64,000 nt of DNA, from NCBI GenBank assembly GCA_947489665.1, contig CANLEH010000003.1, forward strand, positions 401,400-465,399. Direction: 5' to 3'. A program made the position numbers and the translations under genes. Positions 1 to 64,000 of this stretch are shown piece by piece (within the stretch, counting starts at the first letter, position 1; each line of letters starts with the position of its first letter). Source of the stretch: an uncultured Roseicyclus sp. Lineage in GTDB: Bacteria; Pseudomonadota; Alphaproteobacteria; Rhodobacterales; Rhodobacteraceae. The notes under the pieces are model-generated. The model searched no databases. It was given only the letters and a program-made list of their open reading frames with translations, and had not been told where the DNA came from.

Positions 1-1396
1 GTTCGACCGGCAAGTTCTCTTTCTTCTCGGGCACGACACCGCAGGCCTTGCAGTGCACAACCGGGATCGGCGCGCCCCAATAGCGCTGCCGGGAGAGGCC
101 CCAATCACGCAGGCGGAACTTGGTGACGCCTTGGCCGACGCCTTCGCCCTCACAGAATGCGATGGCGGCATCAATGGCGGCGTTGCCGGTCTGGACTTCA
201 TCCCCTGCGAAGCCCGCCACGTAGCGGACAGGTTCCGTTTTGGGCGGCACGTAGGCCTCGCCCCCGTCTTCGGGGCGGGTGAAGCCGTCTTCTCCGGCCT
301 CGGGCACGTACGTGGAGACGACGGGCAGGTCGTATTTGCGCGCGAATTCCAGATCGCGTTCGTCGTGGGCCGGGCAGCCAAAGATCGCGCCGGTGCCGTA
401 ATCCATCAGGATGAAGTTGGCGATGTAGACGGGCAGTTCCGCCGCCGTGTCGAACGGGTGGCGGACGCGCAGGCCGGTGTCGTAGCCCATCTTCTCGGCC
501 TTCTCGATGGCCTCGGCCGTGGTGCCGCCCTTGCGGCACTCGGCGCAGAAGGCGGCGACGGCATCGTCCTTGGCCTCCAGCTCCTTGGCAATCGGATGAT
601 CGGGGGAGATGCCCACGAAACTCGCCCCCAACAGCGTGTCGGGGCGGGTCGTATAGACTTCTACCCGGTCATGGCCGCCAACGGCATCGACTAGCCCGAA
701 GGCGAATTGCAAGCCGCGCGAGCGTCCGATCCAGTTTTCCTGCATCAGGCGGACCTTGGCGGGCCAATCGTCCAGACCGTCCAACGCCTCGAGCAACTCG
801 TCTGCCATGTCGGAGATCTTGAAGAACCATTGCGTGAGTTCGCGGCGCTCCACCTCAGCACCCGAGCGCCAGCCCTTGCCGTCGATGACCTGTTCGTTGG
901 CCAGAACGGTCATATCGACCGGATCCCAGTTCACGACGGCGTTCTTTCGGTCGATGAACCCGGCCTCCAGCATGTCCAGAAACAGCGCCTGCTGTTGGCC
1001 GTAATATTCCGGATCACATGTTGCGAACATGCGGGACCAGTCGATGCCGAAGCCAAGCGGCTTCATCTGTTCGACCATCGTATCGATGTTCTGATAGGTC
1101 CAATCGGCGGGGTGGCCGCCTTGCGCCATCGCTGCGTTCTCAGCAGGCATCCCGAATGCATCAAAGCCCATCGGGTGCAAAACGTTGTGGCCAGTGCTCA
1201 GCTTATAGCGCGCGATCACGTCGCCCATCGTGTAATTGCGCACGTGCCCGATATGGATGCGACCCGACGGATAGGGGAACATCTCCAGCACGTAATACTT
1301 CGGCTTGTCGGCGGACATCTTGGCAAGGAAGGTCCCGGCCTCTTCCCAGGCTTTCTGCCATTTCGGCTCAATCTTGGCGGGGTCGTAGCGGGACAT
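1..1396 (-). CDS. leuS: Leucyl-tRNA synthetase, N-terminal part (runs off the window)
   Basis: This is a class I aminoacyl-tRNA synthetase that charges tRNA-Leu in the cytoplasm. About 465 N-terminal codons of a family that is usually about 850 residues are present; the rest lies before base 1. The start ATG (1394-1396) is preceded by a GGAAG ribosome site. The protein opens [17 protein letters not shown] and carries the HIGH signature (HIGH at residues 48-51, following FPYPSG). The editing-domain signature TTRPDTLLG lies near residue 248 (DNA about 635-660), so the CP1 proofreading domain is present. The KMSKS loop would be outside the window. Identity is near certain. Confidence 0.97.
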
Positions 1397-1425
1397 CTTG
1401 GTCTTCCTTGGAGGAGCGGGACATT

Positions 1426-1451
1426 AAAAAGCCGGGCTGAACCAGCCCGGC
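1426..1451 (-). terminator. Rho-independent terminator between the DUF3576 gene and leuS
   Basis: On the minus strand a perfect 9-bp stem (GCCGGGCTG / CAGCCCGGC, loop GTT) is followed by five T. It lies 30 bases after the upstream gene's stop and ends only about 30 bases before the leuS start, so leuS needs read-through, attenuation or a promoter overlapping this element. Confidence 0.85.
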
Positions 1452-1480
1452 GCGTGTTTAAGCGGACAAGTCGGGCTGGT

Positions 1481-1966
1481 CTACAGCCGACCGTCCGCAA
1501 CCCGTAGTTGGCGCGCGCGGGTCAGGATGGCGTCTTCGACCTGGCGGGCGGTGGCGCGGCTGACGGCAGTGCCGTTGCGGCCCTGCAGGGCGACACGCAG
1601 CGAGCGCGCCTCCAACGCCGGGTCCGTCACGTAGACCGTTGCGCGATAGGCGCGGTTGCCGCCGGGCGGTGTCGCATAGCCAAAGGCGATGATGCCGGTG
1701 AAGGGGTCGGCTGCTTCAAGCGGCATGAAATCGAGAATTTCGAGGGAGGCCTGCCAGAGATAGCTGTTTACCTCGACAGTGACGGACGGGTCTTCGTTGT
1801 TGCCGAACAGATCCCAGATGGTTTCGCGGTCTGGGTCGAGGGCGATCCCCTCGCGCTGCAGACGTTCAGCCTGCAGGTCTGTGTCGTTGGCGAAATCGCC
1901 CGTTCCGCCGCACGCCGCCAAGAGGGCCAGCACCGCGCCAAAGGCGACAAAGTTTCCTGAACGCAT
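1481..1966 (-). CDS. DUF3576-family lipoprotein
   Basis: Function unknown; recognised as the DUF3576 family, small lipoproteins conserved in alphaproteobacteria and commonly placed beside leuS. From the ATG at 1966 the product is 161 residues with a hydrophobic signal segment ending in a lipobox LAAC (Cys about 18), so it should be lipidated and exported. The mature part has the NSYLW and TGII-FGY segments typical of the family. ATG 1972 and TTG 1978 are possible earlier starts; 1966 gives the most usual signal peptide and has GAGA six bases upstream. A strong terminator follows the stop. An envelope-assembly role is inference only. Confidence 0.8.
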   Translation of the reverse strand: MRSGNFVAFGAVLALLAACGGTGDFANDTDLQAERLQREGIALDPDRETIWDLFGNNEDPSVTVEVNSYLWQASLEILDFMPLEAADPFTGIIAFGYATPPGGNRAYRATVYVTDPALEARSLRVALQGRNGTAVSRATARQVEDAILTRARQLRVADGRL

Positions 1967-2485
1967 ACCCATTCTCAACTGCCCTGCTCAAATCTGTCGC
2001 GTTGTTCTACCCAAGCGCATCTATAGCGGCAAGGCCGCAGAACGGCTGGCCGGCCAAATGCTTCCAAATGGCCGCAGGGAATCGCTGCGTTGGTAGAGCC
2101 GCCTAGAATGCGCCAGGGGGTCGAATAGGGCAGGGCGCAGCCATCGATTCGAATAGCGAGCGTGCATCTTTGTGCGTGGGCGCGCGCGTGATGTGGGTGT
2201 CATGGGGCAGATGAAAACGAGTCGGATCGATTCCCGGGCATCGCGAATTTGCGAGCCTTTTCCTTGGTATCCGCCTTATTTCCGCCACTTTCTGGCGCGG
2301 GTGGGGCATTGTTATGCCGGGCCTCGGTGCAGACTGTGGCATGTCTGCACCATGCGAGAGGCAACCTTTTGAGGCTCTGGGACGGTTTCTTGCATTCACG
2401 GGGGCAAAGAGCGAGACAGAGGCATACCCAGCACGGATGTTCCGTTTTGGGGTGCACCTTCTAAAGTGAACACGAGGGAAAAACC
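1967..2485. other. Long intergenic region / porin leader
   Basis: About 500 bases lie between the divergent lipoprotein gene and the porin start. No ORF in it has believable coding character: the listed frames are short, Cys/Arg-rich or antisense. No tRNA was recognised. The right half holds two tandem stem-loops (2305-2350) and should contain the porin promoter and a long 5' untranslated region; I could not place a convincing -35/-10 pair. Confidence 0.6.
2305..2350 (+). promoter_or_regulatory. Tandem stem-loops upstream of the porin
   Basis: GGCAT (2305-2309) pairs with ATGCC (2314-2318), and eight bases on GTGCAGAC (2327-2334) pairs perfectly with GTCTGCAC (2343-2350) around an 8-base loop. 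They sit about 140-180 bases before the porin ATG. They could be structure in the porin mRNA leader or, for the second, an operator with 8-bp arms. Confidence 0.5.
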
Positions 2486-3604
2486 ATGAAAAAGGTTCTC
2501 TTTGCGACCACAGCGCTTGTTGCGACTGCTGGCTACGCATCGGCCGACGTCGCGCTCAGCGGTTCGGCACAAATGGGCGTCCAGGGCGGCTCCGGCGGCG
2601 CTATCACCCAGTTCGTTCAGGACATCGACGTAACTTTCACGCTCTCCGGCGAGACCGACAGCGGCATCACCTTTGGTGCAGCAGTTGACCTCGACGAGTC
2701 GGCTGGCGGCGTTGGCCGTGACGACGCAGGCGTTGCAATCTTCGTCTCCGGCGACTTCGGCACGCTCACCATGGGCGACACCGATGGCGGCTTCGACGCA
2801 GGCATGCAGGAAGTGAACATCGGTTCGCCGGGTTCGATCAACGACAACGAGACCTCGCACTCCGGTTACTCCGGTAACGCTGGCCTCGACGGTCTGTATG
2901 ACGGCCAGGTCCTGTCCTACTCCTACTCGGTTTCGGGCTTCACGATCACCGGCTCGATCGAGATGGACGATGACGGCAACACGAACTCGCAGCCGACTGC
3001 AGCTCCGACCGCAGCGCCTCTGCCGTTCAACATCGACCTCGCAGACGCATCGATGATCAACGGTGATGGCCTGACCGGCGACGCCGTTTACGGCATCGGC
3101 GCAAGCTACGCTGGCTCGTTCGGTGGCGGTTCCTACACCATCGGTGCAGGTTACCAGACCGTGAACGACATCGACGCAGTGAATGCTGGCTCGCAGAGCA
3201 TCACCGTGATGGGCATCTCGGCAACGGTTGCTCTCGACAACGGTCTGTCGGCTGGCGTGAACTACTCGCAGATCGACGTGAGCGGTCTCGTTACCACTGC
3301 TGACTTCAGCGGTACGCACATGGCGATCGGTGCTTCTTATGCATTCGGCGACATCACTGTGCACGCCAACTACGGCCAGTTCGATTGGGATCCGACAGCA
3401 ACAGCAGTCGACTCCTCGGGCTTCGGTCTGGCAGCGTCCTACGACCTCGGTGGCGGCCTCTCGGCGCACATCGGTTACGGTTCGTCCTCGATCGACGCGA
3501 TCAACGCAGAAGCAACTGGTCTTGCCGTTGTTTCGAACGGTGCAGCTGCTGCGACCACTGGTACTTCCTCCAACTGGTCGGTTGGCGTTGCAATGTCCTT
3601 CTAA
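2486..3604 (+). CDS. Outer-membrane general porin (Rhodobacter type)
   Basis: This is a trimeric beta-barrel porin for diffusion of small solutes across the outer membrane. The 372-residue product begins with a clear signal peptide (MKKVLFATTALVATAGYASA, cleavage about residue 20) and the mature part is acidic, Gly/Ser-rich with alternating short amphipathic strands, ending in a C-terminal aromatic residue (AMSF) as required for BAM recognition. The family is the alphaproteobacterial Porin_4 type, of usual length about 300-380. A Pro/Ala-rich loop (PTAAPTAAP) lies near residue 173. The ribosome site GAGGGA stands nine bases before the ATG. A strong terminator follows directly. Codon use looks highly biased, as expected for an abundant protein. 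Confidence 0.93.
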   Translation: MKKVLFATTALVATAGYASADVALSGSAQMGVQGGSGGAITQFVQDIDVTFTLSGETDSGITFGAAVDLDESAGGVGRDDAGVAIFVSGDFGTLTMGDTDGGFDAGMQEVNIGSPGSINDNETSHSGYSGNAGLDGLYDGQVLSYSYSVSGFTITGSIEMDDDGNTNSQPTAAPTAAPLPFNIDLADASMINGDGLTGDAVYGIGASYAGSFGGGSYTIGAGYQTVNDIDAVNAGSQSITVMGISATVALDNGLSAGVNYSQIDVSGLVTTADFSGTHMAIGASYAFGDITVHANYGQFDWDPTATAVDSSGFGLAASYDLGGGLSAHIGYGSSSIDAINAEATGLAVVSNGAAAATTGTSSNWSVGVAMSF

Positions 3605-3630
3605 TCCTAACGGATTATCGGATTACGGAG

Positions 3631-3657
3631 AGAGCGGGCCTTGTGCCCGCTCTTTTC
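3631..3657 (+). terminator. Rho-independent terminator of the porin
   Basis: A perfect 9-bp stem AGAGCGGGC / GCCCGCTCT with a 5-base loop is followed by TTTC. It lies 26 bases after the porin stop. It also overlaps the TTG at 3641 that could extend yggS, which argues for the later yggS start. Confidence 0.9.
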
Positions 3658-3676
3658 TTTTGGTGGAACGGCAGGC

Positions 3677-4330
3677 ATGTCGCTTGATGAAATCACATCC
3701 CGTATCGCCGCTTCTGCCACGTCCCACGGCCGGGACCCCGCAGACATCACCCTGATCGCCGTCTCAAAGGTGCAGCCGCCTGAACGGGTGCGGGCTGTGT
3801 TGGACCAGGGCCATCGCATTTACGGCGAGAACCGGGTGCAAGAGGCGCAGGGGCGCTGGCCTGCGTTTCAGGAGGCGTATGACAATATCGACCTCCATCT
3901 GATCGGGCCGCTGCAAACCAACAAGGCGCGGCAGGCGGTTGAGATGTTTTCGACGATCCACACGGTCGACCGGCCAAAGCTGGCGACGACGCTGGCGCGT
4001 CTGGCGCAGGAGCGCGGCGAGAGCCCGGAGGTTTTCGTTCAGGTGAACACGGGCGAAGAGCCTCAGAAAGCGGGCTGTCTGCCGTCCGAGGCGGACGCCT
4101 TTATCGCTGAGGTCCGCGCGCTTGATCTGCCGCTCAAAGGATTGATGTGCATCCCGCCCATTGAGGAAGAACCCAGCCTGCACTTCGCCCTGCTTGCCAA
4201 GATTGCCGCGCGCAATGGCCTTGCAGGGCTTTCGATGGGCATGTCATCGGACTTCGAGACGGCCATCGGGCAGGGTGCCACGCATATCCGTGTGGGTTCG
4301 GCCATTTTTGGTGAGCGTGATTACGGCTGA
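3677..4330 (+). CDS. yggS: YggS/PLPBP-family pyridoxal-phosphate homeostasis protein
   Basis: This cytoplasmic protein binds pyridoxal 5'-phosphate without a known enzymatic reaction and helps control free PLP and amino-acid balance. It has 217 residues, the usual length. The PLP lysine is K31 in IAVSK, followed by the family signature YGENRVQE and, at the C-terminus, SMGMSSDFETAI and the phosphate-binding HIRVGSAIFG. ATG 3677 was chosen over TTG 3641 because the longer form would start inside the porin terminator. Its end overlaps the convergent L,D-transpeptidase gene by 10 bases. Confidence 0.93.
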   Translation: MSLDEITSRIAASATSHGRDPADITLIAVSKVQPPERVRAVLDQGHRIYGENRVQEAQGRWPAFQEAYDNIDLHLIGPLQTNKARQAVEMFSTIHTVDRPKLATTLARLAQERGESPEVFVQVNTGEEPQKAGCLPSEADAFIAEVRALDLPLKGLMCIPPIEEEPSLHFALLAKIAARNGLAGLSMGMSSDFETAIGQGATHIRVGSAIFGERDYG

Positions 4331-4842
4331 GTTGCGAGAGACGTGGGCACGATCAGGCGTGTCGCATAGCTGATGCGCGGTACCACCCAGCGCAAATGAT
4401 CTGGTCGCAGCCCGACGCAGCCTTCCGTCGGTCGCCCCGGCCCACGCCATTGGTGGATGAAGATCGCAGAGCCTCGGCCCGCCTCGGCGTAGGGCCAATT
4501 CCAATCGGTAATCAGCACGATGTCGTAGAGCGGATCGCCCCGCATCAACCGCTCGGCTGAGCCGGGATAGGGTGCGCGGACCATGGTGTTGTAATCGTCT
4601 TGTTGCGCATCGTCAGACCACAGATCGCCGGGCCCGATCGGGACAGCCCAGTCACAGGGCCGCGCCAGACGGTCGGGGCGATAGAGGCATCCGACAATGC
4701 GATGCGCGCCAATGGGTGTCCCGCCATCGCCTTCGCGCTTGTCCCGGACAACGCCGCCGCGCCCAACGGTAAACGGCAGGCGCGCGCCCCAAAAGCGCAA
4801 GCCAGAGGGCGTCAGTACCATATCTTCCGGTGTGGTCTGCAT
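4321..4842 (-). CDS. L,D-transpeptidase family protein (YkuD domain)
   Basis: The YkuD fold makes L,D (3-3) peptidoglycan cross-links or attaches proteins to the wall using an active-site Cys. The 173-residue protein is almost entirely the domain. The catalytic signature is present: His130 in FIHQW and Cys142 in TEGCVGL. It also has the N-terminal conserved GGTPIG segment. No signal peptide or membrane segment is visible at the chosen start, which is odd for a wall enzyme; members of this small subgroup are common in Rhodobacterales. It converges on yggS, sharing 10 bases, with no terminator between them. Confidence 0.85.
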   Translation of the reverse strand: MQTTPEDMVLTPSGLRFWGARLPFTVGRGGVVRDKREGDGGTPIGAHRIVGCLYRPDRLARPCDWAVPIGPGDLWSDDAQQDDYNTMVRAPYPGSAERLMRGDPLYDIVLITDWNWPYAEAGRGSAIFIHQWRGPGRPTEGCVGLRPDHLRWVVPRISYATRLIVPTSLATQP

Positions 4843-4894
4843 TCTCAGCTCACAGCTGTGGGGATGCCGGAAGGGGGCTGTGACGCTGCGCCTG

Positions 4895-5968
4895 TCACAG
4901 CAAATGCCCCGACTTCTCGCGCTTCACATCAAGATAGTGGGCGTTGAACCGGTTCGTGGGCGTCACAAGCGGCACACGCTCCACCACGTCGATTCCCTCG
5001 GCCCCCATCATGTCCACCTTGCGGGGATTGTTCGTCATCAAGCGAACCGCGCCAAAGCCCATGCGTTTCAGCAGGCCCGCGCCCAAGCGGAAGTCGCGTT
5101 CATCATCCTCGAATCCCAGGCGATGATTGGCCTCCACCGTATCAAAGCCCTGATCCTGCAAGGCGTAGGCGCGCATCTTGTTTGCCAGCCCAATCCCGCG
5201 CCCTTCCTGGTTGAGATAGAGCAGCACGCCTGCGCCCGCTTTGCCCATATCCGCCAGCGCGGTCCGCAATTGCGGGCCACAATCGCATTTCAGGGACCCA
5301 AGCACATCGCCGGTGAAACAGGCGGAATGCAGACGGGCCAGCACTGGTTGGGAGCGGTCGGGTCGCCCGATCTCGATTGCGTAATGCTCGATCTCCCCAT
5401 TGCCGGGGCGGAAGATATGGAGACGCCCGGCCTCGCTGGCTTCCATTGGAAGGCCAGCGGCGGCGACCGGCGCAAGGGCCGGGGCTGCGGCGAGATCCTC
5501 CGCCGCCAATGCGGCGTTCAAGACCGTAAGGCCCTCTGGCACCTCGGACACCGCGACGGCGGCGACGGCGGGAAGAAGTTGCGCGGATTTCGCGAGAACC
5601 AGCGCCAGGCGGTGCAGCGTGGCATCGCCTTCGCGCACCTCGCGGAACGGGCCGCGCAGGGGGGCCGCCAGATCACAGGCGGGATCGGCCAGATCGCAAA
5701 GCCACGCCGCCCCTGCATCCGCTGGCAACGCGATCCGCGCGATATCGCCGTCATAGACGCGGACCTTCAGAGTGGCCGCCCGCCAGCCGGTAATGGCGGC
5801 AACGACCGGGCCAAGGGCACGCATGGCCGCCAGCCGATCTTCGCCCGCAGTCTCGGATGCCAGCACCATCAGCAGTCCATCCGAGCCCTGCAGCACAACA
5901 GGCAGACCCACGCGCAAATCGCTGCGCGCGCGGGCTACAAGTTCGGATGAGGACGGCAATAAGGTCAT
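4895..5968 (-). CDS. ribA: GTP cyclohydrolase II with N-terminal extension
   Basis: RibA opens GTP to 2,5-diamino-6-ribosylamino-pyrimidinone phosphate, the first riboflavin-pathway step. The C-terminal half (about residues 175-357) holds the zinc ligands Cys217, Cys228 and Cys230 (SACFTGDVLGSLKCDC), the NQEGRGIGL signature (about 253-261) and the TNNPRK motif. The roughly 170-residue N-terminal part is Ala-rich and looks like a diverged DHBP-synthase-like domain without recognisable catalytic residues, as in other alphaproteobacterial RibA proteins. ATG 5968 has GGGGTGAA just upstream; upstream in-frame starts at 5980 and 6028 are less likely. Confidence 0.92.
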   Translation of the reverse strand: MTLLPSSSELVARARSDLRVGLPVVLQGSDGLLMVLASETAGEDRLAAMRALGPVVAAITGWRAATLKVRVYDGDIARIALPADAGAAWLCDLADPACDLAAPLRGPFREVREGDATLHRLALVLAKSAQLLPAVAAVAVSEVPEGLTVLNAALAAEDLAAAPALAPVAAAGLPMEASEAGRLHIFRPGNGEIEHYAIEIGRPDRSQPVLARLHSACFTGDVLGSLKCDCGPQLRTALADMGKAGAGVLLYLNQEGRGIGLANKMRAYALQDQGFDTVEANHRLGFEDDERDFRLGAGLLKRMGFGAVRLMTNNPRKVDMMGAEGIDVVERVPLVTPTNRFNAHYLDVKREKSGHLL

Positions 5969-6009
5969 TTCACCCCACATAACCCCCCAATGACAGAAAT
6001 TGAAACATT

Positions 6010-6039
6010 CCCTCACCAACTCACACACGCGCGTGAGGG
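6010..6039. promoter_or_regulatory. Inverted repeat in the ribA / response-regulator divergent region
   Basis: CCCTCAC (6010-6016) and GTGAGGG (6033-6039) form perfect 7-bp arms 16 bases apart, in the shared promoter region of ribA and the response regulator. It could be an operator for either gene. No known regulator matches with confidence. Confidence 0.35.
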
Positions 6040-6118
6040 ACGGTTACATCCATAGACAAGCGGCGTTCCGCGGGGTCATGTCATGCCAACGGAACAAGAC
6101 ATTACGGGGACGCGGCAC

Positions 6119-6805
6119 ATGGCTAACCTGAAGAAAATCCTTCTCGTCGACGATGATGACGATCTGCGCGAAGCGCTCAGCGAACAGCTGGTGATGACCG
6201 AAGACTTCGATGTCTTTGAGGCCGCCAACGGAAGCCAGGCGATGGAGCGTGCGAAGGAAGGCATCTACGACCTCGTGATCCTTGACGTGGGCCTGCCCGA
6301 TACCGATGGCCGCGAATTGTGCCGCTTGATGCGCAAGCAAGGCGTGAAATGCCCTGTCTTGATGCTGACCGGCCATGACAGCGACGCCGACACAATCCTG
6401 GGCCTGGATGCGGGCGCCAACGATTATGTCACCAAGCCATTCCGCTTTCCGGTGCTTCTGGCCCGTATTCGGGCGCAATTGCGGCAGCACGAGCAATCGG
6501 AAGACGCCGTTTTCCAGCTTGGGCCGTACACATTCAAGCCCGCCATGAAGATGCTGATCACCGAGGATGAGCGTAAGATTCGCCTTACGGAGAAGGAAAC
6601 AAACATCCTCAAGTTCCTGTATCGTGCACAGGATGGCGTCGTTGCGCGTGACATTCTTCTGCATGAAGTCTGGGGCTACAATGCCGGTGTCACGACCCAC
6701 ACGCTTGAGACACATATCTACCGTCTGCGGCAGAAAATCGAACCAGATCCGTCTAATGCGCGCCTTCTTGTGACCGAATCGGGCGGCTATCGTCTGGTTG
6801 CGTGA
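6119..6805 (+). CDS. OmpR/PhoB-family DNA-binding response regulator (orphan)
   Basis: This is a two-component transcription factor. The receiver domain (residues 1-120) has the acidic pocket DDDDD at 11-15, phospho-acceptor Asp56 (VILDVGLP), the conserved Thr84 and Lys106 (TKPFR). A winged-helix DNA-binding domain covers about 135-227 (LTEKETNILKFL, YRLRQKIE). ATG 6119 has a GGGGA site 10 bases upstream; the earlier ATG at 6083 has none. No histidine kinase is adjacent, so its partner is elsewhere. It resembles the envelope/cell-division regulators such as CenR kept in Rhodobacterales, but that assignment needs an alignment. It has its own terminator. Confidence 0.9.
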   Translation: MANLKKILLVDDDDDLREALSEQLVMTEDFDVFEAANGSQAMERAKEGIYDLVILDVGLPDTDGRELCRLMRKQGVKCPVLMLTGHDSDADTILGLDAGANDYVTKPFRFPVLLARIRAQLRQHEQSEDAVFQLGPYTFKPAMKMLITEDERKIRLTEKETNILKFLYRAQDGVVARDILLHEVWGYNAGVTTHTLETHIYRLRQKIEPDPSNARLLVTESGGYRLVA

Positions 6806-6866
6806 ACGGTAGTTCAGTACCCGTCGATGCCCGGGTTACGGCATCATCTCTCCCTGTTGGACTTGG

Positions 6867-6894
6867 CCCGGGCTTCTTGCCCGGGTCTTTTTTT
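6867..6894 (+). terminator. Rho-independent terminator of the response regulator
   Basis: CCCGGGC / GCCCGGG (7-bp stem, loop TTCTT) is followed by a run of T (TCTTTTTTT). It isolates the regulator from the SoxR-type promoter that starts 11 bases later. Confidence 0.9.
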
Positions 6895-6904
6895 GAAAAA
6901 GCGC

Positions 6905-6935
6905 TTTACCTCAAGTGGACTTGAGGAATTATAGA
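6905..6935 (+). promoter_or_regulatory. SoxR-type operator and promoter
   Basis: The 18-bp palindrome CCTCAAGT-GG-ACTTGAGG (6909-6926) differs from the classic enterobacterial soxS operator only in the two central bases. It is set between a -35 TTTACC (6905-6910) and a -10 TATAGA (6930-6935) with a 19-bp spacer. The overlong spacer is the hallmark of MerR-family activators such as SoxR, which untwist the DNA when oxidised. Transcription should begin about 6942, upstream of the VOC gene at 6965. Confidence 0.9.
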
Positions 6936-6964
6936 TGAGTCGTCCCGAACTTCAGGAGAAGACC

Positions 6965-7342
6965 ATGCAAGCCACTCTCGAACATCTTAACGTGACAGTG
7001 CCGGACCCCGTCGCTTCTGCCGCTATGCTGGAGGATATCTTCGGATGGCGCATTCGCTGGCAAGGCAGTGCCAAAGGGGACGGGTATTCTGTGCATGTTG
7101 GGGGCGATGACAGCTACGTCGCGCTTTATGCGCCGGGTCCAGACTTGCAGGACGCTGCCGATTCCTACACGCAGGTGGGTGGGCTGAACCATCTGGGTGT
7201 CACCGTTGGCGATCTGGATGCGGTTGAGGCGCGGGTGAAGGCACGCGGCTACGAGGCCTATAGCCATGGAAATTACGAACCGGGCCGCCGCTTTTACTTT
7301 CGCGACGAGAATGGGCTGGAGATTGAAGTTGTAGAATATTGA
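6965..7342 (+). CDS. VOC-family (glyoxalase/bleomycin-resistance fold) protein, predicted SoxR target
   Basis: The 125-residue product has two beta-alpha-beta-beta-beta units of the vicinal oxygen chelate fold: metal-ligand-type His in LEHLNVTVPDP near the start, a second HLGVTVGDLD, and a C-terminal Glu in GLEIEVVEY. Members include glyoxalase I, dioxygenases and antibiotic-binding proteins; the substrate cannot be told. ATG 6965 has the site CAGGAGA just upstream. An earlier ATG (6935) lies on the last base of the promoter -10 box and cannot be the start. Placement behind a SoxR-type promoter and before a terminator makes it a single-gene unit likely induced by redox-cycling compounds. Confidence 0.9.
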   Translation: MQATLEHLNVTVPDPVASAAMLEDIFGWRIRWQGSAKGDGYSVHVGGDDSYVALYAPGPDLQDAADSYTQVGGLNHLGVTVGDLDAVEARVKARGYEAYSHGNYEPGRRFYFRDENGLEIEVVEY

Positions 7343-7409
7343 CCTGTGTCAAATCGGCGGCCACTCGGATCGCATATAGATACTTCACAACCTCCCTGTT
7401 GTGACTTTG

Positions 7410-7439
7410 CCCGGCGCGAGCAGCGTCGGGTTTTCTTTT
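7410..7439 (+). terminator. Rho-independent terminator of the VOC gene
   Basis: CCCGGCGC / GCGTCGGG (8 bp, one G-T pair, loop GAGCA) is followed by TTTTCTTTT. It ends two bases before the stop codon of the convergent MFS gene. Confidence 0.85.
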
Positions 7440-7441
7440 GC

Positions 7442-8680
7442 CTAGCCTTTCGGGAGGCGAAGGCGGGCCACACCATACGCGAAAAGCGCGATGAACGCGC
7501 CCGCGCCGATCAGGAACACCAGTCGCAAGGCGTCTTCGCGGCCCAAGGACGGCTCAGCCAGGGCCATGATCCAGCCGCCGGCCAACGCCCCGATGGGCAT
7601 CATGCCCCAGCCGAAGAAGCGGTAAATCGCGTTGACCCGCCCAAGCAGGGCGTCGGGAATGACACGTTGGCGGTAGGAGACCGTCACGACATTCCACAGG
7701 ACGGCGACAAAGGTTTCGAGAAACAGCAATCCGATGGCAAGGGGGATCGAGCTGAAGAGATAGAGGCCGATGAACGGCACCGGCATCAAGGCCAGTGCGA
7801 TCCATAGGCTGCGTTCCGATCCAAAGCGGCGGGCCAGCGCGGGGCACAGAAGCCCGCCCGCGACCCCGCCTGCTGCCCCTGCCGTGAGCAACATGCCATG
7901 GCCGACCGCGCCGAGGCCCAGAACCTCCTGACTATAGAGCACAAGGATTGTGAAGCCCGCCATATGGGCGGCGTTCAAGCCGCCGAGGATCAGCGCGAGT
8001 TGCAGAATCACCTTGTGTTCGCGGATCCACGTCCAGCCTGCGCGCATCTCGGCCCAGAAGCCGTCGCGTTGGCTCACAACGGCGCGGGCCGGGAAGGCGA
8101 TGGCCCAGACGGCCCATGCGGCCAGGGCAAAGCCCAAAGCCTCAAACAGGAAAGGCGCGGGGACGGCCAAGGCGATCAGAAGGCCGGCCAAGGGCGGGCC
8201 GACGAACTGGCCCATGATTTGCTCAACCGACCAAATCTGGCCGTTGGCCTCTTCCAGGCGATCTTTGTGAACGAGGCTTGGCAAAGCCGTTTGCGCGGCG
8301 TTGTCACGGAATACCTCAGCGGTGCCCATCAGGAAGGCCAGTGCTGAAAGCCCCGCAATTTGCCAGGCCACGGCCCCATCGCCGGGGCCGGACAGGATCA
8401 GGGCGACAACGGCAAGCGCCAGCGCCATACGCGTCAGATCGGCCCGCACCATCATGCGCTGACGGTCGGCACGGTCGGTCAGAACGCCCACTGGCAGCGA
8501 CCACAGGAACCACGGGACGCGCGTGGCGAAGGCCACGATCGCAAGCGCCCTGGGGTCTGTGGTGATGAGTGTCGCAAGCCAGGGAAAGGCCAGCACGCCG
8601 ATGCCATCGGACAGGTTCGACAGCCCCGCCCCCGACATGAGCAGGCGAAAGTTGCGGTTTTCCTTGAGCAATGCGGCCAT
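7442..8680 (-). CDS. MFS transporter (EntS/DHA3-like exporter)
   Basis: This is an inner-membrane proton-coupled exporter of the major facilitator superfamily. From ATG 8680 it has 412 residues with about 12 hydrophobic segments. The loop after TM2 carries the MFS motif A form GVLTDRADRQRMM. The N-terminus (ENRNFRLLMSGAGLSNLSDGI) and the central QIMGQFVGPPLAGLLIAL segment are typical of the EntS/DHA3 branch that exports siderophores or drugs. The substrate is unknown. Start 8680 is chosen over the longer 8716 because MAALLKENRNFRLL is the usual beginning; the longer form would overlap the start of the divergent hydrolase gene. Confidence 0.85.
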   Translation of the reverse strand: MAALLKENRNFRLLMSGAGLSNLSDGIGVLAFPWLATLITTDPRALAIVAFATRVPWFLWSLPVGVLTDRADRQRMMVRADLTRMALALAVVALILSGPGDGAVAWQIAGLSALAFLMGTAEVFRDNAAQTALPSLVHKDRLEEANGQIWSVEQIMGQFVGPPLAGLLIALAVPAPFLFEALGFALAAWAVWAIAFPARAVVSQRDGFWAEMRAGWTWIREHKVILQLALILGGLNAAHMAGFTILVLYSQEVLGLGAVGHGMLLTAGAAGGVAGGLLCPALARRFGSERSLWIALALMPVPFIGLYLFSSIPLAIGLLFLETFVAVLWNVVTVSYRQRVIPDALLGRVNAIYRFFGWGMMPIGALAGGWIMALAEPSLGREDALRLVFLIGAGAFIALFAYGVARLRLPKG

Positions 8681-8715
8681 GCTGACAGCTTGCGCAGAAG
8701 CACAGGCTGGGCACA

Positions 8716-9690
8716 ATGTTGGGGATGCGATTTCTCATCCGCCTTTTGATGTGTCTTGTCTTGCTGATTGTCCTGGCGTTGGCCGGGCTGAGGCTTGCCG
8801 CGCATCTACGCGAGACGGAGGATGCCTATGCCAGCCCCGATATGGGGCGCTTTGTTCATACCGAGCTCGGGCCGATCTACGCCATTGCGATGGGCCCGCC
8901 CGAGGGTGAGCATGTGCTTCTGATCCACGGGTCTGTCGGCTGGTCAGGCGCTTGGCTGCACACGATGGAGGTTCTGGCAGAGGCGGGATATTTTGCGGTG
9001 GCCATTGATGTGCCGCCGATGGGGTATTCCGGGCGCGCGCCGGATGGGGATTATGGCCGCGCCGCAAATGCCGACCGTATTCTGGCGTTTATCGACACCC
9101 TTGGCATCGACCCGCACATCGTGGCCCATTCCTTTGGGGCAGGGGCGGCGGTTGAGGCGGTCATGGATTGGCCCGCCAGCGCCCAGTCGCTGACGATTAT
9201 CGCGGGCGCGCTGCCGCTTGATCCTGACGGGACGGCGGAATTGCCAGCCTATCTGCGCCCGGTTTGGCTGCGGGAGGTGATTGTCTCTGCCACTGTGACC
9301 AACCCGATTGCGGCGCGTCCGCTGTTGCAGGCCTTCCTGCACCGGGATGACGCGGCCACCGACGAAGTGCTGACGACCCTGCGAATGCCGGCCACGCAAG
9401 AGGGTGCGACCGAAGCGTTGGCCCGCTGGCTTCCGACGCTGCTGGTTCCGCCAAGCGACCTGCCCTCTGTCCGATCGCAGGCTTACCGCGAGCTGTCCTT
9501 GCCCGTCGAGTTGATCTGGGGGGCCGAGGACACGACCACGCCACTGGCGGACGGTGAAAACCTGGCCGCATTGATCCCCGGCGCGACACTGACCGTGATC
9601 CCGGATGTGGGGCATATCCCGATGATCGAAGACGAGGCGGCGTTTCACCGGGCGCTGCTGGCCGCGCTGGCGCGCAACAGCGCGCCGTAA
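8716..9690 (+). CDS. Membrane-anchored alpha/beta hydrolase
   Basis: This is a serine hydrolase of unknown substrate. One N-terminal hydrophobic segment (about residues 5-27) should anchor it, with the catalytic domain in the periplasm. The oxyanion motif is LLIHGSVG (68-75). The nucleophile elbow is AHSFGAG with Ser139, slightly changed from GxSxG because Ala replaces the first Gly. The acid is in WGAEDTTTPL (about 272) and the His in VGHIPMIED (about 300). The start may be ATG 8716 or ATG 8725. It is divergent from the MFS gene with very little promoter space. Confidence 0.82.
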   Translation: MLGMRFLIRLLMCLVLLIVLALAGLRLAAHLRETEDAYASPDMGRFVHTELGPIYAIAMGPPEGEHVLLIHGSVGWSGAWLHTMEVLAEAGYFAVAIDVPPMGYSGRAPDGDYGRAANADRILAFIDTLGIDPHIVAHSFGAGAAVEAVMDWPASAQSLTIIAGALPLDPDGTAELPAYLRPVWLREVIVSATVTNPIAARPLLQAFLHRDDAATDEVLTTLRMPATQEGATEALARWLPTLLVPPSDLPSVRSQAYRELSLPVELIWGAEDTTTPLADGENLAALIPGATLTVIPDVGHIPMIEDEAAFHRALLAALARNSAP

Positions 9691-9801
9691 GAGGCCGACC
9701 CCCGCTTCGCAGGTGTAAATGGGCCGTGTGTCAGGAGGGCTCTGGACACCGGAATTCATGGGCCTATCCTCCGCCCTCCATCACAGGACGGAGCCCGGAC
9801 C

Positions 9802-10593
9802 ATGCCCTTCACACTTGCCACCTGGAACATCAACTCCGTCCGTTTGCGGCAAGGCATTGTCGCCCAGTTGATGGAGGAGGAAGCGCCTGACGTTCTGTGC
9901 CTTCAGGAGTGCAAATGCCTGGAAGAGCAGATCCCGTTCGATGTGTTTCAGGCGCTGGGATATACCCACATGGTTGCGCGTGGTCAGAAGATGTACAACG
10001 GCGTCGCCATCCTTTCGAAAATTCCGATGGAACAGGCGGGCAGCTTTGAATTTGCCGGTCTTGATCATGCCCGCCATATCGCCGGGCGGCTGGAAAATGG
10101 TGTGACGGTCCACAATTTCTATGTGCCGGCAGGCGGTGACGTGCCGGACCGCGAGAAGAATGTGAAGTTTGGCCAGAAACTCGACTATCTGACAGACATG
10201 CGGGACTGGGCGCGCACGGAAAAGCCCGAGAAATCCATCCTTGTGGGCGATCTGAATATCGCGCCGCGCGAGGATGATGTGTGGAGCCACAAGCAGCTTC
10301 TGAAGGTCGTGTCGCATACGCCGATCGAGGTGGAGCATATGGCCGAGACGCAGGAGGCCGGTAAATGGGTCGACATCACCCGGCAGGATATCCCCGAGGG
10401 CAATCTATACAGCTGGTGGTCTTACCGGTCCCCGAATTGGGCGGATGCCGACAAGGGGCGGCGGTTGGACCATATCTGGGCGACGTCGGATATTTCCAAT
10501 GCAGGCCATTCCAGCCGCATCTTGCGCGCGGCGCGTGGGTGGAGCGAAAAACCCTCGGATCACGCGCCGGTTTTCGCGACATTCGACCTATGA
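9802..10593 (+). CDS. xth: Exodeoxyribonuclease III
   Basis: This is the AP endonuclease / 3'-5' exonuclease of base-excision repair. The 263-residue protein has all family motifs: WNINSVR (8-14), LQECK with the metal Glu, the catalytic GDLNIAP stretch near 149-155, and C-terminal SDHAPV with the active-site His. Length matches the family (about 260-270). A GGAG site lies 11 bases before the ATG. It is followed at 63 bases by the thioredoxin-TPR gene and may be cotranscribed. Confidence 0.95.
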   Translation: MPFTLATWNINSVRLRQGIVAQLMEEEAPDVLCLQECKCLEEQIPFDVFQALGYTHMVARGQKMYNGVAILSKIPMEQAGSFEFAGLDHARHIAGRLENGVTVHNFYVPAGGDVPDREKNVKFGQKLDYLTDMRDWARTEKPEKSILVGDLNIAPREDDVWSHKQLLKVVSHTPIEVEHMAETQEAGKWVDITRQDIPEGNLYSWWSYRSPNWADADKGRRLDHIWATSDISNAGHSSRILRAARGWSEKPSDHAPVFATFDL

Positions 10594-10656
10594 CCTTGTC
10601 CCTGACCGGTCGCGCCCGCATATAGGCCGCAACACGCCTTATAGACGGAGCCCGTC

Positions 10657-11577
10657 ATGCTCGAATTCGGAACCGACACTGCCGCCCCCGCTGACCTGAT
10701 CAAGGACGGCACGGAAGCCAGCTTCATGGCCGATGTCATCGAAGGCAGCGCTGAGGTGCCTGTGATCGTCGATTTCTGGGCGACCTGGTGCGGGCCGTGC
10801 AAGACGCTTGGGCCGATGCTGGAAAAGGCTGTCACCGAGGCCAAGGGCAAGGTGAAGATGGTCAAGATCGACGTTGATGCCGAGCAGCGCCTTGCGGGTG
10901 CCTTGGCGCAGCAGGGTTTGCCATTGCAGTCGATCCCGACCGTTGTGGGCTTTGTGCAGGGTCGCCCGGTGGACATGTTCCAGGGCGCGGTGCCGGAAAG
11001 CCAGATCAAGGAGTTCATCAAGAAGCTCTGCGATATGGCAGGCAGCGACGGTGGCTTGGGTGAGGCACTGGAAGCCGCAGAAGAGATGTTGGCGCAGGGG
11101 GCCGTGGCCGATGCCACGCAGACCTTTGCCGCGATCCTTGGCGAAGAGCCTGAGAATGCCGCCGCGATGGGTGGTTTGGCCCGCGCGCATCTGGCGATGG
11201 ACCAGTTGGATGAGGCCGAGGGCCTTTTGAACACCGCGCCTGAGGCGATTTTCAATGCGCCCGAGATCGAAGCTGTGCGCGCGCAGATCGAACTCGCGCG
11301 TCAGGCCGCCAGTGCCGGCCCACTGGGTGATCTGAAGGCCGCGGTCGAGGCCAACCCCGATGATCATCAGGCGCGGTTTGACTATGCCCTGGCGCTTCAC
11401 GCCGATGGCAAGGTCGAGGACGCGGTCGAGGAATTGCTGGACCTGTTCAAGCGGGATCGGGAATGGAACGATGCAGCGGCGAAGACGCAGCTGTTCACCA
11501 TCTTCGATGCGCTGAAGCCCCAGGACCCTGTGGCGCTGAATGGTCGCCGTCGCCTGAGTTCGATGATTTTCATGTGA
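10657..11577 (+). CDS. cnoX: Thioredoxin-TPR fusion, CnoX/YbbN-like chaperedoxin
   Basis: Residues about 15-125 are a thioredoxin domain with an intact WCGPC (Cys45, Cys48) and the cis-Pro loop SIPT. Residues about 130-306 are Ala/Glu-rich helical repeats of TPR type. CnoX proteins hold unfolding clients and protect cysteines, passing clients to GroEL/DnaK. Some enterobacterial members have lost the CXXC; this one keeps it, so it should be redox active. The next two genes are a LON-type domain protein and a Trm112-like protein, suggesting a small protein-quality cluster (inference). Confidence 0.88.
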   Translation: MLEFGTDTAAPADLIKDGTEASFMADVIEGSAEVPVIVDFWATWCGPCKTLGPMLEKAVTEAKGKVKMVKIDVDAEQRLAGALAQQGLPLQSIPTVVGFVQGRPVDMFQGAVPESQIKEFIKKLCDMAGSDGGLGEALEAAEEMLAQGAVADATQTFAAILGEEPENAAAMGGLARAHLAMDQLDEAEGLLNTAPEAIFNAPEIEAVRAQIELARQAASAGPLGDLKAAVEANPDDHQARFDYALALHADGKVEDAVEELLDLFKRDREWNDAAAKTQLFTIFDALKPQDPVALNGRRRLSSMIFM

Positions 11578-11628
11578 GCGGGCGGCGCATTCGTTGCCAA
11601 ATACAAGTATCAGCCTAGGTCTGCTGTC

Positions 11629-12273
11629 ATGATGTCTGCGGCCGACCTTCCCCAAACCATCCCGGTGTTCCCGTTGCCGGGTGCCTTGATGCTGCCGCGT
11701 GCGCGCTTGCCGTTGCACCTGTTCGAGCCGCGTTACCTGCAGATGTTGGACGACACGCTGAAGACCTCGCATCGGTTGATTGGGATGGTTCAGCCATATG
11801 ACGCACCGGGCGGGGGGGAGAAAAAACTGCACACCATCGGATGTGCGGGGCGATTGACCCAGTTCTCTGAGACGGAGGATGGCCGCTACATGATCACCCT
11901 GTCGGGCATGTCGCGGTTCCGCATCCAGCAGGAAGTGACAGGGTTCACGCCCTATCGCCGCTGCGATGTGTCGTGGGACGGGTTCGGTGCCGATCTTGGC
12001 CCGGCGGAAGTCGACAAGGGTTTTGATCGCGACACTTTCCTTGATCTTCTGGCGCGGTATTTCGATGCGCTGTCGCTGTCGACGGATTGGGAAAGCCTGA
12101 AAGAAGCGGATGATGAGCTATTGATCAATTCGCTGTCGATGCTGTGCCCCTTCGATCCTGAGGAAAAGCAGGCGCTGCTGGAGGCGCCATCGCTGAGCAC
12201 GCGGCGCGAGACCATTGTTACGTTGCTGGAATTTGCCCTGCGTGCAGGCAGCGATGAAGAGCGCATGCAATGA
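11629..12273 (+). CDS. LON-protease N-terminal (substrate-binding) domain protein
   Basis: The 214-residue product is a stand-alone LON substrate-binding domain (PUA-like fold) without ATPase or protease parts. Typical motifs are the N-terminal [26 protein letters not shown] and the later [24 protein letters not shown]. Such proteins are widespread, of unproven function, and are thought to bind unfolded peptides. ATG 11632 is an equally possible start. The stop TGA overlaps the next gene's ATG (ATGA), so the two are translationally coupled. It lies 51 bases after the CnoX-like gene. Confidence 0.9.
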
Positions 12274-12449
12274 GTGATGCGGCCGTCGATCGCCGTATGC
12301 TGGAGGCGTTGGTCTGCCCGGTTACACAGGCGCCGTTGACCTACGATGCGGAGGCGCAGGAACTGATCTCAAAAGCGGCCCATCTGGCCTATCCAATCCG
12401 CGGCGGCATTCCGATCATGCTGGAAGAAGAAGCGCGCAAGCTGGATTGA
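12270..12449 (+). CDS. Trm112-family protein (YcaR-like)
   Basis: A 59-residue protein that is too short for most gene filters but clearly real: it starts within the preceding stop (ATGA overlap) and has the family core [13 protein letters not shown] (12-24) and [12 protein letters not shown] (40-51). In eukaryotes and archaea Trm112 activates methyltransferases; bacterial homologues are small zinc-ribbon-like proteins. Only one Cys (Cys16) is present here, so zinc binding is unlikely. Coupling to the LON-domain gene is seen in many alphaproteobacteria. Confidence 0.9.
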
Positions 12450-12455
12450 ACGGAG

Positions 12456-12905
12456 TCAGTCCGTTGAGGGCGGCAGGGGCGGCGGCGCGGCAGTGCGCTT
12501 GTGCATCAAGCCGCCGATCAGGATCAGGATAAGGCCGACAACCAGTCCGAACACCAGGCCCGCGGAGGCGAAGATGGATTGCAGGGCAAGGGTGCTCAAT
12601 TCCTCATCCGTGACGACTTCGCCAGGGTCGATGGCCTGACCGGCGGCATCGGTGAACGCTTCGCCCAAGCCACCAAGGGTGATGATAGGCACGACGACCA
12701 AAACGCATCCCAATCCGAGAAATCCGCGTGCAAAGGCGATCCTTCCGGTTGTTGCGAACCAGATCAGGGCCCCGGTGCCGGCAGCTGCAAGACACCCCAC
12801 GAGGAGGGCCACGGTGCCGCCCGCGATGCCGACGCTCAGAAGAAATCCAAACAGTATGGACAGGGCGCAAAACAGGATCAGGGCTGTCAATTTGGGGCCG
12901 GTCAT
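12456..12905 (-). CDS. Hypothetical membrane protein (four predicted TM segments)
   Basis: I do not recognise the family. From ATG 12905 (site GAAGGA nine bases upstream) it has 149 residues with hydrophobic segments at about 5-25, 27-50, 60-80 and 110-135, a loop of acidic residues (EVVTDEELST) and a Pro-rich C-terminal tail (APPPLPPSTD). The first in-frame start (12944) gives a 13-residue polar extension and is less likely. It is convergent with the Trm112-like gene, only 6 bases away. Downstream on the same strand is the flavin hydroxylase. Confidence 0.7.
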   Translation of the reverse strand: MTGPKLTALILFCALSILFGFLLSVGIAGGTVALLVGCLAAAGTGALIWFATTGRIAFARGFLGLGCVLVVVPIITLGGLGEAFTDAAGQAIDPGEVVTDEELSTLALQSIFASAGLVFGLVVGLILILIGGLMHKRTAAPPPLPPSTD

Positions 12906-12988
12906 TGAAGCGTCCTTCGGTGGGGCTGGGTAAGGCAGCCCCAATATAGCCCGCTGCTCTGAGCGGGGAGAAGTCCGGGAAACCTGCG

Positions 12989-14242
12989 CTACAGCGCGCG
13001 TCCTTGCATCAATTTGGGCAAATCGCCGGTCAGGCCCGCGGCCTCTCGGATAAAGCGGCGGCGCAGGGCGGGAAGGGCGCTGATCGCGCCCATTCCAATG
13101 TCGCGGACCGCGCGCAGGGCCGAATTATCGTTCGAGAACAGGCGATTGACGGTGTCGGTTACGACCGCAAGTCCGGCTGTGTCGAAGCGGCGCCACTGCT
13201 GATAGCGGGCCAAAACATCCGGGGCTGCGATGTCTTCGCCCCGGCGCTTGGCGCTGGCCAGCACCTCAGCCAGTGCGCCCACATCCCGCAGACCAAGGTT
13301 GAGGCCCTGACCTGCGATGGGATGGATGCCATGGGCGGCATCGCCGACCAATGCCAGCTTGTCGCCAATGAACGACTGCGCCAGCGACAGGCCAAGCGGG
13401 TAGCTGTGACGCTTACCGGTCAGGGTGATCTCGCCCAAGAAATCACCAAAGGCAGGACGCAGCGCGGAAAGGAATGTTTCGTCATCCGAGGCGGCCAGCT
13501 CGCTGGCGCGCGGTTCGGTCTCGGACCAGACGATGGACGATCGGTTGCCGGGCAGGGGCAGGATCGCAAGCGGCCCGCCGGGCATGAAGAATTGATGGGC
13601 GACGCCGTTGTGGGGCCGCTCGTGATTAACGGCGCAGACAAGAGCGGTTTGGACGTAGCCCCACCCGGTGCGCTTGATCCCGGCCCGCTCTGCCACGCCT
13701 GACCGCCGACCGTCGGCACCGACGAGCAGATGGCCCTGTAGAACATCGCCGTTTTCCAGAGTGACGGAGCCGTTTGACTGCGCCACAACGCGTGCGCTTG
13801 GGCGATGCTGAGCAAGCGGCTCTGCCGTCAACGAGGCCATCAACGCGCCGCGCAAGTAGCGATCTTCGAGCATATGCCCCATCGGGCCTTCTTCGATCTC
13901 GGCGTGATCGAAATGAAGAAAGAACGGCGCAGCCCCTTCGCCCGCGCGCCCGTCAGATGCCTTGATCTCCAGCATCGGCTGCGCGTGGTCGGCAACACCG
14001 TCCCAAATGCCAAGCGCGCCCAACATGCGAACGGAGGCCAGGGCCAACGCATAGGCGCGACCGTCGAAATCATGGTCGGTCCGAGTTTCAGCCGGAAGCG
14101 CGTCCAGCACGATGCTGCTGAGGCCCGCTTGGGCGCACGCCAGGGCGAGGCAGGGGCCATTCAGCCCGCCCCCAACGATCAGGATATCTGCATCCAATTC
14201 CGCCATACCCTTGATAATGGTGGCGGCGCGGGGATTGTCCAT
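12989..14242 (-). CDS. UbiH/UbiF/VisC/COQ6-family FAD-dependent hydroxylase
   Basis: This is an aromatic-ring monooxygenase of ubiquinone biosynthesis. The 417-residue protein has the FAD dinucleotide motif DILIVGGGLNGP near residue 20, the DG motif LLVGADGRRS (about 170), and the diagnostic C-terminal ALVGDAAHGIHPIAGQGLNLGLRD (about 300-325). Which ring position is hydroxylated cannot be decided from sequence; COQ6/UbiH-type proteins vary in specificity among alphaproteobacteria. ATG 14206 (MAELDADIL) is an alternative start. It is divergent from the amidase gene with 48 bases between. Confidence 0.88.
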   Translation of the reverse strand: MDNPRAATIIKGMAELDADILIVGGGLNGPCLALACAQAGLSSIVLDALPAETRTDHDFDGRAYALALASVRMLGALGIWDGVADHAQPMLEIKASDGRAGEGAAPFFLHFDHAEIEEGPMGHMLEDRYLRGALMASLTAEPLAQHRPSARVVAQSNGSVTLENGDVLQGHLLVGADGRRSGVAERAGIKRTGWGYVQTALVCAVNHERPHNGVAHQFFMPGGPLAILPLPGNRSSIVWSETEPRASELAASDDETFLSALRPAFGDFLGEITLTGKRHSYPLGLSLAQSFIGDKLALVGDAAHGIHPIAGQGLNLGLRDVGALAEVLASAKRRGEDIAAPDVLARYQQWRRFDTAGLAVVTDTVNRLFSNDNSALRAVRDIGMGAISALPALRRRFIREAAGLTGDLPKLMQGRAL

Positions 14243-14290
14243 GCCGCGGCCCCCGGTTAGCCTTTCGCTGCGGCAAAAGGGGGCACGTCA

Positions 14291-15613
14291 ATGGATTGGA
14301 TGCGCAAAAGCGCCTGCGAGATTGGGCGTGGCATTGGCGAGGGCCGAGTTGATCCGGTGGAATTGACCGAAGCCTATCTTGATGCCGCCCGCGACCATCC
14401 GCAGGGCGACCAGATCTACGCGCGCCGAACCCGGGGGCGCGCCCTGTCCGAGGCGATAGCCGCCCATGACCGCGCGAAGTTCGGGATCAGGCGCGGGCTG
14501 CTGGATGGGGTGCCGATCAGTTGGAAGGACCTGTTCGATACCGCAGGTGTCGGGACCGAGGCGGGCACAAAGCTGCTGCAGGGGCGTGTGCCGACGGATG
14601 ATGCCGAGGTTCTGGTGAATGCCACCTATGCCGGGCTCGTTTGCTTGGGCAAGACCCATATGACGGAACTGGCATTCTCGGGCCTTGGTGTGAATCCGTC
14701 CACCGCGACACCGCCGAATGTGCATGGGGCCGACCTTGCACCCGGTGGATCCTCATCTGGGGCGGCGGCGTCGGTTGCTTTCGGCCTGGCGGCGGCAGGC
14801 ATCGGGTCGGATACAGGCGGTTCGGTCCGCTTGCCGTCGGCTTGGAATGACCTTGTCGGGTTCAAACCCACGCACAACGCGCTGTCGTTGAAAGGCGTCG
14901 TGCCGCTGTGTGAGAGCTTTGATACCGTGGGACCGCTTTGTCGAACTGTCGAGGATTGCGCGGAGCTGTTTGCGGTGATGGGCAACGGGCAAGCCCCCGA
15001 CCTGCGGGAGGCGACGCTGACAGGCACGCGCCTTTTGGTGCTGCAGCCCTATTCATCTGATGTGCGAGAAGCGCCGGGGGCAGCCTTTCAATCGGCGGTC
15101 GAACGCCTGAACAACGCAGGCGCGCGGATCGAGACTGGCGATATTCCTGCCGTGAACGAGGCGATGGAAACAACCTTATCGCTCTACACCGCAGAGGCTT
15201 ACGGGACGTGGGGCAAGGTGATCGAGGCTGATCCAGACAAGATGTTCCACCGTATCCGTGACCGGTTCCGCCAAGGCGCCGATGTGAAGGCTGCGGATTT
15301 CGTAGCGCTTTGGCGGCGATTGCGCACGTTGCGGGAGGCGTATCTTGCGGCAACAGCGGAATATGATGCCGTGCTGATCCCGTCAGCTGCAAACCTGCCA
15401 CCGGATATTGCGCGGCTAGACAGCGATGACGATTATTTCGTGACAGAAAACCTGATGACCCTGCGCAACACGCGCGTCGGCAACCTGATGGGCCTATGTG
15501 CCATCACGCTGCCCACAGGCGTGCCCTCGACCGGGATCATGCTGATGGGTCATCCCGGCAGCGATGCGCGCCTGTTGCGGCTTGCGGCGGCCGCAGAAGC
15601 TGCGCTGGCCTAA
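14291..15613 (+). CDS. Amidase (amidase-signature family)
   Basis: This is an amide hydrolase with the Ser-cisSer-Lys triad: Lys79 in SWKDLF, the cis-Ser in APGGSSSG (Ser154/155) and the nucleophile Ser178 in GSDTGGSVR. The 440-residue length suits a free-standing amidase. There is no GatB or GatC nearby, so it is unlikely to be the tRNA amidotransferase subunit. The substrate is unknown. It is the first of three co-oriented genes (amidase, aminotransferase, ftsK). Confidence 0.9.
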   Translation: MDWMRKSACEIGRGIGEGRVDPVELTEAYLDAARDHPQGDQIYARRTRGRALSEAIAAHDRAKFGIRRGLLDGVPISWKDLFDTAGVGTEAGTKLLQGRVPTDDAEVLVNATYAGLVCLGKTHMTELAFSGLGVNPSTATPPNVHGADLAPGGSSSGAAASVAFGLAAAGIGSDTGGSVRLPSAWNDLVGFKPTHNALSLKGVVPLCESFDTVGPLCRTVEDCAELFAVMGNGQAPDLREATLTGTRLLVLQPYSSDVREAPGAAFQSAVERLNNAGARIETGDIPAVNEAMETTLSLYTAEAYGTWGKVIEADPDKMFHRIRDRFRQGADVKAADFVALWRRLRTLREAYLAATAEYDAVLIPSAANLPPDIARLDSDDDYFVTENLMTLRNTRVGNLMGLCAITLPTGVPSTGIMLMGHPGSDARLLRLAAAAEAALA

Positions 15614-15718
15614 GGGCCACACCCGCCTGATTCTGCGCGCCTTTTTCTGGACCGGAGCGCCTGCCTTCGCTATTCTGCTTCCAAACAGGGCGTCAATGAC
15701 CCTGAAATTGAGGCAGTT

Positions 15719-16900
15719 ATGGTGTTCCCCGAGCGGTTTTCGAACCTTCCGGACTATGCGTTCCCGCGTCTGCGGAAGCTTCTTGACGTCCATGAACCGG
15801 GCGGCGATCCGATTGCGATGACCATTGGCGAACCGCGCCATGCCTTCCCGCCTTGGATCGCTGAAATTATTGCACAAAACCTTCCTGGCTTCGGCAATTA
15901 CCCGGTCAATGAGGGCTCGGACCCGCTGCGTGAGACGCAGGCCGCCTGGCTAGCGCAGCGCTATGGTGTTTCGGTTGATCCATCGAAAAACGTCCTTGCG
16001 CTGAACGGGACGCGCGAAGGCCTCTACAACGCGTGCATGGCGCTGTGTCCCGAGCAGAAGAACGGGCAACAGCCTGTCGTCCTAACGCCGAATCCGTTTT
16101 ATCAGGTCTATGCTGTCGCGGCGCTGTCTGTCGGGGCTGAGCCTGTTTACCTTCCCGCGACGTCGGAAACTGGCGACTTGCCCGATTTCCACGTCGTTGA
16201 TCCCGCAATCCTGGATCGGACCGCCATCGCTTATATTTGCTCACCCGCGAACCCGCAGGGCGCGGTGGCGTCCGAGGCGTATTGGGAAGCGCTGATCACG
16301 TTGGCCGAAAAGCACGATTTCAAGATTTTCGCGGATGAGTGCTATTCCGAGATTTACCGTGATGCCCCGCCGCCTGGCGCGTTGCAGGTGGCGCAGAAGA
16401 TGGGCGCGGACCCAGATCGCGTGCTGGTGTTCCATTCGCTATCGAAGCGCTCGAACCTTCCCGGGCTGCGGTCGGGTTTTTGTGCAGGTGGCGCGGAAAG
16501 CATCACACGGATGAAGACGCTGCGCAGCTATGCGGGCTCCCCCCTGCCGATGCCGTTGCAGGCGGTGGCTGACCGGCTGTGGGCCGATGAAGACCATGTG
16601 GAAGAGAACCGTGACCTCTACCGCGCGAAGTACAAGATCGCTGACGATATCCTTGGGGATGTGCCCGGATATCAGGCGCCGGAGGCGGGTTTCTTCCTGT
16701 GGCTTCCGGTTGAGAATGGCGAAGAGGCCACGCTGAAGCTGTGGCGCGAAACAGGCGTTCGGGTTCTGCCCGGCGCGTATCTGGCGCGCGAGGTCGATGG
16801 GGTGACCCCCGGGCACGACCGTATCCGCGTTGCCATGGTTGCAGAACAAGAAGAAATGCGACGCGGGCTGAAAACGCTCCGCGAAACGCTCTACGATTGA
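15719..16900 (+). CDS. Class I/II PLP-dependent aminotransferase
   Basis: A fold-type I aminotransferase of 393 residues. The PLP lysine is Lys243 in HSLSKRSNLPGLRSGF, with the aspartate ring partner in ADECYSEIY (about 206) and the substrate-carboxylate Arg in DRIRVAM near the C-terminus. It resembles DapC-type N-succinyl-diaminopimelate aminotransferases, which would fit the cell-wall neighbourhood (ftsK 13 bases downstream), but substrate assignment is inference. A GGAGG site precedes ftsK, so the two are probably cotranscribed. Confidence 0.9.
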   Translation: MVFPERFSNLPDYAFPRLRKLLDVHEPGGDPIAMTIGEPRHAFPPWIAEIIAQNLPGFGNYPVNEGSDPLRETQAAWLAQRYGVSVDPSKNVLALNGTREGLYNACMALCPEQKNGQQPVVLTPNPFYQVYAVAALSVGAEPVYLPATSETGDLPDFHVVDPAILDRTAIAYICSPANPQGAVASEAYWEALITLAEKHDFKIFADECYSEIYRDAPPPGALQVAQKMGADPDRVLVFHSLSKRSNLPGLRSGFCAGGAESITRMKTLRSYAGSPLPMPLQAVADRLWADEDHVEENRDLYRAKYKIADDILGDVPGYQAPEAGFFLWLPVENGEEATLKLWRETGVRVLPGAYLAREVDGVTPGHDRIRVAMVAEQEEMRRGLKTLRETLYD

Positions 16901-16912
16901 GGAGGCGAGAGA

Positions 16913-19777
16913 ATGGCCTATCAGACCCGCAGCGGACGTGAACCGCTTCTGGACGGACACATGCACGACATTCTTGTCCGTCGCGGACGAGAGATGATCG
17001 GCATGGCGCTGGTCGGCCTGGGTCTGGCCCTGGCTGCCTTGTTGTGGAGCTATGTTCCCGAAGATCCCAACTGGATGGCCGCGACTGATGCGCAGCCTGA
17101 AAATCTGTTGGGGCGTGGCGGGGCGTCCGTGGCCGCGGTTCTCATCATGATCATGGGCTTTGCAGCGTGGGTTCTGCCTGCTGCTGCGCTGGCTTGGGGT
17201 GCGCGTTTTCTGTTTCACCGTGGTCAGGAACGTGCCCTTGGCCGCGTCCTGTTCTTGCCTATCGCAATTGCTTTGGCTGCGATCTATGCGGCAAGCCATG
17301 TGCCACCGCAAGTGTGGCCACATAACTTTGGGGCCGGTGGTCTGTTCGGCGACACGATCCTTGGCGCGCTGCTAAGTGCGATGCCGTTCGCGCCGCAGGT
17401 TGGCATCAAGATTGCGGCTTTCGGGGCGTTCGTGGCGATGGCCGTGTTGGTGCTTTACGTACTTGGCGTGACCAAGCGTGAGTTCGGGCTGACCCTGCGA
17501 TTCCTGCTTGTCGGGATGGTCGCCACGGGTTCTGCCGTCATGGTCATGATGCGTAGCCTTGGGCGCGGTGTGGGGCAGGGGGCCGGTGCGACGGCCCATG
17601 CGATCCAAGCGGCTCGTGCTGCCCGGGCCGAGGCGCGCGCGAATGCGCCGGTTGCCGCAGCCGCCGCCGCCGAGCCGCGCGTTCATCGTGCTGAAGTGCC
17701 GGTGGAGCAAGACTTTGAGGTTGTTGATGACCCTTACGCGCAGCCCGCCCCTGCTGCACAGCCAACGGGTCTGTTCGCCCGGATGCCGCGCCTGATGCGT
17801 GATGCCGAGCCGCCGCTGGAGGCGCCATTGCCCGAGGCTGATCCGGTTCTGGCCGAAGACTTGCATGGCGCACCTGTCGGTGAAGAACGCGTGCGGTCCC
17901 GCATCTCGGACGCCATTCGCGCCCGAGTGCGGCCTTCAGCACCGGAATCCAAGGGCAACACAATTGCCGAGATCGCGGCCCGTGCCCGCGTCACGCCTGG
18001 AACGCCTTCCAAGGTGCCCGGTTTGAACCGCGCTGAGCCGCCCCTGACCGCCGCCCATGCTGCGCCGCAAGAGGCCCCCATGGCCGAGGTTGAGCCGGTT
18101 GAATTGCATCAGCCCGAGCCGGAACCGATCCCCGCAGCACCTGCGCCACAGCCGGGTATCCAGCGACGAGTCGTGCAGCAACCGGCCCGCAAGGCGCCCG
18201 CGCAATCGAGGCAGGCCAAGGCCGATAGCCAGCCTTCGCTGCCCCTGTCCGAGCCGGAGCCTTATGAGTTTCCGCCACTAACGCTTTTGACCAATCCGGT
18301 CACGATTGAACGCCATCACTTGTCCGATGAAGCGCTGGAAGAGAATGCTCGGATGCTGGAGAACGTGCTGGATGACTACGGCGTGAAGGGTGAGATCGTC
18401 TCGGTTCGCCCCGGTCCCGTTGTCACGATGTATGAGCTTGAGCCCGCGCCGGGCCTGAAGGCTTCCCGTGTAATCGGCCTCGCAGACGATATTGCACGTT
18501 CGATGTCGGCACTGTCGGCTCGTGTTTCGACCGTTCCGGGTCGCACGGTGATTGGCATCGAACTGCCGAACCAGAACCGCGAGATGGTGGTGCTGCGAGA
18601 GATGCTGTCCCACCGCGATTTCGGGGACGGCAACCACAAGCTGCCGTTGGCGCTCGGTAAGGACATCGGCGGGGAGCCGATCATCGCGAACCTTGCGAAG
18701 ATGCCCCACCTTCTGATCGCGGGGACGACCGGTTCCGGTAAATCCGTGGCGATCAACACGATGATCCTGTCGCTGCTTTACAAACTGAAGCCCGAAGATT
18801 GCCGGATGATCATGATCGACCCGAAGATGCTGGAACTCTCCGTCTATGACGGCATCCCGCATCTGCTGTCGCCGGTGGTGACGGACCCGAAGAAGGCCGT
18901 TGTGGCCCTGAAGTGGACCGTGGGCGAGATGGAGGAGCGGTACCGCAAGATGTCCAAGATGGGCGTCCGCAACATCGATGGCTACAATGGACGTGTGAAA
19001 GACGCGCTCGACAAGGGTGAGATGTTCTCGCGCACGTTCCAGACGGGCTTTGACGATGAAACCGGTGAGCCGGTGTTCGAGACCGAGGAATATCTGCCCG
19101 AAAAAATGCCCTACATCGTCGTCGTTGTGGATGAGATGGCTGACCTGATGATGGTCGCGGGCAAAGAGATCGAGGCCTGCATCCAGCGTCTTGCACAGAT
19201 GGCGCGGGCCTCTGGCATCCACCTTGTGATGGCCACGCAGCGGCCCTCGGTCGACGTGATCACCGGCACGATCAAGGCGAACTTCCCGACGCGGATTTCG
19301 TTCCACGTGACGTCAAAGGTCGACAGTCGCACCATCCTGGGGGAGATGGGCGCAGAGCAACTGCTGGGCATGGGCGACATGCTCTACATGGCGGGGGGAT
19401 CGAAGATCACCCGCGTGCACGGGCCGTTCTGTTCCGATGAGGAAGTGGAAGAGATTGTCCGCCACCTGAAATCCTTCGGGCCGCCGGAATACGCGACCAG
19501 CGTTCTCGATGGACCCGCGGAAGACAAAGAAGCGGATATCGATGCGGTTCTGGGCCTGAACACGGGTGGCAATACGACTGGCGAAGATGCGCTTTACGAT
19601 CAGGCGGTCGCGGTTGTCGTAAAAGACCGGAAGTGTTCGACCAGCTACATCCAGCGTAAACTTGGCATCGGCTATAACAAGGCCGCGCGGTTGGTGGAGC
19701 AGATGGAAGAACAAGGTCTGGTCTCAGCCGCCAACCATGTCGGCAAGCGCGAGATTCTCGTGCCCGAACAGGAATGA
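16913..19777 (+). CDS. ftsK: DNA translocase FtsK
   Basis: FtsK links division to chromosome segregation by pumping DNA at the septum and activating XerCD at dif. The 954-residue protein has about four N-terminal membrane segments (residues 25-210), a Pro/Ala/Glu-rich linker (about 215-450), and the alpha-beta motor with Walker A GTTGSGKS (about 603-610) and Walker [12 protein letters not shown] (about 735-745). A C-terminal winged-helix gamma domain (about 885-950, [20 protein letters not shown]) reads KOPS sites. All parts are intact. Downstream lolA, with one gene between, follows the ftsK-lolA order known from other proteobacteria. Confidence 0.97.
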
Positions 19778-19994
19778 GGGGCGCATTTGGAAGCTTGAAA
19801 AAAGGCATTAAGTCTCTGTAATTCTTCTCAAACGTCGGTCCGGAAAAACAGTTGTAGACCATGTCGACGGATCTGCGAGACGATGGCGGATTTTGGCTGT
19901 TCCGCCCAAATTCAACGGCGCGGCAATTGCGAGGGTGACGGAGTCTGCTAGCCTTGCAAGACCCACACCACACAAACCCGCTGGAGAGACGAAC

Positions 19995-20543
19995 ATGCAC
20001 CGTTGCATCATTCCGCTCATCCTCGGACTTGCGCTGGTCGCGCCAGCCAATGCGCAAGATTCCATGACCCTGACGAGCAACGACATCGCGGAAGGGGAGC
20101 GATTGTCGGATACGTTCGTCTATGACGGCTTCGGCTGCACGGGCGAAAACCTTTCCCCCGCTTTCGTGTGGAGCGATGCGCCAGAGGGCACCGAGAGTTT
20201 TGCCTTTACAGTCTTCGATCCAGACGCCCCGCGTGATGGCGGATGGTGGCATTGGCTGGCCTTCGACATCCCTGCGGATGTCGCCGCGCTCGACCAGGGC
20301 GCGGGGTCTGACGATGGTGCGATGCCACCCGGTACGGTCCAAAGCGTGACGGATTTTGGCGAGACGGGATATGATGGCTCCTGTCCACCAAGAGGGCAGG
20401 AGCATCGCTACGAATTCACGGTCTATGCGCTTGGTGTGGCGTCACTGGGGCTATCTGCCGAGGCAAGACCGGCAGATGTGCAGGCAACCATCGAAGACCA
20501 TGCTTTGGGCTCGGCGCGCATCACGGCGAGGTATGGAAGATAA
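19995..20543 (+). CDS. YbhB/YbcL (PEBP-like) family protein, exported
   Basis: The phosphatidylethanolamine-binding-protein fold; bacterial members have no proven function. The 182-residue product starts at ATG 19995 (site GGAGAGA) with a signal peptide cleaved about residue 20 (LVAPANA). Family hallmarks follow: FGCTGENLSPAFVW (about 42-55), FDPDAPRDGGWWHWLAF (about 73-90) and GYDGSCPPRGQEHRYEF (about 132-148). It sits between ftsK and lolA, co-oriented, with over 100 bases on each side, so it may have its own promoter. Confidence 0.9.
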   Translation: MHRCIIPLILGLALVAPANAQDSMTLTSNDIAEGERLSDTFVYDGFGCTGENLSPAFVWSDAPEGTESFAFTVFDPDAPRDGGWWHWLAFDIPADVAALDQGAGSDDGAMPPGTVQSVTDFGETGYDGSCPPRGQEHRYEFTVYALGVASLGLSAEARPADVQATIEDHALGSARITARYGR

Positions 20544-20662
20544 AGAGCGGGCAACACAGGCGTCACGCGCCTTTGAAGGCCGGTTTTCCACCACTGTTAT
20601 CGTATAGCGACCCGGCTATGCCTATATTTTGGGTAAGCAACTCGAATCGGAGAGAAATCCCC

Positions 20663-21280
20663 ATGCCGATCACACGACGCACCCTGCTGGGTGCCACCGC
20701 CGCCGCAACCTCTGCCTCGCTTCTGGGCGTGAGGGCGGCCCATGCCAACGCCATTCCTCTGGGCCAGCTGTCGAGCTACCTCAACGGTATTGCGACGGCG
20801 CAAAGCCCGTTCACGCAGATCAATTCGGACGGGTCGGTCTCAACAGGGACAGTGTTCATCCATCGCCCGGGCCGGGTTCGGTTCGAATATGATGGGGAAG
20901 ACTTGCTGGTCATGGCCGGTGGCAGCCAAGTCGCGATCTTCGATGGCCGCGCCTCGGGCCCGCCCGAGCAATACCCGCTGAGCGAGACGCCGCTGCGCAT
21001 CATCCTGCAACGCAACGTGAACCTTGGCCAATCGGGCATGGTCAGCGAGCATTCGTTCGACGGCACGGCCACCCGCGTTGTCGCCCGTGACCCGGAGCGC
21101 CCGAATATCGGCTCCATCACACTGGTCTTCACGCCCAACCCGATTGAGCTGCGCCAGTGGATCATCACCGACGAAGGCGGTCAGCGCACAACCGTGGTGT
21201 TGGGCGGGCTTGAGACGGGCGGTTCAATCCCCGCCCGATACTTTGCGATTCAGCAAGAAATCAACGCGCGCGCGGGTTAA
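20663..21280 (+). CDS. lolA: Outer-membrane lipoprotein carrier protein LolA
   Basis: LolA ferries lipoproteins across the periplasm from LolCDE to the outer membrane. The 205-residue precursor has a signal with a twin-arginine-like start (MPITRRTLLGATAAATSASL) and cleavage after AHA or AHANA. The mature part shows SPFTQINSDGSVSTGTVFIHRPGRVRFEYD, the classic half-barrel strands, and the ITLVFTPNPIELRQW core. ATG 20663 has GGAGAGA upstream; the ORF's earlier start (20573) has no support. It ends tail-to-tail with the lytic transglycosylase, sharing TTAA. Confidence 0.93.
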   Translation: MPITRRTLLGATAAATSASLLGVRAAHANAIPLGQLSSYLNGIATAQSPFTQINSDGSVSTGTVFIHRPGRVRFEYDGEDLLVMAGGSQVAIFDGRASGPPEQYPLSETPLRIILQRNVNLGQSGMVSEHSFDGTATRVVARDPERPNIGSITLVFTPNPIELRQWIITDEGGQRTTVVLGGLETGGSIPARYFAIQQEINARAG

Positions 21281-21852
21281 CAGCGCTCAAGCTGCTGGCG
21301 ATACATCTCGGCGCGTTGTTCAACGCGCGTGGCGACATCCAGAAGCCAAGGCTTTGAATTGTACGACCCACGCGCGTAGCCCGTATGCCCTTCGTGATAG
21401 GCCAGGTATTGGCGGCGCGTGTCATCTAGCGGGATGTTGTTCCGCTCCAGCGTCAGGTTCATGTACCAGCCCATGAAATCCGTGGCGTCGTCAATGTCGG
21501 TGCGGCGCGCGCGGGGGCGGCCCTCGGCCTCCTGATACTCTTCCCATGTCCCATCAAGCGCTTGGCTGTAGCCGATGGCCGAGCTTTGGCGACCCATCGG
21601 GATTACGCCTAATGCATAACGGAAGGGCGGGCGAATATCGCCGTCAAACCGGCTTTCCTGATGAATGATTGCCATCTGCACGTGCACCGGCACATTCCAG
21701 CGCCGCTCTGTCCGGCGCATGGCGCGGCCATAATTCGGCCGTTCGCGGATCAGCGCACAGGCATCATCCAGATTGCGGGGAGATTCGAATTCGCGCGAAC
21801 CGCACGCGCTGACAAGGGCCACAAGGCCCAAGGTAAACGTTCGTCTGTACAT
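21277..21852 (-). CDS. Lytic transglycosylase-like lipoprotein (SLT domain)
   Basis: This is a peptidoglycan lytic enzyme of the SLT/goose-lysozyme-like fold. The 191-residue precursor has a lipobox LVSACG (Cys17). The catalytic Glu is probably Glu66 in AIIHQESRFDG, followed by the substrate-groove segments AIGYSQALDGTWEEY and LAYHEGHTGYARG. It is distinct from MltC/EmtA in length but similar in motifs. ATG 21852 gives the clean lipoprotein signal; the longer ORF start (22134) reaches antisense into the AEC gene and is rejected. The gene overlaps lolA's end by four bases. Confidence 0.85.
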   Translation of the reverse strand: MYRRTFTLGLVALVSACGSREFESPRNLDDACALIRERPNYGRAMRRTERRWNVPVHVQMAIIHQESRFDGDIRPPFRYALGVIPMGRQSSAIGYSQALDGTWEEYQEAEGRPRARRTDIDDATDFMGWYMNLTLERNNIPLDDTRRQYLAYHEGHTGYARGSYNSKPWLLDVATRVEQRAEMYRQQLERC

Positions 21853-21938
21853 GGGCCTGCTCTGCCTCTGGTGCCGATTTTTCGACGTTGTGGATAAGTA
21901 TAGCGGAAAAAGCCGCGCAGGAAAACTGGCGGAATGCC

Positions 21939-22826
21939 TCAGTTGGCGAGCAGAAACGACAATGTGACCGGCAGGGTGGCTATGGCCAGCAGAGTGGAGA
22001 TGACGACGAGGCCTGCCACGGCCTCGGGCGCCTGCTTGTAGCGCTCGGCCAGAAGGTAGGAGGTCACGCCAACAGGCGTTGCCATCTGCAGGATCAAGAC
22101 GGCAGCCGACAGGCCAGTCAGGCCAAGGGCCCACACGGCCATAAGGGCCGCTGCAAGTCCGATCGCCAGCTTGGCGAGCGACAGACCAATCGCCATCAAA
22201 GCCCCGGCGGGTTTCAGCCGAGCGACGGCTGCCCCGAGTGTCAGCAGCATCAACGGAATGCCCATCTGACCCATCAATCCCAACGCGTTCATCGCAACCT
22301 CTGGCGGGGACAGGTCAAGCGTTAGGAACACGACGCCGAGGACCGATGCCCAAAGGATCGGCTCCTTCAACACGCGCAACGGATTGGCGGTACCTGCCAC
22401 CATCCACAGACCAAAGGTGAACATTGCAATGGCCATGATGGCAAAGACCACGACTGCCAGGCCAAGGCCTAGATCGCCAAAAGCGAACAGCGCCAAAGGC
22501 AGGCCCAAATTGCCCGTATTGCCGAAGGTCAGCGGGGCAAGGAAAGCGCGCACATTCTGCCCGGTCAGCCGCAAAAGGCCCAGAACCAGCACCGCCGCCA
22601 CCCCGTAAGCCAGGGCCGTGGCCGCCCCCAGCGACAAGACTGCGCCCGCGTCAATATCCGCCTCAACCAAAGCCGTGAAGATCAGACAGGGCACAGCAAA
22701 TGTCATCGCAAGCCGGGTCACAAACTCCGTCGGATAGTCGTAACCCAACCGCACCCAGCCAAAGCCAGCGGCGCCCAGAAGGAACACAGGGGCCGTGATC
22801 TCAAGCACTGTTAGGGCAAGGTTCAC
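21939..22826 (-). CDS. AEC-family transporter
   Basis: A 295-residue inner-membrane protein with about ten hydrophobic segments, of the auxin efflux carrier / malonate-permease (AEC, Mem_trans) family. Typical motifs are the FGNTGNLGLPLALFAFG segment (about 101-117) and the C-terminal LQMATPVGVTSYLLAERY (about 245-262). Substrates are usually small organic anions; here none can be assigned. It is divergent from hspQ, with 87 bases between. Confidence 0.9.
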   Translation of the reverse strand: MNLALTVLEITAPVFLLGAAGFGWVRLGYDYPTEFVTRLAMTFAVPCLIFTALVEADIDAGAVLSLGAATALAYGVAAVLVLGLLRLTGQNVRAFLAPLTFGNTGNLGLPLALFAFGDLGLGLAVVVFAIMAIAMFTFGLWMVAGTANPLRVLKEPILWASVLGVVFLTLDLSPPEVAMNALGLMGQMGIPLMLLTLGAAVARLKPAGALMAIGLSLAKLAIGLAAALMAVWALGLTGLSAAVLILQMATPVGVTSYLLAERYKQAPEAVAGLVVISTLLAIATLPVTLSFLLAN

Positions 22827-22913
22827 AGACTGTTTCCCTTAGATTCCGCGTCTCGGCATGGACAAACCGCGCCCGTTTTCGTTAACAAACAGGCTACTAC
22901 CCGGGGGCAAGCC

Positions 22914-23240
22914 ATGCTTGAGACACACGCCAAATACAATATCGGCCAGGTGGTTCGGCACCGCAAACACCCCTTTCGTGGGGTGGTTTTCGACATCGAT
23001 GCCGAATTCTCGAACACCGATGAATGGTACGAAGCGATTCCGGAAGAGGCGCGGCCTCGGAAGGAGCAGCCATTCTACCACCTGCTCGCTGAGAATGATC
23101 AAACCTACTACGTGGCCTATGTGTCCGAGCAGAACCTGATCCCGGACGAGACCGGAGAGCCGGTGGGCCACCCCGATCTACCTGATCTATTCGGCGATTT
23201 TCAGGACGGGCACTATCCGCTGGAATATCAGCTGAACTGA
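22914..23240 (+). CDS. hspQ: Heat-shock protein HspQ
   Basis: HspQ (YccV) is a small hemimethylated-DNA-binding-like beta protein that in enterobacteria acts as a specificity enhancer of Lon protease. The 108-residue protein has the family core KYNIGQVVRHRKHPFRGVVFDIDAEF and PFYHLLAENDQTYYVAYVSEQNL. A GGGGGCAAG stretch precedes the ATG. I saw no clear sigma-32-type promoter in the 87-base upstream gap. It ends seven bases from mlaC, which points the other way. Confidence 0.93.
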   Translation: MLETHAKYNIGQVVRHRKHPFRGVVFDIDAEFSNTDEWYEAIPEEARPRKEQPFYHLLAENDQTYYVAYVSEQNLIPDETGEPVGHPDLPDLFGDFQDGHYPLEYQLN

Positions 23241-23247
23241 GCCTCGA

Positions 23248-23862
23248 TTAGGCCAGGGTGCGCAGATGCTGTGTCAGCGCGTCGATGGATCCGCCGCGTG
23301 CCTCCAACATCGCCCCAATTTCCGTTCGTTCCGAGATCATCAGGTTTACGCCTGCGATGATCAGGTTGAAAAAGCGTGGGCTGCCCGACCCGTCGGACAC
23401 AAGCCAGCGCAACTCGAACGGGGCCTCGCCACGCAGGTTCACCGTGGTGATGACTTCAAAGAAAGACCGTACGGCGCGGGTGTTGTTGACGGTGATCGAA
23501 CCGCCGATGAACTCGCGGAACCGACGGCCATATTTGGCGGCAAAGTAATCCTGAAAGGCATCGGTGAAGGCGCGAAGCTGCGCATTGCTGGCTGATCGCG
23601 CGGGCGGCCCAAGGACCGAACGTGCGATGGTCGGCACGTCGGCGTAGGTCTGAAAAATTCGCTCGAACTCCCGCAGCATGGCGCCCTCGGATTGGCCCGA
23701 CGCGATCACACGGTTCACCTCGGCCACCGCCGCATCAACCAACGCTTGGGCTTGGCTCGCGTTCAACGCCTGCGCCTGTCTCGGCAGAAACGGAAGCGTC
23801 GTCCCGGCGAGGGCGGTGGAGAGAAAGGCGCGGCGGCGGAATTTGAGCAGGTTATTGGGCAT
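23248..23862 (-). CDS. mlaC: MlaC-family phospholipid-binding protein
   Basis: MlaC shuttles phospholipids between the outer-membrane MlaA complex and the inner-membrane MlaFEDB transporter. The 204-residue precursor has a twin-arginine-like signal (FRRRAFLSTALAG, cleavage near residue 32 after AQA). The mature domain shows FERIFQTYADVPTIARSVLG, FRAF-type helices and SFFEVITTVNLRGEAPFELRWLV. Its ATG lies inside the end of mlaA (11-base overlap), so translation is coupled. The mlaFED genes are not in the window. Confidence 0.88.
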   Translation of the reverse strand: MPNNLLKFRRRAFLSTALAGTTLPFLPRQAQALNASQAQALVDAAVAEVNRVIASGQSEGAMLREFERIFQTYADVPTIARSVLGPPARSASNAQLRAFTDAFQDYFAAKYGRRFREFIGGSITVNNTRAVRSFFEVITTVNLRGEAPFELRWLVSDGSGSPRFFNLIIAGVNLMISERTEIGAMLEARGGSIDALTQHLRTLA

Positions 23863-24694
23863 AGGGATCAAAATACGGGTCCGAGTAGGGGTCATAATAG
23901 GGATCGGCTGCAACGGCCGCGGCCGCGGCAGCAGGGTCATCCCCGGCGTAAGGGTCTTCGTAGACGATCGCATCGCCGCCCAGTTCGAACCGTCGCTGCT
24001 GCAAGTAGAGCGAGCGGAGTTGAGCGTAGCTATCGGCAGACTCGTAGAGGATCGAGTCGATGGTGCCGCCGAATTCGTAGCGGCTGTCGAGACCCGAGGC
24101 GACAGAGGTCGCCGTCAGGTAGTAGCTTTCTGGCGTGTCCACATGGTGGCGCAGCGGGTTCATGGCGAAGTCCACAACCATGCCAACCGTGTCGCGCGTC
24201 GTGGACGGGCCAAGCACGGGGTGCACGATGTAATCACCTTCTCCAAATCCATAGATATGCAGGGTTTCACCGAAATCAGTGGACTCGGCGGGTACGCCAA
24301 GCTCAGACGCAACATCGAACAGGCCGGCCAAACCAAGTGTCGAATTGATGGCAAACCGCAGGGTGTTCTGTGCGGCATCGCCAATGCGAAGTTGCAGCAG
24401 ATTGTTAATCACATAGCCGGGCTGGTTCAGGTTCGACGCGAAGTTTGAGACGCCGTCGCGCACAGGTTCAGGCACGGACGTGCCGTAGGCGTCAGAGGTC
24501 GGCCCCAGAACCGCTTGATCCAACGACAGATTGAATTCGTGTGCGGCGCGATTGCGCGCCTCGTATTGGTCTTCGACCTGATCGCCGGGGGGCAAGGTTG
24601 CCGGGCCACAAGCGGTGACCAGAAGGGTCAGCGCAACGATACCGACTGTGCTTGCCGAATGGATTGAAATCCGATTGCGCACAATATCCCCCAA
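23852..24694 (-). CDS. mlaA: MlaA/VacJ-family lipoprotein
   Basis: MlaA is the outer-membrane component that removes misplaced phospholipids from the outer leaflet. The 280-residue precursor has a lipobox LVTACG (Cys29). The core motifs are DQYEARNRAAHEFN (about 41-54), the NNLLQLRIGDA region, RFAINSTLGLAGLFDVASE and VHPVLGPSTTRDTVGM. The C-terminus (after about 250) is an Ala-rich linker followed by repeated DPY units, an unusual acidic-aromatic tail. mlaC overlaps its end. Confidence 0.92.
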   Translation of the reverse strand: MGDIVRNRISIHSASTVGIVALTLLVTACGPATLPPGDQVEDQYEARNRAAHEFNLSLDQAVLGPTSDAYGTSVPEPVRDGVSNFASNLNQPGYVINNLLQLRIGDAAQNTLRFAINSTLGLAGLFDVASELGVPAESTDFGETLHIYGFGEGDYIVHPVLGPSTTRDTVGMVVDFAMNPLRHHVDTPESYYLTATSVASGLDSRYEFGGTIDSILYESADSYAQLRSLYLQQRRFELGGDAIVYEDPYAGDDPAAAAAAVAADPYYDPYSDPYFDPYAQ

Positions 24695-24922
24695 TGCGGC
24701 GTGGTCCCGACTGCAAAGTTCGGAAACGGAAGCGTGTAATTATGGATATAGGGCAAGGTCGCGGGGCACGACACCTGAATTGTCGTTTCAAATGACAAGA
24801 CCGTGTGATTTGGGCGGATATCGTCTTATGCCACGCCCCTCTGGGGCTTCGGACGCCTCTTTCCCTTGGCGATAGTGCACCTTACGGTTCGCGCCGAATC
24901 CAAGGTTCAAGGGAGGCTCGAT

Positions 24923-25390
24923 ATGAGCGGAAATTTCGAAGCGCGTCTGGCGGAACTCGGCGTCACGTTGGGTGAGGCCACGGCGCCCGCCGCAAACTAT
25001 GTGCCGTTCGTTCAGGTGGGCGAAACGCTGTATGTCTCTGGCCAGATCAGCATGGAAAACGGTGAGATGATCACTGGAACAGTTGGTGCGGATCTCAGCG
25101 TAGAGCAGGGAGCCGCAGCAGCGCGGGTGTGCGGCATCAACCTGCTGGCCCAAGTCAAAGCGGCCTGTGGTGGCGATCTGGACCGCCTGGTGCGGGTCGT
25201 GAAGCTGACGGGCTTTGTGAACTCCACCCACGATTTCGGCCAGCAACCGGCGGTGATCAATGGCTGCTCCGATTTCCTTGTGGAGGCGTTGGGTGATGCC
25301 GGCCGTCATGCCCGCTCTGCTGTCAGTGCAGGTGCCTTGCCGTTCAACGTCGCGGTTGAAATCGAAGGCATCTTCCAGATCAAACCATGA
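24923..25390 (+). CDS. RidA/YjgF-family protein (lacks the deaminase Arg)
   Basis: Rid proteins form trimers; RidA hydrolyses reactive enamine/imine intermediates. This 155-residue member has the YVPFVQVGETLYVSGQISMENG segment and the C-terminal ALPFNVAVEIEGIFQI. The position of the catalytic Arg (Arg105 in RidA, in the xRLP motif) is Ala here (GALP), so RidA-like imine deaminase activity is doubtful. ATG 24923 has GGGAGG nine bases upstream. It overlaps the GDPD gene by four bases (ATGA), so the two are coupled. Confidence 0.88.
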   Translation: MSGNFEARLAELGVTLGEATAPAANYVPFVQVGETLYVSGQISMENGEMITGTVGADLSVEQGAAAARVCGINLLAQVKAACGGDLDRLVRVVKLTGFVNSTHDFGQQPAVINGCSDFLVEALGDAGRHARSAVSAGALPFNVAVEIEGIFQIKP

Positions 25391-26151
25391 CACTCGATCC
25401 CGCGTTTTTGACAATCCCGCTGGCCCATCGCGGGCTGCACGACCGTGCGAATGGTGTGATCGAGAATTCGATGGGCGCCGTGAAGGCCGCCATCGCGGCG
25501 GGCTACGGGATCGAGATTGATGTTCAGCTTGCCTCCGACAATGCCGCGATGGTGTTCCATGACGACCGGCTGGACCGCCTGACGGGCGAAAGCGGGCCGA
25601 TCCGTGGCTGGGCGTCCCGCGATCTGAGCAAATTGCGGCTGACCGGGTCCGACGAATGCGTGCCGACCTTGCCAGAGGTTTTGGATGTGGTTGCGGGGCA
25701 GGTCCCGCTGTTGATCGAGCTGAAGGACCAATCCGGTGGCACTGGCGTCGCAGCCGATGATCTGGAACGCGCCGTCGCGCGCGCGCTGGAGGGGTATCCC
25801 GGCCCTGTCGCCGTGATGTCGTTCAACCCGCATATGGTGGCCAATCTCGCCAAGCGCGCGCCGCAGGTGGTGCGCGGGATCACGACCGACGGCTATGCCG
25901 AAAAGGAATGGCCGGATCTGTCGCCCGATACGCTGCATCAATTGCGCGAGATTGCGGCCTTTGATCTGGTTGGCGCCAGCTTCATCAGCCACGATTGCCA
26001 TGACCTCAATGCCCCGCGTGTTCTGGATCTGAAGGCCAAGGGCGTGCCCATCTTGTGCTGGACCGTGAAATCGCCCGCGGATGAGGCAATGGTCCGAAAG
26101 GTTGCCGACAACATCACGTTCGAGGGGTATGCCGCACCGTTTCCGCGCTGA
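25387..26151 (+). CDS. Glycerophosphodiester phosphodiesterase
   Basis: GDPDs split glycerophosphodiesters from phospholipid head-group turnover into glycerol-3-phosphate and an alcohol. The 254-residue TIM-barrel protein has the catalytic signature LAHRGLHD (His14, Arg15), EIDVQL (Glu43, Asp45) and the second His58 in FHDD. The family-specific C-terminal CWTV appears near 221. There is no signal peptide, so it is cytoplasmic (UgpQ-like). It is coupled to the Rid-family gene. Confidence 0.92.
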   Translation: MTLDPAFLTIPLAHRGLHDRANGVIENSMGAVKAAIAAGYGIEIDVQLASDNAAMVFHDDRLDRLTGESGPIRGWASRDLSKLRLTGSDECVPTLPEVLDVVAGQVPLLIELKDQSGGTGVAADDLERAVARALEGYPGPVAVMSFNPHMVANLAKRAPQVVRGITTDGYAEKEWPDLSPDTLHQLREIAAFDLVGASFISHDCHDLNAPRVLDLKAKGVPILCWTVKSPADEAMVRKVADNITFEGYAAPFPR

Positions 26152-26211
26152 TCCGTTGACCAGCGCCCGTGCGAACCCATCTTTGGGATAAGCCAGATAT
26201 GGAGTGGCCTG

Positions 26212-27393
26212 TTGGACGGCGACACCCCCATCACGATTGACCTGCTCAGCAGCCTCTCGCAAATCGATGCGGCGGAGTGGGATTCCTGCGCTTGTCCGGA
26301 AGTGGGACGCCCGCTTGATCCCTTCACGGCCTATCGGTTCCTTGACGCGCTGGAACAATCAGGCAGCGTCGGGCCCGGCAGCGGTTGGCAACCGCGCTAC
26401 CTTGTCGCTCGACACGAAGATCAGGCGATTGCCTGCGCGCCGATGTACGCCAAGGGCCATTCCCAGGGTGAATATATCTTCGACCACAATTGGGCCCATG
26501 CCTATGAGAATGCAGGCGGTGAATATTACCCGAAGCTGCAGATCGCGGCCCCATTCACACCTGCGACTGGGCGGCGGTTCCTGACCCGCCCGGGATGGGA
26601 GGCGGTCGGGATCTCCGCCCTGATCCAGGGCGCCGTGCAGATCGCGGCTGATAATGATTTATCGTCTCTCCACGTCACCTTCTGTACCGAGGATGAGGCG
26701 ATTGCCGGTGAAAAGATCGGTCTGATGCGGCGCTGGTCCCAGCAATTCCACTGGTTCAACAACAACTATGCCAGCTTTGACGATTTCCTCGGCTCGCTTT
26801 CCAGCCGCAAACGCAAGAACATCCGCAAGGAACGGGCGCGGGCGCAGGATTTCGGGGGTGAGATCGTCTCGCTTACGGGCGACGCCATCCAGCCCGCGCA
26901 TTGGGATGCGTTCTGGCGGTTCTACCAGGACACCGGCGCGCGCAAATGGGGCCAGCCCTACCTGACACGCGACTTCTTCGATCGCGCCCATGCCACGATG
27001 GCTGATGACATGCTTCTGTGCCTCGCCATCCGGGAGGGCCAACCTGTCGCTGGCGCGCTCAACTTCATCGGGGCCGAGACACTCTATGGCCGTTACTGGG
27101 GCTGTGTCGAAGATCACCCCTGTCTGCACTTCGAGCTGTGCTACTATCAGGCCATAGACTATGCGATTGCCCATGGCTTGAAGCGGGTCGAAGCAGGCGC
27201 ACAGGGAACCCATAAGCTTGCCAGGGGTTATATGCCCGTCACCACGCACTCACTTCATTGGGTGCGAGATGCGGGATTCGCTGAAGCGATCGGCAAATAT
27301 CTTGAGGCCGAACGTGCAGCAGTGGACGAAGAAATCGAGGTTCTGACAGGCTACGGCCCGTTCAGAAAAGCAAATGTGGAGGAGCCGGAATGA
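26212..27393 (+). CDS. FemAB-like / DUF482 acyltransferase (TTG start)
   Basis: The 393-residue product belongs to the GNAT-fold FemAB-like family once called peptidogalycan biosynthesis (DUF482). Recognisable parts are CPEVGRPLDPFTAYRFLDALE (28-48), EYIFDHNWAHAYE (about 86-98), the SSRKRKNIRKERARA stretch (about 196-210) and the C-terminal HKLARGYMPVTTHSLHW. Members are predicted to transfer an aminoacyl or acyl group; the substrate is unknown. The start is TTG 26212 with GGAG seven bases upstream; no in-frame ATG or GTG lies before it. It overlaps phhB by four bases. Confidence 0.87.
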   Translation: MDGDTPITIDLLSSLSQIDAAEWDSCACPEVGRPLDPFTAYRFLDALEQSGSVGPGSGWQPRYLVARHEDQAIACAPMYAKGHSQGEYIFDHNWAHAYENAGGEYYPKLQIAAPFTPATGRRFLTRPGWEAVGISALIQGAVQIAADNDLSSLHVTFCTEDEAIAGEKIGLMRRWSQQFHWFNNNYASFDDFLGSLSSRKRKNIRKERARAQDFGGEIVSLTGDAIQPAHWDAFWRFYQDTGARKWGQPYLTRDFFDRAHATMADDMLLCLAIREGQPVAGALNFIGAETLYGRYWGCVEDHPCLHFELCYYQAIDYAIAHGLKRVEAGAQGTHKLARGYMPVTTHSLHWVRDAGFAEAIGKYLEAERAAVDEEIEVLTGYGPFRKANVEEPE

Positions 27394-27689
27394 CGGCGGA
27401 GAACCTGCAAGGCGCAGATCGTGATGCGGCATTGGCCGAGGTCACTGGGCGTGGCTGGAGCCACGATACAGCCCGTGATGCGATCTCGAAGACCTTCTCC
27501 TTCACGGATTTCTCGGAAGCCTTTGGCTGGATGACCCGCGTTGCGATGGTGGCGGAACAGATAAACCACCACCCGGAATGGTCGAACGTCTACAAGACGG
27601 TCGAGGTCACGCTGACAACACACGATGTCGGCGGACTTTCCACACTCGATATCGCCATGGCATCCAAGATGGATCGCATGGCGGGCTGA
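27390..27689 (+). CDS. phhB: 4a-hydroxytetrahydrobiopterin dehydratase (pterin-4a-carbinolamine dehydratase)
   Basis: PhhB recycles the pterin cofactor after aromatic amino-acid hydroxylation, and homologues occur widely without a known hydroxylase. The 99-residue protein has the family length and the signature EQINHHPEWSNVYKTVEVTL (about residues 56-75) with the paired His, then LSTLDIAMA. No phenylalanine hydroxylase is in the window, so its partner pterin enzyme is unknown. Its ATG overlaps the previous stop. Confidence 0.93.
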   Translation: MTAENLQGADRDAALAEVTGRGWSHDTARDAISKTFSFTDFSEAFGWMTRVAMVAEQINHHPEWSNVYKTVEVTLTTHDVGGLSTLDIAMASKMDRMAG

Positions 27690-27716
27690 CCTCCGGGGCC
27701 ACAATAAGGGCCCGAC

Positions 27717-28610
27717 ATGGACTTTGAAAGTATCCTGAACACCGAAATCGCCGCCGGTACGACCGTCGGCGATGTCTTCACGATTGAATTCCTGGCGAGC
27801 ATCCTCGGCAGCGTCGTCGCCGCCATCCTAATCCTCGTGGCCGCGATCCTGTTTGCGGGTTGGGTCAAGAAACGCATCCGCAAGATCGGCGAAAACCATG
27901 TGCACCTCGACAACACGCTGTTCGCCTTCCTCGGCAATATCGCGCGTTACGTCATCATGGCGTTTGCGCTGCTGTTCATCCTGAACACCTTTGGGGTGCA
28001 GACCACTTCGATCATCGCGGCCCTCGGTGCGGCGGGTGTTGCCATCGGCCTTGCGCTTCAGGGTACGCTTTCAAACGTGGCGGCTGGGATCATGATCATC
28101 CTCTTCCGCCCCATCAAAATTGGCGATTTCGTCGAAGTGGGCGATGAGACGGGTACGGTCAAGAACATCTCGCTCAACATGACCGAACTGGCCAGTAACG
28201 GTAACGTACAGGTGTTCGTTCCGAATTCCGATGTCTGGGGGAACGAAATCAAGAACTATTCGGGCTACGACACCCGCCGCGCCGAATGGACCTTTGGCGT
28301 GGGCTACGGCGTTAACCTGGCCGAGGCCGAGCGGATCATCCGCGAAGTATTGTCCAACGATGGGCGCACCCATGCGGAGCCCGCGCCATGGGTGCAAGTG
28401 AACAACTGGAACGATTCATCGGTAGATTTCCTCGTCCGCGCCTGGGTCGACCAGCCGCAATACTGGGATTATCAGGCCGATATCAAACGCAAGCTGAAAG
28501 AGGCATTTGACGAGAAGGGTATCGATATTCCGTTCCCCACACGAACCGTCATCCACGACAATGCGCCAATCCGGTTGGCGGCGAGCCCGCAAGAGGTTGC
28601 CGCCGAATAA
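27717..28610 (+). CDS. mscS: Small-conductance mechanosensitive channel (MscS family)
   Basis: MscS channels open under membrane tension to release solutes after osmotic downshock. The 297-residue protein has three N-terminal hydrophobic segments (about 18-48, 73-92, 97-130). The pore helix reads AALGAAGVAIGLALQGTLSNVAAGIMI, the Gly/Ala-packed TM3. A beta domain follows (FRPIKIGDFVEVGDETGTVKNISL) and then the cytoplasmic cage. A strong terminator comes four bases after the stop. A second osmotic channel (mscL) lies at 47.5 kb. Confidence 0.93.
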   Translation: MDFESILNTEIAAGTTVGDVFTIEFLASILGSVVAAILILVAAILFAGWVKKRIRKIGENHVHLDNTLFAFLGNIARYVIMAFALLFILNTFGVQTTSIIAALGAAGVAIGLALQGTLSNVAAGIMIILFRPIKIGDFVEVGDETGTVKNISLNMTELASNGNVQVFVPNSDVWGNEIKNYSGYDTRRAEWTFGVGYGVNLAEAERIIREVLSNDGRTHAEPAPWVQVNNWNDSSVDFLVRAWVDQPQYWDYQADIKRKLKEAFDEKGIDIPFPTRTVIHDNAPIRLAASPQEVAAE

Positions 28611-28613
28611 AGG

Positions 28614-28645
28614 AAAGCCCCGGAGGTTGCTCCGGGGCTTTTTTT
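28614..28645 (+). terminator. Rho-independent terminator after mscS (possibly bidirectional)
   Basis: AAAGCCCCGGA / TCCGGGGCTTT forms an 11-bp perfect stem with loop GGTTGC and continues into seven T. The peroxiredoxin gene ends 28 bases beyond in the other direction; its strand has a weaker T-rich tail (TTTCCTTTATT), so the hairpin may serve both. Confidence 0.93.
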
Positions 28646-28672
28646 ATTTGCAGGGGAATGTCAGCACAGACC

Positions 28673-29161
28673 TCAGATCTGGTCCAACAGCGTCTCGCCC
28701 GCCGAAACCTCGCAAACGCCCGGGCCTTCTTCGACATTCACGACCTTCACGACGCCGTCCTCGGTATACATCGCATAGCGGCGTGAGCGGTCGTAAAAGC
28801 CCACCGGCTCCGCCGTCCAATTCATGCCGATGGCCTTGGTGAACGCAGCAGACGCATCGCCGAGCATCGTAATCCCCGCGTCTTTTGCGCCCGTGCTATC
28901 ACCCCAGGCGTCCATCACGAATGGGTCGTTCACTGACACGCAGATGATCTCATCTACGCCTTTGGCGTCGAAACCATCTTTGGTGCGCATGAACGACGGC
29001 ACATGGGCTGAGGTGCAGGTGCCGGTATACGCGCCGGGCAGCCCGAAGATCACAACTTTGCGGCCTTTGGTCAGGCTGTCCATTTCAACCTGCTCAGGGC
29101 CTTCGGCGCCGATGCGAAGGACGGTGGCATTGGGCAGTGTATCGCCTGCGGAAATGGACAT
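28673..29161 (-). CDS. Peroxiredoxin (Prx5 type)
   Basis: This thiol peroxidase reduces peroxides with a Cys. The 162-residue protein has the Prx5 motif PGAYTGTCTSAHVPSF with peroxidatic Cys49, a second Cys near 74 (EIICVSVND), and the helical segment MLGDASAAFTKAIG. No fused glutaredoxin domain is present. ATG 29161 has GGAGAGA upstream; the much longer ORF from 29653 reads antisense through the flavoprotein gene and is rejected. It is divergent from the FAD reductase, 75 bases away. Confidence 0.93.
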   Translation of the reverse strand: MSISAGDTLPNATVLRIGAEGPEQVEMDSLTKGRKVVIFGLPGAYTGTCTSAHVPSFMRTKDGFDAKGVDEIICVSVNDPFVMDAWGDSTGAKDAGITMLGDASAAFTKAIGMNWTAEPVGFYDRSRRYAMYTEDGVVKVVNVEEGPGVCEVSAGETLLDQI

Positions 29162-29236
29162 GGGGGTCTCTCCTGCTTGTCGAGTTCGTTGTTGCGCATA
29201 TAGGGTCCGCTCGAAGCACGCCAACAGGAAAGCACC

Positions 29237-30445
29237 ATGGATCGGATAATCGTTGTCGGGGCAGGGCAGGCCGGGGCTGCCTGTGTTGCGAAATTGCGGG
29301 CCGAGGGATTTGAGGGCGCAATCACCCTGATTGGCGATGAGCCCGCGCCCCCCTATCAACGTCCGCCACTTTCCAAGGCCTACCTGCTGGGTGACATGGA
29401 GTTGGAGCGGCTCTACCTCCGCCCGCTCGAATGGTATGCTGAAAACACAATTGATTTGCGGATGGGCCAACCGGTTGAGGCCGTCGATGCCTCTGCCAAG
29501 ACGGTCACCGTTGGCGGCGAGGCTCTGCCCTACGACGCGCTTGTCTTCGCCACCGGATCCACGCCTCGCCATCTTCCGGCCGAGATCGGTGGCAACCTGC
29601 GTGGCGTCCACGTTGTACGCACCTTGGCGGATGTCGATGCAATGGAACCCCAAGTGCGCGAGGATGGCCGGGCCCTGATCGTTGGCGGCGGTTATATCGG
29701 GCTGGAGGCGGCGGCAGTGGCGCGCAAACGCGGCATGGACGTGACCGTGATTGAGGCCGCCCCTCGCATTCTTGGCCGCGTTGCCTGTGCTGAGACGGCG
29801 GATTATTTTCGCGACCTACACGAAAGCCATGGCGTGACCATCAAGGAAGGCGTCGGGCTGGAATGTCTTGATGCCGCCGACCGCAGGGTTGTCGGTGCGA
29901 TGCTTAACAACGGCGAAGAGCATCCCTATGATCTGGTGGTCGCCGGGATTGGTGTGACGCCAAATGACGCTTTGGCGGCAATGGCTGGCGTAACGCTGGA
30001 AAACGGCATCGCAACAGACGCGCGCGGGCGCACCTCGGACCCGTCCATCTGGGCGGCTGGGGATTGTGCGTCCTTGCCGTTCCGGGGCGAACGCATCCGG
30101 CTGGAATCTGTCCAGAATGCGATTGATCAGGCAGAAGCTGTCGCGAAAAACATTCTCGGCGCAGGCGAGGATTATGAGCCCAAGCCGTGGTTCTGGTCGG
30201 ACCAGTACGACGTCAAACTACAGATCGCGGGTCTGAACCTTGGCTATGACCGCGTGGCCGTCCGCGACGGCGGTAAGGCGCGCTCGCATTGGTATTACAA
30301 GGGTGATGATTTGCTGGCCGTTGATGCGATGAATGACCCGCGTGGCTACATGATCGGCAAGCGCCTGATCGAGGCTGGGAAGTCCCCTGCGCCCGCGGTG
30401 GTCGCGGACCCGGAAAGTGATCTGAAGGCACTTCTCAAGGCATGA
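29237..30445 (+). CDS. FAD/NAD-dependent ferredoxin reductase-like flavoprotein
   Basis: A 402-residue pyridine-nucleotide oxidoreductase of the putidaredoxin/rhodocoxin-reductase type. FAD motif VGAGQAGAACVAKLR (7-21), the ATG motif VFATGSTPRHLP (about 98-109), NAD motif LIVGGGYIGLEAAAVARKRG (about 147-166), and the second FAD contact IWAAGDCA (about 273-280) are intact. The C-terminal dimer domain contains WFWSDQYDVKLQ. Such enzymes pass electrons to a 2Fe-2S ferredoxin and a P450 or dioxygenase, but none is adjacent, so the partner is unknown. It is followed at ten bases by rsmD. Confidence 0.9.
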   Translation: MDRIIVVGAGQAGAACVAKLRAEGFEGAITLIGDEPAPPYQRPPLSKAYLLGDMELERLYLRPLEWYAENTIDLRMGQPVEAVDASAKTVTVGGEALPYDALVFATGSTPRHLPAEIGGNLRGVHVVRTLADVDAMEPQVREDGRALIVGGGYIGLEAAAVARKRGMDVTVIEAAPRILGRVACAETADYFRDLHESHGVTIKEGVGLECLDAADRRVVGAMLNNGEEHPYDLVVAGIGVTPNDALAAMAGVTLENGIATDARGRTSDPSIWAAGDCASLPFRGERIRLESVQNAIDQAEAVAKNILGAGEDYEPKPWFWSDQYDVKLQIAGLNLGYDRVAVRDGGKARSHWYYKGDDLLAVDAMNDPRGYMIGKRLIEAGKSPAPAVVADPESDLKALLKA

Positions 30446-30455
30446 GGCCAAGGAC

Positions 30456-31013
30456 ATGAGGATCGTCGGCGGCCGTCTGCGCGGCAAAAAGCTGGCCGAT
30501 GTGGGTGCAGGCGATGCAGCCGCGCATCTGCGTCCCACCACGGACCGCGTGCGCGAAAGCCTGTTCAACCTTCTGACAAACGGTCGCAACGGTGATTTGG
30601 TCACCGGAACCCGCGTGCTCGACCTTTTCGCAGGCACCGGCGCACTCGGTCTGGAGGCGCTCAGCCGCGGCGCAATCCACGCCACCTTCGTCGACAATGG
30701 CACTGCAGCCCGCGCGCTCCTGCGCGAAAACATCGCCGCTTGCTCCGTCCAAGGCATCACCAAGGTCTTCCGCAAGGATGTGCGCCAGATTGGCCCTGCG
30801 CAAAAAGCCTGCGGCCTGATTTTTCTCGACCCGCCCTATGGTCAGGCCCTCGGTGAAGAGGTGCTCCCGATCCTCGCCAACGAAGGCTGGCTCGCCTCCG
30901 GCGCCACGGTCGTTTGGGAGGAGGACGCCGCCCCCATCGTCCCCGCCCCCTTCGAGACCCTCGACCAACGCAAATACGGCAATACAACCATCACCCTCCT
31001 GAGGTTCCCATGA
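30456..31013 (+). CDS. rsmD: 16S rRNA m2G966 methyltransferase
   Basis: RsmD methylates guanine 966 of 16S rRNA on the 30S subunit. The 185-residue SAM enzyme has the N-terminal MRIVGGRLRGKKL and LRPTTDRVRESLFN (the RsmD hallmark), the SAM loop LDLFAGTGALGLEAL (55-69) and the catalytic DPPY (125-128). The stop overlaps the HAD-phosphatase ATG (ATGA), so the two are coupled. Length is typical. Confidence 0.94.
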   Translation: MRIVGGRLRGKKLADVGAGDAAAHLRPTTDRVRESLFNLLTNGRNGDLVTGTRVLDLFAGTGALGLEALSRGAIHATFVDNGTAARALLRENIAACSVQGITKVFRKDVRQIGPAQKACGLIFLDPPYGQALGEEVLPILANEGWLASGATVVWEEDAAPIVPAPFETLDQRKYGNTTITLLRFP

Positions 31014-31654
31014 CACCCGATCTTGTCATCTTCGATTGCGACGGCGTGCTCGTGGACAGCGAACCTTTGACCAATGCTGTCATGGCCGAAGACCTGACGG
31101 AACGCGGCCTTCCCTTGACCGCCGAAGAAGCGATGACGCATTTCATCGGCGGCACCATCCCCGGCGTGGCCGTAAAGGCGCGCGATATGGGGGCGGATAT
31201 TCCCGACGATTGGGTAGAGCAGATCTACACCAAAATGTACGCGCGCCTGCGCGAAGGCGTTGATCCGATCCCCGGTGTCATTGCCGTGCTTGACACGCTT
31301 GATGCGGCGGGCCTGCCCTATTGCGTGGCGTCCAACGGGTCAGACGAAAAGATGGAGATCACCCTCGGCGCCACTGGCATGACCTCCCGGATGAAAGGGC
31401 GATTGTTTTCGGCCCATGCGCTTGGCGTCTCCAAACCCGACCCCGACCTGTTCGAAATCGCCGCCCGCGACATGGGCGTCACCCCGGACCGCGCCGTCGT
31501 TATAGAAGACAGCGCCACCGGCGCGTTGGCAGCCAAACGCGCAGGCATGGCCTGCTTTGGCTATGCGCCCGAGGACGGCGAAGGCCTCGCCCAACACGGC
31601 GCGACGATCTTCCGCGACATGCACGACCTGCCTGCGCTTCTCGGTCTGAAGTAA
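31010..31654 (+). CDS. HAD-superfamily hydrolase (beta-phosphoglucomutase-like)
   Basis: A 214-residue HAD phosphatase of subfamily IA. The nucleophile Asp9 and acid Asp11 are in FDCDGVLVDSEP. The Thr/Ser motif II is VASNG (about 105-109), the lysine motif III is SKPDPDLF (about 140-147), and motif IV is VVIEDSATGALAAKRAGM (about 162-179). A cap domain lies between residues 15 and 85. The substrate is a small phosphometabolite that cannot be specified. The start overlaps rsmD by four bases. Confidence 0.92.
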   Translation: MTPDLVIFDCDGVLVDSEPLTNAVMAEDLTERGLPLTAEEAMTHFIGGTIPGVAVKARDMGADIPDDWVEQIYTKMYARLREGVDPIPGVIAVLDTLDAAGLPYCVASNGSDEKMEITLGATGMTSRMKGRLFSAHALGVSKPDPDLFEIAARDMGVTPDRAVVIEDSATGALAAKRAGMACFGYAPEDGEGLAQHGATIFRDMHDLPALLGLK

Positions 31655-31760
31655 TCCACAGAAACCGCATGTTGTGGGTCTTGTTTACCGAATCTCAATA
31701 TGGGACGTTCACTCAATAACGAGCATTCGAACCAAACTTTAAGCAGGCTGCCCTCCACCC

Positions 31761-33821
31761 ATGCTGGTCGCGCATCCCGACGCCTCTGCAATCCTGAAGT
31801 CGACTTTTGGCTTCGACGACTTTCGGCCTGGCCAGGCCGAGATCGTGGAGGCTGTCGCGTCAGGCAAAAACGTGCTCGCTATCATGCCAACTGGCGGCGG
31901 CAAAAGCCTGTGCTTTCAGCTGCCTGCGCTGATGCGCGACGGGGTTACTGTTGTCATCTCGCCCCTCATCGCACTGATGCGCGATCAGGTCCGCGGCCTG
32001 CGCGAGGCAGGGGTTGAGGCAGGCGCTCTAACCTCCGGCAATACGCCCGAGGAAACGGATGCCGTCTGGGAAGGCCTGCAAAACGGTACCCTGAAACTCC
32101 TCTACATCGCGCCCGAACGCCTTGCCTCAGGCGGCACCGAACGGATGCTCAGTCGCGCCGGTGTCAGCCTGATCGCCGTGGATGAGGCCCATTGTGTCAG
32201 CCAATGGGGCCATGATTTCCGCCCCGACTACCTGCGCATCGGGGCGCTGCGCCGCGCGCTCAATGTGCCCATCGCCGCCTTCACCGCCACCGCCGACGCT
32301 GAAACCCGCACCGAGATCTGCCACCGCCTGTTCGACGATAACGAGCCCGAGATCTTCCTGCGCGGCTTTGACCGCCCAAACCTCGCTCTGGCCTTTGAGG
32401 TCAAAAACCAACCCCGCCAACAAATCCTCTCCTTCGCCGCCGCCCGTAAAGGCCAATCCGGCATCGTCTACACCGGTACCCGCGCCAAGACAGAGACACT
32501 GGCACAGGGCCTGCGCGAGGCCGGGCACAATGCTTGTCACTACCATGCCGGTATGGATGTCGATGATCGCCGCGTCGTTGAACAGCGCTTCAACACGGAA
32601 GATGGCTTGATCGTCTGCGCCACGGTGGCCTTCGGGATGGGCGTCGACAAACCCGACATCCGCTGGGTCGCCCATGCCGACCTGCCGAAAAGCATTGAAA
32701 GTTACTATCAGGAAATCGGCCGCGCGGGCCGGGATGGGTCACCTGCCGATACACTCACGCTCTACGGCCCCGATGATATTCGCTTTCGCCGCCAACAGAT
32801 CGACGAAGGCCTGGCCCCCCCCGAACGGAAAGAAGCCGACCATGCCCGCCTGAACGCACTGCTGGGTCTGGCTGAGGCGCAGGGATGTCGCCGTCAGGTT
32901 TTGCTTGGCTATTTTGGCGAACAGGCCGACGGCTGCGGCAATTGCGATCTCTGCGAAAAGCCACCTGAGCTGTTCGATGCCTCTGTCGCCGTGCAAAAGG
33001 CGCTGTCAGCCATGCTGCGCACAGGTGAATTTTTCGGGGCAGGTCATCTGATCGATGTGCTGCTTGGCGCGGACAACGACAAGATCCGTCAACGCGGTCA
33101 TGATCGGCTGTCCGTCTACGGTGTTGGAACCGAATTCGACAAACGCCAATGGCAGGCTGTCTTCCGGCAGATGATGGGTCGCGATTTGATCCGCCCGGAT
33201 CCGGGCCGCCACGGTGCCTTCCGCATGACCGATGCCGCTCGGCCAATCCTGCGGGGTGAGGCCTCGATCACGCTGCGCAAAGACACCATTACCAAGGCCC
33301 CCCGCCGGCCCGCCGTGAAGATGCTGGTCAGCGAAGAAGACGCACCTCTGATGTCGGCCCTCAAGGCCAGGCGCCGCGCATTGGCCGAGGATGCGCGCGT
33401 GCCGGCCTATGTGATCTTCACCGACAAGACACTGATCGAAATGGCCGAAACCAAACCCACCAGCCTCGACGCCATGGCGCGCATCTCGGGCGTCGGCGCG
33501 ACCAAACTGGAGCGTTACGGCGCGGCCTTCCTTGAGGTCATTACCGGCGACGCGCCAGAGCCCGTCCACCCCGCCCGCCGTGCGCTGGCAGGCCGTGACG
33601 CGGGCGATGTCTTCGACCGCCTGATGGAAGCCAGTCAGGAGCTGATGCGCGGCGATGACGGGACCGGAAAATACCTCTCTGTCACCCATTCGACATTGCG
33701 GAAAATCGCAGAACGTAAGCCCGACAGCCTGGAGGCGCTGGCCCGTATCAACGGCATGTCCGACCAAAAGGCCGACCGCTTTGGCGAAGCCTTCCTCGAT
33801 GTGTTGAGAGAAGCTGGATAA
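31761..33821 (+). CDS. recQ: ATP-dependent DNA helicase RecQ
   Basis: RecQ unwinds recombination and fork intermediates. The 686-residue protein has Walker A PTGGGKS (43-49), the DEAH box (about 137), the FTATAD motif III, and the HAGMD / GFGMGVDKPDIRWV motifs. A zinc site follows (GCRRQVLLGYFGE, CGNCDLC), then a winged-helix RQC. The C-terminus appears to carry two HRDC domains in tandem (about 510-585 and 610-684, each with a TLxxxAxxKPxSLxAxAxIxG pattern), where many RecQ proteins have one. No start alternatives are needed. yaaA follows 42 bases on. Confidence 0.95.
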   Translation: MLVAHPDASAILKSTFGFDDFRPGQAEIVEAVASGKNVLAIMPTGGGKSLCFQLPALMRDGVTVVISPLIALMRDQVRGLREAGVEAGALTSGNTPEETDAVWEGLQNGTLKLLYIAPERLASGGTERMLSRAGVSLIAVDEAHCVSQWGHDFRPDYLRIGALRRALNVPIAAFTATADAETRTEICHRLFDDNEPEIFLRGFDRPNLALAFEVKNQPRQQILSFAAARKGQSGIVYTGTRAKTETLAQGLREAGHNACHYHAGMDVDDRRVVEQRFNTEDGLIVCATVAFGMGVDKPDIRWVAHADLPKSIESYYQEIGRAGRDGSPADTLTLYGPDDIRFRRQQIDEGLAPPERKEADHARLNALLGLAEAQGCRRQVLLGYFGEQADGCGNCDLCEKPPELFDASVAVQKALSAMLRTGEFFGAGHLIDVLLGADNDKIRQRGHDRLSVYGVGTEFDKRQWQAVFRQMMGRDLIRPDPGRHGAFRMTDAARPILRGEASITLRKDTITKAPRRPAVKMLVSEEDAPLMSALKARRRALAEDARVPAYVIFTDKTLIEMAETKPTSLDAMARISGVGATKLERYGAAFLEVITGDAPEPVHPARRALAGRDAGDVFDRLMEASQELMRGDDGTGKYLSVTHSTLRKIAERKPDSLEALARINGMSDQKADRFGEAFLDVLREAG

Positions 33822-33863
33822 CAGCGCGCTGCCGCTTACATCCAACCAAAAGGAGGACCGCCC

Positions 33864-34646
33864 ATGCTGACCGTAATCTCGCCCGCCAAACGCCTCGATT
33901 GGGCGGAGCGCACGACCCACATGACGGCGCCCGATTTCGCGGATGACGCGGTGAAACTGGCGCGCGTGGCCAAGCGACTTAGCCAAAAGGACCTATCGAA
34001 GCTGATGGATATCAGCCCCGACCTCGCCAAGTTAAACGCGGGCCGCTTCAAGGCGTTCGAGGATGCGCCCGAAGGCGAACGTCCGGCGGCGCTGGCGTTT
34101 GCCGGAGACACCTATATGGGGTTGGAAGCCGCCAGCCTCGACGACGACACGATGGCCTATGCGCAGGACCATCTGCGCATTCTCTCAGGGCTCTACGGTC
34201 TCCTGCGCCCCCTCGATGCGATCCGACCCTATCGTCTGGAAATGGGCAGCCGATTGAAGACCCGCAAAGGCGCAAACCTCTACGCCTATTGGGGGCCGCG
34301 TATCGCCGAGGCTTTGAACGAACAGGCGAAAGGCGTCGGCACGGATACCCTCGTGAACTGTGCCTCGGTCGAGTATTTCTCCGCCGTCGATGAAAAGGCC
34401 CTCGACCTGCAAATCATCACCCCACAATTCTTTGAAGACAAACCAGCCGGACCCAAAATCGTCAGCTTCTTCGCCAAGAAGGCGCGCGGCGCCATGGCCC
34501 GGTTTATCGTTGAGCACCGCCTGACATCACCGGATCAAATCCTCGATTTTGACACCGGCGGTTATGAACACGCCCCCGACCTCAGCACACCGGGCAAGCC
34601 GGCCTTCTTCCGCACCGAGGAACGGGCACAAGCCGCAGCCGCCTAA
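33864..34646 (+). CDS. yaaA: Peroxide stress protein YaaA
   Basis: YaaA (DUF328) is an OxyR-controlled protein in E. coli that lowers unincorporated iron during hydrogen-peroxide stress and binds DNA. The 260-residue protein starts with the family's LTVISPAKRLDW and has YTGL-like AGDTYMGLEAAS (about 75), LRILSGLYGLLRPLDAIRPYRLEMG (about 108-132), and KIVSFFAKKARGAMARF. Length is typical. A GGAGG site precedes the ATG. It is followed by a cluster of hairpins. Confidence 0.93.
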   Translation: MLTVISPAKRLDWAERTTHMTAPDFADDAVKLARVAKRLSQKDLSKLMDISPDLAKLNAGRFKAFEDAPEGERPAALAFAGDTYMGLEAASLDDDTMAYAQDHLRILSGLYGLLRPLDAIRPYRLEMGSRLKTRKGANLYAYWGPRIAEALNEQAKGVGTDTLVNCASVEYFSAVDEKALDLQIITPQFFEDKPAGPKIVSFFAKKARGAMARFIVEHRLTSPDQILDFDTGGYEHAPDLSTPGKPAFFRTEERAQAAAA

Positions 34647-34686
34647 GGCCACCCTGCCTTCCTTGTTTCAAAAATACCTCGGGGGA

Positions 34687-34731
34687 GTCCGAAGGACGGG
34701 GCAGAGCCCCCCATTTCGGATTGAGAAATGG
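34687..34731 (+). repeat. Three consecutive stem-loops after yaaA (putative repetitive element)
   Basis: GTCC/GGAC (34687-34697), GGGGC/GCCCC (34698-34710) and CCATTTC/GAAATGG (34711-34731) are back-to-back perfect hairpins, with no spacer between them. They follow the stretch TTTCAAAAATACCTCGGGGG. From memory, similar TTTCAAAAATACTC-type units recur between genes in roseobacters; this cannot be verified here. It lies between convergent genes. Confidence 0.6.
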
Positions 34732-34762
34732 TAAACGGCATTCTGATAAATTATTTAAAACA

Positions 34763-34792
34763 GTAGGTTAAGCCTACCTATCACGCGTGATA
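34763..34792. repeat. Palindrome pair in an AT-rich pocket
   Basis: GTAGG-TTAAG-CCTAC (34763-34777) is followed after one base by the uninterrupted 14-bp palindrome TATCACGCGTGATA (34779-34792). The flank at 34741-34760 is strikingly AT-rich for this genome. No identity is assigned. Confidence 0.45.
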
Positions 34793-34823
34793 AGCAGTGA
34801 GAACAGCCGCGGGGCCTACGATC

Positions 34824-35120
34824 TCAGTGATCCGGCTTCGATGCCTCGAACTTGGCGGCCTGATCCGCACTCGCCTCGGTCTGATACTTCGCTTTCCACT
34901 CCGCATATGGCATCCCGTAGACGATCTCCCGCGCAGTTTCCTTGTCCATCTCCAAACCCCGCGCGGCCGCCTCTTCAGCATACCAACGGCTCAGGCAATT
35001 CCTGCAAAACCCCGCCAGGTTCATCATGTCGATGTTCTGGACGTCCTTGCGCTCATCAAGATGGGCCAAAAGCCTCCGAAACGCGGCGGCTTCCAGTTCC
35101 GTTTGGGTTGGGTCAGACAT
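34824..35120 (-). CDS. DUF1244 domain protein
   Basis: Function unknown. The 98-residue protein matches the DUF1244 family of small, all-helical proteobacterial proteins. The core is AFRRLLAHLDERKDVQNIDMMNLAGFCRNCLSRWY with two Cys three residues apart in FCRNC, then REIVYGMPYAEWKAKYQ. It lies downstream of the N-formylglutamate amidohydrolase gene on the same strand (20 bases), so it is probably cotranscribed. Confidence 0.9.
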   Translation of the reverse strand: MSDPTQTELEAAAFRRLLAHLDERKDVQNIDMMNLAGFCRNCLSRWYAEEAAARGLEMDKETAREIVYGMPYAEWKAKYQTEASADQAAKFEASKPDH

Positions 35121-35140
35121 GGTCCCTCCTCTGGTTCAGG

Positions 35141-35890
35141 TCATAAATCGGTGTGCGCCAGCGTGTCTTCAAGCACCCGCGCCAGCCGTTTACCCCAGGC
35201 TTGCTGCTGTTCAGGTGTCTCGATCAGGTCATTGCGGACCTCGATCAACACATGTTTCCGCCCGGCCTGCACCCCATGGCGGTCCATGGCGTCCCCTGGC
35301 AAGTGCCCGGAATAGGGTTCGTTGTCGCCCACACACAGATCACCTTCCACGATCAGCCGGTCGATGAGCGGCGTCGCAAGGCGGCGGTCCTCGGCATAGA
35401 GCACTCCCACATGCCATGGCCGTTTCGGGCGCCCCAGAAATTGGGGGGTAAAGCTATGAATGGACACGATCAACGGATTGTCCCGGGCGGCCAACACCTC
35501 GGCCACGGTGCGATGGTAGGGCCTGTGGAACAACTCCAGCCGCCGCTCAATCTCGTCCGCGGTCGCACCGCGATTGGCCGGGATGATGGACCCGTCGTAG
35601 ACCTGCATCAAAAGGGTCGGATCGTCCTCTCCTCGGTTGGGATCGATCACCAGCCGCGAAAAGGTCGAGGCGATCACGGGTGCACACAGCGCCTCTCCAA
35701 TGGCCTGCGCCACACCCAAGGCGCCCACATCATAGGCGATGTGACGTTCCATATCGGATGCGGAAAGCCCTAGATCCCCATCACACACCTCGGGCGGCAC
35801 GGCGTTGCTGGCGTGATCACACGTCACGACCCAGCGCCCGGCCCGGTCCCCTCCGGTCAAAGTAAAGGCCTTCGCCATGTCGCTTGTCAT
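35141..35890 (-). CDS. N-formylglutamate amidohydrolase family protein
   Basis: The FGase fold hydrolyses N-formylglutamate or related N-acyl/formyl amino acids using zinc. The 249-residue protein has the family motifs VTCDHASNAVPPE (about 22-34), SRLVIDPNRGEDDPTL (about 78-93), SIHSFTPQF (about 143-151) and VLIEVRNDLI (about 213-222). No hut genes are close, so a role in histidine breakdown is not supported here. ATG 35878 is an alternative start. It is divergent from pyk. Confidence 0.88.
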   Translation of the reverse strand: MTSDMAKAFTLTGGDRAGRWVVTCDHASNAVPPEVCDGDLGLSASDMERHIAYDVGALGVAQAIGEALCAPVIASTFSRLVIDPNRGEDDPTLLMQVYDGSIIPANRGATADEIERRLELFHRPYHRTVAEVLAARDNPLIVSIHSFTPQFLGRPKRPWHVGVLYAEDRRLATPLIDRLIVEGDLCVGDNEPYSGHLPGDAMDRHGVQAGRKHVLIEVRNDLIETPEQQQAWGKRLARVLEDTLAHTDL

Positions 35891-36063
35891 GCCTCTGTCG
35901 CAAAGGAGTGCTTCACGACTGCGTATTTCGACGCACCGCCAAAGACCAGCCGCTCAGCGGTTGTTCTGGGAGATGTTTTGCGTCAATAGAGGCGCGACTG
36001 TTGAATGATAGCGCCAACATGCCTGTTTTCAGGCAGATGTACGGGACCCGGGGGAAGACTTCC

Positions 36064-37512
36064 ATGAAACGCGACCGCAATGTCAAAATCGTCGCCACAC
36101 TTGGGCCGGCGTCCAACGATTACGAGATGATCCGCGCCTTGCACGAGGCCGGCGCAGATGTTTTCCGTCTGAATATGTCCCATGGCGACCATGAAGAGAT
36201 TGCCGCGCGCCATGCTATCATTCGCCAGATCGAAGTCGATCTTGGCCGTCCGATTGCCATTCTGGCCGACCTGCAAGGGCCGAAATTGCGATGCGGCGTT
36301 TTCGCGAACGACGAAGGCCACGATCTGGAAGATGGTGGGTCGTTCCGGTTCGATCTGGATGATGCGCCGGGTGACGAGACGCGCGTTCAGCTTCCTCACA
36401 AGGAAATCTTCGATGCGCTGAAACCCGGCGCGACGCTTCTGGTGAATGACGGAAAGATCCGCGTGAAGGTCCTGGAATGCGGCAAGGACTATGCCAATTG
36501 CGAAGTACTGGCCGGTGGCCGCATTTCCAACCGCAAGGGTGTCAACGTTCCTGACGTTGTCCTGCCGCTTGCCGCGCTGTCCGAGAAAGATCGCAAGGAT
36601 CTGGAATTCGTTTGTGAGTTGGGGGTCGACTGGCTGGCGCTTTCGTTCGTCCAGCGGCCCGACGACGTTGAAGAGGCACGCGGGCTTGCGAAGGGCCGCG
36701 CGGCGATCCTGTCGAAAATCGAAAAGCCCGCTGCGGTCGAAAACTTTGATGCAATCCTCAAGGCATCGGACGGGATCATGGTCGCGCGGGGCGATCTTGG
36801 CGTGGAATGCCCTGTGCAGGCTGTCCCCCCGATCCAGAAACGCCTTGTGCGCAAGTGCCGCAATGCTGCCAAGCCCGTGATCGTTGCGACCCAAATGCTT
36901 GAAAGCATGATCGAGTCGCCGATGCCGACCCGGGCCGAGGTTTCAGACGTTGCGGCCGCGATCTACGAAGGTGCCGACGCTGTGATGTTGAGCGCGGAAT
37001 CCGCCGCTGGCGACTATCCGATCGAAGCGGTGACCACGATGAACAACGTGGCCAAGGAAGTCGAAAACGACCCAACCTATCGCAACATCATCGAGGCCTC
37101 GCGCGGTGGCGACAAGGAGACCGTCGCTGACGCAATCGTGTCGGCCGCGCGTGAGATTGCTGAGACGACCAACATCAAGTTGATCTGCTGTTTCTCGGAA
37201 AGTGGTTCCACCGCCGCGTTGACGGCGCGCGAACGGCCCAACGTGCCTATCCTTGCGCTGACGAGCCGCCAGGCCACGGCCCGGCGCATGTGTCTGACCT
37301 GGGGTTGCCATTGCGTGAAGGTGGGAACCGTTGGGCGCTTCAAGGAAGCGGTCATCAACGCGGTCCGCGCCGCAACCGAGGAAAAGCTCGCAGACCAGTC
37401 GGACCTGATCGTCGTAACTGCCGGTGTGCCCTTCGGCCAGTCGGGATCGACGAACATCCTGCGTATCGCACCCTGTGATGAACGGCTTATCTACGCGTCC
37501 GAGCTGGAATAG
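36064..37512 (+). CDS. pyk: Pyruvate kinase
   Basis: This is the last glycolytic step, phosphoenolpyruvate plus ADP to pyruvate plus ATP. The 482-residue protein has VKIVATLGPASNDYEMI at the start, FRLNMSHGDHEE, the catalytic ILSKIEKPAAVENFD (about 217-231), the VARGDLGVECP metal/substrate site (about 240-250) and ATQMLESM (about 278-285). ATG 36064 follows GGGGGAAGA; the ORF's earlier starts overlap the divergent gene's beginning. The short membrane-protein gene starts two bases after the stop. Confidence 0.96.
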   Translation: MKRDRNVKIVATLGPASNDYEMIRALHEAGADVFRLNMSHGDHEEIAARHAIIRQIEVDLGRPIAILADLQGPKLRCGVFANDEGHDLEDGGSFRFDLDDAPGDETRVQLPHKEIFDALKPGATLLVNDGKIRVKVLECGKDYANCEVLAGGRISNRKGVNVPDVVLPLAALSEKDRKDLEFVCELGVDWLALSFVQRPDDVEEARGLAKGRAAILSKIEKPAAVENFDAILKASDGIMVARGDLGVECPVQAVPPIQKRLVRKCRNAAKPVIVATQMLESMIESPMPTRAEVSDVAAAIYEGADAVMLSAESAAGDYPIEAVTTMNNVAKEVENDPTYRNIIEASRGGDKETVADAIVSAAREIAETTNIKLICCFSESGSTAALTARERPNVPILALTSRQATARRMCLTWGCHCVKVGTVGRFKEAVINAVRAATEEKLADQSDLIVVTAGVPFGQSGSTNILRIAPCDERLIYASELE

Positions 37513-37514
37513 GC

Positions 37515-37745
37515 TTGGCTGTTACGCCAGACATCCTTCTGGTGATCGCCACCATTGTGGCGGTCTTCTCCTTCTCGTCGATCATCGGGGCCTGGACGGT
37601 CAAACGGTGGCCTTGGCTGGCCATGATCTCGTTCACGATCGCGGCGGGTTTGTTAGCCTATCTGCATTTTGAGCTGACAGATGGCCTCACCCCGTTGGAC
37701 ATTCCAAATGCGTTCATATCGGTGGCCGCGCGCCTCGTGAATTGA
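37515..37745 (+). CDS. Small membrane protein downstream of pyk (TTG start)
   Basis: I do not know the family. The 76-residue product has two hydrophobic segments (about 6-26 and 34-52) with WTVKRWPWLAM between. It starts at TTG two bases after the pyk stop, so it depends on pyk transcription and probably on translational coupling. The 38-base gap after it contains no terminator. Reality rests on coupling and clean membrane topology rather than homology. Confidence 0.6.
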   Translation: MAVTPDILLVIATIVAVFSFSSIIGAWTVKRWPWLAMISFTIAAGLLAYLHFELTDGLTPLDIPNAFISVAARLVN

Positions 37746-37783
37746 AGCGAGGCACGCCGCCTGCTTACGGCTGCCTGTGCGCG

Positions 37784-38386
37784 TTAGATGACCCGCAGGA
37801 TTAACCAGGCCACGCCCGCATAGGGTAGCAATCCCAACAGGATCACCACACCGTCCCTGGCCAGCATTCCAAGGGCCAGAATGGCCACTCCAATGCCAGC
37901 GACCGAGGAGGAGAACGGCACAAACTCCAGGAACGGCATCAGCAGCCCTGAAAGCAGGCAGATGAGTTGCGGAATGAAGATGAGGGGCCGCTGTGACAGC
38001 AGCCGAAGGCGTTTTGCCGTGCGTGCGTCAAGCCAGGCAGCCGCCGGGCGAATGCGGGAGAAGGCAGCGCGCAGCTTCTGGCCACTGATCTGGCGCGACA
38101 GGATGAAATCTGGAAGCCAGAGGTGTCGGCGTCGAGCCAGCATTTGCGCGGACACAATCGCGATGAAGATGCCCATCAGGGAAGAGAAGAGGGGAATGCC
38201 GCTTAGCGGTGTGGCCACTGCGATGGCGGGCAACAACAATACTGGCGTAAAGCTTGCCCGCCCGAAGGATTGCAGGATCGCGCGAATGTCCGTGGTTTCG
38301 GCAACAGCCGCCTGAAGCACCCGGTCAATGATCTCGGGCAGGGATGCGGGCGGGGCCTCGGCATCGGATGATGTGGTCTCTTCCAT
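37784..38386 (-). CDS. exoD: ExoD-family exopolysaccharide synthesis protein
   Basis: ExoD proteins are inner-membrane proteins first linked to exopolysaccharide production and alkaline tolerance in rhizobia; the biochemical role is unknown. From ATG 38386 it has 200 residues. Motifs include [33 protein letters not shown] (about 40-73), [11 protein letters not shown] and the C-terminal [22 protein letters not shown]. Three to four membrane segments are visible. A GTG at 38398 is a weaker start. It is divergent from the rpmI promoter region. Confidence 0.88.
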
Positions 38387-38450
38387 TGCGCTCCGCACCT
38401 ATGTGGCCACACCGTATTCATCAAGAACCTTTGCCCTTTGCAGACTCCTC

Positions 38451-38479
38451 TTGTCAGACGGCGGGATTGGCTTTATGCG
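38451..38479 (+). promoter_or_regulatory. Possible rpmI-rplT promoter
   Basis: TTGTCA (38451-38456) and TATGCG (38474-38479) are spaced by 17 bases, about 80 bases before rpmI. The -35 box is good for alphaproteobacteria and the -10 is only moderate. Confidence 0.4.
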
Positions 38480-38560
38480 GCAGCTTCCGAACGGTGCATC
38501 CGGCCTAAAACGGCATGCCGCGACGCGCCCGAACCACTCGTAAGACTTGAGGAGTTGGAA

Positions 38561-38761
38561 ATGCCGAAGATGAAGACAAAGTCGAGCGCCAAGAAGCGCT
38601 TCAAAGTGACGGGCACCGGTAAGGTGCTGGCCGGTCAGGCCGGTAAGCGGCACGGGATGATCAAGCGGACGAACAAGTTTCTCCGCAATGCTCGGGGAAC
38701 AAGCGAATTGTCCGCCCCCGACACGAAGATCGCCAAATCCTATATGCCCTACGACCGCTAA
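38561..38761 (+). CDS. rpmI: 50S ribosomal protein L35
   Basis: The 66-residue basic protein begins [20 protein letters not shown] and contains [18 protein letters not shown], typical L35. A GAGGAG site stands eight bases before the ATG. The longer upstream reading of the ORF has no support. It is followed by rplT at 12 bases, the usual rpmI-rplT pair. The infC gene that often precedes it is not here. Confidence 0.97.
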
Positions 38762-38773
38762 GGAGATCCGGAT

Positions 38774-39133
38774 ATGTCCCGTACCAAAGGTGGAACCGTC
38801 ACTCATCGCCGTCACAAGAAGGTTCTTGACGCGGCCAAAGGTTATTATGGCGCCCGTAGCCGGAACTTCCGTACCGCTACGCAGGCTGTCGACAAGGCGA
38901 ACCAGTACGCCACGCGCGACCGCAAGGCCCGCAAGCGTCAGTTCCGTGCCCTGTGGATCCAGCGCATCAACGCAGCTGTCCGCGCCCATGACGAAGCGCT
39001 GACGTACAGCCGCTTCATCAACGGTCTTGCGAAAGCCGGGATCGAGGTGGACCGTAAGGTTCTCGCCGATCTTGCCGTGCATGAGCCCGAAGCGTTCGGT
39101 GCCATTGTCGATCAGGCAAAAGCTGCGCTCTAA
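38774..39133 (+). CDS. rplT: 50S ribosomal protein L20
   Basis: The 119-residue protein shows the L20 hallmarks: an N-terminal basic extension ([32 protein letters not shown]) that nucleates 23S rRNA assembly, then [14 protein letters not shown] and [25 protein letters not shown]. In many bacteria L20 represses its own operon by binding the leader mRNA; no such leader structure could be judged here. A strong terminator follows. Confidence 0.98.
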
Positions 39134-39153
39134 GCGACGCGCCTTTTGAAACG

Positions 39154-39195
39154 AAAACCCCCGCCGAGCGTCATGCCTGGCGGGGGTTTTCTTTT
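39154..39195 (+). terminator. Rho-independent terminator of rpmI-rplT
   Basis: AAAACCCCCGCC / GGCGGGGGTTTT forms a 12-bp perfect stem with a 13-base loop and continues TTTTCTTTT. In many relatives pheS follows rplT; here transcription stops and two opposite-strand genes intervene. Confidence 0.93.
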
Positions 39196-39211
39196 GCGGA
39201 TGCGCCGCGGA

Positions 39212-39685
39212 TCAGGCGATTGCGCGGCTCAGTGTATGGGGGTGTGGCTCGATAGAGGTCGTCTCGGCCTCTTCCGTCCCGCTTGAACGCTCAAAATCAT
39301 CGTAGCCGCCAACATGCTGGATATAGGCCTCGGCCTGTTGCTCCAGTGGCATTTCGGGCGCAGGCGCGACCTCGACCGTAGCAGGGGCTGCTGCCATGCT
39401 GACCGGGGCTGCGGGCTGCGCTTCGAACAAGGCCGTCTCATAGCGTTGCAGGCTGTCGCGCGCGCGGCCAAGATCGGCTTTCAAGACGTCTGCTTCCGCA
39501 ACGAGACGGTCGATATCCTTTTGCGCCTGCTTGGTGTCGCGGTTCGCCCGGGCCAAACGCGCCTGATAGGCCAGAACCCGGTTTGCAATGGTTGCGGTGA
39601 AATGGGCGCGGGCCAGAAGGTAGCCGCCGACACCTGCCGATGCGATCAGCACAAGGACAAGGGTGAGGTTTAGAAGAAGTGACAT
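39212..39685 (-). CDS. Hypothetical membrane-anchored coiled-coil protein
   Basis: No family recognised. The 157-residue product has one N-terminal hydrophobic segment (about 4-25), then a charged helical region (about 30-85, RANRDTKQAQKDIDRLVAEADVLKADLGRARDSLQRYETAL) with coiled-coil character, an Ala/Pro-rich linker, and an acidic His-containing tail. It starts 16 bases downstream of the OmpA-like gene on the same strand, so the two form a unit. A role as a periplasmic or inner-membrane partner of that protein is inference. Confidence 0.72.
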   Translation of the reverse strand: MSLLLNLTLVLVLIASAGVGGYLLARAHFTATIANRVLAYQARLARANRDTKQAQKDIDRLVAEADVLKADLGRARDSLQRYETALFEAQPAAPVSMAAAPATVEVAPAPEMPLEQQAEAYIQHVGGYDDFERSSGTEEAETTSIEPHPHTLSRAIA

Positions 39686-39701
39686 GACCTATAGTCCTTT
39701 G

Positions 39702-40559
39702 TTACTGGCGCGCTGGCACGACCGCGAATTCCACGCGGCGGCTCAGGGCTTCGGCTTGCTCGGCGGGCGCATCACTCAGAAGCTGACGCGACCCGTAGCC
39801 GACGGGTTCATAAATCGTTGTGTCATGACCAGCCGCCTCGATGGCCTCGATGATGGCCTCGGCACGTTCCCACGACAGCAACAGGTTTTGCGTTTCATCC
39901 CCGGTGGCATCTGCATGGCCGCGCACCAGGATCCGCAGGCCCGAGCAGCTTGCGACGCCCTCGGCGAACGAGAAGGCGGCATCCAGATCCTCAGGCGCTG
40001 CGTCGGTTGAGCTGGCCGAGAAGCGGACAGACAGGCGGTCGGCTGCGGCTGCGAGATTTTCGCGACAAACCTCCGCCTGGGCTTCGGTCAGGGCCGGGCG
40101 GTTGGCGCGCCGTTCTTCCCGACCTGTGGCCGCGTCGATGGAGAGGGAGGTGAAGATTTGCTCTTCCGGCTCTTCCGGCGCGGCGTCAGCACCCACTTCG
40201 GCGAGGTCCAGGACAGCCTCCAGCGCGACAGGGCGCGCGATGGGGACGACGCTTGCTGTGTCTGTATCGGCACCGGTCATATCAATCACCGTCGGCGGCA
40301 TCGGTGCCTCCGGCACGGCTGCGACAGGAACGACTGCGGGCTGCACAGGGGCCACGGGCGTGCGCGCCACTGTGGTTTGCCCGGTGGCCAGGAAACCACC
40401 AGCGATCCCGGAAAGGGTGAACAACCCTGCCGCCGCAAGGACGGAAGGCGTCGCCACCAGCTTGCGATAATGATCTGCGCGGCGTGCTGCATGTGCAAGG
40501 CGCTGCCCGGCCTCTTCCCGCGCTTGGTCGGCTTTGCGACGCTTGTTGAAGATCGCCAT
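39702..40559 (-). CDS. Inner-membrane-anchored OmpA-C-domain protein
   Basis: The 285-residue protein has a basic cytoplasmic N-terminus (1-36, FNKRRKADQAREEAGQRL), one membrane segment (about 37-60), a long Pro/Ala/Val-rich linker, and a C-terminal OmpA-like domain (about 170-283). The domain keeps the peptidoglycan-binding pattern VRGHADATGDETQNLLLSWERAEAIIEAI, with the Asp and Arg that hold meso-diaminopimelate. Topology is therefore MotB-like (inner membrane to wall), not an outer-membrane protein. There is no MotA/ExbB partner. Confidence 0.82.
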   Translation of the reverse strand: MAIFNKRRKADQAREEAGQRLAHAARRADHYRKLVATPSVLAAAGLFTLSGIAGGFLATGQTTVARTPVAPVQPAVVPVAAVPEAPMPPTVIDMTGADTDTASVVPIARPVALEAVLDLAEVGADAAPEEPEEQIFTSLSIDAATGREERRANRPALTEAQAEVCRENLAAAADRLSVRFSASSTDAAPEDLDAAFSFAEGVASCSGLRILVRGHADATGDETQNLLLSWERAEAIIEAIEAAGHDTTIYEPVGYGSRQLLSDAPAEQAEALSRRVEFAVVPARQ

Positions 40560-41078
40560 AACTCTACTCCGTATTGTGACCGCACGCCAAAAGGGGACGC
40601 ATGCGGATCTGACCCGTTACGGACACACGTTGCTGATCTGATGATGTGGCGATCCCGTCGCATATACCGGCGACGGCTGCTGGCGCATATACCGCGCCAA
40701 ACGGGTCGGATTCCGACCGTACTGAGACCAACTTACTCACGTGTTCCTGCCCAATGTTTGCCGGTGTTTTTTTGTCCGGCTTGGTTCCCAAATTGAGGCC
40801 AAGCCTAATTTCAGTCAACGATTTGACGCATTTACGGCGATCGCAGCAGTCACGCTGTTGCAGGAATGCCGCCGTTAACCTTTTTGCCAGGCCGTCCGGG
40901 ATTACGTTTTGGTCAAGTTTTACAAGCGGAAGCCGGTTCTTTTGTAGGTCCTTGCGTCACGCGATCTGAAATATGTCCAAATGTGGCGAGAATGGGGCAG
41001 GTCCACTGCGCTGGCTTGCAATCCGGGGCCGCTCTGGTAGGGGACAAGCCGGAAATCTTCTGGATGGAGCGTGCAAAA
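40560..41078. other. Long divergent intergenic region before pheS
   Basis: About 520 bases between the divergent OmpA-like gene and pheS. Contents seen: an 11-base direct repeat CGCATATACCG (40659-40669 and 40684-40694, 25 bases apart), an inverted repeat GGCTTGG / CCAAGCC (40778-40784, 40799-40805), and GCCGG / CCGGC around a T-run (40760-40780). A 107-codon plus-strand frame here (40646-40969) lacks coding character and a ribosome site. No Phe-rich leader peptide was found. Confidence 0.5.
40659..40694. repeat. 11-base direct repeat in the OmpA-like/pheS gap
   Basis: CGCATATACCG occurs at 40659-40669 and again at 40684-40694, 25 bases start to start. Such a repeat could be a pair of protein-binding half-sites for the divergent promoters. 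No regulator is assigned. Confidence 0.4.
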
Positions 41079-42152
41079 ATGGACGGCTTGGACGAGCTGC
41101 GCAAAAGCTGGCTGGACCGTATCGGCGGGGCCACGGATGAAGGCGCTTTGGAAGAATTCCGCGTGGCCGCGCTCGGCAAGAAGGGCGAGATCAGCCTGAA
41201 AATGCGCGAACTTGGGAAGATGTCACCTGAGGAGCGTCAGGTGGCCGGCCCCGCGCTGAACGCCCTCAAGGACGAGGTCAACGCTGCCATTGTCGCCAAG
41301 AAGGCGGGCCTTGCGGACGCGGCGCTCGACGAACGGCTGAAAGCCGAGTGGCTGGATGTCACGTTGCCCGCACGCCATCGCCGACAGGGCACGATCCATC
41401 CGGTTTCTCAGGTGATGGAAGAGGTTACGGCGATCTTCGCTGATATGGGTTTCTCGGTGGCCGAAGGTCCGCAGATCGAAACCGATTTCTATAACTTCGA
41501 CGCACTCAACATCCCCGGTCACCACCCTGCGCGGGCCGAGATGGACACGTTCTACACGCACCGCAAAGAGGGCGATAACCGCCCGCCCCATGTGCTGCGC
41601 ACCCATACGAGCCCCGTGCAGATCAGGCACATGGAGCAATACGGCGCCCCCTGCCGCATTATCGCGCCGGGCCGTGTCTACCGCGCCGACTACGACCAGA
41701 CCCACACCCCGATGTTCCATCAGGTCGAAGGTCTGGTTCTGGGCGAAGATATCTCCATGGCGAACCTGAAATGGGTGTTGGAAGAGTTCTACTCCGCCTT
41801 CTTCGGTGTCGCCGTCAAAACCCGTTTCCGCGCCTCCCACTTCCCCTTCGTTGAACCGGGGGCAGAGGTCGATATCCAGTGCAGCTTCGAAGGCGGCACG
41901 GTCAAGATCGGCGAGGGCAACGATTGGCTGGAGATCCTTGGTTCCGGCATGGTCCACCCCAAAGTGCTGGAAGCGGGCAAGATCGACCCGTCCAAATACC
42001 AAGGCTTCGCGTTCGGGATGGGCATCGACCGCATCGCCATGCTGAAATACGGAATCCCTGACCTGCGCGACTTCTTCGCCAGCGACCTGCGGTGGCTGCG
42101 CCACTATGGCTTTGCGTCGCTGGAGGTCCCGACGGTGCACGCGGGGGTGTGA
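41079..42152 (+). CDS. pheS: Phenylalanyl-tRNA synthetase alpha subunit
   Basis: PheS holds the class II catalytic core of the alpha2-beta2 synthetase. The 357-residue protein has an N-terminal coiled coil, then [37 protein letters not shown], motif 2 [22 protein letters not shown], and motif 3 [18 protein letters not shown] 41079 has TGGAG nine bases upstream; the ORF's earlier starts add non-homologous sequence. The stop overlaps the next gene. Its beta partner pheT begins 1.37 kb later, not directly behind. Confidence 0.96.
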
Positions 42153-42583
42153 GGTACAATCTGGAGGTTGAACGGCAGCTTCTGCTTTCGATCAAAGAGG
42201 CGGGCACGCAGCGCTGGACCAATGCAGAACTGTACCCGGATCCCGACAAGATTGACGCCACTATTCGGCTTTACGAGGACGTGACGAAGCGTACGAATGA
42301 CACCCTGTTTCACCTTGAGCAGATGTCGGAACGCGGCTTTATCCGGATCTGGAAGACCGATGCAGGAATGACGGCCCGGCTTCTCCGTGGCGGTCGCGAC
42401 AGGCTGTCGTGGCACCGCGACAATACCCCTGTCCGACGGAACATACTGCGCATCCGGAAATGGGCGTCGACGAAGTTCAGGACCGTCGTTGTTCCCCTGA
42501 TCGTTCTGGTCGTTGTCCCAATCGTTTCGATCATATTGTCGGTTGAGTTGATGCATTTTCTGGGATTTGACGGACGCCGCTGA
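42149..42583 (+). CDS. Hypothetical winged-helix-like protein with C-terminal membrane segment, coupled to pheS
   Basis: No family recognised. GTG 42149 overlaps the pheS stop (GTGA), giving 144 residues. The N-terminal half ([49 protein letters not shown]) has the spacing of a small helical winged-helix domain. A single hydrophobic segment (about 112-137) ends the protein. This suggests a membrane-tethered nucleic-acid or regulatory protein, which is inference. Coupling to pheS and the clear C-terminal membrane segment support it as a real gene. Confidence 0.62.
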
Positions 42584-42671
42584 CAATGACCGAAGTTCGA
42601 AGCCCTCTTATTCTCGGTCGTTGACCCATCCGTGAATTGACACCGCCGAGCAGAGCGCAAGTGTGTGCGGT

Positions 42672-43457
42672 ATGAAAACGCTCGTCGCTCTTGCTGCATT
42701 TCTCTTCGCCACGACCCAATCCTATGCCTGCACCGGCCAAACGCCGTGCCCCGTCGGCGACCGTTCCTATCACGTCCTCGAACCCGATGGCTGGAACGGT
42801 GAAACACCCCTCCCGGTCCTGCTCCATTTCCACGGCTGGCAACGCCAGGGCACGCTGATCGTCCAGCATGACCGTATTGCCGGCGCCACGGAACGCCGGG
42901 GCGTCCTCCTCGTGGCGCCTAACGGCAACAACGGCACATGGACGTTCCGCACGGCCAATTCGGTGGATATCCCGTTCGCCCGCGCCGTCCTCGACGACAT
43001 CGCTGCGCGCTACCCTATCGACGCCGACAACATCTTCGTCTCGGGCTACAGCTATGGCGCGCGGATGGCGTGGCGGTTTGTGTGTGAAGACGGCGCAGAT
43101 ATCGCGGCCCTCCTCGCCATCTCTGGTGCGCTGCCGCAATCCACTGAATGCCCGACACATCCCCGAAACGCCCGGCAGGTCTATGGTTTTGACGATACGG
43201 TCCTGCGTTTCCCCTATGGGCCGAATGGTGAAACAGATCATCCCGTGGCCCTTTGGCGCAACACTATGGGCTGCGGCGAAGGTGAGGTCATCGGCGAATG
43301 GCAGCAACGCTCGTTCCTGACCCTGACCCGCACCGAATGGGATTGCGCAGAGGGGCGTGTGGCACTGGATACGCATCCCGGCGGGCATTTCATCCCCCAT
43401 GGCTGGATCGCGCGGCAGTTGGACGAGTTGCTGGGGCTGCCCAACAGCTACCCCTGA
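42672..43457 (+). CDS. Exported polyhydroxybutyrate-depolymerase/LpqC-like esterase
   Basis: A secreted serine esterase of the LpqC / feruloyl-esterase-like alpha/beta hydrolase family. The 261-residue precursor has a signal peptide (MKTLVALAAFLFATTQSYA). Motifs: LLHFHGWQRQG (oxyanion), the nucleophile GYSYG with Ser127, and the catalytic His in GGHFIPHGW near the C-terminus. Two pairs of Cys (CTGQTPC; others later) suit periplasmic disulfides. ATG 42672 is preferred over GTG 42663. It lies between pheS and pheT in the same direction, an unusual place for an exported hydrolase. Confidence 0.85.
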   Translation: MKTLVALAAFLFATTQSYACTGQTPCPVGDRSYHVLEPDGWNGETPLPVLLHFHGWQRQGTLIVQHDRIAGATERRGVLLVAPNGNNGTWTFRTANSVDIPFARAVLDDIAARYPIDADNIFVSGYSYGARMAWRFVCEDGADIAALLAISGALPQSTECPTHPRNARQVYGFDDTVLRFPYGPNGETDHPVALWRNTMGCGEGEVIGEWQQRSFLTLTRTEWDCAEGRVALDTHPGGHFIPHGWIARQLDELLGLPNSYP

Positions 43458-43523
43458 TGGCTTGTGTCTGAGGGCATTCTTTGCCATGTCCGGGGCCGAT
43501 GAATTTGACACCTGGGGCCCATT

Positions 43524-45929
43524 ATGAAGTTCACGCTGTCCTGGCTGAAAGATCACCTCGAAACCGAGGCGAGCCTTGATGAAATCCTTGAAGCCCTCAC
43601 CGACCTTGGCCTTGAGGTGGAAGAGGTCGAGGACCGCGCGGCGCGGCTGAAGGATTTTACCATTGCCAAGGTCAAATCCGCTGAAAAGCACCCCGATGCC
43701 GACAAGCTGCGTGTGTGCCAAGTCGAAACCGATGACGGTGTGCAGCAGATCATCTGCGGCGCGCCCAATGCGCGCGAGGGGATCACTGTCGTCCTTGCCA
43801 AACCCGGCACGTATGTCCCGGGCATTGATACGACCATCGGCGTGGGCAAGATCCGCGGGATCGAGAGCTTTGGCATGATGGCCTCCGAACGGGAGTTGGA
43901 GCTTTCCGACGAACATGACGGCATCATCGAATTGCCCTCGGGCGAGGTCGGCGACCGCTTCGTCGATTGGCTGGCAGCAAATGATCCGGCGAAAGTCGAT
44001 CCGGTCATCGAAATTGCAATCACACCCAACCGGCAGGATGCCCTGGGCGTGCGCGGCATTGCCCGCGATTTGGCGGCGCGCGGCCTGGGGACGTTGAAAC
44101 TCCACGAGCCGTCAGAGGTGCCCGGCACGTATCCATGCCCGATCAATGTCACCATTGACGCCGACACGCTTGACGACGCGCCCCATTTCACGGGTCGTCT
44201 GATCCGGGGTGTCAAAAATGGCCCTAGTCCGCAATGGCTCCAGGACCGTCTCCGCGCCATCGGCCTGCGCCCGATCTCGGCGCTTGTGGACATCACCAAC
44301 TTCTTCACGTTCGACCAGAACCGGCCCCTGCACGTGTTCGACGCGGACAAAGTGGCTGGCAACCTGCGTGTGCATCGTGCCGCAGGTGGTGAGACGATCA
44401 CAGCGCTGGACGACAAGGACTACACCTTTGTCGCCGGGCAGGTTGTGATCTCGGACGACAATGGCCCGGAAAGCATCGCCGGTGTCATGGGTGGGGCCGA
44501 GACGGGCTGCACCGGGGAGACCGTAAACGTCTTCCTTGAAAGCGCCTGGTGGGAGCCTGTGCGCATCGCCTATACCGGCCGCGAATTGAAGATCAATTCC
44601 GATGCGCGGTACAGGTTCGAGCGCGGCGTTGACCCCGAATATACTCGCCCCGGGCTGGAGGCCGCGACGCAGATGGTTTTGGACCTGTGTGGCGGCGAGG
44701 CCTCCGAGGTTGTTGAGGCAGGCGCAGCCCCGCAGACCGCGCGCAGCTACACGCTTGATCCCAAGCGGGTTGAAAGTCTTGTGGGTATGGAGATTGCCCG
44801 CGACGAACAGGTACGCATCCTGACCGCGCTCGGCTTCAGTGCATCAGGCTCCGGTGACGCGCTGGAGGTCTGGGTGCCGTCCTGGCGGCGCGATGTGCAG
44901 GGTGAGGCGGATCTGGTGGAAGAGGTCGCGCGCGTGACCTCGTTGACCGGCCTCAAGCCGCAGCCACTGCCGCGTGCGCCTGGCGTCCCTGCGCCGGTTT
45001 TAACGCCCATGCAGCTACGCGAACGCGCGGCACGGCGGACGGCAGCGGCGCTCGGCTACAATGAATGCGTGACCTACAGCTTCATCGACAAAGCCTCAGC
45101 CGAATTGTTTGGCGGCGGCAGTGATGACGTGATGTTGGAGAATCCGATCAGCTCGGAATTGTCACATATGAGGCCCGCCGTTCTACCCGGCCTCTTGCAG
45201 GCGGCGGCGCGCAACCAGTCGCGCGGTATGATGGACATGGCCTTGTTCGAGGTTGGCTCGGCCTTCCATGGCGGCGAGCCGGGCGAACAGCATTTGGTAG
45301 TGAGCGGCCTTTTGATCGGCCAGACCGGCCCTCGCGACCCGCATGGTGCGCGGCGCGGAGTGGATGTCTTCGACGTCAAAGCGGATGCAGAGGCCATTCT
45401 GGCCGCCATTGGTGCGCCCGCAAAATCCCAGATTTTGCGCGGCGCGCGCGAGTGGTGGCATCCCGGTCGGCACGGGATGATCTGCCTTGGACCCAAGAAA
45501 GTGCTTGGCATCTTTGGCGAAGTACACCCGAAGATCCTTGACGCGATGGACGTCAAAGGCCCGGCGATGGCCTTCACCCTATTCCCCGAAGAGGTGCCCA
45601 TGCCCCGGAAAACCTCGGCCAGCCGAGGGGCTGTGACGATGTCCGACCTCCAGGCGGTGGAGCGGGACTTTGCGTTCGTGGTGGGGGCAGAGGTGGCAGC
45701 GCTCGATCTGGTGAACGCGGCAGCGGGCGCCGACAAGGCCCTGATCGAGGATGTGCGTGTGTTCGATGAGTTCATCGGCGGCTCACTTGGCGACGGACAG
45801 AAATCGCTTGCGATCACGGTGCGCCTGCAACCAACAGACAAGACCCTCACGGAAGAGGAAATCGACGCCGTTGGCGCGAAGATCGTCGATAAGGTCACGA
45901 AGGCCACCGGCGGCACATTGCGAGGCTAA
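43524..45929 (+). CDS. pheT: Phenylalanyl-tRNA synthetase beta subunit
   Basis: PheT binds and proofreads tRNA-Phe in the alpha2-beta2 enzyme. The 801-residue length is usual. The N-terminal tRNA-binding/EMAP domain (about 40-150, EKHPDADKLRVCQVE), the B3/B4 editing region (about 210-370, DITNFFTFDQNRPLHVFD), the B5 DNA-binding-like domain (about 400-470), and the C-terminal ferredoxin-fold anticodon domain (about 705-800, DLQAVERDFAFVV) are all present. Start MKFTLSWLKDHL is canonical. A palindromic repeat follows directly after the stop. Confidence 0.96.
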   Translation: MKFTLSWLKDHLETEASLDEILEALTDLGLEVEEVEDRAARLKDFTIAKVKSAEKHPDADKLRVCQVETDDGVQQIICGAPNAREGITVVLAKPGTYVPGIDTTIGVGKIRGIESFGMMASERELELSDEHDGIIELPSGEVGDRFVDWLAANDPAKVDPVIEIAITPNRQDALGVRGIARDLAARGLGTLKLHEPSEVPGTYPCPINVTIDADTLDDAPHFTGRLIRGVKNGPSPQWLQDRLRAIGLRPISALVDITNFFTFDQNRPLHVFDADKVAGNLRVHRAAGGETITALDDKDYTFVAGQVVISDDNGPESIAGVMGGAETGCTGETVNVFLESAWWEPVRIAYTGRELKINSDARYRFERGVDPEYTRPGLEAATQMVLDLCGGEASEVVEAGAAPQTARSYTLDPKRVESLVGMEIARDEQVRILTALGFSASGSGDALEVWVPSWRRDVQGEADLVEEVARVTSLTGLKPQPLPRAPGVPAPVLTPMQLRERAARRTAAALGYNECVTYSFIDKASAELFGGGSDDVMLENPISSELSHMRPAVLPGLLQAAARNQSRGMMDMALFEVGSAFHGGEPGEQHLVVSGLLIGQTGPRDPHGARRGVDVFDVKADAEAILAAIGAPAKSQILRGAREWWHPGRHGMICLGPKKVLGIFGEVHPKILDAMDVKGPAMAFTLFPEEVPMPRKTSASRGAVTMSDLQAVERDFAFVVGAEVAALDLVNAAAGADKALIEDVRVFDEFIGGSLGDGQKSLAITVRLQPTDKTLTEEEIDAVGAKIVDKVTKATGGTLRG

Positions 45930-45930
45930 A

Positions 45931-45973
45931 GCGCAATCCGAAAAGCGGGACCGGTTTTCGGGAAGAGATGCGC
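45931..45973. repeat. Palindromic intergenic repeat after pheT
   Basis: An outer pair GCGCA (45931-45935) / TGCGC (45969-45973) encloses an inner perfect pair CCGAAAA (45938-45944) / TTTTCGG (45955-45961) around GCGGGACCGG. It closely resembles, from memory, palindromic units found in many copies in alphaproteobacterial genomes. It follows pheT by one base and may act as a transcription or mRNA-end element. Confidence 0.65.
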
Positions 45974-46015
45974 GTGAATGAGCCGGAATTGCGCCCGCTG
46001 TCGCGGTCGCCGGGG

Positions 46016-46036
46016 CAATTTTCCAAGGGAAAATTG
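46016..46036 (+). repeat. 9-bp hairpin CAATTTTCC / GGAAAATTG
   Basis: A perfect stem of nine A/T-rich pairs with a three-base loop AAG, about 55 bases beyond the preceding palindrome and 95 bases before ytoQ. It lacks a T-run, so it is not a standard terminator. It may be a second repetitive unit or an operator. Confidence 0.5.
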
Positions 46037-46131
46037 AGGCGTGCGCGGTGGGCAACCCGTTGAATGGGGCTAGTTTTGGGGTGTGGGTGTAGGCCCGGAC
46101 CAGGTATTTTGGAAACGAGGAAGAACGGGTG

Positions 46132-46581
46132 ATGACCTTGAAAGTCTATCTATCGGGAGAGATCCACACAGATTGGCGCGAACAGATTGTGGAGGGGTCA
46201 ACCGATCTGGATGTGTCCTTTTCCAGCCCGGTCACGGATCACGGCGCCAGCGATGATTGCGGTGTCGCCATCCTTGGGGAAGAGCCAAGCAAGTATTGGC
46301 ATGACCACAAGGGCGCCATGGTCAATGCGATCCGGACGCGGCATGGCATCGAAAACGCCGATGTGGTCGTGGTGCGCTTTGGCGAGCAATACAAGCAGTG
46401 GAACGCGGCCTTTGACGCAGGCTATGCTAGCGCACTCGGCAAACCCTTGATCGTCCTTTCGCGGCCCGAACATCAGCACCCGCTGAAGGAAGTTCACGCA
46501 GCCGCCTTGGCGGTTGCCGAAGAACCCGCACAGGTGGTGCAGGTCCTGCGCTACGTCCTGACCGGGGCACTTCCCGGCTGA
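46132..46581 (+). CDS. ytoQ: YtoQ-family protein
   Basis: Function unknown; recognised as the YtoQ family of about 150-residue proteins with a nucleoside-2-deoxyribosyltransferase-like fold. Motifs are LKVYLSGEIHTDWREQI near the start, HGASDDCGVAILGEEPSKYWHDHKGA (about 37-62), and the ADVVVVRFGEQYKQWNAAFDAGYASALGKPLIVLS stretch (about 82-116). ATG 46132 has GAGGAAG upstream; the GTG three bases earlier is possible. It stands alone. Confidence 0.88.
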   Translation: MTLKVYLSGEIHTDWREQIVEGSTDLDVSFSSPVTDHGASDDCGVAILGEEPSKYWHDHKGAMVNAIRTRHGIENADVVVVRFGEQYKQWNAAFDAGYASALGKPLIVLSRPEHQHPLKEVHAAALAVAEEPAQVVQVLRYVLTGALPG

Positions 46582-46621
46582 CGAAGCGGCCCGGCGCACC
46601 CGTGACGCCGGGCTACCTCGC

Positions 46622-47323
46622 TTACCCTTCGCGCGGCGGCGTTGCGCGGCCCTTTTGAACGGCGGGCCGGGCGAGGAAACGCTCCAGATAGGCGGGTACG
46701 TTTTTCAGATCGTCCCAACCAACAATCTCTTTCGCACCGTAGAAATCGAGTGCGGCCAACCATGGCGCAATTGCCATGTCGGCAATCGAATAGTCGCCCG
46801 CAATCCACTCCTTACCGGCCAATTCACCCTCAAGCACGTTGAGCAGGCGCTTGGCTTCCGCCACGTACCGCTCCCGCGGGCGGGGATCTTCGATTTCGGA
46901 TCCTGCGAACTTCACGAAGAAGCCAAGCTGGCCTAACATCGGGCCAAGGCCGCCCATCTGGAACATCACCCATTTGATGATCTGGTACTTTTCGGCGTCG
47001 GTCCGTCCGATGAACTTCCCGGTCTTCTCGCCGAGGTAAATCAGGATCGCACCGGATTCCCACAAGGCGATCGGTGCACCATCGGGACCGTTCGGGTCAA
47101 TCAGGGCCGGGATCTTGTTGTTGGGATTTAGCGACAGGAATTCATCACTTTTGACGTCACTGTCCGACAGCGTCACGCGGTGCGCTTCATAGGGCAGGCC
47201 CATCTCTTCCAGCGCGATGGAGGCCTTCACACCATTGGGTGTGGGGAAGGAATAAAGCTGGATGACAGTGGGGTCCTCCGCCGTCCAGCGGGTGTTGATC
47301 GGGAAATTTTCAAGCGTGCTCAT
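46622..47323 (-). CDS. Glutathione S-transferase family protein
   Basis: A 233-residue thioredoxin-fold/alpha-helical GST, of the YghU/YfcG-like group that has disulfide-reductase or peroxidase activity in E. coli. The N-terminal domain has IQLYSFPTPNGVKASIALEEMGLPYE (21-46), NPNNKIPALIDPN with the cis-Pro, and the ESGAILIYLGEKTG glutathione-binding turn. The C-terminal domain has WIAGDYSIADMAIAPWL. The physiological substrate is unknown. It is divergent from mscL. Confidence 0.9.
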   Translation of the reverse strand: MSTLENFPINTRWTAEDPTVIQLYSFPTPNGVKASIALEEMGLPYEAHRVTLSDSDVKSDEFLSLNPNNKIPALIDPNGPDGAPIALWESGAILIYLGEKTGKFIGRTDAEKYQIIKWVMFQMGGLGPMLGQLGFFVKFAGSEIEDPRPRERYVAEAKRLLNVLEGELAGKEWIAGDYSIADMAIAPWLAALDFYGAKEIVGWDDLKNVPAYLERFLARPAVQKGRATPPREG

Positions 47324-47480
47324 GGTTTACCTCACAGGCGAAATGCGACCTATGGCAGATAGTTCCCCTTGAAACGATGCGCCAGACCGGTCTTTCTACA
47401 CGCGCTATAGGGGGGCCTGTGCGCATGCGCACCAACGAATGCCGCCCGATCAACGGAACAGGACTGGGTGGAGCGACTAC

Positions 47481-47915
47481 ATGCTTTCAGAATTCAAGGA
47501 CTTCATTGCCAAAGGCAATGTGATGGATATGGCCGTCGGTATCATTATCGGCGCGGCCTTTACTGCAATCGTCACCTCGCTGGTGGGCGATCTGATCAAC
47601 CCGATCATCGGCCTGGTATCGGGCGGGATCGACTTTACGAACAATTATGCCGTGCTTGGCGGCGAAGTGCCGGAAGGTGCGTCGCTTGAAGCCGCCCGAG
47701 AAGCCGGGGCCAGTGTGTTCGCCTATGGTGCCTTCATCATGGCGGTTATCAACTTCCTGATCATCGCCTTCGTTGTGTTCATGCTGGTACGCTACGTGAA
47801 CAAGGTGAAGGCGGCGGCTGAAGGCCCGAAAGAGGAAGCCCCCGAGGAGCCCGCAGGCCCCACGCAGGAAGAGCTTCTGGCAGAAATCCGCGACGCCCTG
47901 AAGGCGCGCGGCTAA
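47481..47915 (+). CDS. mscL: Large-conductance mechanosensitive channel MscL
   Basis: MscL is the pentameric pressure-relief channel opened at near-lytic tension. The 144-residue protein has the N-terminal amphipathic S1 helix ([31 protein letters not shown]), TM1 with the gate glycines, an extracellular loop ([12 protein letters not shown]), TM2 ([22 protein letters not shown]) and a charged C-terminal bundle ([16 protein letters not shown]). ATG 47481 has GGTGGAG upstream. Its end overlaps the MarR gene by four bases, tail-to-tail. Confidence 0.96.
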
Positions 47916-48355
47916 GTCTTCCGGCTTGTTGCAACGCGGGTGGCCACATCAAGGGCCTCCCGCAAATCTTGCAGGCGGTCGGGGCCAAGTTCGGCTTCGA
48001 TGGCTGCATGAAGTTCTGATTTGATCAGATCAAGGGTCGCGACCAGGTCGCGGCCCTTTTGCGTATGGGTCACCCGGCGGGCGCGCGCATCATCCGGGTC
48101 CGGCGCGATCTCCAGATAACCGCGTGTCACAAGGCTTTTGACCGCCCCCTGCATCGCCTGCTTGCTGACGCCTCGCGCGCGTGCAATCGCGGCCATTGTC
48201 GTGCCGTCGGGCCCGACATGGACCAGCACATCACTGTCCGCCTGGGTGATATCTGGGAAACCGGCCAAAGCTGCACGATTGAACATGGCGTGTTCAAACG
48301 CTCGAAAGGCAGTCCAAAGGGCGACACCGATATGGGGAGGGGGTTCTTGAGGCAT
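47912..48355 (-). CDS. MarR-family transcriptional regulator
   Basis: A 147-residue dimeric winged-helix regulator. The HTH is [31 protein letters not shown] (about 52-82), followed by the wing [16 protein letters not shown]. Such proteins usually bind a palindrome between themselves and a divergent target and release it on ligand binding; a nested palindrome lies immediately upstream (48360-48392), next to the divergent exported-protein gene. ATG 48355 is chosen; a TTG at 48364 lies in the palindrome. Neither start has a strong ribosome site. Confidence 0.9.
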
Positions 48356-48359
48356 AATG

Positions 48360-48392
48360 GTCAACTTGGTTGACTATCGAATATAGTCAACC
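48360..48392. promoter_or_regulatory. Nested palindromic operator, probable MarR-family binding site
   Basis: Three GTTGAC/GTCAAC half-sites are packed into 33 bases: 48360-48365, 48369-48374 and 48386-48391. The last two form a 10-bp-arm perfect palindrome GGTTGACTAT-CGAAT-ATAGTCAACC (48368-48392), and the first two form a second overlapping palindrome GTCAAC-TTG-GTTGAC (48360-48374). It sits at the marR start codon and 42 bases before the divergent gene. Confidence 0.8.
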
Positions 48393-48433
48393 CACTTGTC
48401 TTTCTGTGATGATCTTATTCCTTGGAGGATACC

Positions 48434-48814
48434 ATGAAAGGACGAATTGCAATGGTCAGCTTGATTTCAACCCTCGCGGCGGGGGGCGCTTCTGCCGAAA
48501 CGGTCTTGAGCGCGGAAGGGCTCGATGTGCTGCTGACCGGTCATACGGTCTACATTGCGACGCCAGGTGGTGAGGCGCCGGTTTGGTATGGCGCAGACGG
48601 GCGCAGTGCCGCCGCCCTGCCCAATGGTGTGACGTTGGTGGGCACCTGGACGATCGATGGGGACGGTTATTGCGTCGATTGGGAGAATGGGCCGCAAAAC
48701 AGCTGCACTCGCGTGACCAAATCTGATGGTGCAATTGCCTTCAGCGATGCGGCCAGCGGTGAAGCTCGCGGAACAGTGGTGCGGATTGTACCCGGCAACG
48801 CCGAAAATCTGTGA
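48434..48814 (+). CDS. Small exported hypothetical protein, probable MarR target
   Basis: Family uncertain; pattern resembles the DUF995-type of small exported proteins but this is weak. The 126-residue precursor starts at ATG 48434 (site GGAGG) with a signal peptide MKGRIAMVSLISTLAAGGASA. The mature part has a WYGADGRSAAALPNGV motif, a DGDGYCVDWENGPQNSC stretch with two Cys eleven residues apart that may form a disulfide, then a Gly-rich end. It is divergent from the MarR gene and shares the palindromic operator. Confidence 0.75.
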   Translation: MKGRIAMVSLISTLAAGGASAETVLSAEGLDVLLTGHTVYIATPGGEAPVWYGADGRSAAALPNGVTLVGTWTIDGDGYCVDWENGPQNSCTRVTKSDGAIAFSDAASGEARGTVVRIVPGNAENL

Positions 48815-48819
48815 ACAAA

Positions 48820-48845
48820 GGCGCGGCCTCGCATGGGGCCACGCC
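48820..48845. terminator. Weak hairpin between convergent genes
   Basis: GGCGCGGCC (48820-48828) pairs with GGCCACGCC (48837-48845) with one mismatch. It lacks a long T-run (CTCTAAATC follows). It separates the exported-protein gene from ald and may be an imperfect bidirectional terminator. Confidence 0.35.
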
Positions 48846-48852
48846 CTCTAAA

Positions 48853-49971
48853 TCAACCCTTGACGGCAAGGCCGGGTGACAGCACGTCAATCCCAAGCGC
48901 CACGCCCACAGCGTAGTTCGTCAATTTACCCGCATGGGTATTAAGACCCTCCAACAGGTGTGGATCGTCGGCACAGGCCTGCTTCCACCCCTTGTCCGCC
49001 AAAGCCAGCATGAACGGCATCGTGGCATTGCCGAGCGCCAGCGTGGATGTGCGCGCAACGGCACCTGGCATGTTTGCCACGCAGTAATGCACCACGCCGT
49101 CGACCTCGTAGATCGGGTCCTGGTGAGTGGTGGCCTTCGATGTCTCAAAGCAGCCACCCTGGTCGATGGCGACATCGACGATCACGGAGCCCGGTTTCAT
49201 CGTCGAAAGCTGTGTCTTGGTCACAAGCTTGGGCGCAGCGGCACCGGGGATCAGGACTGCGCCAATCACCAGATCAGCGGTTTGGATTAGCGTCGCGGTT
49301 GCGTCTGCGCTCGCGTATCGCGTTTTGAAGGCGCCGCGATAGGCATCGTCTAGGTAGCGCAGCCGGGGCAGGGATCGATCAAGGATCGTCACATCCGCGC
49401 CCATGCCAGCGGCGACGCGCGCGGCCTGTGTGCCGACAACACCGCCGCCAATCACCACGACCTCCGCCGGGCCGACACCTGGAACACCGCCCATCAAAAC
49501 ACCACGCCCGCCATTGGCCTTTTGCAAGGCCCAAGACCCGACCTGAGGGGCAAGCCGTCCGGCCACTTCGGACATCGGTGCAAGCAGGGGCAATCCCCCT
49601 GCGGCGTCGGTGACGGTCTCATAGGCAATCGCTGTTACGCCGCTGTCGAGAAGATCGCGCGTCTGATCGGGGTCAGGGGCGAGGTGAAGAAAGGTGAACA
49701 GGATCTGCCCCTCACGCAGTTGTTTGCGTTCAACAGCCTGCGGCTCCTTCACCTTCACGATCATCTCGGCCTCGGCGAAAATCGCCTCCGCGGTGTCGGC
49801 GATGGCAGCGCCGATAGCGCGGTAATCTTCGTCAGAAAACCCGGCGCCTTCGCCTGCGCCTGTCTGTACCGTCACCCTATGGCCGTGCGAAATGGCTTCT
49901 CGCGCAGCGGCGGGGGTAAGCCCGACGCGAAATTCCTGTGGTTTGATCTCTTTCGGGCAGCCGATGTGCAT
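48853..49971 (-). CDS. ald: Alanine dehydrogenase
   Basis: Ald interconverts L-alanine and pyruvate plus ammonia with NAD, feeding alanine into central metabolism. The 372-residue protein has the family start MHIGCPKEIKPQEFRVGLTP, the substrate-site KVKEPQ region (about 74-79), an NAD-binding Rossmann VIGGGVVGTQAARVAAGMGADVTILD (about 173-198) and the catalytic MPGAVARTSTLALGNAT end. ATG 49971 has a strong AGGAGG. It is divergent from an Lrp-type regulator, the usual ald/aldR arrangement. Confidence 0.95.
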   Translation of the reverse strand: MHIGCPKEIKPQEFRVGLTPAAAREAISHGHRVTVQTGAGEGAGFSDEDYRAIGAAIADTAEAIFAEAEMIVKVKEPQAVERKQLREGQILFTFLHLAPDPDQTRDLLDSGVTAIAYETVTDAAGGLPLLAPMSEVAGRLAPQVGSWALQKANGGRGVLMGGVPGVGPAEVVVIGGGVVGTQAARVAAGMGADVTILDRSLPRLRYLDDAYRGAFKTRYASADATATLIQTADLVIGAVLIPGAAAPKLVTKTQLSTMKPGSVIVDVAIDQGGCFETSKATTHQDPIYEVDGVVHYCVANMPGAVARTSTLALGNATMPFMLALADKGWKQACADDPHLLEGLNTHAGKLTNYAVGVALGIDVLSPGLAVKG

Positions 49972-50069
49972 GGTCCACTCCTCCTTTGGACGGGTCACTG
50001 CGGTGCATGGAAAGTGCGCCTGAAATGGCGGAAATACTTTGATAATTCGCCCGCCGTTAGCGTAATCAA

Positions 50070-50084
50070 TGCAAGAAACATGCA
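50070..50084. promoter_or_regulatory. Candidate Lrp/AldR operator
   Basis: TGCA-AGAAACA-TGCA (50070-50084) is a short dyad in the AT-rich 137-base gap between ald and the Lrp-type gene. Lrp-family sites are AT-rich dyads of about 15 bases, so position and form fit. No further copies could be defined clearly. Confidence 0.35.
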
Positions 50085-50108
50085 CACAAATAGTCAAAGG
50101 TAGAACAA

Positions 50109-50579
50109 ATGAGCGTCGAGCAGGAGCTGGACAGCACAGATTCAGCGATTCTCAGGGTGCTTCAGCGACAAGGCCGCATGACCCATGCAGAATTGTCTGA
50201 ACGGGTGAACTTGTCTCCGTCCGCTTGTCACAGGCGCGTTCAGCGGTTGGAGGCGTCAGGCGTGATCCGCGATTACGTTGCCCTCCTGAACCCGCGTTCC
50301 GTCGGGCGCGTCACCACCGTGTTTGTTGAGATCAAGTTGCAGGGGCAGTCGGACGAGATCCTTGATGCGTTTGAGAAGGCCGTCGCGCGCGTCCCTGATG
50401 TCCTGGAATGCCACCTTATGGCGGGCACGGCGGACTATCTTCTTAAGGTCGTTGCCCGCGATTCTGAGGATTTCGCCCGCATCCACCGCCAGCATCTGTC
50501 CCGATTGCCCGGCGTGGCGCAGATGCAATCCAGTTTCGCCCTGAAGACTGTGTTCAAGACAACGGCGCTGCCGGTCTAG
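50109..50579 (+). CDS. aldR: Lrp/AsnC-family regulator, probable AldR
   Basis: A 156-residue feast/famine regulator. The HTH (about 10-60, DSAILRVLQRQGRMTHAELSERVNLSPSACHRRVQRLEASG) is followed by a RAM domain (about 70-150, VFVEIKLQGQ, ECHLMAGTADYLLKVVARD) that binds an amino acid. Divergent placement next to ald suggests it activates alanine degradation in response to alanine (inference from gene order). Its end overlaps azlD tail-to-tail by four bases. Confidence 0.9.
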   Translation: MSVEQELDSTDSAILRVLQRQGRMTHAELSERVNLSPSACHRRVQRLEASGVIRDYVALLNPRSVGRVTTVFVEIKLQGQSDEILDAFEKAVARVPDVLECHLMAGTADYLLKVVARDSEDFARIHRQHLSRLPGVAQMQSSFALKTVFKTTALPV

Positions 50580-50905
50580 GCAAGGGCATTCAACCCGACA
50601 AAAGCCAGCACACCGCAGATCGCCGCCAGAACAGCGCTCTTGCGCCAATACCCCACGCCAAGCGCGACCAGCGCGGATGCGATATGGGGCAAACTCAAGC
50701 TTCCATCGCTGCCCGCGGGCCACAGCACGCCGGGCGTAACCAGCGCTGGCAGGATCGCCACAGGCGTGTACCGCAGATGACGCAACAGCCAATCGGGCAA
50801 CTCCCGGTTGCCGATCAGGCCAAGAAACGAGAAGCGGATCGCGTAGGTCGCTACCCCAAGCGCCACGATGATCAGCCAGATTTCCGCCCCCGTCCAACCC
50901 GTCAT
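50576..50905 (-). CDS. azlD: AzlD-family branched-chain amino-acid export subunit
   Basis: AzlD is the small partner of the AzlC exporter. The 109-residue protein has about four membrane segments and the family stretch YAIRFSFLGLIGNRELPDWLLRHLRYTPVAILPALVTP (about 21-57). azlC overlaps it by four bases upstream, so both are produced together. Amino-acid exporters beside Lrp-type regulators are common. Confidence 0.9.
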   Translation of the reverse strand: MTGWTGAEIWLIIVALGVATYAIRFSFLGLIGNRELPDWLLRHLRYTPVAILPALVTPGVLWPAGSDGSLSLPHIASALVALGVGYWRKSAVLAAICGVLAFVGLNALA

Positions 50906-51636
50906 TTGCTGCCCCCCGCCGGTGGGACAAACCGCGCACCCATCCGCCGCTCCACCTCAGCGCCCACGATCATCGCCCCGATGCCTGCTGGCATCAGGCC
51001 CAGGTTATAGGGCAAGCCCGCAAACACGATGGCCAACACGACCGACGCGAAGGCCGCCGCCACATGCGCAGCCGTACGCAGCGCCGGAGCGACCATCGCG
51101 AGGAAAGCCACCGGCACCGCAAAGGCAATATCCCAGTCGCTGGGGATCACCTCCCCCAATAGCGCACCGATATAAGTCGCGATAATCCAGACCGGGATGA
51201 TCGGAACGCAAGTGCCAAAGAAGTACCCCAGCTTTTGGGCCAGACTCATCTCGGGCGCGTCCTCATACTTCAGGACAGAAACCGCATAGGTCTGGTCCAC
51301 ATTCATGTACGCGACCAACGCCCGCTTCCAAAGCGGCGCCGCGCCCAGATGCGGCGCGAGGGAGGCGGAATACATCGCCATGCGCAGGTTCACAGCGATG
51401 GCAGAAAGCAGCACGATCACGGCGGGCGCCTGATCCAGCATCAACTGCATCGCCGCAAGCTGCGACGCTCCAGCAATTACCACAACCGAGAAGCCCATCA
51501 CCTGCGCCAGGTTTAAACCGGCCTCTGTCGCCACCACACCGAACAGGGCCCCGAATGGCCCGGCGACCAACAGGAATGGCCCGGCATCGCGGGCCCCTTG
51601 CAAAAACGCGCTTCGAGATGAGTTGGCACTGGCCAT
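50902..51636 (-). CDS. azlC: AzlC-family branched-chain amino-acid permease
   Basis: A 244-residue inner-membrane exporter of the AzlC family. Motifs are ARDAGPFLLVAGPFGALFGVVATEAGL (15-41), the FSVVVIAGASQLAAMQLM segment (about 49-66), NLRMAMYSASLAPHLG (about 83-98) and YMNVDQTYAV. Seven or so hydrophobic segments are visible. It exports branched-chain amino acids with AzlD in characterised cases. It starts 103 bases from the divergent YcxB-like gene. Confidence 0.92.
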   Translation of the reverse strand: MASANSSRSAFLQGARDAGPFLLVAGPFGALFGVVATEAGLNLAQVMGFSVVVIAGASQLAAMQLMLDQAPAVIVLLSAIAVNLRMAMYSASLAPHLGAAPLWKRALVAYMNVDQTYAVSVLKYEDAPEMSLAQKLGYFFGTCVPIIPVWIIATYIGALLGEVIPSDWDIAFAVPVAFLAMVAPALRTAAHVAAAFASVVLAIVFAGLPYNLGLMPAGIGAMIVGAEVERRMGARFVPPAGGSK

Positions 51637-51738
51637 GGGGTCGACTACTCCTGACGCTATGCCTCGCCATAAGTCCGGTGATGGAGGGATGCAAATGAAG
51701 CCTTTTGATCAGGGCAATCACGGAAAGGATCGCGGGGC

Positions 51739-52302
51739 ATGACGGCGTCTTACAGGATCGAGGGGACCGGCGGCCCGGACGTTCTAGCGCAGGCCAGTGC
51801 AGCCGCCGAAGCCATCTTGATGGAGCGTGCAGGCGTCACCGAAAACGTCGCCTTTCTGGGATGGGCCACCTATTTGCTGGCGGCCGTCTGCTGCGCCGGG
51901 CTGATGGCGCTTTGGCTTTACCCGATACTTGAATCCGCGGGCTTCGCCCCTCAATTCGCGGCGTTTATTCCCATCTTGGCAGGCGGCGGCCTCTTCGCGG
52001 TGCTATTCGGCCTTTTCGACCGGGCCAACACCCGCCGCTTCTGGCGCAAATATTGCGCCGACCCGATGCATGCGCAGGCTCACACGATTATAGCCGCAGA
52101 AAATCTCCGCACCGTCTCGGGCCGGTCAGAAGCGATCTGGGATTGGGCAGATATCGATCGGATCGAGGTTACCCAGGCCTCAATCCTTGTGCTTTCGGGA
52201 TTTGCCTGGATGTTGATCCCGCTCAGCGGTTTCTCCTCAACAGAGGCGGCAAACGCGGCCCTTTCCCAAATGCGCAGCTGGCAGGCGGCAGCACGGGAAT
52301 GA
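51739..52302 (+). CDS. YcxB-like domain membrane protein
   Basis: Function unknown. The 187-residue protein has a hydrophilic N-terminus, two adjacent hydrophobic segments (about 39-63 and 70-92) and a C-terminal YcxB-like domain (about 110-165: AENLRTVSGRSEAIWDWADIDRIEVTQASILVLS). YcxB proteins are membrane proteins without known biochemistry. The stop overlaps mobA by four bases, starting a four-gene coupled unit (YcxB, mobA, DUF429-like, EamA). Confidence 0.78.
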   Translation: MTASYRIEGTGGPDVLAQASAAAEAILMERAGVTENVAFLGWATYLLAAVCCAGLMALWLYPILESAGFAPQFAAFIPILAGGGLFAVLFGLFDRANTRRFWRKYCADPMHAQAHTIIAAENLRTVSGRSEAIWDWADIDRIEVTQASILVLSGFAWMLIPLSGFSSTEAANAALSQMRSWQAAARE

Positions 52303-52859
52303 CCATTCCCGGTGTCATTCTGGCCGGGGGTCAGGGCCGCCGCATTGGCGGCCACAAGGCGCAGCGGATGTTGGCTGGAAGACCCCTGTTGCACCATGTG
52401 CGCGACCGGGTTGAGCCCCAGGTCACAAAGCTGGCGATTAATGCGCAGGACGCCTTCGGACCCGTTCCGCTCATCAAAGACGCTGTGCCAGGCCTTGGAC
52501 CCTTAGGCGGCATCCTCGCGGCCATGACGTGGGCCGAGACCATCGGGGCCGAGCGTGTGCTGACGGTCGCTGTCGACACACCTTTTCTTCCTTTCGACCT
52601 TGTTGAGCAATTGGCCAGCGGCACAGGGATTGCCATCGCCGAAACGCAAGATGGCCTGCATGGCACCACCGCCCTTTGGCCGGTGCATCTTTCACAGAAC
52701 CTCGCGCATGCGCTCGACCATGGCACCCGCAAGGTGACAGACTGGATTGCGGGCCATGAATGTTCCCGCATCCGGTTCCCCGACGCCGTGCCGCCGCCCT
52801 TCTTCAACGTGAACACAGCCGAAGACCTTGCCCAAGCCGAACGTTGGTTGGAATGCTAG
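52299..52859 (+). CDS. mobA: Molybdenum cofactor guanylyltransferase MobA
   Basis: MobA transfers GMP from GTP to molybdopterin, making the MGD form needed by DMSO-reductase-type enzymes. The 186-residue protein has the nucleotidyltransferase signature GVILAGGQGRRIGGHK (5-20), the guanine-binding GLGPLGGILAAM (about 66-77) and VAVDTPFLP (about 90-98). The start ATG overlaps the YcxB-like stop. The next gene starts before its own stop (seven-base overlap). No molybdoenzyme gene is in the window. Confidence 0.93.
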   Translation: MTIPGVILAGGQGRRIGGHKAQRMLAGRPLLHHVRDRVEPQVTKLAINAQDAFGPVPLIKDAVPGLGPLGGILAAMTWAETIGAERVLTVAVDTPFLPFDLVEQLASGTGIAIAETQDGLHGTTALWPVHLSQNLAHALDHGTRKVTDWIAGHECSRIRFPDAVPPPFFNVNTAEDLAQAERWLEC

Positions 52860-53707
52860 CTTTCGACACGATCATTGCGGTCGACTGGTCGGCACGCTCC
52901 AAACCCTCGCCCGCCAAGCCCACAAAGGATGCGATCTTCGTGGGCATCAGCCGCAAAGGGCGCGAGACGGTCACGTATCACCGAACCCGCCACGCCGCGA
53001 TGCGCGCACTGCAGGGTCTCTTGGATGCGGAGCTTCTGGCAAAGCGTCGCGTCCTTGTCGGGTTCGATTTCCCATTTGGTTATCCGCGGGGTTTCGGGAA
53101 GGCCGTGACAGGCTCGGACGATCCGCTCGTGCTGTGGTCGCACCTGTCCGATGTGATCCGGGACGGCCCGGACAACAGCAACAACCGGTTCGACATCGCG
53201 GAGCAGCTTAACGACCTCTTCCCCGGGATCGGCCCGTTTTGGGGCTGCCCCGCCCCCCGCGCGACGCAGGCTCTGCCCGCAAAGGGTACCCTCCGGCACG
53301 GCCACGGCCTGCCCGAACGCCGTTTGGTCGAACAAAAGCTCCCGCGTGCGCAGCCCTGTTGGAAGCTGTTCACAACAGGCTCAGTTGGGTCGCAGGTCTT
53401 GTTGGGTCTGCCGCACTTGCATGGGTTGCGCCGTCGCTATGGATCAGACCTCAGCGTCAGTCCGTTCGAGGCACCCGACACACCGATTGTTCTGGCCGAG
53501 ATCTATCCCGGCCTCATCGACACTGCGATCAAGTCCCGCGCGAAAGAGGGTGAAATCCTCGACGCTGTGCAAGTCCGACTGGTCGCGCGCGCCTTTTCGC
53601 AGTTGGAGACGTCCCATCTGAGCCATCTCTTGAATGAGGGCGACCCTGTGGAAGGCTGGATCCTAGGCCTCGGCGCCGAAGACGCGTTGGTCGCGGGCCT
53701 TGATTGA
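52853..53707 (+). CDS. DUF429-like predicted RNase-H-fold protein, coupled to mobA
   Basis: Not securely recognised. The 284-residue product has IIAVDWSARS (Asp11) near the start, VLVGFDFPFGYP (about 66-77), a Cys/Arg-rich middle, EIYPGLID (about 220) and a final DAVQVRLVARAFSQ ... EGWILG. This order matches DUF429-type RNase-H-fold proteins, predicted nucleases, with acidic residues in plausible places. Some relatives are labelled cobalamin or molybdopterin proteins by neighbourhood. It overlaps mobA by seven bases. A cofactor link is inference. Confidence 0.7.
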   Translation: MLAFDTIIAVDWSARSKPSPAKPTKDAIFVGISRKGRETVTYHRTRHAAMRALQGLLDAELLAKRRVLVGFDFPFGYPRGFGKAVTGSDDPLVLWSHLSDVIRDGPDNSNNRFDIAEQLNDLFPGIGPFWGCPAPRATQALPAKGTLRHGHGLPERRLVEQKLPRAQPCWKLFTTGSVGSQVLLGLPHLHGLRRRYGSDLSVSPFEAPDTPIVLAEIYPGLIDTAIKSRAKEGEILDAVQVRLVARAFSQLETSHLSHLLNEGDPVEGWILGLGAEDALVAGLD

Positions 53708-54579
53708 TGCGACATAGCCCCTTTTTCGGCCTTGGCCTTGCAACCTTTGGCGCGCTTGTCCTGACCCCCGACGCCATGCTGATGCGCCTTTCGGGGATGG
53801 ACGGTGTGCAGATGCTCGGGTGGCGGTCCAGCCTGATGGGGTTGGTGCTGCTGGCGGCCTGGGCCGCGACCAGTCGCCAAAGGCGCGTGGATCTGGCAGC
53901 GCTTTTTGGGTTTGGGGGGATTGCCATTGCCCTGTGTCAGGCGGTGAACGGCGCGCTCTTCACGTTCGGTATTGTCGGCTATCCGGTCACGCCCGTGCTT
54001 TTGGGCGTTGCCACCGTGCCGGTTCTGTCTGCCCTGTTGTCGTGGTTGATGATGGGAGAGGCCACAAGCCGCGCCACATGGATCACCATCGGGGCGGTCC
54101 TTGTGGGGCTGTCGCTGGCGATATTCGGAAAGTCTGGCGGGATTGGCTTTGATGCGGCCTCTTTGGTTGGCGCGGCGTTCGGGCTTGGCGTCGCGCTTTG
54201 TCTGGCACTGTCATTTGTACTGATCCGGCATCATCAGGCCGTCCCGATCCCGCTGGCCGTTGGCGTCGGGGCCTTGCTTGCTGGCCTGACGGGCCTTGGG
54301 CTGACGGGACCCGGCCAATCCTTTGACGGCATCGCTTTGTGGCCCATCATCCTGACGGGCGCGCTTGTCCTGCCGGTCAGCTTCTATTGCCTGTCCCTCG
54401 CATCGCGCCACACCGCCACCGCGAATGTCAGCTTGCTTTTGCTTTTGGAAACCGTGTTGGGGCCGCTTTGGGTCTGGCTGGCCATCGGCGAGGCGCCAAC
54501 AGCGTTGATGCTGGTGGGCGGGGCGATCGTTGTCGGCAGCCTCGCCCTTTATCTCGGCCTCCAGCGTCGCCGCTATTGA
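53707..54579 (+). CDS. EamA/DMT-family transporter
   Basis: A 290-residue inner-membrane protein of the drug/metabolite transporter superfamily with ten hydrophobic segments arranged as two EamA repeats (about 5-140 and 150-288). Characteristic pieces are the VTPVLLGVATVPVLSALLSWLMMGEATSRATW stretch ending the first repeat and ANVSLLLLLETVLGPLWVWLAIGEAP in the second. The ATG overlaps the preceding TGA by one base. The end overlaps the convergent PatB gene by seven bases. Confidence 0.9.
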   Translation: MRHSPFFGLGLATFGALVLTPDAMLMRLSGMDGVQMLGWRSSLMGLVLLAAWAATSRQRRVDLAALFGFGGIAIALCQAVNGALFTFGIVGYPVTPVLLGVATVPVLSALLSWLMMGEATSRATWITIGAVLVGLSLAIFGKSGGIGFDAASLVGAAFGLGVALCLALSFVLIRHHQAVPIPLAVGVGALLAGLTGLGLTGPGQSFDGIALWPIILTGALVLPVSFYCLSLASRHTATANVSLLLLLETVLGPLWVWLAIGEAPTALMLVGGAIVVGSLALYLGLQRRRY

Positions 54580-55742
54580 AGGTCGCCGAACGCCGTCGTC
54601 ATCCGCGCTACGGCGTCTTCGATGACCGCACGCGGGGCCGCGATGTTGAAGCGCAGGAAACTGTCCCCACCCTTGCCGAAGGTCGGCCCGTAATTCGCAG
54701 CGATCTTGGCAGAGTTGGTGACACGGTCGGTAAACTCCTCCCGCGTCATCCCGGTGCCGTCGAAATCCACCCATGCGAGGTAGGTCGCTTCCAGCGGCAT
54801 GGATCGCAATCCGGGGATCGCATTGATCCCCTCGTCAAAGATCCGCGCATTCTCCGCCAGATATCCGCGCAACTCGTCCAACCACTCCGCCCCGGCCGGT
54901 GAATAGGCTGCGGTGACCATGAACAACCCGAAGGAGTTCGGCGACATCCCCAACGCCATCATGCGCGCCCCGAACCGGGCCCGCAGGGCGTCGTCGGCAA
55001 TGATCACGTTCCCGATGTGGGACCCCGCGATGTTGAAGGTCTTCGTGGCGGCCGTCATCATGACCAGCCGGTCCGCGATCCCGTCGATCTTGGTCATCGG
55101 AATATGCGTCTGGCCCGGCATCAGCAGGTCATGGTGGATCTCGTCGGAGACGATGATCAGGTCGTGGCGCTTGGCAAATTCTGCCACGCCCTCAAGCTCC
55201 GCCCGCGTCCAGACGCGCCCGCCGGGATTATGGGGCGAGCACAGGACGAGCATCTTCTCATTGCCGGTCATCTGCGCATCAAACGCGTCGAAATCGAGGA
55301 CGTATTTCCCGCCCTCCTGCCCCATCTCCAGCTCCCGCAGGTCGCGGTTCGCCGCTCGGATCACCTTTGCAAAAGCATGGTAGACCGGCGTGAACAGCAC
55401 AACGCCGTCGCCCTCGTTTGTGAACGCATCGACACACATGGCCGTGCCATTCACCAGCCCGTGGGTGGAGAATATGTGGCTAGGGTCAACCTCCCACCCA
55501 TGGCGTTCCGCCATCCACCAGCAGATCGCCGCGCGGTATTTGCTGTCATCACCGAAGTAGCCGTAGACGCCATGGTCCATCATCGCCTGAACCGCGTCTT
55601 GAACGCAGCCCGGTGGCCTGAAATCCATGTCGGCCACCCACATCGAAACACCATCTTTGGGCGAGACGCCGTAAAGGCTCTCCATCATGTCCCATTTCAC
55701 GCAATGGGTGCCGCGGCGGTCGATGATTTCGTCAAAGGACAT
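54573..55742 (-). CDS. patB: PatB/MalY-type cystathionine beta-lyase (aminotransferase fold)
   Basis: PatB/MalY proteins are PLP-dependent C-S beta-lyases that split cystathionine or cysteine conjugates. The 389-residue protein has SMWVADMDFRPPGCVQDAV (33-51), the NPGGRVWTRAELEGVAEFAKRHDLIIVSDEIHHDL segment, and the PLP lysine in MTAATKTFNIAGSHIGN (about 227-243). ATG 55742 has GGAGAGG upstream; an apparent 699-codon frame running to 56672 is antisense to two def genes and is rejected. It is divergent from def. Confidence 0.9.
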   Translation of the reverse strand: MSFDEIIDRRGTHCVKWDMMESLYGVSPKDGVSMWVADMDFRPPGCVQDAVQAMMDHGVYGYFGDDSKYRAAICWWMAERHGWEVDPSHIFSTHGLVNGTAMCVDAFTNEGDGVVLFTPVYHAFAKVIRAANRDLRELEMGQEGGKYVLDFDAFDAQMTGNEKMLVLCSPHNPGGRVWTRAELEGVAEFAKRHDLIIVSDEIHHDLLMPGQTHIPMTKIDGIADRLVMMTAATKTFNIAGSHIGNVIIADDALRARFGARMMALGMSPNSFGLFMVTAAYSPAGAEWLDELRGYLAENARIFDEGINAIPGLRSMPLEATYLAWVDFDGTGMTREEFTDRVTNSAKIAANYGPTFGKGGDSFLRFNIAAPRAVIEDAVARMTTAFGDLQ

Positions 55743-55799
55743 GGGACCTCTCCTTGGTGCGTCGCTCCGGACCCTAGCGCGCGCAAATTTGGCCGCAAC

Positions 55800-55824
55800 C
55801 CCGCGCCCTTTATTCGGGCGCGGG
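55800..55824 (+). promoter_or_regulatory. Strong hairpin in the def leader
   Basis: CCCGCGCCC / GGGCGCGGG is a perfect nine-pair stem with a 7-base loop (TTTATTC), ending 20 bases before the def start codon. There is no T-run (ATTGTC follows). It could be an mRNA structure affecting ribosome access or the end of the upstream divergent promoter region. Confidence 0.5.
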
Positions 55825-55844
55825 ATTGTCTTACATGGGCCTCC

Positions 55845-56369
55845 ATGAAACGCCCTATCGTCCTCCACCCCGATCCACGCCTGAAAAAAGTGGCCGCGCC
55901 CGTTGCCGATCTCAGCGATGAGTTGCGGAGTTTGGCCGATGATATGCTGGCGACCATGTATGACGCCCCGGGCATAGGATTGGCCGCGCCGCAGATAGGT
56001 GTCTCGCAGCGCTTGATCGTGCTGGATTGCGTGAAGGAAGAAGGCGCCGCGCCCCGCCCGATGGCCATGTTCAACCCGCAGGTTGTGGCCGCGTCGGAAG
56101 AGACCAACGTTTACGAGGAAGGCTGCCTCTCGATCCCCGATATCTACGCCGATGTGACCCGGCCCGAGGCTGTGACCGTCCGCTGGCTTGATGTGAACGG
56201 CGCCGAGCAGGAGGAAACCTTCGACGGCCTCTGGGCCACCTGCGTCCAGCACGAGATTGACCACCTCGATGGCAAACTCTTCATCGACTATCTCAGCCCG
56301 CTCAAGCGGCAGCTGATCACCCGCAAGATGGTCAAGTTCAAACGCAACAAGGCCACCGAAAAGGCCTAA
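55845..56369 (+). CDS. def: Peptide deformylase (active form)
   Basis: This metalloenzyme removes the N-formyl group from new proteins at the ribosome. The 174-residue protein has all three motifs: [10 protein letters not shown] (43-52), EGCLS with metal-ligand Cys94, and HEIDH with His136, Glu137 and His140. ATG 55845 has only a weak ribosome site and a strong hairpin just upstream. It begins a def-def2-fmt cluster. The second copy is degenerate (next entries). Confidence 0.95.
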   Translation: MKRPIVLHPDPRLKKVAAPVADLSDELRSLADDMLATMYDAPGIGLAAPQIGVSQRLIVLDCVKEEGAAPRPMAMFNPQVVAASEETNVYEEGCLSIPDIYADVTRPEAVTVRWLDVNGAEQEETFDGLWATCVQHEIDHLDGKLFIDYLSPLKRQLITRKMVKFKRNKATEKA

Positions 56370-56436
56370 GCGAAGCGCAGCCGCAAGGACAGCCGCTAGG
56401 TTGGAGGAAGGGGCTGCACCCGTCGGAGATGCCTCC

Positions 56437-56931
56437 ATGCCCACCCGCCCGTTCATTCCCTGGCCAAACAAGGCCTTGCGCACGCCCGCCGATCCCGTGG
56501 GCGCAATCACGGATGAACACCGCCAGATCTGGGACGACATGATCGAGACGATGGATGCCATGCCCGGCGTCGGTCTGGCCGCGCCGCAGATCGGCGTAAT
56601 GTTGCGCCTGGCGGTCGTGGACGCCAGCGATGAACGGGGCCAGGCGATCCGCATGGCCGACCCCGAAATCATCGCGGTGTCGAACGATCAAAGCACCTAT
56701 CCCGAAGGGTCCCCCAATCTTCCGGGTGTGTCCGCCAAGATCACCCGGCCCGCCCGTGTCACCGTGGCGTTCACCGATCACATGGGTATGCGCGTGCGCC
56801 AGGAATTCGTTGACCTCTGGGCGACCTCCGTTCAGCACCAGATCGACCACCTGAACGGACGGATGTATTTTGACAATCTCAGCAAGGTGAAGCGCGAGAT
56901 GTTGCTCAAGAAGGCAAGGAAGGCCCGCTGA
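56437..56931 (+). CDS. Degenerate peptide-deformylase paralogue (likely inactive)
   Basis: The 164-residue protein has the deformylase fold: [10 protein letters not shown] (44-53) is intact. However, motif 2 reads EGSPN, with Ser92 in place of the metal-ligand Cys, and motif 3 reads HQIDH (134-138), with Gln135 in place of the catalytic Glu. Both residues are normally essential, so hydrolysis is unlikely. The reading frame is otherwise intact and the gene overlaps fmt by one base, so it is maintained and expressed with it. It may regulate or scaffold nascent-chain processing (inference). Confidence 0.88.
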
Positions 56932-57839
56932 TGCGTGTGGTGTTCATGGGCACGCCGGATTTCTCCGTCCCGATCCTCGATGCGATTGTGGATCAGGGGC
57001 ACGACGTTGCAGCCGTATATTCCCAGCCGCCGCGCCCCGCTGGCCGTGGCAAAAAGGAACGCCCCAGCCCGGTGCACCAGCGCGCTGACGCGCTTGGCCT
57101 TCTCGTCCGCCATCCGGTGAGCCTCAAAGGGCCTGAGGAACAGGAGGCCTTTGCAGCGTTGCAAGCCGATGTCGCAGTGGTAGTCGCCTATGGCCTTTTG
57201 CTGCCGCAAACGATCCTTGATGCACCCCGGCTCGGCTGCGTGAATGTCCATGCCTCGGACTTGCCCCGCTGGCGCGGGGCTGCGCCCATCCAGCGCGCGA
57301 TCATGGCCGGGGATGAAACGACCGCCGTGTGCCTGATGCAGATGGAAGCGGGCCTCGATACCGGCCCGGTCCTTTTGCGGGAAGAGGTGGCCATTGCCTC
57401 GGATGAGACGGCTGGTACCTTGCACGACAAACTCTTCGTCGCAGGGGCCGCGATTGTCCGTGCCGCGCTGCCCAAGCTGGAGGCGTTGCAGCCAAAGCCG
57501 CAACCGACGGAGGGCGTCACCTACGCCCAAAAGATAGACAAATCCGAAGCAAAGGTGGATTGGACCGCGCCTGCCGCCCATATAGATGCTCAGATCCGTG
57601 GTCTTTCCCCGTTTCCTGGGGCATGGACTACGGTCAATGGAAAGCGCTTGAAACTGCTGGTGTCCCGGGTGGCAACAGGGTCGGGCACTGCCGGGACAGT
57701 GCTGCGCGGTTTGACGGTCGCGTGCGGCCGAGGCGCGGTTGAGATCATGCAGGTCCAGCCGGAAGGCAAAGGACCGATGGCAGCAGAGGATTGGTTGCGC
57801 GGCGCGCGGATCGCGCCTGGCGACCTGATGGGAGAGTAG
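56931..57839 (+). CDS. fmt: Methionyl-tRNA formyltransferase
   Basis: Fmt formylates initiator Met-tRNA, the substrate counterpart of deformylase. The 302-residue protein has the formyl-folate/catalytic residues Asn105, His107 ([18 protein letters not shown]) and Asp143 (GLDTG), and the C-terminal tRNA-binding domain (about 205-300, [19 protein letters not shown]). The start [13 protein letters not shown] is typical. The ATG overlaps the preceding TGA by one base, and a small membrane-protein gene follows two bases after the stop. Confidence 0.95.
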
Positions 57840-57840
57840 G

Positions 57841-58110
57841 ATGGGCTTTTTCGCTTTTTTCGGGTCGATGATGATCGCCGGTGTCGTAGCTTTCCTGTCC
57901 GAGAAATGGGGCTGGACGCACAATGGCATTCTGCCCTCGATGTTGATCGCCCTCGGCGCAGTCTTCGTGTTGTTCATGATCCGTACGACATTCGGTCTCT
58001 CAATTGGCTCGCCCGGGTTCGATGCGGCCATCGGATCGGCGGCGGCGCTGATCCTAATTCCTACAGAATATGCTGCCAATCGACGCAAACGGGACCGACG
58101 CGACCGCTGA
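57841..58110 (+). CDS. Small hypothetical membrane protein downstream of fmt
   Basis: The 89-residue product has three hydrophobic segments (about 3-20, 31-50, 62-74) and a strongly basic end (RRKRDRRDR). No family recognised. It starts two bases after the fmt stop, so it is probably coupled. The positive C-terminus fits a cytoplasmic tail. Confidence 0.65.
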   Translation: MGFFAFFGSMMIAGVVAFLSEKWGWTHNGILPSMLIALGAVFVLFMIRTTFGLSIGSPGFDAAIGSAAALILIPTEYAANRRKRDRRDR

Positions 58111-58155
58111 GTTCGCGCGCACAGAAATCCCCACTTTTGCCTCGATCTGTGTGGA

Positions 58156-58201
58156 AATCTGTAACTACAGAAAAACTACAGATTCACTACGGGATCACTA
58201 C
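58156..58201 (+). promoter_or_regulatory. 11-bp periodic ACTAC repeat array upstream of mcl1
   Basis: ACTAC occurs four times, at 58164, 58175, 58186 and 58197, exactly 11 bases apart, so all face one side of the helix. The first two are also part of a perfect inverted repeat AATCTGTA (58156-58163) / TACAGATT (58177-58184), and TCTGTA-AC-TACAGA (58158-58171) is a dyad. The block ends 125 bases before the mcl1 ATG. Confidence 0.65.
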
Positions 58202-58326
58202 ACGGCTGATTGGCGACTTTTGCGTGCGCCTGACGGCATTCTGCATCGCAGCACTTGCACGCCGCAGCGCAATAATCTACCCCTCTGGCGAGTGTGAACG
58301 AAACATCCTTTCGCTGAGGTCCGCCC

Positions 58327-59283
58327 ATGAGCTTTCGCCTGCAACCAGCCCCTGTTGCCCGTCCTAACCGTTGCCAGTTGTTCGGCCCCGGCTCGAACAC
58401 CAAGCTCTTTGCCAAGATGGCAGCCTCCGACGCGGACGTGATCAACCTCGATCTCGAAGACTCGGTCGCGCCGTCCGATAAAGATCAGGCGCGTGCTAAT
58501 ATTATTGAGGCGATTCAAACGGTTGATTGGGGAAACAAGACCCTTTCCGTACGGATCAACGGCCTTGATACGCCCTATTGGTACCGCGATGTTGTTGAGC
58601 TGCTGGAGGCGGATACACCCCGCCTCGATATCATCATGATCCCGAAAGTGGGGTGTGCATCGGACATTTACGCGGTCGACGCCTTGGTCACCGCCATTGA
58701 GACCGCGAAAGGGCGCACCAAGCCGATCGGGTTCGAGGTCATCATCGAAAGCGCCGCCGGCATCGCCCATGTGGAAGAGATCGCGGCCGCGTCCCCCCGG
58801 ATGCAAGCCATGAGCCTCGGCGCTGCCGATTTCGCGGCGTCTATGGGCATGCAAACAACGGGCATCGGCGGCACGCAAGAAGCCTATTACATGCTGCATG
58901 AGGGCCAAAAGCATTGGTCCGACCCCTGGCATTGGGCACAGACAGCCATCGTTGCGGCATGCCGCACCCATGGGGTGTTGCCGGTCGATGGACCGTTTGG
59001 CGACTTCTCCGACGATGAAGGCTACCGCGCCCAGGCGAAGCGATCGGCCACTCTGGGCATGGTGGGCAAGTGGGCGATCCATCCAAAGCAAATTGCCCTT
59101 GCAAATGAGGTGTTTACGCCCTCCGAGCAAGCGGTCACGGAAGCGCGTGAAATCCTCGCCGCGATGGAACAGGCGAAGGCTGACGGGTCCGGTGCCACGG
59201 TCTACAAGGGCCGTTTGGTTGACATCGCGTCGATAAAACAGGCCGAAGTTATCGTAAAACAATCCGAAATGCTCGCTGGCTGA
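58327..59283 (+). CDS. mcl1: L-malyl-CoA / beta-methylmalyl-CoA lyase
   Basis: Mcl1 cleaves beta-methylmalyl-CoA to glyoxylate and propionyl-CoA and L-malyl-CoA to glyoxylate and acetyl-CoA, a key enzyme of the ethylmalonyl-CoA pathway for acetate assimilation. The 318-residue protein has the family start MSFRLQPAPVARPNRCQLFGPGSN, the metal-binding VINLDLEDSVAPSDK (about 38-52), the IGFEVIIESAAGI segment (about 138-150), MSLGAADFAASMGM and the KWAIHPKQIALANEVF end. It is preceded by a 216-base intergenic region with periodic repeats. Confidence 0.95.
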   Translation: MSFRLQPAPVARPNRCQLFGPGSNTKLFAKMAASDADVINLDLEDSVAPSDKDQARANIIEAIQTVDWGNKTLSVRINGLDTPYWYRDVVELLEADTPRLDIIMIPKVGCASDIYAVDALVTAIETAKGRTKPIGFEVIIESAAGIAHVEEIAAASPRMQAMSLGAADFAASMGMQTTGIGGTQEAYYMLHEGQKHWSDPWHWAQTAIVAACRTHGVLPVDGPFGDFSDDEGYRAQAKRSATLGMVGKWAIHPKQIALANEVFTPSEQAVTEAREILAAMEQAKADGSGATVYKGRLVDIASIKQAEVIVKQSEMLAG

Positions 59284-59356
59284 TTTCGCGAATTAACAGG
59301 TCCGAAACTCAGTCGCCCTAAGGCTTGCCCAAATGTCTGGGCATCTAGGGGGCAAT

Positions 59357-60532
59357 ATGAATTTTCCGATCCTGATGGACATGGTTGCCGCTTTGGCAGT
59401 CACGGCCTTGCTTGCTGAAAGCTATGGGGCCGTGCGTCGGCGCATTGCCGGTAATTCCGTTGCGCCCGTCGTTCTGGGCGTAATGTTTGGGGCAATGTCG
59501 GCTTTGCAAATGCATACGCCGATCGAGCCTTTTGACGGGCTGATCATCGACCTTAGAAACATCCCCGTTGCCCTGGCCGGCGCTTTTCTGGGCTGGCGTG
59601 GCTTGGTGCCGTGTCTGCTGATCGCCATGGCCGTCCGGTTCGAGATTGGTGGTGTTGGCATGGTTTCGGGCTTGTGGGCCATGGTCATCGCGGGCCTGGC
59701 GGGCATGATCTGGTGCCGCAAACTCGCAAGCCTGCCGAAACGCAACTTCGCGATGCTTTTGCTGCTCGCCCTTGCAATGTCGACGCACTTGCTCGGCGCC
59801 TTGGCTCTGCCACGCGATTTGGCCGTGTGGTTTTATACCTCCGCAGCAGGCCCGATCCTTATCATGAACCTGATCACCGTTCCCCTTATCGGCGCGTTGC
59901 TGGAGCGTGAAAATCGCCGCATTTTGGCAGAGGAAGCAAATGCAGACATTCGTGCGCGACACCCACATGCTGGATTCCTCAGCGGGCATACCTTGGTGCG
60001 CGAAATCACCAACTCGTTCGCGGCTCATCCCTTGGGCGCCCTGTCTGGCCTCCTCGTCATTGAACCTGACCGGTCTGTTTGGCGGAGTCTGTTCACCCGC
60101 AGCGCAAAGTCGGATTTGCCGGAAGTCGAAGCGAAGGTCTTTGCAAATGATCTGACGCATTGGCAGCTTGCCGGCCGCTCTGCCGATGGAAAGATCATCA
60201 TCCCCATAACGCAGCAAGAATGTGAGATCATACATCGGTTGCGCCCCACGGTCCGTGCATTGCTTTCAGATCATGCGCTTGATGGGCAAACACCCCTGTA
60301 CTGGGACGTGTCCGGGATCGAAGCCAATGATCCTTCGGATTTCCTCAAACTGGTGGAACGTGCTGCGCTGACCTCTCAACCAGATTGGGTCGGACGCACA
60401 AAAGCATTGCGCAGTGCGTTGCTTAATCCCAAGGGGCCGACCCATGTACGCCGCTCAACGCTTTTCAATCCCGATGAGCATGAGGCGCTTTTTGCAAAAG
60501 CGAACTTCTTGATTGAGCGCGGCCGCAGCTGA
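59357..60532 (+). CDS. 5TM-LYT sensor-like membrane protein with degenerate GGDEF-type C-terminus
   Basis: The 391-residue protein has about six hydrophobic segments in residues 1-195. The first part (MVAALAVTALLAESYGAVRRR, VVLGVMFGAMSALQMHTPI, DLRNIPVALAGAFLGWRG) is the 5TM receptor module of LytS-type sensors. Residues about 205-335 have strand-helix order like a GGDEF domain (GLLVIEPDRSVWRSLF) but no GGDEF motif and no active-site pattern, so it is probably not a cyclase. ATG 59357 has AGGGGG upstream; ATG 59333 is an alternative. Confidence 0.72.
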   Translation: MNFPILMDMVAALAVTALLAESYGAVRRRIAGNSVAPVVLGVMFGAMSALQMHTPIEPFDGLIIDLRNIPVALAGAFLGWRGLVPCLLIAMAVRFEIGGVGMVSGLWAMVIAGLAGMIWCRKLASLPKRNFAMLLLLALAMSTHLLGALALPRDLAVWFYTSAAGPILIMNLITVPLIGALLERENRRILAEEANADIRARHPHAGFLSGHTLVREITNSFAAHPLGALSGLLVIEPDRSVWRSLFTRSAKSDLPEVEAKVFANDLTHWQLAGRSADGKIIIPITQQECEIIHRLRPTVRALLSDHALDGQTPLYWDVSGIEANDPSDFLKLVERAALTSQPDWVGRTKALRSALLNPKGPTHVRRSTLFNPDEHEALFAKANFLIERGRS

Positions 60533-60624
60533 TCATGCCTTACAGCAATCGCGCGGGCTGAGTTGCATCCCGCCCGCGCCCCAGCCATATACATTGCGTC
60601 AAGAACCGAGCAGTGAGTGCCGCA

Positions 60625-61584
60625 ATGAACTATCTGGACTTCGAAAAGCCGTTGGCCGAGATCGAGGGCAAAGCGGAAGAGCTGCGCGCCATGGCCCGCC
60701 GCGAAGAAGGCATGGACGTTGAAGAGCAGGCCGCAGCACTCGACAAGAAAGCCGCCGATATGCTGCGCGATCTCTACCGGGATCTGACGCCTTGGCGGAA
60801 ATGCCAGATTGCCCGCCATCCTGACCGGCCCCATTGCCGCGACTATATCGAGACCTTGTTCACCGAATATACCCCGCTGGCGGGCGACAGAAACTTTGCT
60901 GATGACCATGCGGTCATGGGCGGCTTGGCGCGTTTCGATGACAAGCCAGTTGTCGTGATCGGCCACGAAAAAGGCCATGACACGAAGACCCGGATCGAGC
61001 GGAATTTCGGAATGGCGCGCCCGGAAGGCTACCGCAAAGCGGTCCGCCTGATGGATCTTGCGGACCGCTTCAATTTGCCAGTGATCAGCCTTGTCGACAC
61101 GCCCGGCGCCTATCCCGGCAAAGGCGCAGAGGAGCGTGGCCAGTCCGAGGCCATTGCACGCTCAACCGAAAAATGCCTACAGATCGGCGTTCCCTTGATT
61201 TCGATTATCATCGGCGAAGGGGGGTCCGGCGGCGCCGTCGCGTTCGCGACAGCCGACAAGTTGGCCATGCTGGAGCATTCCATCTACTCGGTCATCAGCC
61301 CGGAAGGCTGTGCCTCAATCCTTTGGAAAGACGCCGAGAAGATGCGCGAGGCCGCAGAAGCCTTGCGTCTGACGGCGCAGGACCTGAACAAGCTTGGCGT
61401 CTGTGACCACATTATTGGTGAGCCACTGGGGGGCGCACAGCGCGACAAGCCCGCCACGATTGAGGCTGTTGGGAAAGCGATTTCAGGTCTGTTGGCGGAC
61501 CTGGGCACGCCTGCGCGGGACGAGGTGATCGCGAACCGCCGCCGCAAATTCCTGGATCTCGGGTCAAAAGGTCTGGCGGCCTAA
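60625..61584 (+). CDS. accA: Acetyl-CoA carboxylase carboxyltransferase alpha subunit
   Basis: AccA is half of the carboxyltransferase that makes malonyl-CoA for fatty-acid synthesis. The 319-residue protein begins [20 protein letters not shown] and has the [42 protein letters not shown] and [23 protein letters not shown] motifs. GTG 60613 is a possible earlier start. The end overlaps the opposite-strand small membrane-protein gene by four bases. accD is not in the window. Confidence 0.96.
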
Positions 61585-61799
61585 CGGCGCACGAACACCA
61601 TCCCGGCAAACGCCATTACGGCTGCGCCGACCAACGCACAGCCTGTCAGAACCATGACGCTGACCGCGTCCGAGCATTGCTCGGCCCCGGGACAGCCACG
61701 GTCGCGCCAGTCCGTGATCGCCGCAAAAAACACGAACCCCGCGACGGTCCCCATAAGGACGGCAAGTGTAAACAGGATGTAGCCAAGCGCTCTCACCAC
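61581..61799 (-). CDS. Small hypothetical membrane protein
   Basis: The 72-residue product has two hydrophobic segments (about 5-28 and 46-68) joined by a loop with two Cys six residues apart (CPGAEQC). No family known. It overlaps the PNPOx-like gene by seven bases upstream and accA's end by four bases, supporting it as the last gene of the ftsX-plsC-PNPOx unit. Confidence 0.65.
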
Positions 61800-62392
61800 A
61801 TACGGTCCTTGGCATAGTCCGCATAGCCACTGTCATAGGCCGCACCGTCGAAATCGGCATCGACGGCCTTCACAAAATCCCCCGGCGTAGGAAGCCCTTC
61901 GGAATCGTCGCGAGACCAAAGCCCCGAGCGCATCAGCGCCTTGGCACATTGGAAATAAACCTCTTCCGTTTTGATTACGATTACGGTCTTTGGATGCTTC
62001 CCGCGCTGCTCAAACGCCTCTGTTGCTTGCGGATCATCGGTCAGAAACGCAGAGCCATTAACCCGCACCACATTGTTGCAGCCTGGCACCATGAACATCA
62101 GCGATACTCGCGGATCGCGCACGATATTGCGCAGATTGTCGATGCGGTTGTTCCCCCGCCAATCCGGCAGCCAGATGGTTCGGTCATCTACCAATTTCAC
62201 CACCGGGCCTGCGTCCCCACGCGGGCTTGCATCCGTTCCCTCAGGTCCAACGGTCGACAGGACGACAAAACGGGAGGCATCAATCCAGCGCTGATAGAGC
62301 GGGGTCACGCCCTTCATCACCTTGGTGACGGAGGCTGGCACCGGCGTGCCATAGAGATGACCGAGCGCGTCCAGATCGGTGATTTTCCGCAT
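61793..62392 (-). CDS. Pyridoxamine-5'-phosphate-oxidase-like FMN-binding protein
   Basis: A 199-residue split-barrel flavoprotein of the PNPOx/MSMEG_1061-like group. Motifs are FVVLSTVGPEGTDASPRGDAGPVVKLVDDRTIWLPDWRGNNRIDNLRNIVRDPRVSLMF (about 43-101), with the flavin-binding Arg/Gly pattern. True PdxH is unlikely because the C-terminal signature is missing; function unknown. Start ATG 62392 has GGAG six bases upstream; ATG 62395 is adjacent. It starts 12 bases after plsC. Confidence 0.87.
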   Translation of the reverse strand: MRKITDLDALGHLYGTPVPASVTKVMKGVTPLYQRWIDASRFVVLSTVGPEGTDASPRGDAGPVVKLVDDRTIWLPDWRGNNRIDNLRNIVRDPRVSLMFMVPGCNNVVRVNGSAFLTDDPQATEAFEQRGKHPKTVIVIKTEEVYFQCAKALMRSGLWSRDDSEGLPTPGDFVKAVDADFDGAAYDSGYADYAKDRMW

Positions 62393-62403
62393 CATGCGCT
62401 CCG

Positions 62404-63117
62404 TTAAAATCCTGCTTCGTCCAGAAGCAAATCACTTGCGGTCTCAATCTCAGACTCAAGCCGTTCCATGAAGGAAGCGGTATCCAGACCGGGCTCGATC
62501 CGCGGGAGAAACTCCACAACGGCCACACCTTTTTTGCGCAAAATGCCGTGCCGGGGCCAGAAGACACCGACATTGGCAGCAACAGGAACGCAGGGCTGGC
62601 CAAGCTGTTCATACAAAGCTGCCGTGCCAACCTTATACGGCACAGATACGCCCGGTGCCACGCGCGTGCCTTGCGGGTAGATGATCAACTGCCCGCCCTG
62701 CTGTTTGCCGGATTTCACGTCGTGCAACATCTTCTTGATCGCGGCACCTCGCTTGCCCCGGTTCACGGGGACACATCCGATGCGCAACGCATATTGCCCA
62801 AGAAGAGGCGAGAACATGAGCTGCTTCTTCATGATGAATTTGCCGCGCGGCACGGCGTTATAGATCATCATGATGTCCAGAAAACTCTGGTGCTTTGCGG
62901 CGATCATCACTTCATCGGTCGGTGGCGTCCCGCGCACTTCCGTCTTCAGGCCGACCATCCACCCAAGCGTCCAGAATACCCAGCGGCAAAAGGTGTGGCA
63001 GGCGGCATGGCCGCCCGAAGCGCTGAGCAGCGCATAGGGAAAGAACGCAACCGACAGAACCAACATGGCGACATACATCTGAACGATGTGCAGCAGTGAG
63101 CGGAGCCATTGGATCAT
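62404..63117 (-). CDS. plsC: 1-acyl-sn-glycerol-3-phosphate acyltransferase
   Basis: PlsC converts lysophosphatidic acid to phosphatidic acid at the membrane. The 237-residue protein has an N-terminal hydrophobic region, the catalytic HX4D motif KHQSFLD (His76, Asp81), the KKQLMFSPLLGQYALRIGCVPVNR segment (about 97-120) and motif III as YPQGTR (147-152), where most members have PEGTR. The start overlaps ftsX (ATGA). Coupling of phospholipid synthesis with the divisome protein FtsX is typical of Rhodobacterales. Confidence 0.92.
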   Translation of the reverse strand: MIQWLRSLLHIVQMYVAMLVLSVAFFPYALLSASGGHAACHTFCRWVFWTLGWMVGLKTEVRGTPPTDEVMIAAKHQSFLDIMMIYNAVPRGKFIMKKQLMFSPLLGQYALRIGCVPVNRGKRGAAIKKMLHDVKSGKQQGGQLIIYPQGTRVAPGVSVPYKVGTAALYEQLGQPCVPVAANVGVFWPRHGILRKKGVAVVEFLPRIEPGLDTASFMERLESEIETASDLLLDEAGF

Positions 63118-64000
63118 TGAAGGCTCCTTAGCGTGCGGAAGGCAGCGATGCGCGTAGCGGCAAACGCGGTGGCCCCGGCCAGCGGCGGGATGATCAGCGG
63201 CCAGAACCAGCCAGCGCCGGAGAAGCTGAGGCCGGTCAATATGGCAGCGGTGTCGCGGGCAGAAGGCAGTATGGCCACGGCAAGCAGACCTACAATCACC
63301 CCAAGAGCAGCACCGGTCAAAGCGCGGATCGTAAAGCGCCGCACAAAGGCGCGGGCGATGTAGCTGTCGCGGGCACCGACTAGGCGCAGCACGCGGATCA
63401 CCTGCTCGTTCGCGCTAAGCGCCGACTGCGCGGCCAGTGTCACCATCGCGCCCGTAGCCCCGAGAATGAGGACAAGAGCAAGCCACCCCAGCACGCGAAG
63501 CCGCCCGGCCGCCTCTGCCAGAGGACGTCGCCACCGGTCATGATCGTCCAGAACAGCGCCGGGGGCTTCGGCGGCCAGACGTTGCCGCAACCCATCCGCA
63601 TCATAGCCGTCGGCGGTTTCCGTGATTTCGATCAACTGCGGTACGGGCAGGTCGTCCAACGGCAGGTCCGGTCCGAACCAGGGCGCAAGGAGCGCTTGCT
63701 GATCTTCATCGCTCAAGGCACGGGCGCTTTCGACACCGGGCGTCTGCTCCAGCACGGTCAGGACAGCCCAGGTCTGTGCCTCCATCTCGGCGGGCGGGGC
63801 GGAGATGCGGATGGTCGAGGATTGTGCCAATGCGTCCGACCAGCGATCGGCCAATCGGCCTGCGGCCATCGACAAAGCCATTGCGAACACCGCAAGAAAG
63901 GCCATGGCCGCCGAGGTTGCAAAGGTCAGGCGCGCGGATTGCCCGCTACGGGGCACAACCCGGTCGGCACCGCGATCACCGCGAACAAGGGCCAGCAGAT
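63114..64000 (-). CDS. ftsX: Cell-division protein FtsX (start beyond window)
   Basis: FtsX is the membrane partner of FtsE that controls peptidoglycan hydrolases at the septum. The visible 295 codons show a first membrane segment (AAMAFLAVFAMALSMAAGRLADRW), a long periplasmic domain, and a C-terminal FtsX/MacB permease core with three hydrophobic segments (about LGWLALVLILGATGAMVTLAAQS, GAALGVIVGLLAVAIL, FWPLIIPPLAGATAFA). The reading frame stays open to base 64000 (GDRGADRVV upstream of the GTG at 63956), so that GTG is probably not the true start and the gene is cut by the window edge. Confidence 0.9.
   Translation of the reverse strand, partial: LLALVRGDRGADRVVPRSGQSARLTFATSAAMAFLAVFAMALSMAAGRLADRWSDALAQSSTIRISAPPAEMEAQTWAVLTVLEQTPGVESARALSDEDQQALLAPWFGPDLPLDDLPVPQLIEITETADGYDADGLRQRLAAEAPGAVLDDHDRWRRPLAEAAGRLRVLGWLALVLILGATGAMVTLAAQSALSANEQVIRVLRLVGARDSYIARAFVRRFTIRALTGAALGVIVGLLAVAILPSARDTAAILTGLSFSGAGWFWPLIIPPLAGATAFAATRIAAFRTLRSLQ

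Follow-up and report, generated by a model that had tools for sequence, protein, structure and literature searches.

The window (the whole stretch of 64,000 nucleotides analysed here) contains a gene for a 125-residue VOC (glyoxalase-fold) protein (6965..7342, + strand; PF00903), positioned between an OmpR/PhoB-type response regulator gene that lies outside its unit (6083..6805, +; PF00072 and PF00486 above gathering scores) and a convergent MFS transporter gene (7442..8716, − strand; PF05977/PF07690). Using a terminator scan, we identified a Rho-independent terminator of the response regulator gene at 6865..6894 (+; stem 6865-6887 followed by a T tract), and a terminator-like hairpin with a T-rich tail 3' of the VOC gene at 7409..7439 (+). 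The upstream hairpin and T tract are kept ahead of the VOC gene in the six aligned orthologues from the genus, and as this terminator ends at about 6894, the VOC gene needs a promoter of its own. The MFS transporter is a possible functional neighbour of the VOC protein, and control of the transporter by SoxR is conjectural at this locus.

Between the terminator and the VOC gene we found a -35 element, TTTACC (6905-6910, +), identical to that of Escherichia coli soxS and invariant in the six genus orthologues, a spacer of 19 bases (6911-6929), and a -10 element, TATAGA (6930-6935, +), placed 19 bp from the -35 element. The predicted SoxR operator CCTCAAGTGGACTTGAGG (6909-6926, +) overlaps TTTACC by two bases, matches the palindrome CCTCAAGTNNACTTGAGG with no mismatches, and sits inside the lengthened spacer in the register of E. 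coli soxS (TTTACC-19-TATAGA). The preliminary description had reported a palindrome between these two elements with a 19-bp spacer, which can be read directly at 6905-6935, and a soxS-like architecture, which is borne out by comparison of the window stretch CGCTTTACCTCAAGTGGACTTGAGGAATTATA with the E. coli K-12 soxS promoter CGCTTTACCTCAAGTTAACTTGAGGAATTATA (NC_000913.3), 30 of 32 bases being identical. Over CGCTTTACCTCAAGTNNACTTGAGGAATTATA, the mismatches with soxS are the two central bases only. A generic sigma-70 scan of the locus, which allows spacers of 16-18 bp only, found no promoter, and is silent at 6905-6935 because the 19-bp spacer exceeds this range. The start of the VOC gene had been placed at 6965, and this position holds: an in-frame ATG at 6935 falls inside the -10 element, the Shine-Dalgarno sequence AGGAG (6954-6958, +) is invariant in the six genus orthologues, and, counted from the ATG at 6965, residues 1-125 can be aligned in all six. 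The exact box occurs once in the 64-kb window, the next-best match being at 31793 with three mismatches; at three mismatches or fewer, the mean number of chance matches expected in the window is 0.19.

The earlier statement that no soxR is adjacent stands for the window, but not as an absence from the genome, in which soxR is unlinked, at contig C1:1889598, and has an exact box of its own. Searching the 4.13-Mb genome with the TIGR01950 profile yielded seven MerR-type hits, of which one, a genuine SoxR, lies above the curated cut-off (182.1 vs 116.9 bits) and has the cluster motif CIGCGCLSMEHC, corresponding to CX2CXCX5C. A search of the whole genome for the box recovered two exact copies, at the VOC gene and at soxR, the latter starting 28 bp ahead of the soxR start codon, none with one or two mismatches, and three with three mismatches. 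As a reversed-pattern control gave ten matches with up to three mismatches, vs five for the true pattern, the three-mismatch boxes of this genome are noise.

We compared the locus across 13 genomes of the genus. SoxR is present in nine, and a VOC orthologue (67-100% identity) in six, all of them within those nine; a seventh VOC hit (G007, 30% identity) was taken as a different VOC protein. All six VOC promoters keep TTTACC, the palindrome and the 19-bp spacing; of the 16 specified bases, none is mismatched in G000 and G008 and one in each of G002, G005, G009 and G012. The upstream terminator and Shine-Dalgarno sequence are kept while the intervening bases vary. The operator has therefore persisted upstream of every orthologous VOC gene found in the genus, where the VOC gene is unlinked from soxR. 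The response regulator gene adjoins the MFS locus in ten of the 13 genomes, with the VOC gene between them in six. All four SoxR-less genomes keep the response regulator and MFS genes at the locus, as direct neighbours in three, and neither a box nor a VOC gene was found there in any of the four (best box match, six mismatches). The VOC gene is thus present in 6/9 genus genomes with SoxR vs 0/4 without it (p 0.049, kinship ignored). In one of the SoxR-less genomes (G004, L192), a different ORF lies between the response regulator and MFS genes, at the place of the VOC gene. The three genomes with SoxR and without the VOC gene, whose available stretches show no response regulator gene next to the MFS gene, indicate that the VOC protein is dispensable. 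The earlier proposal that the VOC gene is a SoxR target is consistent with the presence of SoxR in the genome, with the exact soxS-like box, and with the retention of the operator together with the VOC gene in the genus, and appears well founded at the level of sequence. Its pointer to phenazine- or tropone-like compounds of roseobacters as the inducers is conjectural.

We investigated the distribution of the box, SoxR and the VOC subfamily in 394 genomes of the same family, about one per genus. The exact box was found at 34 places in 25 of these genomes, and a reversed control gave none. Fifteen places are upstream of a VOC orthologue and 21 beside soxR, five of these being common to both (divergent soxR-VOC pairs); the other three belong to two small DUF1127-like ORFs (L029, L037) and one MFS gene (L026). 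It would be extraordinary if the palindrome were a decoy or a coincidence and the VOC gene a housekeeping one: three-mismatch matches do arise by chance, but the match at this promoter is exact and in register, is kept within the genus, belongs to a pattern with 34 hits vs 0 in the control, and shares its absences with SoxR.

SoxR was identified in 25/25 genomes with an exact box vs 147/369 of the others, and above the cut-off in 172/394 genomes in all; the VOC subfamily was found in 168/394. Both proteins are present in 162 genomes, the VOC protein only in six, SoxR only in ten (10/172 SoxR genomes) and neither in 216 (Fisher p 3e-89, phylogeny ignored). The VOC profile was built from 20 sequences and applied at E of at most 1e-35; besides the window's own, 14 of the 20 came from exact-box loci, a possible bias towards SoxR genomes, against which may be set the 146/168 VOC genomes without an exact box. 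The exact box is likewise absent from 147/172 SoxR genomes of the family. In four of the six SoxR-less VOC genomes (G121 and G135 being left out of this comparison), no box was found upstream of the VOC orthologue, the best match having 7-8 mismatches vs 5-7 in the reversed control. One of these four controls, G348 (L149), shows part of a SoxR-like sequence next to its operator-less VOC gene, possibly a decaying soxR-VOC pair.

Use of the palindrome by a MerR-family regulator other than SoxR is very improbable. The window's genome does contain six other MerR-like hits that fall short of the SoxR cut-off, but its sole other exact box sits at soxR, SoxR accompanies the box in every exact-box genome of the family, genus members without SoxR have neither box nor VOC gene, and the four SoxR-less VOC genomes compared have no box.

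The arrangement found in the window is not the usual one. Of the 150 VOC places listed (from the 168 genomes), soxR lies divergent and no more than 400 bp away in 104, the median gap being 108 bp. A further 22 have no listed SoxR next to them, 20 were left unassigned as the place of SoxR is unlisted, and four are in SoxR-less genomes. Similarly, a divergent SoxR was found in 74/80 publicly recorded relatives (the best 80 of at least 572), including Ruegeria, Leisingera, Sulfitobacter, Hoeflea, Roseibium, Pseudovibrio and Kordiimonas, while the six without one include both Thalassospira records; in the NCBI annotation of Ruegeria sp. TM1040 the pair is recorded as soxR and "VOC family protein". 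This mostly divergent pairing indicates that the VOC gene usually stands where E. coli has soxS. The earlier view of a lone VOC gene as a member of a SoxR regulon was therefore right in giving it SoxR as a partner, but not in treating it as an isolated extra, since it is family-wide and usually divergent from soxR. Four VOC hits were on plasmids, three in Ruegeria/Tritonibacter and one in Vibrio; no soxR was found among the features listed around the Vibrio gene.

The operators of these promoters have drifted to different degrees. In the 22 non-adjacent VOC genes, the box has 0-2 mismatches in 18, three in two, four in one and five in one; one of the 22 (G282) in fact adjoins another SoxR that is unlisted (L144), and some of the rest sit on short contigs. 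In the 80 public loci, the best box upstream of the VOC gene has 0-5 mismatches in 62 (vs 7/80 in the reversed control), 25 having five mismatches and a further 18 having 6-8; a TTG/TTT -35 element and a -10 element starting with TA occur in 19-bp register with the best box in 61/80 loci vs 0/80 in the control. A recurring drifted operator in these public loci (L053-L132) is CCTAAAGTTAGGTTTAGA. Judged by sequence, the window's box, a perfect one of E. coli type, is atypical of the family's VOC promoters.

We looked for covariation, genome by genome, between the box at the VOC gene and that at soxR in 23 pairs (19 of the 22 genomes with a non-adjacent VOC gene, and four genus genomes), leaving out G231 and G308, in which no soxR box was found, and G282, in which a second SoxR lies beside the VOC gene. 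Operator covariation was rejected (mean 1.35 vs 1.45 differences, p 0.25). In one genome (G098; L142, L158), the unlinked VOC and soxR promoters share the variant CCTCAACTTAAGTTGAGG, close to the Stenotrophomonas maltophilia mfsA box, which is only an anecdote as the 23-pair test was null.

Exact boxes occur more often next to soxR genes of a second lineage. In a tree of 125 SoxR sequences, one clade (support 0.79), picked afterwards as the best separating one, contains 81/81 of the SoxRs sharing a locus with a VOC gene and 2/44 of the others; the SoxR of the window's genome falls outside it. Its soxR is divergent from a 67-residue basic ORF with a DUF1127-like motif (L008, C1:1889546 region, − strand), which stands under the second exact box of the genome. 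Across the box from soxR, we identified a small ORF, basic and with the motif D-x-G-L/I, in 25/41 soxR loci outside the VOC-locus clade, among them 9/9 of those of the genus; one genome is counted twice among the 41. These ORFs mostly start 60-63 bp after the start of the box, behind a -35/-10 pair in register, and the two small DUF1127-like ORFs under exact boxes elsewhere in the family (L029, L037) have no soxR beside them. The motif of the ORF opposite soxR is DPHxARDxGL, which is DUF1127-like; searched with PF06568, one of nine small ORFs gave a hit, at 15.5 bits vs a gathering cut-off of 23.3, and the ORF opposite soxR was not among the matches to PF06568 in the window's own genome. DUF1127 proteins are described, in the part of the source available, as working by contacts with PhoR in Agrobacterium tumefaciens (PMC12501420). 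The single MFS gene preceded by an exact box (L026, G139:C2:453098) encodes a transporter 34% identical to that of the window (7442-8716).

What is observed is the architecture of the promoter, a SoxR encoded in the genome, the co-occurrence of SoxR and the VOC protein, the often divergent layout of their genes and their joint absence in the genus. The promoter identity, co-occurrence, divergent pairing and joint genus absence with SoxR together make SoxR control of the VOC gene at 6965 very likely, with binding and activation expected from the SoxR paradigm. The unlinked SoxR, a MerR-family [2Fe-2S] activator, would occupy the palindrome between the over-spaced -35 and -10 elements; oxidation of its cluster by redox-cycling compounds would lead to remodelling of the DNA, and RNA polymerase would then start on the VOC gene at about 6942. 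The gene product would act as a direct effector, with the place in the response that soxS has in enterics, and would most likely remove, modify or sequester a redox-active compound or an electrophile derived from it.

The VOC protein scores 44 bits against PF00903 (gathering score 20.6), and its AlphaFold2 model has a mean pLDDT of 94.1. The nearest solved folds are GloA2, E. coli GloA, FosA/FosX, TnmS3, the ChaP oxidases and L-DOPA dioxygenase, with Z of about 12-15.1 and 13-28% identity in the 50 structural alignments listed, so that the likeness of the modelled fold leaves the functions of VOC proteins unseparated. The protein falls below the cut-offs of the NCBIfam FosA (NF000094; 23.9 bits vs 275) and GloA (NF050074; 21.2 bits vs 165) models, and its sequence similarity to solved VOC proteins is weak (best E 1.2e-5). 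Across 59 VOC orthologues, H7, H76, E119 and E121 are invariant, as are H44, Y51, H101 and R109. By analogy with FosA and GloA, H7, H76, E119 and E121 are candidate metal-site residues. A precedent within the superfamily is TxDE, a VOC enzyme that, in the portion of the source available, degrades toxoflavin, a toxic heterocycle, via its reduced form (PMC3143149). From fold and precedent, we somewhat favour a VOC protein that detoxifies or sequesters redox-active compounds.

The main rival to this reading accepts SoxR control of the promoter, and holds that the VOC protein deals with secondary damage, that is, with aldehydes or electrophiles in the manner of glyoxalase I, instead of the redox cycler itself. 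GloA2 and E. coli glyoxalase I are among the closest folds by Z (14.5-15.1), and the four invariant residues H7, H76, E119 and E121 would fit a metal site of VOC type, but the score against the GloA model and the weak similarity to solved VOC proteins both count against it, and we consider it rather unlikely. It is more doubtful still that the VOC protein serves in tailoring, or in self-resistance to, a redox-active compound made by the organism itself, a role proposed for the regulons under SoxR in Streptomyces and Pseudomonas. In antibiotic-producing bacteria, the genes that SoxR controls do include those for transporters and homologues of tailoring enzymes, according to the part of the source available (PMC4146615), and the ChaP oxidases and TnmS3 are among the fold matches; however, no biosynthetic cluster is apparent by eye among the neighbouring ORFs of the window (for which profiles cover the response regulator and MFS transporter only), and the occurrence of the VOC subfamily in 168/394 genomes is broader than a single pathway would suggest.

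Returning to detoxification or sequestration of redox-active compounds, we tentatively propose a compact SoxR response of Rhodobacteraceae type, with a dedicated VOC protein in the place of SoxS as its main output. This protein would directly destroy or sequester redox-cycling marine natural products, and a second lineage of SoxR, to which the one in the window's genome belongs, would add a conserved small DUF1127-like target, perhaps as a post-transcriptional or protein-contact arm. SoxR control would supply a regulator and a stress context for a VOC subfamily that is annotated, where annotation was seen, just as "VOC family protein" (168/394 genomes), and the family would present a SoxR-effector pair instead of the enteric SoxR-SoxS. 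It would also narrow the search for substrates from the VOC superfamily at large to quinones, phenazines, flavin-like compounds, and the electrophiles that they cause. The identity of 30/32 bases with E. coli soxS in an alphaproteobacterium shows that this promoter can be strongly constrained, and the drifting operators of the divergent pairs form a natural series for the recognition and co-evolution of SoxR and its operator.

In the literature search, no SoxR-controlled VOC or glyoxalase gene appeared in titles and the starts of abstracts among the matches listed, the 2008 survey by Dietrich lying outside this search. That survey, in Science, is said to cover SoxR targets, and may already list VOC targets. 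A SoxR target is also reportedly carried on the At plasmid of A. tumefaciens. On pAtC58 of A. fabrum (L182:15371-15388), we noted a SoxR-box-like sequence, CCTCAACTAGAGTTGAGG, with two mismatches, about 70 bp before an ORF that is GNAT-type by eye; no VOC or SoxR protein is annotated in this stretch, where the gene table is incomplete. No link between SoxR and a VOC protein was found in the available parts of PMC4146615, PMC8141631, PMC8859910 and PMC4411124, and in those of PMC13210998 and PMC9355187 both words occur and no such link is made. The "SoxR" of thiosulfate oxidation in Hyphomicrobium, an ArsR-type repressor according to the part of the source available, shares the name only and was set aside. 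Within the literature searched, as far as its available parts extend, the VOC protein is thus a previously undescribed target, and the scheme of SoxR acting directly on effector genes is itself known, being established in non-enterics in the portions available of PMC4411124, PMC4146615 and PMC8859910.

A close parallel in layout is soxR-mfsA of S. maltophilia, in which, from the available part of the source, a single effector is directly under SoxR, divergent from soxR, with TTGACC, a 19-bp spacer and the box inside it, and SoxR binding to this divergent promoter was demonstrated by gel-shift (PMC4411124). The target there differs, being an efflux MFS transporter with the variant box CCTCAACTGCAGTTGAGG; an MFS gene under an exact box is found at one of the 34 places in the family (L026). 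The SoxR regulons of Streptomyces coelicolor and Pseudomonas aeruginosa are similarly small and made up of effector genes, but their targets are transporters and tailoring-type enzymes, with no VOC protein found among them in the part of the source available (PMC4146615). TxDE is likewise a metalloenzyme of the VOC superfamily that destroys a small toxic heterocycle (PMC3143149); likened here by description from part of the source, it has four modules and one His and two Glu ligands, whereas the window's protein has two modules and candidate His/His/Glu ligands by analogy. FosA/FosX, GloA, TnmS3 and ChaP share the VOC fold and a similar length with the window's protein, but only 13-28% identity. 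Finally, E. coli soxRS is alike in the operator, the -35 element, the 19-bp spacer and most of the -10 element, and, in most of the relatives examined, in the divergent layout of soxR and its target; it differs in that its target is the AraC-type activator SoxS, where here it is a VOC protein, and in that the target in the window is unlinked from soxR.
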